Positions 1 to 22,302 of a stretch of DNA of 22,302 nucleotides are shown piece after piece. How positions within the stretch are numbered: the first letter of the stretch is position 1; the number at the start of each line of letters is the position of its first letter. Where the stretch lies: the IMG/VR virus record IMGVR_UViG_3300042368_000857, positions 1 to 22,302 of that record. One strand, written 5' to 3'. The DNA is from a virus. The position numbers and the translations under genes are program-made. The notes below the pieces were generated by a model that searched no databases, was not told the DNA's origin, and was given only the letters and a program-made list of their open reading frames with translations.

Positions 1-192
1 GAATCGAAAAGGTATGATGAGGCACTTTACCATAACGCTATATTGCCGAGAATTATCGACATGGTAGCTAAGTATGGACCGAAAGGGCTACGCATCCACA
101 AGTACTACGGTAAAGATGGTAGATCAACTTATAAGTCAGAAGAGTATGAGGCGTTAAAAGCTAAGATACTTGACTGGTCTAAACTAGACTAA
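1..192 (+). CDS. 3' end of an unrecognised phage protein (5' truncated)
   Basis: An open frame runs from the left edge of the window to a TAA at 190-192 and gives 63 residues. The start lies outside the window. The visible part is charged and rich in Tyr and Lys, ending in KILDWSKLD. I see no motif that names a function. The stop codon is embedded in the first Y-RNA-like element (CTAAAAGTTTTGGG), so the RNA starts essentially at the end of this gene and could be processed from its transcript. Confidence 0.6.
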   Translation, partial: ESKRYDEALYHNAILPRIIDMVAKYGPKGLRIHKYYGKDGRSTYKSEEYEALKAKILDWSKLD

Positions 193-273
193 AAGTTTTG
201 GGATTGTTACAGCAAACTTTTATGCATTTGACTTTTAATCAAAAACGCAAAAAAGCAATCCCGTTGAGTTTTA
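189..273 (+). ncRNA. Y-RNA-like element 1 (short form)
   Basis: The 5' strand (189-217) contains AAAAGTTTTGGGATTG followed by TTACAGCAAAC. The 3' strand has CAATCCC at 256-262 followed by GTTGAGTTTT. GGGATTG (200-206) pairs perfectly with CAATCCC, and below a small internal loop AAAA-TT can pair with GTTGAGTTTT. The interior (218-255) can form a small TTTGA/TCAAA hairpin at 227-243. A second copy at 878-1012 has the same layout, and both sequence differences in the upper helix are compensated there. This is the two-helix, internally looped terminal stem expected of a Ro-binding Y RNA, and it lies 0.85 kb upstream of a Ro60-like gene. The family assignment is inference. Confidence 0.6.
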
Positions 274-344
274 GGATCGTTTCCGCATAAAATGCATTCC
301 TCTGAAAAGGAAAGGTCTCGGTGCAAATCCGAGGGGATCCACCA
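274..344 (+). tRNA. degenerate tRNA-Phe-like element (GAA) with encoded CCA
   Basis: The 5' GGATC pairs with GATCC at the 3' end, which is followed by A-CCA. The anticodon loop CTGAAAA carries GAA, with one C-A mismatch in its stem. The T arm has a perfect CTCGG/CCGAG stem, but its loop is TGCAAAT rather than the usual TTCNANT. The D region is only about 16 nt and folds as GCAT-AAA-ATGC, with no GG in the loop. It starts directly after Y-like element 1. It may be a decayed tRNA, a tRNA mimic, or a processing signal for the preceding RNA. Confidence 0.4.
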
Positions 345-345
345 A

Positions 346-408
346 ATACATACGGAGCTGTTCCTTAAGATGGGTAAGAATGCTTCGGCAAATCGTCTTC
401 GTGTGTAT
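346..408 (+). ncRNA. Predicted branched RNA hairpin
   Basis: ATACATACGGAG (346-357) can pair with CTTCGTGTGTAT (397-408) as a 12-bp stem with two G-U pairs. Inside are two smaller hairpins: one formed by TTCCTTA and TAAGAA (361-380), and TGC-TTCG-GCA (381-390) with a stable UUCG tetraloop. This makes a three-way junction in the leader of the 483-881 gene. I do not recognise the family. The following stretch 409-470 has D-arm-like sequence (TTGGTGTAATAGTAGCA) but no complete tRNA. Confidence 0.35.
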
Positions 409-482
409 CTGATGGGTCCTTGGTGTAATAGTAGCACGTTAAGCAAACGCGATCCTGTTGAATTATAATTATGGAGAAAGTG

Positions 483-881
483 ATGGCAGATCTTAAGGTA
501 GTACCATTCGTTAATATGTTTGGTCAAACGATTAATCCCGGTGAAGATATTATCTATGCTGGTACATCGTGGAAGTCTACGACGTTTCGTAAGGGTAAGT
601 TCGTAGGAGCTTATTATCAAAATGTTTCACGAAGCGTTGTGTCGAGAGACATTGAAGGTAATATCATCAAGGATGAACGTGGTCATACTAAGTATGACCT
701 TGTTACAGAATACAAGCCTGTGGCTGTTAAAATTGAACAGGTTTATGGCGCGAAATGGGTTTATAACCACGAAACGAAGAAGGGCGATTATATCCCTCAT
801 TTTCGTGTAGCGGTTCTTCCTCGGATGAGAGTTTTCCGTCTAGACGCTAAGATGTCTGATCTAGAAAACTCCAGTTTCTAA
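483..881 (+). CDS. Unrecognised phage protein between the two Y-like RNAs
   Basis: This gene encodes about 132 residues. I prefer the ATG at 483 over the one at 471 because GGAG at 474-477 sits 5 bases upstream of it. The protein (MADLKVVPFVNMFGQTINPGED) is rich in Lys and Arg, with many beta-prone segments and a basic middle. I see no signal peptide, membrane segment or catalytic motif. Its position between two Y-RNA-like elements and just upstream of the Ro60-like gene makes an RNA-related role possible, but nothing in the sequence proves it. The gene ends inside the 5' strand of Y-like element 2. Confidence 0.65.
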   Translation: MADLKVVPFVNMFGQTINPGEDIIYAGTSWKSTTFRKGKFVGAYYQNVSRSVVSRDIEGNIIKDERGHTKYDLVTEYKPVAVKIEQVYGAKWVYNHETKKGDYIPHFRVAVLPRMRVFRLDAKMSDLENSSF

Positions 882-1012
882 AAGTTTTGGGTTTCTTACA
901 GCAAACAATCAATGGCGTAAGCCATCGTAGCTCATTTGGTAGAGCATCTGTCTTGTAAACAGAGTGTAGTGGGTTCAATTCCCACCGAAAAATAGAAACC
1001 CGTTGACTTTAA
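878..1012 (+). ncRNA. YrlA-type Y RNA with enclosed tRNA-like module (element 2)
   Basis: The outer stem is AAAAGTTTTGGGTTTC (880-895) with GAAACCC-GTTGACTTT (995-1010). The upper 7 bp are perfect, and below a short internal loop AAAG-TT pairs with GTTGACTTT. Inside, a hairpin ATGGC-GTAA-GCCAT (912-925) stands where a tRNA would have its acceptor stem. It is followed by a canonical D arm (GCTC-ATTTGGTA-GAGC, 930-945), an anticodon-type arm (TCTGT-CTTGTAA-ACAGA, 947-963) and a T arm (GTGGG-TTCAATT-CCCAC, 969-985). There is no acceptor stem and no CCA, so this cannot be an ordinary tRNA-Thr. The architecture (terminal Ro stem plus distal tRNA mimic) is that described for bacterial YrlA RNAs, and a Ro60-like gene starts about 100 bases downstream. 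Confidence 0.7.
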
Positions 1013-1031
1013 ATAGTGTGTAGAGTATATT
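1003..1031 (+). promoter_or_regulatory. Sigma-70-type promoter for the Ro60-like gene
   Basis: TTGACT (1003-1008), a 17-bp spacer and TATATT (1026-1031). The -35 box lies inside the 3' strand of Y-like element 2. Transcription would begin near 1038 and run into the gene that starts at 1116. Confidence 0.6.
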
Positions 1032-1115
1032 AAGAATCTAGATTGAGTTCAGCAACTAAAAAAATCAAACTTGAAATTTGAAAAAAGTTCAATCTGTTGA
1101 AAAAGGAAAGTGAAA

Positions 1116-2540
1116 ATGTCTACTTTTGTTAATGCCGTTAAGAACCAGGAAGCTCGTACCGAGAACGGTATGAAGGCTCGAGCTTCTACTGCTTCCGCTT
1201 GCGTTGATTTGTTCTTCAACGTCGGCGCTATGCGTGGTAAGAACGTAGTTCCTGCGTTCACTGCTGCGTATGTAGAGAACCAGGATCTTGCTGCACGTAT
1301 CGCTCTTTGGGCTCGCGACGTTCGTGGCGGCGCTGGTGAGCGTAAGGTGTTCCGCGACATTCTCCGTGAGCTTGTTCTCAAGGACGAGGACCGCGCTATA
1401 GCTTTGATGCGCAAGATCCCTGAGCTTGGTCGTTGGGACGACCTGTTGGTCTTTGACAAGGACTCAGCTGCTGAGGCAGTTGCGTTCACTTTGATCAAGG
1501 ATGCTTTGGATGCAGGCAATGGTCTGTGTGCTAAGTGGATGCCACGTAAGGGTGAGGATGCGGCTCGTCTGCGTTCGTTCCTTGGTTGGACTCCAAAGTA
1601 CTACCGTAAGCGTCTGGTCGAACTGACTAAGGTTGTCGAGCAGAACATGTGTGCGAACAAGTGGGATGAAATCAACTTCAACCACGTTCCTTCTGTTGCG
1701 TCCTCACGTTACAAGAAGGCGTTTGCTCGTCATACGCCAAAGTACAAGGAATGGGTGGAGAAGCTCGTAAAGGGTGATCCAACTGCAAAGGTTAACGCTG
1801 GAGCAGTGTACCCATACGATGTACTGAAGGGTGTTATCGGTGCATACCGACTGAGCTATGAAAAGGCCAACCTTGACCACATCGTGGCTCAGTGGGAGGC
1901 TTTGCCTAACTACGTTGGTGATGCGAACATCCTGCCAATCGTCGACGTCTCTGGCTCAATGATGTCACCTGCAGGTGGTTACGGCTCTAAGTCGTTGACT
2001 ACTTGTCTTGATGTTTCTGTTTCGCTTGGTCTTTACCTTGCAGACAAGAACAAGGGTAAGTTCAAGGATACGTTCTTGACTTTCTCTGACAAGCCTGAGC
2101 TTATGCACTTGAAGGGCAACATTCTGGGTAAGATCCAGCAGATGTCAGCTTCAGAATGGGGTATGAGCACTAATCTTCACGCAGCAATGCGTAAGATCCT
2201 TGATGTCGCAGTCAAGGGTAATGTGCCTCAGGAGGAAATGCCTGACATGCTGTTGATCCTTTCGGATATGCAGTTCAATGCTTGTGTTCGTTTCGACGAC
2301 TCAGCGATGGAAATGATCGAGCGTAAGTTCGAAGCTGCTGGGTACAAGGTGCCTAAGATCGTGTTCTGGAACCTTAACGCAAAGGACAACGTTCCTGTTA
2401 AGTTCGACAAGCGCGATACTGCTCTTGTTTCTGGTTTCTCTCCAGCCATCGTTAAGGCGGTTCTGTCCGGTAACATGGAAAACTTCACACCTGAAGGGAT
2501 CATGTTGAAGGCAGTAATGAACGATCGTTACGACTACTAA
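1116..2540 (+). CDS. Ro60/TROVE-like RNA-binding protein with C-terminal vWA domain (DUF2828-type)
   Basis: The protein has 474 residues from the ATG at 1116, which has AGGA at 1104-1107; a GTG at 1110 is the alternative. The N-terminal two thirds is helical, with blocks characteristic of the DUF2828/TROVE-like group: VDLFFNVGAMRG, ARDVRGGAGERKVFRDIL and KIPELGRWDDLL. The C-terminal part is a von Willebrand A fold with a complete metal-ion adhesion site: DVSGS, then a Thr in GMSTNL and an Asp in LSDMQF. Ro60 has the same plan, a ring of helical repeats plus vWA, and binds Y RNA and misfolded RNA. Two Y-RNA-like elements directly upstream support a Ro-like RNP. Codon use is richer in G+C and more uniform than in neighbouring genes, suggesting high expression or different ancestry. 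Family membership is known biology; RNA partnership is inference. Confidence 0.8.
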   Translation: MSTFVNAVKNQEARTENGMKARASTASACVDLFFNVGAMRGKNVVPAFTAAYVENQDLAARIALWARDVRGGAGERKVFRDILRELVLKDEDRAIALMRKIPELGRWDDLLVFDKDSAAEAVAFTLIKDALDAGNGLCAKWMPRKGEDAARLRSFLGWTPKYYRKRLVELTKVVEQNMCANKWDEINFNHVPSVASSRYKKAFARHTPKYKEWVEKLVKGDPTAKVNAGAVYPYDVLKGVIGAYRLSYEKANLDHIVAQWEALPNYVGDANILPIVDVSGSMMSPAGGYGSKSLTTCLDVSVSLGLYLADKNKGKFKDTFLTFSDKPELMHLKGNILGKIQQMSASEWGMSTNLHAAMRKILDVAVKGNVPQEEMPDMLLILSDMQFNACVRFDDSAMEMIERKFEAAGYKVPKIVFWNLNAKDNVPVKFDKRDTALVSGFSPAIVKAVLSGNMENFTPEGIMLKAVMNDRYDY

Positions 2541-2543
2541 AAG

Positions 2544-2563
2544 AGGGGGAAGAAATTCCCCCT
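2544..2563 (+). terminator. Hairpin after the Ro60-like gene
   Basis: AGGGGGAA-GAAA-TTCCCCCT is an 8-bp stem with a GAAA tetraloop just after the stop codon. It has no U tract, so it is more likely an mRNA 3' stabiliser or processing barrier than an efficient intrinsic terminator. Confidence 0.5.
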
Positions 2564-2578
2564 AAATACTAGACAATT

Positions 2579-2652
2579 GCGGGGTTGGTATATGGGTTGT
2601 GCTCTAGCCTTCCAAGCTAGTGAAACGGGTTCGAGTCCCGTACCCCGCTCCA
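2579..2652 (+). tRNA. tRNA-Gly(TCC)
   Basis: A full cloverleaf: acceptor GCGGGGT/ACCCCGC, anticodon arm CTAGC-CTTCCAA-GCTAG (anticodon TCC, reads GGA), T arm CGGG-TTCGAGT-CCCG, discriminator T, encoded CCA. It lies between the Ro60-like and YkuK-like genes. Confidence 0.93.
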
Positions 2653-2679
2653 ATCTATCCAATCTAATAAAGGTGTATT

Positions 2680-3180
2680 ATGATCAGGAAAGAACTAAAC
2701 ATCGCAGAAGTAAAGACGTTTATCGACGCTCAAACACCAGAAACTAAAGTTTATCTTGGTGGTGACTCAGAACGTTTTCAGATCAACGGTGTTTGGCATG
2801 CAGACTATATCAACGTTGTAGTTGTTCACAAAAACGGTAAGAATGGTTGTCGTGTGTTTGGTGGTATCGTGCGTGAGCGCGACTATGATCAGCAAAAGGA
2901 TAAGCCTCGTATGCGTCTGATGAACGAAGTTATGAAGACCGCTCAACTTTACATGGACCTTCATGACGTTCTTGAAAACCGTGATGTTGAAATCCACTTG
3001 GACATTAATCCAAACAAGGAACACGGTTCTTCATGCGTTATCAACGAAGCTGTTGGTTACATCCGTGGTATGTGTAACATCATACCTTTGGTCAAGCCAA
3101 ACGCTTGGGCTGCCAGCTACTGTGCTGACCGTTACAAGGACGCTATTCAGCACATTAACCATAAGCAGGATGCAGCTTAA
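2680..3180 (+). CDS. YkuK-type RNase H-fold protein
   Basis: This is a 166-residue protein. It shows the pattern of the YkuK/DUF458 branch of the RNase H fold: VYLGGDSER near residue 25 (first acidic position), VVVVHKNG, EIHLDIN near 103-109 (second acidic cluster), GYIRGM and VKPNAWAASYCADR at the C-terminus. Family members have the RNase H core strands and conserved acidic residues, but their substrate is not established. It sits between two tRNA genes and after a Ro60-like gene, so an RNA-directed role is attractive but unproven. The start at 2680 follows AAAGGTG. Confidence 0.7.
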   Translation: MIRKELNIAEVKTFIDAQTPETKVYLGGDSERFQINGVWHADYINVVVVHKNGKNGCRVFGGIVRERDYDQQKDKPRMRLMNEVMKTAQLYMDLHDVLENRDVEIHLDINPNKEHGSSCVINEAVGYIRGMCNIIPLVKPNAWAASYCADRYKDAIQHINHKQDAA

Positions 3181-3269
3181 TGGATTTTATTATCCCGACA
3201 ATTCTGGGTGCTTATGTCATTGGCATAAGCATCCTTGTCATACGCAACAATCTCCGCTTCTATAAATAA
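3180..3269 (+). CDS. 29-residue single-span membrane peptide
   Basis: ATG overlaps the TAA of the preceding gene (TAATG). The peptide starts MDFIIPTILGAYVIGISILV and ends in the basic tail IRNNLRFYK. One hydrophobic segment (about residues 3-21) followed by positive charges predicts a single-span inner-membrane peptide with its C-terminus inside. Coupled translation with the upstream gene and the clean hydrophobic/basic layout argue that it is real. The function is unknown; small phage membrane peptides often act on lysis control or superinfection, but nothing here shows that. Confidence 0.5.
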   Translation: MDFIIPTILGAYVIGISILVIRNNLRFYK

Positions 3270-3284
3270 TATTGGTATTCCGGT

Positions 3285-3327
3285 ATTGCACCGAAAGGTG
3301 TAATTTCGCGCTATGTTTATACATAGC
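3285..3327 (+). other. Two consecutive hairpins ahead of tRNA-Met
   Basis: TTGCACC-GAAA-GGTGTAA (3286-3303, GNRA tetraloop, one G-U pair) is followed by GCTATGT-TTAT-ACATAGC (3310-3327) and a short A run. They fill the space between the membrane peptide and tRNA-Met. They may stabilise the upstream mRNA end or guide tRNA processing. Confidence 0.4.
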
Positions 3328-3337
3328 AAAACCCAAC

Positions 3338-3412
3338 GCGCCTGTAGCTTAAAGGTGAAGCTGACAGCTCATAACTGTCTGAGTATAGGTTCGAGTCCTA
3401 TCGGGCGCACCA
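3338..3412 (+). tRNA. tRNA-Met(CAT) (or Ile2)
   Basis: Acceptor GCGCCTG/CGGGCGC, anticodon arm GACAG-CTCATAA-CTGTC, T arm TATAGG-TTCGAGT-CCTAT, discriminator A, encoded CCA. A CAT anticodon can be elongator Met, initiator Met or lysidine-modified Ile; the sequence alone does not decide. Confidence 0.9.
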
Positions 3413-3431
3413 ACTAAGAAAGGAGATAATA

Positions 3432-3785
3432 ATGTCAAAGTTATTATTCTCACTACTTGCAGTAGGATTTATGTTTGTTAACGTTCCTACTGCTGATGCT
3501 GGCAAAGTAAAGGCATCGTGGTACGATTGCGCTAAACCCGGAGAATGCAGTAGGCACAAAATTACCGCAAATGGCGAAAAATTTAATCCTAATGCTCTCA
3601 CCGCCGCCCATAGGACTCTGCCGTTCGGCACTAAAGTAAGAGTCACTTATAAGGGTAGGTCTGTAATAGTTCGGATCAATGACCGTGGACCATTCATTAA
3701 AGGTAGGTCACTTGATCTTTCTAGAGCTGCAGCTAGAAAAATCGGTTGTAAGGGTGTATGCGTAGTTACAATTAAAGTATTGTAA
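3432..3785 (+). CDS. rlpA: Secreted RlpA-like double-psi beta-barrel protein
   Basis: This 117-residue protein starts with a signal peptide (about residues 1-23, [23 protein letters not shown]) and continues directly into an RlpA-type double-psi beta-barrel: [36 protein letters not shown] and [26 protein letters not shown]. The DRGPF block and the [13 protein letters not shown] blocks are the family signature. Bacterial RlpA is a septal or outer-membrane lytic transglycosylase acting on glycan strands without stem peptides. This copy lacks the C-terminal SPOR domain, as short versions do. Four Cys residues may form periplasmic disulfides. The ribosome site AAGGAG lies just before the ATG at 3432. 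It probably helps degrade or remodel host peptidoglycan. Confidence 0.85.
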
Positions 3786-3794
3786 AACACAATA

Positions 3795-3825
3795 AGTAGT
3801 AGGGGGAAACTCCTACTACTTTTTT
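3795..3825 (+). terminator. Rho-independent terminator after rlpA
   Basis: An 11-bp stem AGTAGTAGGGG/CTCCTACTACT with a GAAA tetraloop, followed by six T. Confidence 0.9.
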
Positions 3826-3837
3826 CAGGGGAAAAGA

Positions 3838-4398
3838 ATGATTATAAAAGAAGAAAAACCAACTATCCCCTCAATTGAAGATTATCACTATTATCTCTTC
3901 AACGAGGACTTCAATTCTAAATCTACTGGCGACTTGATCAAGTTTATTATTGAAAGAAACTTAATTATCAAAGATAGACCGAAGATGATGAAGTTGATAA
4001 TCAACTCTCCTGGCGGAGAAGTTAATTCAGCCTTCGCGTTAATTGATACTATAAAAGGTTCAAAAATACCTGTATATACTTACGGACTTGGAGAAATTGC
4101 CAGCTGCGGATTGTTAACTTTTATCGCAGGTGAAAAGGGCAAAAGATTTATTACCAGAAACACAGCAATTTTATCACACCAATTCAGCTGGGGTTCTTGG
4201 GGCAAAGAACATGAGCTTATGGCTCGCGTTAAAGAGTTCAACAACACACAAGAGAGAATTATAGAACACTATAAAAGATGTACAGGATTAACTGACAAGC
4301 AAATCAAAACTTATTTATTGCCGCCAGAAGATGTTTGGCTTACTGCTAAAGAAGCAGTTAAGTATGGTATTGCGGATGAGATTGTAGAATTCTATTAA
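3838..4398 (+). CDS. clpP: ClpP-family serine protease
   Basis: The protein has 186 residues and the ClpP/crotonase-like fold. The catalytic triad is visible: Ser89 in EIASCG, His114 in ILSHQF, and Asp165 in PPEDVWLTAKEA. NSPGGEVNSAFALIDTI (about 56-72) is the conserved oxyanion-loop and helix region. The usual nucleophile block ASMGA is ASCGL here. Length fits mature ClpP, without a leader. No ClpX, ClpA or other unfoldase is present in the window, so it either uses host ATPases, acts alone on small substrates or serves head maturation, as ClpP-like proteases do in some phages. It starts right after a terminator, following GGGGAAAAGA. Confidence 0.85.
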   Translation: MIIKEEKPTIPSIEDYHYYLFNEDFNSKSTGDLIKFIIERNLIIKDRPKMMKLIINSPGGEVNSAFALIDTIKGSKIPVYTYGLGEIASCGLLTFIAGEKGKRFITRNTAILSHQFSWGSWGKEHELMARVKEFNNTQERIIEHYKRCTGLTDKQIKTYLLPPEDVWLTAKEAVKYGIADEIVEFY

Positions 4399-4412
4399 CA
4401 GATAAATAAAGC

Positions 4413-4441
4413 TTTACTAATAATCAAAATGGTATTATAAT
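4413..4441 (+). promoter_or_regulatory. Sigma-70-type promoter before glutaredoxin
   Basis: TTTACT (4413-4418), 17-bp spacer, TATAAT (4436-4441). The start of transcription would be near 4448, so the message may be almost leaderless for the gene starting at 4449 (or its second ATG at 4452). Confidence 0.55.
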
Positions 4442-4448
4442 AGAGGTT

Positions 4449-4715
4449 ATGATGAATGTAATTTTGTACACCAAAGATAATTGTTCTTACTGCACCAACA
4501 CCAAGTTGCTTTTAACAAGCAAGGGTATTTCCTTTACTGAAATGAAATTAGGTGAAGATTTTACACGCGAAACTCTTCTAGAAATGTTTCCTGAAGCCAA
4601 AACGTTTCCTGTCATTGTCGTTGATGGCTTTAATATTGGTGGTTATGTTCAGCTTAAAGAAAAGTTAAATAACACTTTACAAGAGAGCAGAAAATTCTTA
4701 ACTGAAGGAATATAA
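4449..4715 (+). CDS. grx: Glutaredoxin
   Basis: The protein has 88 residues with a thioredoxin fold. The dithiol active site is C12-S-Y-C15, followed by the cis-proline loop TFPVI (Pro54) and the GG of the glutathione site (IGGY, 64-66). Length is typical of phage glutaredoxins such as T4 NrdC. It reduces disulfides with glutathione and classically supplies electrons to ribonucleotide reductase. No reductase is seen in this window. ATG codons at 4449 and 4452 are both possible starts. It is followed after one base by the next gene, so the two are co-translated. Confidence 0.9.
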   Translation: MMNVILYTKDNCSYCTNTKLLLTSKGISFTEMKLGEDFTRETLLEMFPEAKTFPVIVVDGFNIGGYVQLKEKLNNTLQESRKFLTEGI

Positions 4716-4716
4716 T

Positions 4717-4992
4717 ATGTATAATCGTGATACTATTCTTAAAGATTTGAGAGAAAATGTTGTTGAGGTTTCTTTCAATAAAATCAATGGTGAACAAAGG
4801 CTTATGCGTTGCACTTTGATGCCAGGTCATTTACCAAAATCCTACAACGAAAATATCCAAGAACAATCTGAAGAAAAAGAATTTCACCAACAGAATCCTA
4901 ATGTAATTGCTGCATGGGATGTCCAAAAAGGTGGATGGCGTTCATTCAGAATAGACTCTGTAGAGTACCTACAGGTTATCGACGGTTATTGA
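4717..4992 (+). CDS. Small phage SH3-like beta-barrel protein (DUF2693-type)
   Basis: This 91-residue protein has the pattern of a small phage family with a WYL/SH3-like barrel: VEVSFNKINGEQRLMRCTLMP in the N-terminal half and IAAWDVQKGGWRSFRIDSV in the C-terminal half. The molecular function is not established; such proteins are common accessory genes in T4-like phages. The start follows AAGGAA with a one-base gap from glutaredoxin. The middle segment (about 45-58) is acidic and probably disordered. Confidence 0.65.
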   Translation: MYNRDTILKDLRENVVEVSFNKINGEQRLMRCTLMPGHLPKSYNENIQEQSEEKEFHQQNPNVIAAWDVQKGGWRSFRIDSVEYLQVIDGY

Positions 4993-5039
4993 TCAAATTC
5001 AATAACTATTTTTCAACAACTAATAGGAGTTAAAATGGT

Positions 5040-5393
5040 ATGTCATACTGGGGTTATCACCTAATTCTCGATTGCGCTGGACTTAACCCAAAATCAATCA
5101 GAAGCAAAGAAAACATTTATAATTTTGCCAAGCAGCTTGTCAAGGATATTGACATGGTTGCTTATGGTGAGCCACAGATCGTTAAGTTCGGTCATAGTGG
5201 TAAGGAAGGGTATACATTAGTTCAGCTTATTGAGACCAGTAATATATGCGTCCATTTCGTTGAAGAAGATAACACTGCATACTTCGATATCTTCTCTTGC
5301 AAGACTTATGATAATGATGTTGTTATTGGTCTTGTCGAGGAATATTTCGGAGCAACAAGCGTACGCCAAACATATCTAACTAGACAGGCATAA
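5040..5393 (+). CDS. speD: AdoMet decarboxylase-type pyruvoyl enzyme
   Basis: The 117-residue protein matches the short bacterial S-adenosylmethionine decarboxylase (SpeD/SpeH) fold. The expected residues occur at the correct spacing: Ser67 in LIETSNICVH as the site of self-cleavage and pyruvoyl formation, His72 for processing, and Cys87 in FDIFSCK as the catalytic acid. Their mutual spacing (5 and 15 residues) equals that of the well-studied Thermotoga enzyme. The start region YHLILDCAGL is also typical. It would make decarboxylated AdoMet for spermidine; related enzymes have shifted to arginine or ornithine, so the substrate is open. AGGAG (5025-5029) serves the ATG at 5040, although an out-of-frame ATG at 5035 opens a nine-codon frame. 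No polyamine aminopropyltransferase is seen nearby. Confidence 0.8.
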   Translation: MSYWGYHLILDCAGLNPKSIRSKENIYNFAKQLVKDIDMVAYGEPQIVKFGHSGKEGYTLVQLIETSNICVHFVEEDNTAYFDIFSCKTYDNDVVIGLVEEYFGATSVRQTYLTRQA

Positions 5394-5394
5394 T

Positions 5395-5799
5395 GTGTTG
5401 GTAGTTGGCTTCACCTGCAGCACATTTGATCTATTACATGCTGGTCATGTAGCGATGCTTGCGGAGTGTAAGCAACACTGCGATTATCTAGTAGTTGGTC
5501 TTCAGGTCGATCCATCAAAAGATCGACCTGAGAAAAACAAACCTGTTCAATCTGTATATGAAAGATATATACAGTTGAGGGGATGCACATACGTTGACGA
5601 AGTGATTCCGTATGAAACCGAAGAAGATTTAATAAACCTTCTGGCTATAGAAGATATACATGTTAGATTCGTTGGCCAAGAATATGAAGGCACTTGTTTA
5701 ACAGGTGAAGATATTTGTGAACGAAGAGAAATCCGAATTCACTACAATAGCAGACTACATAATTATAGTTCAAGCGAATTGAGGAGAAGATTGAAATGA
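5395..5799 (+). CDS. Cytidylyltransferase-fold nucleotidyltransferase (HldE C-domain/TagD-like)
   Basis: The 134-residue protein has GFTCSTFDLLHAGHVAML at the N-terminus with the HxGH nucleotide-binding motif, then DYLVVGLQVDP, and a YERYIQLRGCTYVDEVIPYE block where the family has its ERxxxL and VDEV segments. A modified terminal SSSEL replaces the usual RTxG(I/V)S motif. This superfamily joins NTP and sugar- or alcohol-phosphate to give ADP-, CDP- or similar activated compounds; the C-domain of HldE makes ADP-heptose and TagD makes CDP-glycerol. In this operon the natural substrate is heptose-1-phosphate. The start is a GTG just after the speD stop, with no better ATG. It overlaps the next gene by four bases. 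Confidence 0.8.
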   Translation: MLVVGFTCSTFDLLHAGHVAMLAECKQHCDYLVVGLQVDPSKDRPEKNKPVQSVYERYIQLRGCTYVDEVIPYETEEDLINLLAIEDIHVRFVGQEYEGTCLTGEDICERREIRIHYNSRLHNYSSSELRRRLK

Positions 5800-6380
5800 G
5801 TTTCAGTGATCAATTTTTCGAAGAAGTTGTAAATATAGCATCGCAAATTAATAAGAACACAATTGAAAAGATTGTTACAGAATTAAATATTCTTAGAGAA
5901 AAAAATGGTCGTGTATTTGTTATTGGCGTAGGTGGTTCCGCTGGTAATGCTTCTCACATGGTCAATGACCTACGTAAGCTATGTAACATTGAAGCTTATT
6001 GTCCAACTGACAACGTGCCTGAGTTGACTGCTCGTACAAATGATGAAGGGTTTCATACTGTATTTGACAGATACCTTGCTGTCAGCAACTTTGGCGAAAA
6101 CGATGCTATCTTTGTTTTGTCAGTTGGTGGTGGTGATAAGGAAAAGAATGTTTCTGTTGGTATCATTAATGCTGCTCAATTTGCTAAGGCAAACAGAGGA
6201 CAGGTGTTTGGTATTGTTGGTAAAAAGGATGGTTACATTGCTAAGAATGCGGATCTTTGCGTAGTTGTGCCTGATGTTGAACCTAAACGAATTACTCCTC
6301 ATAGCGAAGCATTTCAAGCTGTTGTTTGGCATTGTATCGTTTCAAATCCTAAATTACAAGAAAACTCTACTAAATGGTAA
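5796..6380 (+). CDS. gmhA: Sedoheptulose-7-phosphate isomerase (GmhA-like, SIS domain)
   Basis: The 194-residue SIS-domain protein has GVGGSAGNASHMVNDL (about 44-59), which corresponds to the GmhA phosphate-binding loop and the first metal ligands, and PELTARTNDEGFHTVFDRYL, which is nearly the GmhA consensus (LTAxxNDxGxxxVF). Against E. coli GmhA the metal positions read His54, Asp58 (Glu in E. coli), Glu (Gln in E. coli) and a conserved C-terminal His in VVWHC. The enzyme converts sedoheptulose 7-phosphate to D-glycero-D-manno-heptose 7-phosphate, the first committed step of heptose synthesis. ATGA overlap with the upstream nucleotidyltransferase and a seven-base overlap with the next gene show tight translational coupling. 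Confidence 0.85.
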   Translation: MSFSDQFFEEVVNIASQINKNTIEKIVTELNILREKNGRVFVIGVGGSAGNASHMVNDLRKLCNIEAYCPTDNVPELTARTNDEGFHTVFDRYLAVSNFGENDAIFVLSVGGGDKEKNVSVGIINAAQFAKANRGQVFGIVGKKDGYIAKNADLCVVVPDVEPKRITPHSEAFQAVVWHCIVSNPKLQENSTKW

Positions 6381-6922
6381 AAATTTGTTTCATTGATAGA
6401 GACGGTGTAATTAACAAGTTAATTCCTCGTGATGGTATAACTGCTTGTGCGCCATGGACCTTAGAACAGTTTGAATACCTACCTAAGGTTCAAGAAGCTT
6501 TTTATAATATTAAAAATAAAGGTTATATTATAATCATAGCAACTAATCAGCCAGACGTTAAAGATGGCTATATGACTTGGGATAATCTAAACGCAATCCA
6601 TAACAAGATCAGATCAGATTTTGAAATTGATGAATTGTACATGGCTCATACTAGAGGTGCACCAGACTACAAACCTAATCCTGGTATGTTGTTGGGAGGT
6701 TTGGAATATTACGATGCTGATCCTGTACAATGTTATTTTATTGGCGATAGTGACAAAGATATAATTGCTGGTAACAGGGCTGGTATAAATACAATATGGG
6801 TAAATGATAAGTGGTTAGAAAACAAAGAGTGGAATCTTAAACAAGATTACAAAGATAAGTATGGTGATATAAAGCCTGATTATATTACTGATAGTTTATG
6901 GCGGGCAAGCTTTTTAATTTAG
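6374..6922 (+). CDS. gmhB: HAD-family heptose bisphosphate phosphatase (GmhB-like)
   Basis: The 182-residue protein has HAD motifs in order: FIDRDGVINKL (nucleophile and acid Asp), IIATNQPDV (motif II, followed by a GmhB-like loop), YKPNPGML (motif III Lys) and FIGDSDKDIIAGNRAG (motif IV). This is the GmhB/HisB arrangement. The Cys-rich zinc loop that precedes the CRKP motif in E. coli GmhB is absent and replaced by the short AHTRGAPDYKPNPG. Role: removes the C7 phosphate from heptose 1,7-bisphosphate. Starts within the gmhA stop region (ATGGTAA). A substrate other than heptose bisphosphate is possible, but the operon makes it the best fit. Confidence 0.8.
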   Translation: MVKICFIDRDGVINKLIPRDGITACAPWTLEQFEYLPKVQEAFYNIKNKGYIIIIATNQPDVKDGYMTWDNLNAIHNKIRSDFEIDELYMAHTRGAPDYKPNPGMLLGGLEYYDADPVQCYFIGDSDKDIIAGNRAGINTIWVNDKWLENKEWNLKQDYKDKYGDIKPDYITDSLWRASFLI

Positions 6923-6931
6923 GAGTTATGA

Positions 6932-7651
6932 ATGATTGATGTGTACGCCGATGGCGCAGATTATAATGGTATTATAGATGCAGCAATGAACAAGAACATC
7001 AAGGGATTTACTACCAATCCTACCTTGATGAAGGCTGCTGGAGTCACAGACTTTTCAAAGTTTGCCAACGATATTATCCCTCACTTAAAAGATATTAGAC
7101 CTGATACAAACATCAGCTTAGAAGTTTTTGCTGACGAGCAAGACGAAATGCTTCGTCAGGCAAAGATTATTGCAGGTTGGGGAGACAAGTACGACTTCAA
7201 GGTATATGTTAAGATTCCTGTAATGAACACCAAGGGAGTTTCTAACTACAATCTTATTGGCGATCTTGCTAGAGACGGCATCAACGTAAATGTTACTGCT
7301 GTGTTTACAGAGCATCAGACAATGGATATTCTAGAGCAAATTCAAGATGTAACTGGTTCAGTAATTATTTCTATTTTCGCTGGTAGAATTGCTGACACTT
7401 TACGTGATCCAGAAAAGATCGTTACTAAGTGTTTGAGTTTAGACAGAGACGCAAAGGCTAATTTCCTTTGGGCTTCTTGTCGCGAAGTGTTTAATTACAC
7501 TCAAGCTTACCGTTCTGGTTGTGACATCATTACGATGACTCCTGATCAGATCAAGAAGTTTTCATTACAGAACAAGAACCTCGAAGAATACTCGATGGAA
7601 ACTGTTCAAATGTTTTACAATGATGCACAAAAGTCGGGATATGTTCTATGA
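6932..7651 (+). CDS. talC: Transaldolase of the small TalC type
   Basis: The 239-residue TIM-barrel protein has GFTTNPTLM (25-33), Schiff-base Lys94 in YVKIPV, NVTAVF and SIFAGRIADTLRDP. These blocks define the small transaldolase/fructose-6-phosphate aldolase branch. Cyanophages carry similar talC genes that redirect the host pentose-phosphate pathway. Here the neighbours are heptose genes, and the transaldolase/transketolase cycle is the source of sedoheptulose 7-phosphate, so it probably feeds GmhA. Ribosome site AGGAG (6921-6925), start ATG 6932; an ATG at 6929 opens a two-codon frame. Ends in an ATGA overlap with the glycosyltransferase. Confidence 0.88.
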   Translation: MIDVYADGADYNGIIDAAMNKNIKGFTTNPTLMKAAGVTDFSKFANDIIPHLKDIRPDTNISLEVFADEQDEMLRQAKIIAGWGDKYDFKVYVKIPVMNTKGVSNYNLIGDLARDGINVNVTAVFTEHQTMDILEQIQDVTGSVIISIFAGRIADTLRDPEKIVTKCLSLDRDAKANFLWASCREVFNYTQAYRSGCDIITMTPDQIKKFSLQNKNLEEYSMETVQMFYNDAQKSGYVL

Positions 7652-8661
7652 GTGGATTTGAAGAAAACGAAATTTCCAAGAATGCTAATGGCGGAACTGA
7701 AATCGCCAAGCGCAGACTAGCTGAGTTAATCAACCCAGAACTTCTACAGGAAAGTCAGATTATTTGTTCTCGGCTTAGAGAATATCAGCCAGAAAAGCTT
7801 CGAGTGTTTTGGTGTCATGATTTGCCTGAAGATCCTGAGTCAGCCAAGTTTAAAGATGCTGAGTTCCAAAGAAATATACACAAGTACATTTTTATTTCAA
7901 ACTGGCAGTTTCAACGTTATCAGCTATTTCATGGCGTTAAGTATGATGGTAAGTCAGACGTTATTGAATCTGGTATTGAACCCGCTCCACAATCAGCATT
8001 AAATAAACCTGATGATGGTAAAATTCACATTGTGTACACTTCTACACCACAGAGAGGTTTAGAGATTCTTGTACCTGTGTTTAAGTTCTTGGCGCAAAAT
8101 AATCCCAACATTCACTTGCATGTTTTCTCTAGCTTTAAGATTTATGGTTGGGATCAGATGGACAAGCAGTACGAACCATTGTATAATGAAATTCGTAACC
8201 ATCCGCAAATGACGTATCATGGCTATAAACCTAATGCGGAACTGAAAGAGTTTATCAACAAGTGTCACATTTTCGCTTATCCTTCTATTTGGCAGGAAAC
8301 TAGCTGTCGTGCTATGCTAGAAGCTATGTCTGCTGGTTTGGTTTGCGTCCATACAAGCTATGGTGCATTGCCTGAAACTTCTGGTATGTTGAATATCATG
8401 TATCGCGGCGACATGGAAGACAGAAATCATCATGGACAAATTTTGGTACAGCATTTGGGTGCTGCTATTCAAATGATTAATTCTGACAATTATGAAAACA
8501 TGATCAACTTTAACAAGATCTATGTTGATAGTAGATATAATATCAACAGAATTGTTGGGCAGTGGGAAACAATGCTTGGCGATTTAAAGTGGAGATACCC
8601 TACTGTCGACAGCCGAAAGGCAAAGAAGGAAATGTTTATTTACAGGACTAACCATCTATGA
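7648..8661 (+). CDS. GT4-family glycosyltransferase
   Basis: The 337-residue protein has a GT-B fold. The C-terminal nucleotide-sugar domain is clear: IHIVYTSTPQRGLEIL, YHGYKPNAELKEFINKCHIFAYPSIWQETSCRAMLEAMSAG with the retaining-enzyme EX7E motif (Glu217 and Glu225), then VHTSYGALPETSG. The N-terminal acceptor domain is short but retains NGGTE near residue 14. Placed between transaldolase and heptose kinase with ATGA overlaps on both sides, it most likely transfers the heptose made by this operon. The acceptor (phage DNA, phage protein or host envelope glycan) cannot be read from the sequence. There is no signal peptide, so it acts in the cytoplasm. Confidence 0.85.
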   Translation: MSGFEENEISKNANGGTEIAKRRLAELINPELLQESQIICSRLREYQPEKLRVFWCHDLPEDPESAKFKDAEFQRNIHKYIFISNWQFQRYQLFHGVKYDGKSDVIESGIEPAPQSALNKPDDGKIHIVYTSTPQRGLEILVPVFKFLAQNNPNIHLHVFSSFKIYGWDQMDKQYEPLYNEIRNHPQMTYHGYKPNAELKEFINKCHIFAYPSIWQETSCRAMLEAMSAGLVCVHTSYGALPETSGMLNIMYRGDMEDRNHHGQILVQHLGAAIQMINSDNYENMINFNKIYVDSRYNINRIVGQWETMLGDLKWRYPTVDSRKAKKEMFIYRTNHL

Positions 8662-9635
8662 TTATTTCCAGAACTCCTCTACGTATCAGCTTCTTCAGCG
8701 GTGGTAGTGATATGCCCTCGTTCTTTCTTAGAGAACGAGGTGCTGCTCTGTCAGTTACAATCAACAAGTACATATATGTTATGATGCACAAAACTCCACA
8801 CCTTGGTATCAAAACAATGTATGATACAATTGAGCAAACAGCTGACATTGAACTTATGCAGCATGCTATTACAAGAGAAAGCTTGAAGCATTTTAATATC
8901 GACAACGATGTAACAATTGCTTCTATCTCTGATATTTTGTCGAGGGGTTCTGGTCTTGGTTCTTCTTCAGCCTTTACTACAGGATTGCTAAATTGTTTGG
9001 CTGAAGGTAACTACACCAGAGAACATTTAGCACAAACAGCATATCATATTGAAAGAAATATGTGTAAGTTTCCTGTTGGTAAACAGGATCAATATGCAGC
9101 AGCTTATGGTGGGTTAAACGTTTTTCAATTTGAAACAGATGATGTGGTAACTGTTAAACCTGTTGTTAACAATAATGAAAGTTGGAACAAGTTACAGAAC
9201 AATCTCCTGCTTATCTATAGTGGTCGTGGTAGATCAGCTAATAGTATTTTACAAAAACAAGCTGCAGCTATGGACGAAAAAGATAAATTCAAGCTAGTAG
9301 CACGAAACAGAGATAGAGCTTTCGTTGGGGCTAATCTTTTCTCTGCTGGTTTGATTGACGATTTCGGAGCATTGTTTCATGATGCTTGGATGGACAAAAA
9401 GGGATTGGCAAAAGAGATCACCAACGATTATTTCGATGTTATCTACGACAAAGCTTTGAAGGCTGGAGCTATTGGCGGCAAACTGCTTGGCGCTGGCGGT
9501 GGAGGATTCTTTTTATTCTATGTGAAACCTGACCACAGAGAAAAAGTTATCCATGCTGTTACTCACGAATCTAGCTGTAAGGTTTATGACTTCAAATTCG
9601 TTGAACAAGGATCGACGATTATATCTAGTTGCTAA
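8658..9635 (+). CDS. hddA: GHMP kinase, D-glycero-D-manno-heptose-7-phosphate kinase (HddA-like)
   Basis: The 325-residue protein has RTPLRISFFSGGSD (5-18), the ATP-binding motif GSGLGSSSAF (97-106), VGKQDQYAAAYGGLN, and the C-terminal KLLGAGGGGFF. This combination is typical of HddA, which phosphorylates C1 of D-glycero-alpha-D-manno-heptose 7-phosphate. It would act after GmhA and before GmhB. HddA belongs to the alpha (GDP-heptose) pathway of capsule and S-layer glycans, while the ribokinase-type HldE N-domain serves the beta (ADP-heptose) pathway. It is the last gene of the coupled operon. Confidence 0.87.
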   Translation: MIISRTPLRISFFSGGSDMPSFFLRERGAALSVTINKYIYVMMHKTPHLGIKTMYDTIEQTADIELMQHAITRESLKHFNIDNDVTIASISDILSRGSGLGSSSAFTTGLLNCLAEGNYTREHLAQTAYHIERNMCKFPVGKQDQYAAAYGGLNVFQFETDDVVTVKPVVNNNESWNKLQNNLLLIYSGRGRSANSILQKQAAAMDEKDKFKLVARNRDRAFVGANLFSAGLIDDFGALFHDAWMDKKGLAKEITNDYFDVIYDKALKAGAIGGKLLGAGGGGFFLFYVKPDHREKVIHAVTHESSCKVYDFKFVEQGSTIISSC

Positions 9636-9648
9636 ATTAATAAATACA

Positions 9649-9677
9649 TTGACAAATATACAAAAGGATGGTATAAT
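9649..9677 (+). promoter_or_regulatory. Full-consensus sigma-70 promoter
   Basis: TTGACA (9649-9654), 17-bp spacer, TATAAT (9672-9677): both hexamers match the consensus perfectly. Transcription would start near 9684 and give a short leader for the gene at 9703. It separates the heptose operon from the replication block and indicates strong use of host RNA polymerase. Confidence 0.85.
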
Positions 9678-9702
9678 AACAATGTATAAGACTGGATTAT
9701 AA

Positions 9703-10083
9703 ATGATTAGCAACAATGTAGTAACCTTCCCGAAACCTTACTCTGGCCCTAAACAAAATGTCACACCGGAAAATATATCACACAATTTGGACATGATGAA
9801 ACAATTTCATATTCAAGAAACATTGACGAATGTTATTCCAATGATATTCAACCAGTTAGATATTTCCGGATTTTCGCTTGATGAAGAAGATCCATCAGAA
9901 GATGAATCAATAAAGGATGGTGCTTTGATTGTAGAATCGATTAGATCTTTTATGTGTAAGTTTTATGGAATCGAACATCCTTTTCAAACATTAGCTAAGA
10001 ATGTTTTCGAAGCCGATGATAAAGAGCCTGAAACACTAAATATAGTTAACAGCTTAAATATTAAATTGAAAGAAGAAGATTAA
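9703..10083 (+). CDS. Conserved T4-like phage protein of unknown function
   Basis: This 126-residue acidic protein contains VVTFPKPYSGPKQ at the N-terminus, HNLDMMKQFHIQETLTNVIPMIFNQLDISGF, an acidic linker DEEDPSEDES, and VESIRSFMCKFYGIEHPFQTLAKNVF. I recognise this layout from T4-like phages but know of no assigned function. The ribosome site is weak. It is the first gene after the consensus promoter and precedes the RNase H gene. Confidence 0.65.
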   Translation: MISNNVVTFPKPYSGPKQNVTPENISHNLDMMKQFHIQETLTNVIPMIFNQLDISGFSLDEEDPSEDESIKDGALIVESIRSFMCKFYGIEHPFQTLAKNVFEADDKEPETLNIVNSLNIKLKEED

Positions 10084-10100
10084 TCTTCATAGGTGATATT

Positions 10101-10961
10101 ATGATTATTGTTGACCTTAATCAAGTTATGCTTTCGAATCTATTAATGCAACTTGGCAACCATACTAACGCACAGATAGAAGAAAATATGGTAAGACATA
10201 TGATTCTAAATTCCTTGCGTTCATACAGAACTAAATTTTTCTCAGAGTACGGAGAATTAGTTATCGCTTGCGATAATACGAATTATTGGCGCAGGAAAGT
10301 ATTTCCTTACTATAAGGCCAATAGAAAGAAAGCTCAAGAAAAGTCAGAAGTTGACTGGAAGGCAGTATTCGAATGCCTGAATAAGATTCGTTCTGAGCTA
10401 AAAGAATATTTCCCTTACAGAGTAATTGATATTGAGTCTGCCGAAGCAGATGACGTCATTGCTACACTGGTATTCTCAGCAGCATTGCAGGATGCTCCCC
10501 AAGAAAGTAAGGTATTAATTCTTTCTGGCGACAAAGATTTTATTCAACTGCATTCCTACGGCAACGTCAAGCAGTATGATCCTACTCGCAAAAAGTGGAT
10601 CGTTCACCCTGATCCTTTCTCGTACAAGAGAGAACATATCTTGAAGGGAGATTCTAGTGATGGTGTTCCCAACATTCTTTCTTCTGACAACTGTTTTGTT
10701 ATCGGTGAGCGTCAGCGTCCGCTTACTGCTAAGAAAATCGAATACTATCTCAAGATTCAACCAAATGAGATGGAAACTAACATTGCTCGTAATTACTTCC
10801 GTAACGAACAGCTTATCGACTTGGACCATGTTCCAGAAGATATTCGTTTGAAGGTAATGGAATCTTATTACTCGCAGGATAATAAAGATCGTTCAAAGCT
10901 GATGAATTATTTTATCGCGAATAGACTTCGCAATTTAACTGAACATATTGGAGAATTTTAA
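10101..10961 (+). CDS. rnh: T4-type RNase H / 5'-3' flap exonuclease
   Basis: The 286-residue FEN-like nuclease shows the acidic metal ligands Asp5 (IIVDLN), Asp58 (IACDNTN), the ESAEADDVI cluster (112-120), SGDKDFIQL (Asp144, Asp146), and KGDSSDGVPNI (Asp184, Asp187), the last leading into the helix-hairpin-helix-type region. T4 RNase H removes RNA primers and flaps from lagging-strand fragments with gp32 and the replisome. Length is close to T4 Rnh (305). Start ATG 10101 has AGGTGA upstream. The last base of its stop codon is the first base of the next ATG. Confidence 0.9.
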   Translation: MIIVDLNQVMLSNLLMQLGNHTNAQIEENMVRHMILNSLRSYRTKFFSEYGELVIACDNTNYWRRKVFPYYKANRKKAQEKSEVDWKAVFECLNKIRSELKEYFPYRVIDIESAEADDVIATLVFSAALQDAPQESKVLILSGDKDFIQLHSYGNVKQYDPTRKKWIVHPDPFSYKREHILKGDSSDGVPNILSSDNCFVIGERQRPLTAKKIEYYLKIQPNEMETNIARNYFRNEQLIDLDHVPEDIRLKVMESYYSQDNKDRSKLMNYFIANRLRNLTEHIGEF

Positions 10962-11392
10962 TGGTAATTGGTGTAGCTGAGTTCCTAGAAAAAGTAGGTA
11001 AGTTAAAGAGAACTCAAGAAAAGATTGATGCTATCAGAGCAAATGATAGTCTTGTTTTGAGAATTGTACTCCAAGCAGGATATGATCCTAATGTACAGTG
11101 GGAGTTACCAGAAGGAACACCACCATACAAACCCAATGATTTAGTAGACCAAGAGCACGTTCTTATTAAAGATTGTGAAAAGCTAAGGTACTTTATCAAA
11201 GGATTTCACGATAATCTCCCTTCGATGAAGCGCGAAACTATGTTCGTAGAATTTCTAGAACGTATAGCGCCAAAGGATGCAGAGATGATTTGCCTTTTCA
11301 AGGACAAGAAGCCTATGAAGGGCATTACAATTCAACACGTAACAGAGGCATTACCGGGACTTATTCTAAATGAGCAAACAAACGCTGCGTAA
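10961..11392 (+). CDS. T4-like phage protein, DUF6433-type
   Basis: The 143-residue protein starts MVIGVAEFLEKVGKLKRTQEKIDAIRAND, then VQWELPEGTPPYKPND, MKRETMFVEFLERIAPKDAEMICLFKDKK and a C-terminal ALPGLI. These blocks recur in T4-like phages next to rnh and related replication genes. The function is not known to me. It overlaps the preceding gene by one base and the next by 23 bases, so translation is coupled. Confidence 0.6.
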   Translation: MVIGVAEFLEKVGKLKRTQEKIDAIRANDSLVLRIVLQAGYDPNVQWELPEGTPPYKPNDLVDQEHVLIKDCEKLRYFIKGFHDNLPSMKRETMFVEFLERIAPKDAEMICLFKDKKPMKGITIQHVTEALPGLILNEQTNAA

Positions 11393-11549
11393 ATTTAAAA
11401 AGAACGATTATTCTTACGACGATGAAGATGAATACATAGATCATAAGAATAAAGTAGATAAACGTAAGCAACGAAGAATTGAGCGTGCACTAAGAACTAA
11501 AGACATTAGTGTACTAATTGAAAATGACGAAAATAATGATTGGGAATGA
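11370..11549 (+). CDS. Small highly charged phage protein (59 residues)
   Basis: The frame ATG 11370 to TGA 11547-11549 gives a protein beginning MSKQTLRKFKKNDYSYDDED and ending in ENDENNDWE. It has alternating acidic and basic patches, including KRKQRRIERALRTK. It overlaps the preceding gene by 23 bases and its stop overlaps the next ATG (ATGATG). The position and composition match small conserved proteins in the same place in T4-like genomes. No function is evident; the charged sequence suggests nucleic-acid or protein contacts. Confidence 0.65.
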   Translation: MSKQTLRKFKKNDYSYDDEDEYIDHKNKVDKRKQRRIERALRTKDISVLIENDENNDWE

Positions 11550-11791
11550 TGCCAACATATAGATTCATAAACAATGATACTGGCGAAGAGTTTGAAGACT
11601 TTATGACCATATCTGATCTTGATGAATACCTCAAGAGCAATCAAAACATAACACAATTAGTTAACGGTGCTCCGTTAATCCATTCAGGCAGAGGATTGGG
11701 AAAGCCGGATAACGGTTTCCGAGACTTGCTGAAAGATATTAAAAGAAGAAATTCTAGAGGTATCACAAGGAGTACAGTTAATACTTTTTAG
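11546..11791 (+). CDS. FmdB-like small phage protein without zinc ribbon
   Basis: About 81 residues. MPTYRFINNDTGEEFEDFMTISDLDEYLKSN resembles the N-terminal domain of FmdB-type small regulators common in T4-like phages; the C-terminal KPDNGFRDLLKDIKRR continues the family pattern. There are no cysteines, so the CxxC zinc ribbon of cellular FmdB proteins is missing. The start is ATG 11546 or 11549, overlapping the stop of the upstream 59-residue gene. The biochemical role is unknown. Confidence 0.6.
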   Translation: MMPTYRFINNDTGEEFEDFMTISDLDEYLKSNQNITQLVNGAPLIHSGRGLGKPDNGFRDLLKDIKRRNSRGITRSTVNTF

Positions 11792-11800
11792 TAGGACAAA

Positions 11801-12556
11801 ATGGAAGAAAAGAAAAAGCTATCAAGAAAAGAAAAAAGACTTATTAGGCAAAATAATAATAACAATAATGATAACAGCTATCAAGAAAAGCTAAACTTCC
11901 AATTAAAAAAAATAGAACCACTAACTAAACACCAAAGAGAATCTTTTGAAGCCTATGATGCAGGCAAAAACCTAATGCTTCATGGTATAGCAGGTACTGG
12001 TAAAAGTTTTATTTCCATGTATCTTGCGCTCCAACAAATTATAACTGAGGTGGATGGTCCGTATAAAAAAGTTATAATTGTTAGAAGTGTTGTGCCTACT
12101 AGAGATATGGGATTTCTTCCAGGCAATTCTAAAGAAAAAGCCAAGGTGTATGAAGCTCCGTACTATGCAATATGTACAGAACTGTTTGGGCGTGGAGATT
12201 CATATGAATACCTCAAGCAAAAGGGGTTGGTTGATTTTATTTCTACCTCTTTTATACGTGGTATCACTCTCAACAATTGCATTATTATTGTTGATGAAAT
12301 CGCTAACATGACACTACATGAACTTGATTCAGTAATTACTCGCGTAGGTAAGAACTGTAAGATTATATTCTCAGGCGACTTTAGGCAATCTGATTTTACT
12401 AAAGATCATGAAAAAAATGGATTGCCTCAGTTTATGAGAATTGTTGACAAAATGAAATCTTTTGCTTTTATAGACTTTGATGAAAATGATATAGTCCGTA
12501 GTTCCATGGTGAAAGATTATATTATATGGAAGGACAGATTAGGAATTGTCGCGTAA
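11801..12556 (+). CDS. phoH: PhoH-like ATPase
   Basis: The 251-residue protein has a charged, Asn-rich N-terminal tail (poly-Asn about 18-23), then a PhoH P-loop domain: LTKHQRESFEAYDAGKNL, Walker A GIAGTGKS (62-69), RSVVPTRDMGFLPGN, Walker B IIIVDEIANM (161-170) and the sensor-like FSGDFRQSDF. Cellular PhoH proteins usually have DEAQN where this one has DEIAN. PhoH-like genes are widespread in phages; the superfamily is related to helicase-type P-loop ATPases with links to RNA metabolism and phosphate stress, but the phage role is uncertain. Overlaps the next gene by 11 bases. Confidence 0.88.
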   Translation: MEEKKKLSRKEKRLIRQNNNNNNDNSYQEKLNFQLKKIEPLTKHQRESFEAYDAGKNLMLHGIAGTGKSFISMYLALQQIITEVDGPYKKVIIVRSVVPTRDMGFLPGNSKEKAKVYEAPYYAICTELFGRGDSYEYLKQKGLVDFISTSFIRGITLNNCIIIVDEIANMTLHELDSVITRVGKNCKIIFSGDFRQSDFTKDHEKNGLPQFMRIVDKMKSFAFIDFDENDIVRSSMVKDYIIWKDRLGIVA

Positions 12557-13208
12557 AGAATTTAAACATACACTGGTCCCTCAGATCAGTTTGACAACAC
12601 AAACAATCAACGGGCAGCGCTACTATGTGCTGCCCGATGGCGTAACTAAGCTCAAGTCAGTCACTACAATTTTATCAGAGAAACTCGATAAAACTGCTTT
12701 GTTAGAATGGCGCAAGAGGGTTGGTGAGGAAGAAGCTAACAGGATCTCTGCGCAATCAACACGTAGGGGAAACTCTATTCACAAGATAGCAGAGCGTTAT
12801 GTTCTCAATGAAGAGAACATTTATCAAAATGAGATGCCTGTTAATGTCGAGTCGTTCCAACCTATCAAGTCCGCGCTGGACGCCCATGTAGATAATATTC
12901 TCGGAGTAGAACTACCGTTGTGTTCTAAGGCACTTGGTTGCGCTGGTAGAACAGACTTGGTAGCTGAATATGACGGAAAAGTTTCTATCATTGATTTTAA
13001 AACATCGAAAAAGTTAAAGAAAGAGGAATGGATTGAAAGCTATTTCCTACAGTCAACTGTATACTCAATGATGTTTGAACGCATCTACAGCATATCTGTT
13101 CCTCAAATTGTAATTATTTTAACTGTAGATAACGAAAGAACGCCCCAGACTTTCGTCATGGAGCGTTCTCGGTATGTTAATAGAGTGATAGAATTATTTA
13201 CTTCTTAA
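12546..13208 (+). CDS. PD-(D/E)XK exonuclease, RecB/Cas4-like
   Basis: About 220 residues. The nuclease core shows GNSIHKIAERY (motif I His), CAGRTDLVAEYDGKVSIIDFKTSKK (the catalytic D...D-x-K) and ESYFLQSTVYSMMFERIY (motif with Gln and Tyr). T4-like phages carry such Cas4/RecB-type single-domain exonucleases in replication and recombination clusters. The likely start is TTG at 12546, because no ATG or well-placed GTG precedes the conserved part; it overlaps the phoH end. Last gene on the plus strand before convergent transcription. Confidence 0.75.
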   Translation: MSRKEFKHTLVPQISLTTQTINGQRYYVLPDGVTKLKSVTTILSEKLDKTALLEWRKRVGEEEANRISAQSTRRGNSIHKIAERYVLNEENIYQNEMPVNVESFQPIKSALDAHVDNILGVELPLCSKALGCAGRTDLVAEYDGKVSIIDFKTSKKLKKEEWIESYFLQSTVYSMMFERIYSISVPQIVIILTVDNERTPQTFVMERSRYVNRVIELFTS

Positions 13209-13215
13209 AAAGGTT

Positions 13216-13818
13216 TCACATATATGGCCTTTCTCCGTACACCCAAGTTCCTAGCATCATTCTTGTTCCAGAGGTAATAGGTGTAACTTCGTGTAACATA
13301 TATCCAGGATAAAAAACTAGAGAGCCTTTTTTCATATCAAGTTTATGTCTGCCGTTATTCGCAGTGATCGGTCTGTTACCATCATATAATATGAAGTCGC
13401 CGCCTTCGTAATCAATTCCTTGATTGGTTAAGGGTATTATACACGAAAGCTTTACTGTAGAATTGAACGGAGAATCGATATGGGTTGCCATGTGTCCACC
13501 CTTATTATACCTAAGCAATTCGAGCTTCTCGAATTTTGAGATCAAATAGTTATAATGTTTAGAATTTATTAACTGTACTGTTTTCTCTAGTTTGTTGTAA
13601 ATGTCTTCAAACCCTTCGACATTTAGCCTTGCACTGTCTGCTATCTTGAGATCGAAGTTAAACCTTCCATTTCCCATAGTTGAAGGGGACAAATTATCTT
13701 GCCCCCATTCAATTAAACGATTTATCTCTTCATCAGTTAAAAAATCGTCAACAGCTGTTACAACATTTCTTTTGGGAACATCGAAAACCCAATACCAATT
13801 ATCTATAAGTTTACCCAT
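13216..13818 (-). CDS. 2OG-Fe(II) oxygenase, prolyl-4-hydroxylase-like
   Basis: The 200-residue protein has a double-stranded beta-helix. Iron ligands are His113 and Asp115 in HMATHIDS and His176 in YMLHEVTP; Arg186 in SGTRMMLGTWVYG would bind 2-oxoglutarate. YEGGDF lies between, as in P4H-like enzymes. T4-like phages often encode such oxygenases; targets may be proteins, nucleic acids or small metabolites, and none is shown here. The gene lies tail-to-tail with the plus-strand nuclease gene, with seven bases between them, and is preceded on its own strand by tRNA-Ser(GCT). Confidence 0.85.
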   Translation of the reverse strand: MGKLIDNWYWVFDVPKRNVVTAVDDFLTDEEINRLIEWGQDNLSPSTMGNGRFNFDLKIADSARLNVEGFEDIYNKLEKTVQLINSKHYNYLISKFEKLELLRYNKGGHMATHIDSPFNSTVKLSCIIPLTNQGIDYEGGDFILYDGNRPITANNGRHKLDMKKGSLVFYPGYMLHEVTPITSGTRMMLGTWVYGERPYM

Positions 13819-13834
13819 AATAACTCCACATTAA

Positions 13835-13926
13835 TGGCGGAAGGTAAGGGATTTGAACCCTTGGTACCTCTAGCGAAGTACGACGGTTTAGCAAACCGCT
13901 GCTTTCGACCGCTCAGCCAACCTTCC
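13835..13926 (-). tRNA. tRNA-Ser(GCT)
   Basis: Acceptor GGAAGG/CCTTCC, anticodon loop TTGCTAA, long variable arm, T loop TTCAAAT, discriminator G and encoded CCA. Its first base is the G of the TAG stop codon of the upstream L,D-transpeptidase gene. Confidence 0.93.
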
Positions 13927-14357
13927 TAATCTTGAATATAAATCGTAGTATTATCTGCGCCATAGTCCTTAACAAGTCGGAAAAGCCAACGAGCGTTTCT
14001 CGGATGCAAACGAATACAACCATGAGAAGCAGGACGACCCAACTTATTTATGGCGTCTGTTGCATGGATAGCATATCCTCCATGGAAGAAAATAGAGTGA
14101 GGCATTGGGGCATTGTTGTACTTGCTGGAGTAGTGCATCTTGGTAAGATAATATGGCTGATAGATGCCACGAGGCGTAGAGAAACCCTTACGACCTGTAG
14201 AAACATCCCACTCAAAATAATCGGTTGGAGTCTCCACATACATTGTTTGTTCTGAGATATCTACTACGATTGTTACCTCTTCAGCCTTTGCTCCAGTAAC
14301 AAGCATAAAGATCGCTGCAATTACAATAGAAACATAAACAAAAAACTTGGCCATCAT
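13926..14357 (-). CDS. Secreted L,D-transpeptidase (YkuD/ErfK type)
   Basis: The 143-residue protein has an N-terminal signal peptide (about 1-25, hydrophobic core YVSIVIAAIFMLVTGAKA) and a YkuD catalytic domain with His98 in AIHATD and SHGCIRLHPRNA (111-122), Cys114 being the nucleophile. The enzyme makes or edits 3-3 crosslinks in peptidoglycan, or attaches proteins to it, in the periplasm. It is short, with catalytic core only and no LysM or binding domain. Its own consensus promoter lies directly upstream, suggesting early or strong expression. AGGA fits the second ATG (14354) better than the first. Alphaproteobacteria such as Rhizobiales are rich in 3-3 crosslinks, which fits the host inference. 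Confidence 0.88.
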   Translation of the reverse strand: MMAKFFVYVSIVIAAIFMLVTGAKAEEVTIVVDISEQTMYVETPTDYFEWDVSTGRKGFSTPRGIYQPYYLTKMHYSSKYNNAPMPHSIFFHGGYAIHATDAINKLGRPASHGCIRLHPRNARWLFRLVKDYGADNTTIYIQD

Positions 14358-14386
14358 ATATCCTTTGTTATCTCTTCAACTATTAT

Positions 14387-14415
14387 ATTATAGCTTATTT
14401 GATATTAAAAGTCAA
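14387..14415 (-). promoter_or_regulatory. Sigma-70 promoter for the L,D-transpeptidase
   Basis: On the minus strand: TTGACT (14415-14410), 17-bp spacer, TATAAT (14392-14387). Start expected near 14380, 23-26 bases before the gene. Confidence 0.8.
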
Positions 14416-14416
14416 A

Positions 14417-14493
14417 TGGTGCCTGAGGTGGGACTCGAACCCACAACACTCGGTTTTTGAGACCGATGCGTCTACCGATTGCGCCACTCAGGC
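14417..14493 (-). tRNA. tRNA-Leu(CAA) with short variable loop
   Basis: Acceptor GCCTGAG/CTCAGGC, anticodon arm TCGGT-CTCAAAA-ACCGA, T arm GTGGG-TTCGAGT-CCCAC, A73, encoded CCA. The D arm is Leu-like, but the variable region is only GTGTT, whereas bacterial Leu tRNAs normally have a long arm. Confidence 0.85.
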
Positions 14494-14494
14494 A

Positions 14495-14570
14495 TGGTGC
14501 TGCCAGAGAGATTCGAACTCCCGACCTGATGATTACTAATCAACTGCTCTACCAACTGAGCTATGGCAGC
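14495..14570 (-). tRNA. tRNA-Thr(AGT)
   Basis: Acceptor GCTGCCA/TGGCAGC, D arm GCTC-AGTTGGTA-GAGC, anticodon loop TTAGTAA (AGT), T arm GGGAG-TTCGAAT-CTCTC, A73, CCA. There is a T-T mismatch at 28-42. An A34 Thr anticodon is rare in bacteria. Its CCA is one base from the 5' end of tRNA-Leu(CAA). Confidence 0.8.
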
Positions 14571-14718
14571 TTCTAAAGTATTCTAACATCTCTTCAAATG
14601 TTTTTGGACCTAATGGTTTCCAATTAAGACCAAAGCATTCTTCACAACCTGCACAACATTTGGGAGAACCACAGGGTTTCTTAGTGCACTTTCCATAAAA
14701 GTATTCCCAATATGTCAT
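14536..14718 (-). CDS. Cys-rich small protein reading into tRNA-Thr
   Basis: The first 49 residues (MTYWEYFYGKCTKKPCGSPK and on through CCAGCEECFG) contain six Cys in about 19 residues and look like a zinc-binding knuckle. AGGA lies eight bases before the ATG at 14718. The frame does not stop before the tRNA: its last 11 residues are encoded by the D-arm side of tRNA-Thr(AGT), and the TAG stop lies across the anticodon loop. Translation and tRNA processing of the same transcript would therefore compete. The start signal and composition suggest a real gene whose natural stop may have been lost when the tRNA was gained. Function unknown. Confidence 0.5.
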   Translation of the reverse strand: MTYWEYFYGKCTKKPCGSPKCCAGCEECFGLNWKPLGPKTFEEMLEYFRSCHSSVGRAVD

Positions 14719-14732
14719 AACAAGTTCCTAAA

Positions 14733-14816
14733 TGGTGCGGATGGAGGGACTTGAACCCCCACTCCTTCCAGAACTGGTTTCTAAGACCAGCGCGGCTACC
14801 GTTACGCCACATCCGC
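14733..14816 (-). tRNA. tRNA-Leu(TAG)
   Basis: Acceptor GCGGATG/CATCCGC, anticodon arm CTGGT-CTTAGAA-ACCAG, medium-length variable region of about 13 nt, T loop TTCAAGT, A73, encoded CCA. Confidence 0.92.
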
Positions 14817-14821
14817 ATTAT

Positions 14822-14896
14822 TGGTAGCCGATGAGAGATTCGAACTCCCGACAGCCTCGGTGTAAACGAGATACTCTACCGCTGAGTTAATCGGCC
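14822..14896 (-). tRNA. tRNA-Val(TAC)
   Basis: Acceptor GGCCGAT/ATCGGCT (G-U at 1-72), anticodon arm TCTCG-TTTACAC-CGAGG, T arm GGGAG-TTCGAAT-CTCTC, A73, encoded CCA. Confidence 0.92.
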
Positions 14897-14902
14897 ATAA
14901 AT

Positions 14903-14976
14903 TGGAGCGGGTAGCGGGAATCGAACCCGCGCACTCTCCTTGGCAAGGAGAAAGGCTACCATTACATCATACCAGC
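14903..14976 (-). tRNA. tRNA-Gly(GCC)
   Basis: Acceptor GCTGGTA/TACCCGC with one T-C mismatch, anticodon arm TCTCC-TTGCCAA-GGAGA, T arm GCGGG-TTCGATT-CCCGC, discriminator T, encoded CCA. Confidence 0.92.
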
Positions 14977-14984
14977 ATTTTATT

Positions 14985-15359
14985 CTATTTAGTTCTAGAA
15001 ACTCTATGGTCTTCTACCATTTTATATAGGAAACGATGATCATAAATTTCAAGATCAGCGTCGCATTCTTTCATATCCCATACGATATCCCAAACATCTT
15101 TGGCGTTCATATCGTGTCCGTTTTCAATCGCGTTATTATAGCTTTCAACAACTCGATTGTATATTACCTTCTTGTCGTACTCTGTCATTTCCTCAAAGTT
15201 GTGACAGCCGCAATACTTACAACCAACGTTACTCATTTCTTCGTAAGTATCAAAGTGACGATAGTAAGCATGAGAACACTTACAGATACGATCATCACCG
15301 TAACTTGGGTTGTATACCCATTCGACTTTCATAATTTTAAGATATGGTTCATCACTCAT
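14985..15359 (-). CDS. Putative zinc-binding small phage protein
   Basis: The 124-residue protein contains a compact Cys/His cluster: CKCSHAYYRHFDTYEEMSNV followed by GCKYCGCHNF, which can hold one or two zinc ions. The rest is acidic and helical (NAKDVWDIVWDMKECDADLE). AGGATA precedes the ATG at 15359. I do not recognise the family. The gene lies between two tRNA genes and must be expressed from the same leftward transcripts. Confidence 0.65.
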   Translation of the reverse strand: MSDEPYLKIMKVEWVYNPSYGDDRICKCSHAYYRHFDTYEEMSNVGCKYCGCHNFEEMTEYDKKVIYNRVVESYNNAIENGHDMNAKDVWDIVWDMKECDADLEIYDHRFLYKMVEDHRVSRTK

Positions 15360-15376
15360 TTCATTATCCTATAAAT

Positions 15377-15452
15377 TGGTGCGTCATGGTAGAATCGAAC
15401 TACCTTTTCCGGCTTATGAGACCAGCGAGATGCCCATCACCTCCCAAGACGC
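15377..15452 (-). tRNA. tRNA-Met(CAT) (second)
   Basis: Acceptor GCGTCTT/ATGACGC with one T-T mismatch, anticodon arm CTGGT-CTCATAA-GCCGG, T loop TTCGATT, A73, encoded CCA. Could be Met or lysidine-type Ile. Confidence 0.87.
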
Positions 15453-15453
15453 A

Positions 15454-15639
15454 TTATAGTTTCTTCTCAATCTTTTTCCAAAGACGATCATATTCTTCAT
15501 TGAGTTTCAAGAATTTCCAGAGAGTATCATCATACTCTGGATAACGCCACTGTCCGAGAACAGGTTTCTTGTTCCTCATCTTTTCAACAAGAACATCAAT
15601 TCTCTGAGCTACGGCAGTTACTTTAGCGAACTCTTTCAT
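15454..15639 (-). CDS. Small coiled-coil-like phage protein
   Basis: The 61-residue basic protein starts MKEFAKVTAVAQRIDVLVEK and continues through RNKKPVLGQWRYPEYDDTLWKFLKLNEEYDRLWKKIEKKL. Two helical stretches flank a WRYPEYDD turn; heptad-like Leu/Ile spacing suggests a helical hairpin or dimer. An AGAGAG purine run precedes the ATG. It ends one base before the 5' end of tRNA-Met, so gene and tRNA are directly adjoining. Function unknown. Confidence 0.6.
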   Translation of the reverse strand: MKEFAKVTAVAQRIDVLVEKMRNKKPVLGQWRYPEYDDTLWKFLKLNEEYDRLWKKIEKKL

Positions 15640-15653
15640 CTTTACTCTCTAAA

Positions 15654-15729
15654 TGGTGCAACCTCTCTGGATCGAACAGAGTTCTTCCGCTCTTCAGGCG
15701 GACGTGAGCACCAGCTTCACCAAGGTTGC
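15654..15729 (-). tRNA. tRNA-Phe(GAA)
   Basis: Acceptor GCAACCT/AGGTTGC, anticodon arm TCCGC-CTGAAGA-GCGGA, T arm CTCTG-TTCGATC-CAGAG, A73, encoded CCA. Well formed, unlike the Phe-like element at 274. Confidence 0.92.
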
Positions 15730-15735
15730 TTTAAT

Positions 15736-16233
15736 TTAAAATTCTAAGGAAGAAAGAACTATCTTCCCATTTTCTCTTTCTTGATTTCCTAACCTAATAT
15801 GTTTTTCTTTATGAAACTCATCATAAAATATATCGTTCATGATAAGAACATCATATTCGATAGTATCGAGGTACTTTTCATCACCAAGAATTATTTCATA
15901 GAAAATTTGATTGAGGTTCATCGTGTAAACAGCACCATCATAACCTCTTTCTCTGTTCTCTATACCTATTACATTAAAATTGTTTTTTGTTAAAAGTAAT
16001 GGTATAAGTCCTGTGCCAGTACCAAGATCAACTATCTTTTTATTACGATAAAGATCCGGATCAGAAATAATGTCTAAGGCTATCTTAGGGTTTGCATAAT
16101 GAGGATCAGGAAACCGATCATAACCGTATATGTGTTTCCCACTAGCATATCCTGGGATATTAATCCCCTCTATGACCAAATGAACTCTTTCTGACCAAAT
16201 CTTTTCGTTATCTGCGTTTAGATAAGACTTCAT
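15736..16233 (-). CDS. Class I SAM-dependent methyltransferase-like protein
   Basis: The 165-residue protein has motif I KIVDLGTGTGLIPLLL (about 66-81) followed by NFNVIGIENR (motif II acidic residue) and DVLIMNDIFYDE, which fits motif IV. The protein ends soon after, so the C-terminal half of the Rossmann-type fold is short or missing. The N-terminal HIYGYDRFPDPHYANP may contribute substrate binding. The target cannot be assigned; protein, RNA and small-molecule methylation are all possible. Located between tRNA genes, so tRNA modification is a reasonable but untested idea. Confidence 0.7.
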   Translation of the reverse strand: MKSYLNADNEKIWSERVHLVIEGINIPGYASGKHIYGYDRFPDPHYANPKIALDIISDPDLYRNKKIVDLGTGTGLIPLLLTKNNFNVIGIENRERGYDGAVYTMNLNQIFYEIILGDEKYLDTIEYDVLIMNDIFYDEFHKEKHIRLGNQERENGKIVLSSLEF

Positions 16234-16248
16234 ATTGAGAACCTAAAA

Positions 16249-16342
16249 TGGAGCACCCGACAGGATTCGAACCTGCATCAGCCATCGCTGGCCACTTCCA
16301 GTTACCTTACTCTTGGTTCGTAGCCAAGGTGGATACGGATGC
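16249..16342 (-). tRNA. Unusual tRNA, probably Ser(GGA), with enlarged D region
   Basis: The acceptor GCATCCG/CGGGTGC, T arm GCAGG-TTCGAAT-CCTGT, discriminator T and encoded CCA are normal. A class-II-like variable hairpin AGC-GATG-GCT supports Ser, with anticodon arm GGTAA-CTGGAAG-TGGCC (GGA, one A-G mismatch). However, a perfect 5-bp/7-nt arm CTTGG-CTACGAA-CCAAG occurs where the D arm should be and would read as Arg(ACG) if it were the anticodon arm. Confidence 0.6.
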
Positions 16343-16347
16343 ATAAT

Positions 16348-16423
16348 TGGAGTAACTGGCCAGATTCGAACTGGCACCTCAAGGATTTGCAGTCCCGCGC
16401 ATTAACCGTTTTGCTACAGTCAC
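16348..16423 (-). tRNA. tRNA-Cys(GCA)
   Basis: Acceptor GTGACTG/CAGTTAC, anticodon loop CTGCAAA, T arm GCCAG-TTCGAAT-CTGGC, discriminator T, encoded CCA. Confidence 0.9.
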
Positions 16424-16428
16424 AATTT

Positions 16429-16502
16429 TGGCGATCCTAACGGGACTCGAACCCGCCTTTCCGGATAGACAGTCCGGAGCCTTCCCTGACGGCAATAGGA
16501 CC
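16429..16502 (-). tRNA. tRNA-Asp(GTC)
   Basis: Acceptor GGTCCTA/TAGGATC, anticodon arm CCGGA-CTGTCTA-TCCGG, T arm GCGGG-TTCGAGT-CCCGT, discriminator G, encoded CCA. Confidence 0.92.
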
Positions 16503-16504
16503 AA

Positions 16505-16581
16505 TGGATGCGTGGGGTAGGATTCGAACCTACGACCTTCTGCTTATGAGACAGACGAGCTGACCACTGCTCCACCCCGCA
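16505..16581 (-). tRNA. tRNA-Met(CAT) (third, initiator-like body)
   Basis: The body TGCGGGGTGGAGCAG followed by AGCTCGTC resembles bacterial initiator tRNA, and the anticodon loop is CTCATAA. The anticodon stem is TCTGT/GCAGA and lacks the three G-C pairs of initiators, and T1 can pair with A72. One extra C lies between T stem and acceptor. Encoded CCA. Initiator ancestry with elongator use is possible. Confidence 0.85.
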
Positions 16582-16594
16582 ACATTATTTTTGT

Positions 16595-16623
16595 AATATA
16601 CTATATCTTTAGATATTAATCAA
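16595..16623 (-). promoter_or_regulatory. Sigma-70-type promoter inside the methyltransferase 3' end
   Basis: Minus strand TTGATT (16623-16618), 17-bp spacer, TATATT (16600-16595). It would start transcription near 16588, just ahead of tRNA-Met(CAT). Confidence 0.6.
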
Positions 16624-17205
16624 GTCTTTTGTTGTCTTAGTAAAGAACCAACAAGTAGAAGGCGTGACACCAACCTTCTCATGAGAACAATGATCCTTGA
16701 TCGCTTTAACGATTCCAGGATATGGATCGGCGAAGTCATGACCTGCGAACAATCCACCAACCTTAACCTTTGGATGCCAAGCTAGGAGATCCTTACGGAA
16801 GGACTCGTAGTCGTGAGAAGCATCGATAAACACAAAGTCAAGAGACTCATCTTCATACAGAGCAGCAGACTCGGCGCTGTCTCCCTTGATGCCCTTGACC
16901 ATTCCTGGACGTTCCTGCTCAACAGGCTTCATGTTATTTGTAAAAACCTCGAACAAACGACCAGCCTGATTGTCGCGATCGTGCATCTGTCCAGGTTCAA
17001 TAGGCGAACCAGTGAAGTTGTCAATACAATCGAGCGTGATTTCCTTACCGCTATTGATAATCTCAACAGCGAGGAACGAAGAACTTTGACCCTTCCAAGG
17101 ACCAACCTCTACAAACTTGCCCTTCTGGGGAGCATTAGCTACCGCATAAGCATAAATGTCTGCGAAGTTAAACCAGCCTTCAACCTTTTGAAAATAATGT
17201 TCCAT
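16609..17205 (-). CDS. Class I SAM methyltransferase (MT_24/CmcI-like)
   Basis: The 198-residue protein has FVEVGPWKGQSSSFLAVEII (SAM-binding motif I, about 31-50), ITLDCIDNFTGSP (motif II), DFVFIDASHDYESFRKDLLAW (motif IV with SHDY) and VGGLFAGHDF followed by PGIVKAI. This is the pattern of small methyltransferases linked to sugar or small-molecule modification. In a genome with a glycan-synthesis operon, O-methylation of a sugar is a reasonable guess; the sequence does not prove it. A purine-rich GGAACT stretch precedes the ATG. The gene follows the TIGR02466-type oxygenase with 11 bases between them. Confidence 0.8.
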   Translation of the reverse strand: MEHYFQKVEGWFNFADIYAYAVANAPQKGKFVEVGPWKGQSSSFLAVEIINSGKEITLDCIDNFTGSPIEPGQMHDRDNQAGRLFEVFTNNMKPVEQERPGMVKGIKGDSAESAALYEDESLDFVFIDASHDYESFRKDLLAWHPKVKVGGLFAGHDFADPYPGIVKAIKDHCSHEKVGVTPSTCWFFTKTTKDLINI

Positions 17206-17216
17206 AGTTCCTCCAA

Positions 17217-17888
17217 TTAATCAGTATCAATAACAAGATCGCCAGAAAGCGAGACTCTATAACCATCAGAAGTATAGAATGGGTTTACAGAGTGACCAAG
17301 CTTGGCTGGGAACAAACAAATAATTCCTTCATACTCATTATCAACTGGGAACGGGAAGCTACGGGTTTGTCCGAGAATGTCAGTGTAATAGGCTACAAAA
17401 TTACCAGCTATAGGCAGCGTAGACTCTGGATACAGAGCTCGCTCGTCGGCAGCGTGATAAGGAACCTTGGCCCAAAGAGCGAACGAATAAACACCACCAT
17501 GGATATGGTGCGGATGGAATTCATTCTTTGCCTGGAAGTTTACCCAGATATCCTTGAACTTAAACTTAGTAACCTTTGAGGCAACTTCTGTTACGTTACG
17601 AATATGATGCGGCTGGGACATCTGATCATGAGCCTGTGCTAGACCAACAATATACTCAAGCATTACAGGAATCAGTTCTTCACTAAGGTCAAACTCCTTG
17701 GCGATGTTCGCTGTCAGCTTATAGTTTGCCTTCTTACCTTCCTTAAAGTCTGTGTCCATAAGCTTTTGGACAACCTTGTTAACAGGGTCCATAATTTCCT
17801 TTGGAACTCTTTGAAATAAGACACCTGAGTTTGGGAAAGTGAAGAATAATCCTTGGCCTTCTTCGAGCCTTGTAATCTGATCCGCCAT
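17217..17888 (-). CDS. 2OG-Fe(II) oxygenase, TIGR02466-type
   Basis: About 223 residues from the ATG at 17888, preferred over 17903 because GAGGT lies just upstream of it. WVNFQAKNEFHPHHIHGGVYSFALWAKVPY (about 115-144) holds the His-rich metal site, IICLFPAKLGHSVNPF gives the distal His199 and YRVSLSGDL the Arg211 that would bind 2-oxoglutarate. This matches a phage and marine-bacterial family annotated as putative 2OG oxygenase. The substrate is unknown. It is the second oxygenase in the window and not close in sequence to the one at 13216. Confidence 0.82.
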   Translation of the reverse strand: MADQITRLEEGQGLFFTFPNSGVLFQRVPKEIMDPVNKVVQKLMDTDFKEGKKANYKLTANIAKEFDLSEELIPVMLEYIVGLAQAHDQMSQPHHIRNVTEVASKVTKFKFKDIWVNFQAKNEFHPHHIHGGVYSFALWAKVPYHAADERALYPESTLPIAGNFVAYYTDILGQTRSFPFPVDNEYEGIICLFPAKLGHSVNPFYTSDGYRVSLSGDLVIDTD

Positions 17889-17906
17889 AATAATACCTCT
17901 CATTTA

Positions 17907-17937
17907 AGCATAAAGTAAACCACTTGTCTACACAAGT
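17907..17937 (-). promoter_or_regulatory. Weak promoter and hairpin before the oxygenase gene
   Basis: Minus strand TTGTGT, 17-bp spacer, TATGCT (17935-17907). The -35 side overlaps a 6-bp hairpin ACTTGT-GTAG-ACAAGT (17922-17937). Confidence 0.35.
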
Positions 17938-17952
17938 ATTTAGTAGTGGAAT

Positions 17953-18041
17953 TGGCGGAAGGCTGGCAGAATCGAACTCCATACCGGTCAAGGTACCACT
18001 CGTTTTCAAGACGAGGTTGCTCCCAGAGCAATTAACCTTCC
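17953..18041 (-). tRNA. tRNA-Ser(TGA)
   Basis: Acceptor GGAAGGT/GCCTTCC, anticodon arm CTCGT-CTTGAAA-ACGAG, long variable region, T loop TTCGATT, discriminator G, encoded CCA. Confidence 0.92.
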
Positions 18042-18046
18042 ATTAT

Positions 18047-18123
18047 TGGCTCCCGTAGTAGGATTCGAACCTACCGCATAGTGATTAACAGTCACTCCTC
18101 TCCACCTAGGACAGTTCACGGGA
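18047..18123 (-). tRNA. tRNA-Asn(GTT)
   Basis: Acceptor TCCCGTG/TACGGGA, anticodon arm AGTGA-CTGTTAA-TCACT, T arm GTAGG-TTCGAAT-CCTAC, discriminator G, encoded CCA. First tRNA after the promoter at 18181-18209; 18124-18180 holds only its leader. Confidence 0.92.
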
Positions 18124-18180
18124 ATAAACTCGATGCGATTTCTTATAGTGGTTACGCCCTCCACTCTTCGTAGTATAGCT

Positions 18181-18209
18181 AGTATACCTAGATCTATTTA
18201 TAAAGTCAA
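18181..18209 (-). promoter_or_regulatory. Sigma-70 promoter for the Asn/Ser tRNA unit
   Basis: Minus strand TTGACT (18209-18204), 17-bp spacer, TATACT (18186-18181). It overlaps the last codons of the gene ending at 18198. Confidence 0.75.
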
Positions 18210-18431
18210 GGACTTAATTTGATTCCAACGCCAGATTAAACGCCATCTTAACCAAAACTTCTCGCGTCTATACAAGACAAAAAGATTCCTCCACCAGAGA
18301 GGGAAGGCGTAATCTTTAAATCTTCCAGTGTAAAAAGGATTATGAATAGCAAGGTACAAAGATCTAATTTTTCTTCTATGTCCTTTTGGCCATTCAGGAA
18401 TAGCTTCCCAGTTTTTATTCATGTTATTCAT
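18198..18431 (-). CDS. Trp- and Arg-rich small basic protein
   Basis: The 77-residue protein reads MNNMNKNWEAIPEWPKGHRR, then KIRSLYLAIHNPFYTGRFKD, and ends in a WRNLFVLYRREKFWLRWRLIW segment. It has eight or more Trp and is strongly basic, suggesting membrane-surface or nucleic-acid contact. There is no clear transmembrane span. AAGGA lies seven bases before the ATG at 18431. Function unknown; no recognised family. Confidence 0.55.
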   Translation of the reverse strand: MNNMNKNWEAIPEWPKGHRRKIRSLYLAIHNPFYTGRFKDYAFPLWWRNLFVLYRREKFWLRWRLIWRWNQIKSLTL

Positions 18432-18445
18432 AACAAATCCTTAAT

Positions 18446-18519
18446 TGGCTGCCCTTCGTGGATTCGAACCACAATTGCTGGAGTCAGAGGCCAGAGTCCT
18501 GCCGTTAGACGAAAGGGCA
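18446..18519 (-). tRNA. tRNA-Gln(CTG)
   Basis: Acceptor TGCCCTT/AAGGGCA, anticodon loop CTCTGAC (CTG), T arm TGTGG-TTCGAAT-CCACG, discriminator G, encoded CCA. Confidence 0.88.
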
Positions 18520-18528
18520 ATAATAAAT

Positions 18529-18602
18529 TGGTCCCTGATGGTAGAATCGAACTACCGTAACTGGCTCCACAAACCAGCGTTCTACCATTGAACTAAACAG
18601 GG
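18529..18602 (-). tRNA. tRNA-His(GTG) with A73 and no G-1
   Basis: Acceptor CCCTGTT/ATCAGGG, anticodon arm CTGGT-TTGTGGA-GCCAG, T arm GGTAG-TTCGATT-CTACC. The discriminator is A and the base before position 1 is A, instead of the nearly universal G-1 with C73. Encoded CCA. Confidence 0.92.
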
Positions 18603-18603
18603 T

Positions 18604-18678
18604 TGGCAGCGCATAAGGGAATTGAACCCTTCTCCCCGGATTGAAAGCCCAGTATTCTAACCACTAAACTAATGCGCC
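18604..18678 (-). tRNA. tRNA-Glu(TTC)
   Basis: Acceptor GGCGCAT/ATGCGCT, anticodon arm CTGGG-CTTTCAA-TCCGG, T loop TTCAATT, discriminator G, encoded CCA. Confidence 0.92.
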
Positions 18679-18683
18679 ATAAT

Positions 18684-18766
18684 TGGAGGACTGGGTGGGA
18701 CTCGAACCCACGATGTTGTATAGCAGATTAAAAGTCTGCGCCGTTCGCCACTACGGTAACCAGTCC
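18684..18766 (-). tRNA. tRNA-Lys(TTT)
   Basis: Acceptor GGACTGG/CCAGTCC, anticodon arm GCAGA-CTTTTAA-TCTGC, T arm GTGGG-TTCGAGT-CCCAC, discriminator T, encoded CCA. The variable region TATACAACATC is longer than usual for Lys. Confidence 0.9.
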
Positions 18767-18791
18767 GTATACTTTGTAGTGCGGCTACTTC

Positions 18792-18863
18792 TATAGACTA
18801 TAAGCTATTACAACAACAATTACTGCCGCCCTTATTCATTACCCAGTAAACTGGCAGTCTATA
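18792..18863 (-). other. Spacer with competing inverted repeats
   Basis: The 140-base gap between tRNA-Lys and tRNA-Gln(TTG) holds two inverted repeats that share bases: TATAGACT with AGTCTATA (18792-18799/18856-18863), and ACTGCC with GGCAGT (18822-18827/18853-18858). They cannot both form. No ORF is convincing. Confidence 0.3.
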
Positions 18864-18906
18864 TCGGACGGTATCCCGCTGGAGGGACTCAGTAGGTACT
18901 CAGTAT

Positions 18907-18980
18907 TGGCTGGAAGACTAGGGATCGAACCTAGATTCGTGGTTTCAAAGACCACCGTCCTACCGTTAGACGATCTTCCA
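18907..18980 (-). tRNA. tRNA-Gln(TTG)
   Basis: Acceptor TGGAAGA/TCTTCCA, anticodon arm GTGGT-CTTTGAA-ACCAC, T arm CTAGG-TTCGATC-CCTAG, discriminator G, encoded CCA. Confidence 0.92.
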
Positions 18981-18986
18981 ATAAAC

Positions 18987-19052
18987 TGGTTCCAGCGACG
19001 GATTCGAACCGTACTTTGGTAGTGTGCACCTACCGCCCCAGGCTATGCTAGA
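18987..19052 (-). tRNA. Short degenerate tRNA-like gene (Cys-like GCA loop)
   Basis: Acceptor TCTAGC/GCTGGA, perfect anticodon stem GGTAG/CTACC with loop GTGCACA, T arm ACGG-TTCGAAT-CCGT and A-CCA. The D arm is reduced to GCC-TGG-GGC and base 37 is C, which is abnormal. Total about 63 nt before CCA. Possibly a pseudo-tRNA or mimic. Confidence 0.5.
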
Positions 19053-19094
19053 AATAAACTAAATACTCCGTCAACTCATAATATGGAGTATACT

Positions 19095-19379
19095 ATGGAA
19101 ACTTATATAAGTCAAGTCATTTATTTACCCTTTTCTTGGGACACAACACAAACTATGCCGTGCCGTGGGCAAATTTTAGACATTCATCATTACCAAGCTT
19201 TGTTCTCTCTATTGGGAACTCGCTTTGGCGGCGATGGACAAAGAACATTCGCATTACCTGATCTAAGACCTTGGAACGATGTAGGACCAGATTATGGTCA
19301 TCGCACTCGTCGCGAATGGCACGAAGATGAGTTGGTCGCTCATATGGTAATGAACGGGGTTTATCCTTCACACGGATAA
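19095..19379 (+). CDS. Small tail-collar-domain protein
   Basis: About 94 residues. The phage Tail Collar signature is clear: YLPFSWDTTQTMPCRGQILD, then HHYQALFSLLGTRFGGDGQR and TFALPDLRPW. In this domain the FxLxGTxFGGDGxxTFxLPDLR block forms the short receptor-side or collar fold. The C-terminus (WHEDELVAHMVMNGVYPSHG) replaces the usual continuation. I prefer ATG 19095, with GGAG at 19086-19089, to ATG 19083. It is the only plus-strand gene in a 9-kb minus-strand region, and its stop lies one base from the CCA end of tRNA-Ile. It may be a fibre-tip fragment, an adhesin or a decoy; no promoter is obvious. Confidence 0.75.
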   Translation: METYISQVIYLPFSWDTTQTMPCRGQILDIHHYQALFSLLGTRFGGDGQRTFALPDLRPWNDVGPDYGHRTRREWHEDELVAHMVMNGVYPSHG

Positions 19380-19380
19380 T

Positions 19381-19455
19381 TGGTTGGCACAGAAGGTAAC
19401 GATCCTTCCACCCCTGTCTTATCAGGACAGTGCTCTACCTCTGAGCTATGCGCCA
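19381..19455 (-). tRNA. tRNA-Ile(GAT) with inverted T-loop pair
   Basis: Acceptor TGGCGCA/TGTGCCA, D arm GCTC-AGAGGTA-GAGC, anticodon arm CTGTC-CTGATAA-GACAG, A73, encoded CCA. The T loop is ATCGTTA: A54 and T58 replace the universal T54 and A58. Confidence 0.85.
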
Positions 19456-19471
19456 ATGATTCGTTACACCT

Positions 19472-19543
19472 TACAGGTTTAGCCCTTTCGCGAACAGAGT
19501 CAGCAATCCTGTATTCGTAAGCTTTCCCTCATGTTGGGCTTAC
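19472..19543 (-). other. Structured spacer between tRNA-Ile and tRNA-Tyr
   Basis: Two hairpins: TACAGG/CCTGTA (19472-19477/19508-19513) and GTAAGC/GCTTAC (19517-19522/19538-19543). The gap 19456-19580 has no convincing ORF. Confidence 0.3.
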
Positions 19544-19580
19544 TAGGTCTCCCCTGTCTTATCTAGAAAAACGGGTAATT

Positions 19581-19666
19581 TGGTGGGTGAGAAAGGATTC
19601 GAACCTTCTAAGTCATAGACAACGGATTTACAGTCCGCCGCAACACGCCGTCGTTGCCGCTCACCC
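19581..19666 (-). tRNA. tRNA-Tyr(GTA)
   Basis: Acceptor GGGTGAG/CTCACCC, anticodon loop CTGTAAA in a CGGA/TCCG stem, long variable region typical of Tyr, T arm GAAGG-TTCGAAT-CCTTT, A73, encoded CCA. Confidence 0.92.
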
Positions 19667-19675
19667 GAACAAGTA

Positions 19676-19852
19676 TTATTCTTTTTCTGGCCACTGAACT
19701 ATTAAGTTTGGGTCAGTAACCTTTACATCATTAATACGAATGCCACCCTGTTCAATCAATCGTCTAGCTGCACTCTTGCTTTTTGCAAATCCAGCAGCAA
19801 TGACTATTTCGACTAACGAAACAGTTCTTGGTACAGTTATTTCAGGTAACAT
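19676..19852 (-). CDS. Stand-alone S4 RNA-binding domain protein (58 residues)
   Basis: The frame from ATG 19852 to TAA 19676 encodes MLPEITVPRTVSLVEIVIAA, then GFAKSKSAARRLIEQGGIRI and NDVKVTDPNLIVQWPEKE. This is a complete S4 fold: the helix pair VEIVIAAGFAKSKSAARRLIEQGGI followed by RIND-KV strands. It most resembles the C-terminal S4 domain of bacterial tyrosyl-tRNA synthetases (LLVxAGLxxSKSEARRxIxxGGVxING), and its nearest downstream gene is tRNA-Tyr. AGGAG lies seven bases before the ATG. It may bind tRNA or a structured leader. Being only 58 residues, it is easily missed by gene finders. No catalytic domain is attached. Confidence 0.8.
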   Translation of the reverse strand: MLPEITVPRTVSLVEIVIAAGFAKSKSAARRLIEQGGIRINDVKVTDPNLIVQWPEKE

Positions 19853-19862
19853 TGTATTCTCC

Positions 19863-19896
19863 TAAAAAGCGCCAACCTCACAGTTATTCGGCTGGC
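19863..19896 (-). terminator. Terminator/attenuator ahead of the S4 gene
   Basis: Minus-strand stem GCCAGCC/GGTTGGC with a 12-nt loop, then GC and five T, immediately followed by the AGGAG of the S4-domain gene. Upstream is another hairpin TCTGAC/GTCAGA (19899-19904/19932-19937). Read-through would be required for expression of the S4 protein and tRNA-Tyr. Confidence 0.6.
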
Positions 19897-19943
19897 TGTC
19901 TGACATTCATGACGCGCATCACTGCTACGTAGTCAGATCAAAT

Positions 19944-20017
19944 TGGTGCCGCATGAGAGAATCGAACTCCCATCAGAGGATTACAAAGCCCCTGTACTGC
20001 CATTGTACTAATGCGGC
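19944..20017 (-). tRNA. tRNA-Thr(TGT)
   Basis: Acceptor GCCGCAT/ATGCGGC, anticodon loop TTTGTAA (TGT), T arm GGGAG-TTCGATT-CTCTC, A73, encoded CCA. Confidence 0.88.
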
Positions 20018-20022
20018 ATTAA

Positions 20023-20097
20023 TGGTGGACCTGTGGAGAATCGAACTCCATTCATCCCGGTGCAAGCGGGATATAATACCCATTATACTACAAGCCC
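20023..20097 (-). tRNA. tRNA-Ala(TGC)
   Basis: Acceptor GGGCTTG/CAGGTCC with G-U pairs, anticodon arm TCCCG-CTTGCAC-CGGGA, T arm TGGAG-TTCGATT-CTCCA, A73, encoded CCA. Confidence 0.9.
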
Positions 20098-20104
20098 AAT
20101 AATT

Positions 20105-20169
20105 TGGCGAAGGTCCTAGGAATCGAACCTAGTTCTCAAGGTTTTGGAGACCTGCGGATTGCCATCTTC
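20105..20169 (-). tRNA. tRNA-Trp(CCA), short D region
   Basis: The anticodon loop CTCCAAA in AGGT/ACCT, T arm CTAGG-TTCGATT-CCTAG, discriminator G and CCA are clear. The acceptor GAAGATG/GACCTTC has two mismatches, and the D region is shrunken. The 5' end may instead be near 20172. Confidence 0.65.
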
Positions 20170-20188
20170 CTCGACCAACGCACTTAAA

Positions 20189-20227
20189 TGGAGCGGAGCG
20201 AATCACTCATACAAGTTTCTACTCCAC
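20189..20227 (-). other. Mini acceptor-like hairpin ending in CCA
   Basis: Minus strand GTGGAG pairs with CTCCGC followed by T-CCA, enclosing 23 nt. It looks like the acceptor of a tRNA whose body has been lost. Confidence 0.3.
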
Positions 20228-20234
20228 ATAAATT

Positions 20235-20323
20235 GCTGGCGCGTTTTTATAGAGGTGTCAGCCCGTCCTCTACTGGTACGCACAAGAGACAGAGTGCACC
20301 TACCATCTCTATAGTAGTCCAGC
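20235..20323 (-). ncRNA. Long imperfect hairpin RNA in the tRNA array
   Basis: Four nested helices: GCTGG/CCAGC (20235-20239/20319-20323), TATAGAG/CTCTATA (20248-20254/20307-20313), GGTA/TACC (20275-20278/20301-20304) and GCAC/GTGC (20280-20283/20294-20297). There is no tRNA T loop and no ORF. Probably a structured spacer or small RNA. Confidence 0.4.
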
Positions 20324-20331
20324 GATTAAAT

Positions 20332-20408
20332 TGGTCGGAGTAGTAGGATTCGAACCCACGACCCTCTGCTCCCAAAGCAGATGCGCTACCAGACTGCGCT
20401 ATACTCCG
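20332..20408 (-). tRNA. tRNA-Pro(TGG)
   Basis: Acceptor CGGAGTA/TACTCCG, anticodon arm TCTGC-TTTGGGA-GCAGA, T arm GTGGG-TTCGAAT-CCTAC, A73, encoded CCA. Confidence 0.92.
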
Positions 20409-20413
20409 TTAAT

Positions 20414-20488
20414 TGGAGGACCACCGGGAAGTCGAATCCCGACCTGAAGGATTAAGAGTCCTTTGCACTACCATTATGCTAGTGGTCC
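20414..20488 (-). tRNA. tRNA-Arg(TCT)
   Basis: Acceptor GGACCAC/GTGGTCC, anticodon arm AAGGA-CTCTTAA-TCCTT, T arm CGGGA-TTCGACT-TCCCG, discriminator T, encoded CCA. Confidence 0.92.
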
Positions 20489-20491
20489 AAT

Positions 20492-20624
20492 GTTATCACT
20501 TCAGAAACCCACCAACGGATTCGAACCGTCCATCTTGAACGCCACAAGGCGCGACTGTGTCCACCACAAAGGCAGTAGCTACAATGCCTCGGTGGGTTTC
20601 TGAAGAGATAACTTTCGTTATCTC
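20492..20624 (-). ncRNA. tRNA-like RNA closed by a 15-bp stem (extendable to 21 bp)
   Basis: CTTCAGAAACCCACC (20605-20591 on the minus strand) pairs perfectly with GGTGGGTTTCTGAAG (20513-20499); past one A-A mismatch, six more pairs (GTTATC/GATAAC) can form. Inside are GGCA/TGCC with a 10-nt loop, TGTG/CACA, CGCC-TTGT-GGCG, and a canonical T arm ACGG-TTCGAAT-CCGT. There is no CCA and no credible anticodon arm. A second hairpin GAGATAAC-GAAA-GTTATCTC (20605-20624) precedes it and shares GTTATC, so the two can exclude each other. This is the first RNA made from the promoter at 20668-20696. Confidence 0.65.
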
Positions 20625-20667
20625 AGATCAACAATTTCAATCAGCAGCTTTATCATTCACTTTACAC

Positions 20668-20696
20668 ACTATACTTTAGACAGTATTTAAAGTCAA
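20668..20696 (-). promoter_or_regulatory. Sigma-70 promoter at the head of the tRNA array
   Basis: Minus strand TTGACT (20696-20691), 17-bp spacer, TATAGT (20673-20668). Start expected near 20661; the first products are the structured RNA at 20492-20624 and tRNA-Arg. Confidence 0.75.
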
Positions 20697-20697
20697 C

Positions 20698-20730
20698 AAT
20701 AAAAAAAGGCGGGAGTTTCGTCCCGCCTTT
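20698..20730 (-). terminator. Rho-independent terminator of the right-hand block
   Basis: Minus-strand stem AAAGGCGGGA/TCCCGCCTTT (10 bp, loop CGAAAC) followed by a T run. It separates the small gene block from the tRNA array, whose own promoter follows at once. Confidence 0.92.
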
Positions 20731-20750
20731 AAGAACCTATTTAAGATCCT

Positions 20751-21020
20751 TTATTCGACGAGACCTGCGGCAAGAGCCTTGTATCCTGCAGCAATTAGTT
20801 TACGTGATGGTGTACCAAAGCGATACTTCTGAGTCACGCGACCCTTTGAATCTGTATGTTGATTCAAGTAAATCGGGTAGCCTTCCATACGGAGAGTATA
20901 GACAGTATTATAAGGATTGGCTACATTATAGCGAGCAGAGATCTGCTTGGCTGTGAGTTCCTCACCCTTTAGAACAAGGGCTTCGTAAACTCGATCAGTA
21001 GCTGTAGAAGTCATATTCAT
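20751..21020 (-). CDS. Putative winged-helix/HTH small protein
   Basis: About 89 residues from ATG 21020, chosen because GGAG (21030-21027) lies six bases upstream; an ATG at 21032 precedes that ribosome site. The sequence TDRVYEALVLKGEELTAKQISARYNVANPYNTVYTLRMEGYPIYLNQ fits a winged helix: two helices (ELTAKQISARYNV as the helix-turn-helix) and a TVYTLRMEGYPI wing. The C-terminal part is basic. It could be a DNA-binding regulator of early genes. It has its own strong promoter and terminator, so it forms a single-gene unit. Confidence 0.65.
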   Translation of the reverse strand: MNMTSTATDRVYEALVLKGEELTAKQISARYNVANPYNTVYTLRMEGYPIYLNQHTDSKGRVTQKYRFGTPSRKLIAAGYKALAAGLVE

Positions 21021-21049
21021 TCGTTTCTCCATTTCAACATTATTTAGTC

Positions 21050-21078
21050 ATTATAAACTAAAGACGAATTAAAATCAA
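21050..21078 (-). promoter_or_regulatory. Sigma-70 promoter for the winged-helix gene
   Basis: Minus strand TTGATT (21078-21073), 17-bp spacer, TATAAT (21055-21050). A small GCTCT/AGAGC hairpin just upstream (21079-21093) covers the stop of the preceding gene. Confidence 0.75.
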
Positions 21079-21086
21079 GCTCTTTT

Positions 21087-21353
21087 TTAGAGCATATCAA
21101 TTAATCGTCCTTCACTATTCACAGCACGCACCCGCTTTCCAGGATATTGAGAAGCAAGCTGTTCCATCGCAGCGACAATCATCGCTGGGATATTGCGTGT
21201 AACATGACCAGTTCGCCAGTTACCAGTATCGTCCTGGAGCTGGATTTCGATATTACCGAAATCAGTTGTCCCGATCGATGCTGAAGCATTGGTCGAGTAG
21301 TGCGTTGAGCTCAGCTCGATTCGAGCAAGCCAACTTAACAGTTTTCCAATCAT
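21087..21353 (-). CDS. Small phage protein of unknown function
   Basis: Up to 88 residues. The C-terminal two thirds (FGNIEIQLQDDTGNWRTGHV and on through VAAMEQLASQYPGKRVRAV) looks like a compact alpha/beta protein. Its start is uncertain: the only ATG (21353) lies 92 bases inside the preceding gene and has a poor ribosome site, yet the C-terminal part has clear coding character. No recognised family. Confidence 0.5.
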   Translation of the reverse strand: MIGKLLSWLARIELSSTHYSTNASASIGTTDFGNIEIQLQDDTGNWRTGHVTRNIPAMIVAAMEQLASQYPGKRVRAVNSEGRLIDML

Positions 21354-21459
21354 CGTTAGTATTTCTACCGCTTATCTCTATAAGAAATCCGTTATCAATC
21401 ATCTTTATGTTTATATCTTCGCCTATCTTACAAATAAAGTCAACAACTAATTTACTCAT
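21262..21459 (-). CDS. Small phage protein of unknown function
   Basis: The 65-residue protein starts MSKLVVDFICKIGEDINIKM and ends in AELNALLDQCFSIDRDN. Its ATG overlaps the TGA of the upstream gene (ATGA), with GAGG five bases before, so translation is coupled. Alternating beta strands then a C-terminal helix are likely. It overlaps the next gene by 92 bases in another frame. Function unknown. Confidence 0.55.
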   Translation of the reverse strand: MSKLVVDFICKIGEDINIKMIDNGFLIEISGRNTNDDWKTVKLACSNRAELNALLDQCFSIDRDN

Positions 21460-21860
21460 CCGCGCCTCGATTTTGTTCCAACAGTTTTTATATCAGTTTC
21501 AGGAGTACAATACTGCAAGCCACCCTTATTATAGAGGGGCATAACACGAGAAGCTTTATCTAGAATCTCTTTGCGAACATGTTCCGGCTCTTTATGGAGC
21601 CGAGTCATAATATCTTTCTTCGCGCAAGAATCTCTAGATCCAGACATCTCGACAGATTCGTACTTTCTTTCAACCTTTATAGTCTTAGTATACTCTTCTT
21701 GCCAATTAATGTCAAGCTTTTTCTTTGCTTTCAACTGATTGGGGGAAAGTCCGCGCTTTTCCAACCATTTCTGATGTTCGACATCAGACTTACTGGGCTT
21801 GCTCTTACGTTTCTTAGAGTTCGTAGTCGTGTAATATGCAGGAAGTAGATGCATAGTCAT
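21456..21860 (-). CDS. Conserved-looking basic phage protein of unknown function
   Basis: The 134-residue protein starts MTMHLLPAYYTTTNSKKRKS and is followed by a Lys-rich stretch, HQKWLEKRGLSPNQLKAKKK and a C-terminal VMPLYNKGGLQYCTPETDIK. The layout recalls small T4-like phage proteins with a disordered basic N-terminus, but I cannot name it. AGGAG lies nine bases before the ATG at 21860 and can be masked by a hairpin in longer transcripts. Confidence 0.6.
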   Translation of the reverse strand: MTMHLLPAYYTTTNSKKRKSKPSKSDVEHQKWLEKRGLSPNQLKAKKKLDINWQEEYTKTIKVERKYESVEMSGSRDSCAKKDIMTRLHKEPEHVRKEILDKASRVMPLYNKGGLQYCTPETDIKTVGTKSRRG

Positions 21861-21869
21861 ACATTTAAT

Positions 21870-21884
21870 CTCCTATCGTAGGAG
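21870..21884 (-). promoter_or_regulatory. Hairpin overlapping the ribosome-binding site
   Basis: Minus strand CTCCTA-CGA-TAGGAG: the TAGGAG arm is the ribosome site of the gene starting at 21860. The other arm is upstream of the start expected from the local promoter, so the hairpin forms only in read-through transcripts. Confidence 0.4.
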
Positions 21885-21885
21885 T

Positions 21886-21914
21886 AGTATACTATGGTTC
21901 CGAATTATTGTCAA
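21886..21914 (-). promoter_or_regulatory. Sigma-70 promoter (near consensus)
   Basis: Minus strand TTGACA (21914-21909), 17-bp spacer, TATACT (21891-21886). It overlaps the end of the upstream gene and drives the three-gene block 21860 to 21087. Confidence 0.78.
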
Positions 21915-22092
21915 GCAGATCTTTTATAGCTTCTTCTAGAGCAGTTTTTTGCAACCCGTATATCGGGTTTAAATTTTTAATGACGTAAGTGTGGTTACAA
22001 AGATCGGTTTCTTTATTGATCTTATATCGAATATCGATAACCTTTTGTAAGGATAAAACGAATTCGTCAATCTTCTCTTGCTTCGACTTCAT
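21892..22092 (-). CDS. Small helical phage protein of unknown function
   Basis: About 66 residues from ATG 22092 (MKSKQEKIDEFVLSLQKVID); TTG 22110 and two ATGs just after it are alternatives. Two amphipathic helices flank a central NHTYVIKNLNP turn. It overlaps the preceding gene slightly, and its last codons lie in the promoter at 21886-21914. No recognised family. Confidence 0.5.
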   Translation of the reverse strand: MKSKQEKIDEFVLSLQKVIDIRYKINKETDLCNHTYVIKNLNPIYGLQKTALEEAIKDLLDNNSEP

Positions 22093-22302
22093 CGTCTTTT
22101 CCATCATCAACGATTATGTATTTGGCATCTTTGTCAAAGACGGCATATGCTTCTAACAATTTTCTAACTTTATGAAGTCTAGAAATAGACTTGTTTAATG
22201 TTTCTTGAACAATTGGATCGTTCTCTCCACCATACAAATCCATTAAAGCAGCATCAATATTAGAGTCCACTGAGTAGTCTATATGATACTTAATAATGTC
22301 TC
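22067..22302 (-). CDS. Small acidic phage protein, 5' end outside the window
   Basis: The frame is open from the right edge to TAA at 22067, at least 77 residues, and includes YSVDSNIDAALMDLYGGEND and SISRLHKVRKLLEAYAVFDKD. A GTG at 22270 is a possible start, but the frame continues upstream without a stop, so I treat it as truncated. Helical N-terminal part, very acidic C-terminus (VDDGKDDEVEARED). Function unknown. Confidence 0.5.
   Translation of the reverse strand, partial: DIIKYHIDYSVDSNIDAALMDLYGGENDPIVQETLNKSISRLHKVRKLLEAYAVFDKDAKYIIVDDGKDDEVEARED

What the first reader, a model, noticed from the sequence alone, without database searches (positions are those of the whole stretch)
189..1012. 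Two Y-RNA-like elements with compensatory base changes upstream of a Ro60-like phage gene
The 5' strands (189-217 and 878-906) are identical at 27 of 29 positions. The two differing positions lie in the upper helix: GGGATTG versus GGGTTTC. On the 3' side, 50-100 bases away, the sequences are CAATCCC and GAAACCC, so both changes keep base pairing (A-U to U-A and G-C to C-G). Both 3' strands continue with GTTGA. Such covariation is direct evidence for a conserved RNA helix. A small phage gene lies between the copies, and a Ro60-like vWA gene follows.
Basis: partly seen in the sequence, partly recalled or inferred. Interest (0 to 1): 0.92.

Follow-up and report, generated by a model that had tools for sequence, protein, structure and literature searches.

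The report
Phage Ro60 gene with four Y-like RNAs
Upstream of a phage gene for a Ro60-like RNA-binding protein lie four (not two) small RNA elements that share one protein-docking stem but carry different heads, two of them tRNA look-alikes; related arrays, conserved by strong base-pair covariation, sit beside the same gene in many other phages and bacteria.

Summary
The two reported helices (E1 191-271, E3 880-1012) are members of a four-element set. E2 (264-466) and E4 (1030-1106) were missed, and another contig of the same phage holds two more upstream. All share a rigid motif: a 7-bp stem, then NN[UA]C[AC]GCA on the 5' strand, with GUUGA after the 3' strand. A covariance model built without the window finds E4 (2.7e-11) and E1 (6.4e-11). 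It hits 15 of 15 Ro-phage genomes and 0 of 20 comparison phages. Near Ro genes, 353 elements lie on the gene's strand and 4 on the other. The protein has a Ro60 fold by predicted structure, although Pfam TROVE does not match. E2 carries a circularly permuted tRNA-like module (YrlA topology), E3 an upright tRNA-like module without acceptor stem; E4 abuts the Ro gene's ribosome-binding site. Best reading: a phage Ro ring with several Y-RNA-like partners, plus a leader copy that may autoregulate. Y RNAs near Ro60 in bacteria and phages are already reported, so this is a new variant, not a new kind. Unexpected: Rfam's Dictyostelium Class I RNA model picks these elements as its best hit in 17 of 20 Ro-phage genomes, in exact register. 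All evidence is computational.

The parts
191..271 (+). E1, short Y-like element: stem 200-206 GGGATTG / 256-262 CAATCCC, motif 207-215 TTACAGCAA, GTTGA 263-267
   Evidence: leave-window-out model R1 45.2 bits, E 6.4e-11; fold
264..466 (+).
   Evidence: fold z -3.4; relatives in L007, L008, L010, L012
317..437 (+). E2 permuted tRNA-like module: T arm 317-333, acceptor-like helix 334-340 / 414-420 with ACCA 341-344 and an extended closed arm, D arm 423-437
   Evidence: fold; weak tRNA match 274-341, 26.8 bits; same order in 16 relatives with 19 of 22 pairs double-compensated
880..1012 (+). E3, Y-like element with upright tRNA-like head: stem 889-895 GGGTTTC / 995-1001 GAAACCC, motif 896-904 TTACAGCAA, GTTGA 1002-1006
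   Evidence: fold z -3.95; relatives L008, L009, L011
925..988 (+). tRNA-like domain of E3: D arm 930-945, anticodon-like arm 947-963 (loop CTTGTAA), T arm 969-985; only 3 acceptor pairs, no CCA
   Evidence: Rfam tRNA 52.8 bits, model 5-66; not called as a tRNA by ARAGORN
1030..1106 (+).
   Evidence: R1 46.5 bits, E 2.7e-11; last upstream element within 30 nt of the Ro match start in 69 of 87 loci with an upstream element
1116..2540 (+). Ro60-like protein (helical N-terminal half plus von Willebrand A domain with invariant DVSGS motif)
   Evidence: Pfam DUF7788/DUF2828, PHROG 850 RNA-binding protein, AlphaFold2 pLDDT 88.4, Foldseek top hits Ro60/Rsr, alignment A1
471..881 (+). small ORF (136 aa) between E2 and E3, no known family; may start at 483

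Best explanation
The locus encodes a phage Ro ribonucleoprotein: a Ro60-fold ring protein and several small Y-RNA-like RNAs. Each RNA is closed by the same docking element, a 7-bp covarying stem, NN[UA]C[AC]GCA[AU] on the 5' side and GUUGA after the 3' strand, which I infer the Ro protein binds. Above the stem each RNA carries a different head: E1 a short loop, E2 a circularly permuted tRNA-like module (T arm, closed acceptor arm, D arm: the YrlA topology), E3 an upright D-anticodon-T cloverleaf joined through its truncated acceptor end. Shown by computation: motif, covariation, linkage to the gene, both tRNA-like folds and the Ro60 fold. Inferred: that the RNAs are made and released, that Ro binds the stem, that the heads tether the ring to tRNA-recognising partners (nucleases such as PNPase or tRNA enzymes, as for Deinococcus Rsr with Y RNA), and that E4, next to the Ro ribosome-binding site, lets surplus Ro repress its own translation. 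The confidence given is for the Ro ribonucleoprotein reading; I put the tether mechanism at about 0.5 and the autoregulation step at about 0.5.
For: Rigid motif in all four elements. 353 same-strand versus 4 opposite-strand elements within 1.2 kb of 209 Ro genes, 173 loci with at least one; 77 distinct stems. Pairing-blind covariation. Leave-window-out model: E1 and E4 at about 1e-11; 15/15 Ro phages versus 0/20 comparison phages. Permuted tRNA-like module: 19 of 22 pairs double-compensated in 16 sequences, one relative matching the full YrlA model with E 1.9e-6. Upright module in 4 phages. AlphaFold2 model matches Xenopus, Deinococcus and human Ro60. Bacterial loci: 87 of 87 model hits on the gene's strand. 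Leader element in 69 of 87 loci. In Listeria phage CKA15 three abundantly transcribed non-coding regions lie within 2 kb upstream of the Ro homologue and were proposed to be Y RNAs (PMC12282133).
Against: No RNA or binding data for this phage. Elements fail Rfam's YrlA threshold, and the protein fails Pfam TROVE. In CKA15 the one transcribed region with printed coordinates (26,236-26,727) holds no perfect-stem element; the array at 25,290-25,552 is unannotated, and I could not match it to the other two regions. E4 alone does not fold better than shuffles. Several phages have no element near Ro; theirs lie elsewhere in the genome.
Confidence: 0.8

Rival explanations
1. The elements are only cis-acting leader structures (operator or attenuator hairpins) by which Ro regulates its own operon; no separate small RNAs are made.
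For: The last element abuts the Ro ribosome-binding site in 69 of 87 loci; tandem elements share a 10-base junction and could be one leader.
Against: Elements are also downstream of Ro (127 of 353 near hits), dispersed far from Ro in KVP40, OC, DLP6 and BF, and carry conserved tRNA-like heads that an operator would not need.
Confidence: 0.12
2. The tRNA-like heads are decoys: phage RNAs that soak up host anticodon nucleases or other tRNA-targeting defences, with Ro stabilising them. (This competes with the tether mechanism, not with the Ro ribonucleoprotein reading.)
For: Phage tRNA clusters surround the elements; E3-type heads carry different anticodon loops in different phages. The decoy idea was raised for YrlA (PMC7790460).
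Against: Most elements have short non-tRNA heads and permuted heads lack an anticodon arm; related arrays stand beside the gene in bacterial genomes.
Confidence: 0.2
3. Decayed tRNA genes and chance inverted repeats; the covariation is coincidence.
For: tRNA-rich phage with degenerate tRNA-like sequence.
Against: Strand bias 353:4, 15/15 versus 0/20 genomes, 77 distinct perfectly paired stems, double compensations.
Confidence: 0.01

Closest known systems
Bacterial and phage Y RNAs next to Ro60/Rsr (Chen et al. 2014; abstract known to me, full text not held here)
   Same: Several RNAs beside a Ro60-like gene, closed by a Ro-binding stem, at least one with a tRNA-like head; phages including mycobacteriophages were reported to have them (cited in PMC12282133).
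   Different: Here the partner is a DUF2828/DUF7788 protein outside Pfam TROVE; the docking motif is NN[UA]C[AC]GCA...GUUGA; one head is an upright cloverleaf; one copy is a leader hairpin. Whether Chen et al. already listed this motif could not be checked.
YrlA, Rfam RF02553
   Same: E2 has the same order T arm, closed acceptor arm, D arm on a basal stem; a relative scores 36.1 bits over the whole model.
   Different: Below the curated score of 69; no match to the window's E2; different docking-stem sequence.
Dictyostelid Class I RNA, Rfam RF01414
   Same: Short terminal stem that covaries, conserved motif CCUUACAGCAA on the 5' side, CUG(U) end, about 60 nt (PMC7919456).
   Different: Eukaryotic, standalone genes with a DUSE promoter, one base more between stem base and CAGCAA, known binder is an RRM protein (Rnp1A); best phage scores 33.8-34.8 bits against a threshold of 41.5.
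Ro60 / Rsr protein
   Same: Predicted fold, helical N-terminal half plus vWA with the metal-site motif.
   Different: About 14% identity, no TROVE match.

Membership tests
Bacterial/phage Y RNA (functional class) | encoded beside a Ro60-like gene, same strand | tested here: met
   E1-E4 upstream of 1116-2540; 353 versus 4 in relatives
Bacterial/phage Y RNA (functional class) | ends closed by a conserved stem | tested here: met
   covarying 7-bp stem
Bacterial/phage Y RNA (functional class) | at least one member with a tRNA-like module | tested here: met
   E2 and E3
Bacterial/phage Y RNA (functional class) | RNA is expressed and bound by Ro | not testable with these tools
   needs infected cells or purified protein
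YrlA (RF02553) | curated covariance-model score of 69 bits | tested here: not met
   no match in the window; best relatives 36.1 and 21.7 bits
YrlA (RF02553) | permuted tRNA-like order T, acceptor, D | tested here: met
   E2 and 16 relatives
Ro60 (TROVE) | Pfam TROVE PF05731 match | tested here: not met
Ro60 (TROVE) | Ro60 fold with vWA domain | tested here: met
   Foldseek E 1.6e-8 to 8.8e-7 for the four Ro60 entries; invariant DVSGS
Ro60 (TROVE) | closed ring binding RNA in the hole and Y RNA outside | tested here: inconclusive
   model resembles the ring but hole and binding surface were not analysed
Dictyostelid Class I RNA (RF01414) | terminal stem plus UUACAGCAA motif and CUG end | tested here: met
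   best RF01414 hit is an element in 17 of 20 Ro phages, in register
Dictyostelid Class I RNA (RF01414) | curated score of 41.5 bits | tested here: not met
   best 34.8 bits
tRNA gene | 7-bp acceptor stem and CCA position (E3) | tested here: not met
   match covers model 5-66 only; no ARAGORN call
permuted tmRNA (RF04321) | tmRNA match with tag reading frame (E2) | tested here: not met
   13.3 bits against 47; no room for a tag frame after the D arm

The most novel reading that the evidence does not exclude
The docking module of these Ro-associated RNAs (terminal covarying stem, 5'-side NNUUACAGCAA, CUG(U) end, about 60 nt) is the same RNA module as the dictyostelid Class I RNAs, so far thought unique to social amoebas. 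Class I RNAs would then be Y RNAs of a DUF2828-type Ro-like protein, and one RNA-protein recognition code would span phages, bacteria, an archaeal MAG and amoebae.
Probability: 0.35. Interest if true: 0.92.

Novelty: new variant of a known kind. Interest (0 to 1): 0.74.

Why it matters
It gives a compact, searchable signature for Ro-associated RNAs across phages and bacteria that Rfam lacks, shows that phages carry whole families of them with interchangeable heads, and provides natural compensatory variants for mapping Ro recognition. Phage systems on laboratory E. coli would make the long-open question of what Y RNAs do directly testable. The match to amoeba Class I RNAs, if real, would explain an orphan RNA class.

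Tried and rejected
Chance inverted repeats: rejected by strand bias and the leave-window-out model. Permuted tmRNA for E2: weak match, no tag frame. Pattern CCTGTTGAKTTTWAGG in viral contigs: almost all loci were chance matches, so a covariance model was used and part of those phages served as comparison set. Direct PDB sequence search with the protein: nothing; fold comparison was needed. NCBIfam: no family. The CKA15 transcribed region with printed coordinates: no perfect-stem element there. Automated D-arm detection was too strict at first and was redone. Chen 2014 and the Annual Review on bacterial Ro60 are not held. No tool here searches dictyostelid proteomes.

Full report
What was checked. 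The two repeats are exactly as described: 27 of 29 identical bases, two differences, both compensated on the 3' strands CAATCCC and GAAACCC, each followed by GTTGA. The record is a 22.3-kb virus contig, rich in tRNA genes. The identical 5' strands occur only in two other IMG/VR contigs with the same gene; one of them is identical to the window over the 7,537 bases they share.

More elements than reported. A search of 80 relatives of the Ro gene for stems followed by TTGA showed tandem arrays of similar elements directly upstream of the gene in many phages. Anchoring on the motif gave a rigid rule: seven paired bases, then NN[TA][CA][ACG]GCA exactly 15 bases from the stem base to the end of GCA, and GTTGA after the 3' strand. 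By this rule the window holds four elements: E1 200-262, E2 273-456, E3 889-1001 and E4 1040-1095 (stem to stem). E1 and E2 are joined by a 10-base junction GTTGAGTTTT, as in other phages. The second contig of the phage adds two more elements about 460-660 bases upstream of the window.

Is it a real RNA family? Within 1.2 kb of 209 Ro genes, 353 elements lie on the gene's strand and 4 on the other; 173 loci have at least one. The 258 unique elements use 77 different stem sequences. That set was selected for pairing, so I repeated the test blind to pairing: 30 of 64 elements had all seven Watson-Crick pairs against a shuffle mean of 1.4 and a maximum of 7 in 1000. A covariance model from 40 elements, none from this phage, finds E4 at 2.7e-11 and E1 at 6.4e-11. 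Over whole records it hits all 15 Ro phages and none of 20 comparison phages, which came from a chance DNA pattern match. In KVP40, OC, DLP6 and BF the elements lie far from the Ro gene. Beside DUF2828-type genes in bacteria and one archaeal MAG, all 87 model hits are on the gene's strand; some of those contigs may be prophage.

Heads. E3 folds as a cloverleaf on the stem, with no shuffle folding as well (z -3.95). Its head matches the tRNA model from position 5 to 66 with 52.8 bits: D, anticodon-like and T arms, but only three acceptor pairs and no CCA, so I infer it cannot be charged. Three relatives have the same type with different anticodon loops. E2 folds with z -3.4 into T arm, closed and extended acceptor arm, D arm. 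This order is the YrlA order, as the Rfam alignment shows. Sixteen relatives with this order show double-compensated changes at 19 of 22 pairs, and one matches the whole YrlA model with 36.1 bits, E 1.9e-6, below the curated 69. Other relatives carry 140-220 nt heads; the two examined match no Rfam family. The modal head is short.

Leader copy. E4's stem ends 7 bases before AAGGA (1103-1107) and 20 before the ATG at 1116. In 69 of 87 loci with an upstream element the last one ends within 30 nt of the Ro match start. I infer autoregulation.

Protein. Pfam gives DUF7788 and DUF2828, not TROVE. The alignment of 48 relatives has an invariant DVSGS metal-site motif. The AlphaFold2 model (pLDDT 88.4, pTM 0.88) matches Xenopus Ro60 1yvr (E 1.6e-8), Deinococcus Rsr 2nvo and two human Ro60 structures ahead of everything else. 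So it is Ro60-like by fold and a divergent member by sequence.

Outside evidence. In Listeria phage CKA15, whose Ro gene has the same kind of array upstream, three non-coding regions within 2 kb upstream of Ro are among the most transcribed and were proposed to be Y RNAs; the Ro protein was found in virions (PMC12282133). The one region with stated coordinates does not hold the motif, so this supports but does not prove expression of the elements. The Ro-like gp53 of mycobacteriophage LeBron is toxic when overproduced (PMC13148394). YrlA's tRNA-like D, T and acceptor arms and the Rsr-Y RNA-PNPase machine are reviewed in PMC8394870.

The unexpected match. Rfam's Dictyostelium Class I RNA model appeared below threshold on E3 and E4 and on mycobacteriophage elements. 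Searched alone in 20 Ro phages, its best hit is one of these elements in 17, starting at the second base of the stem and ending just after it (the G010 case by coordinates). In 20 further Ro phages, 11 of 16 hits at E up to 0.05 were elements in exact register and one overlapped. Comparison phages gave hits of similar E-value that were not elements near a Ro gene, so single E-values mean little; the coincidence of position is what counts. Published Class I features (short covarying stem, 11-nt motif next to its 5' strand, CUGU end, about 60 nt, PMC7919456) are those of the short phage elements. Homology, convergence on one protein family and a shared short motif remain open.

Novelty. Y RNAs beside Ro60 in bacteria and phages are known, so the kind is known. 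New here as far as I could check: the precise docking motif, the multi-element array with permuted and upright tRNA-like heads in one phage, the leader copy, and the link to Class I RNAs. Chen et al. 2014 may already contain part of this; their text was not available.

Noticed in passing
window 889-950 and 1041-1096; L030 4533-4586; L216 4915-4971: Dictyostelid Class I RNA model (RF01414) matches the elements in exact register, up to 34.8 bits in Ro phages (threshold 41.5).
   Followed up: partly
L208 5896-6016 and 6026-6138; L206 5894-6008; L212 8340-8452; L218 6796-6914: T4-like phages carry over-long 'tRNA' genes whose anticodon loop holds the docking stem as a hairpin (3' strand, GNNA-like loop, 5' strand, then TTC.GCA): apparent circular permutants of the E2 type.
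   Followed up: partly
L022-L080 region upstream of Ro, e.g. L047 2772-3167; L005 3687-3905: Large conserved heads of 140-220 nt inside elements; the two stretches searched match no Rfam family.
   Followed up: partly
L372 2844-2973; L375, L399, L412, L430: DUF2828-type Ro-like genes in Firmicutes, Chloroflexi, Treponema and a Woesearchaeota MAG have arrays of 2-6 elements upstream.
   Followed up: partly
L006 3235-3431 (contig 4759-4955 of the same phage): Two further elements upstream of the window, the first with a T-arm-like hairpin.
   Followed up: partly
L008 1232-1306; L009 4735-4809; L011 1475-1546: ARAGORN 'tRNA' calls that are in fact the upright heads of elements.
   Followed up: yes
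window 2680-3180: Ribonuclease H-like gene (PF04308) directly downstream of Ro; KVP40 has a PF04308 gene in the same place, so it may be a functional neighbour.
   Followed up: no
window 5395-9635: Run of genes resembling sugar-nucleotide (perhaps heptose) synthesis: nucleotidyltransferase, SIS isomerase, HAD phosphatase, transaldolase, glycosyltransferase, GHMP-type kinase.
   Followed up: no
L340, record OR088597 26236-26727: Highly transcribed non-coding region of Listeria phage CKA15 upstream of Ro lacks the motif; a different structured RNA.
   Followed up: partly
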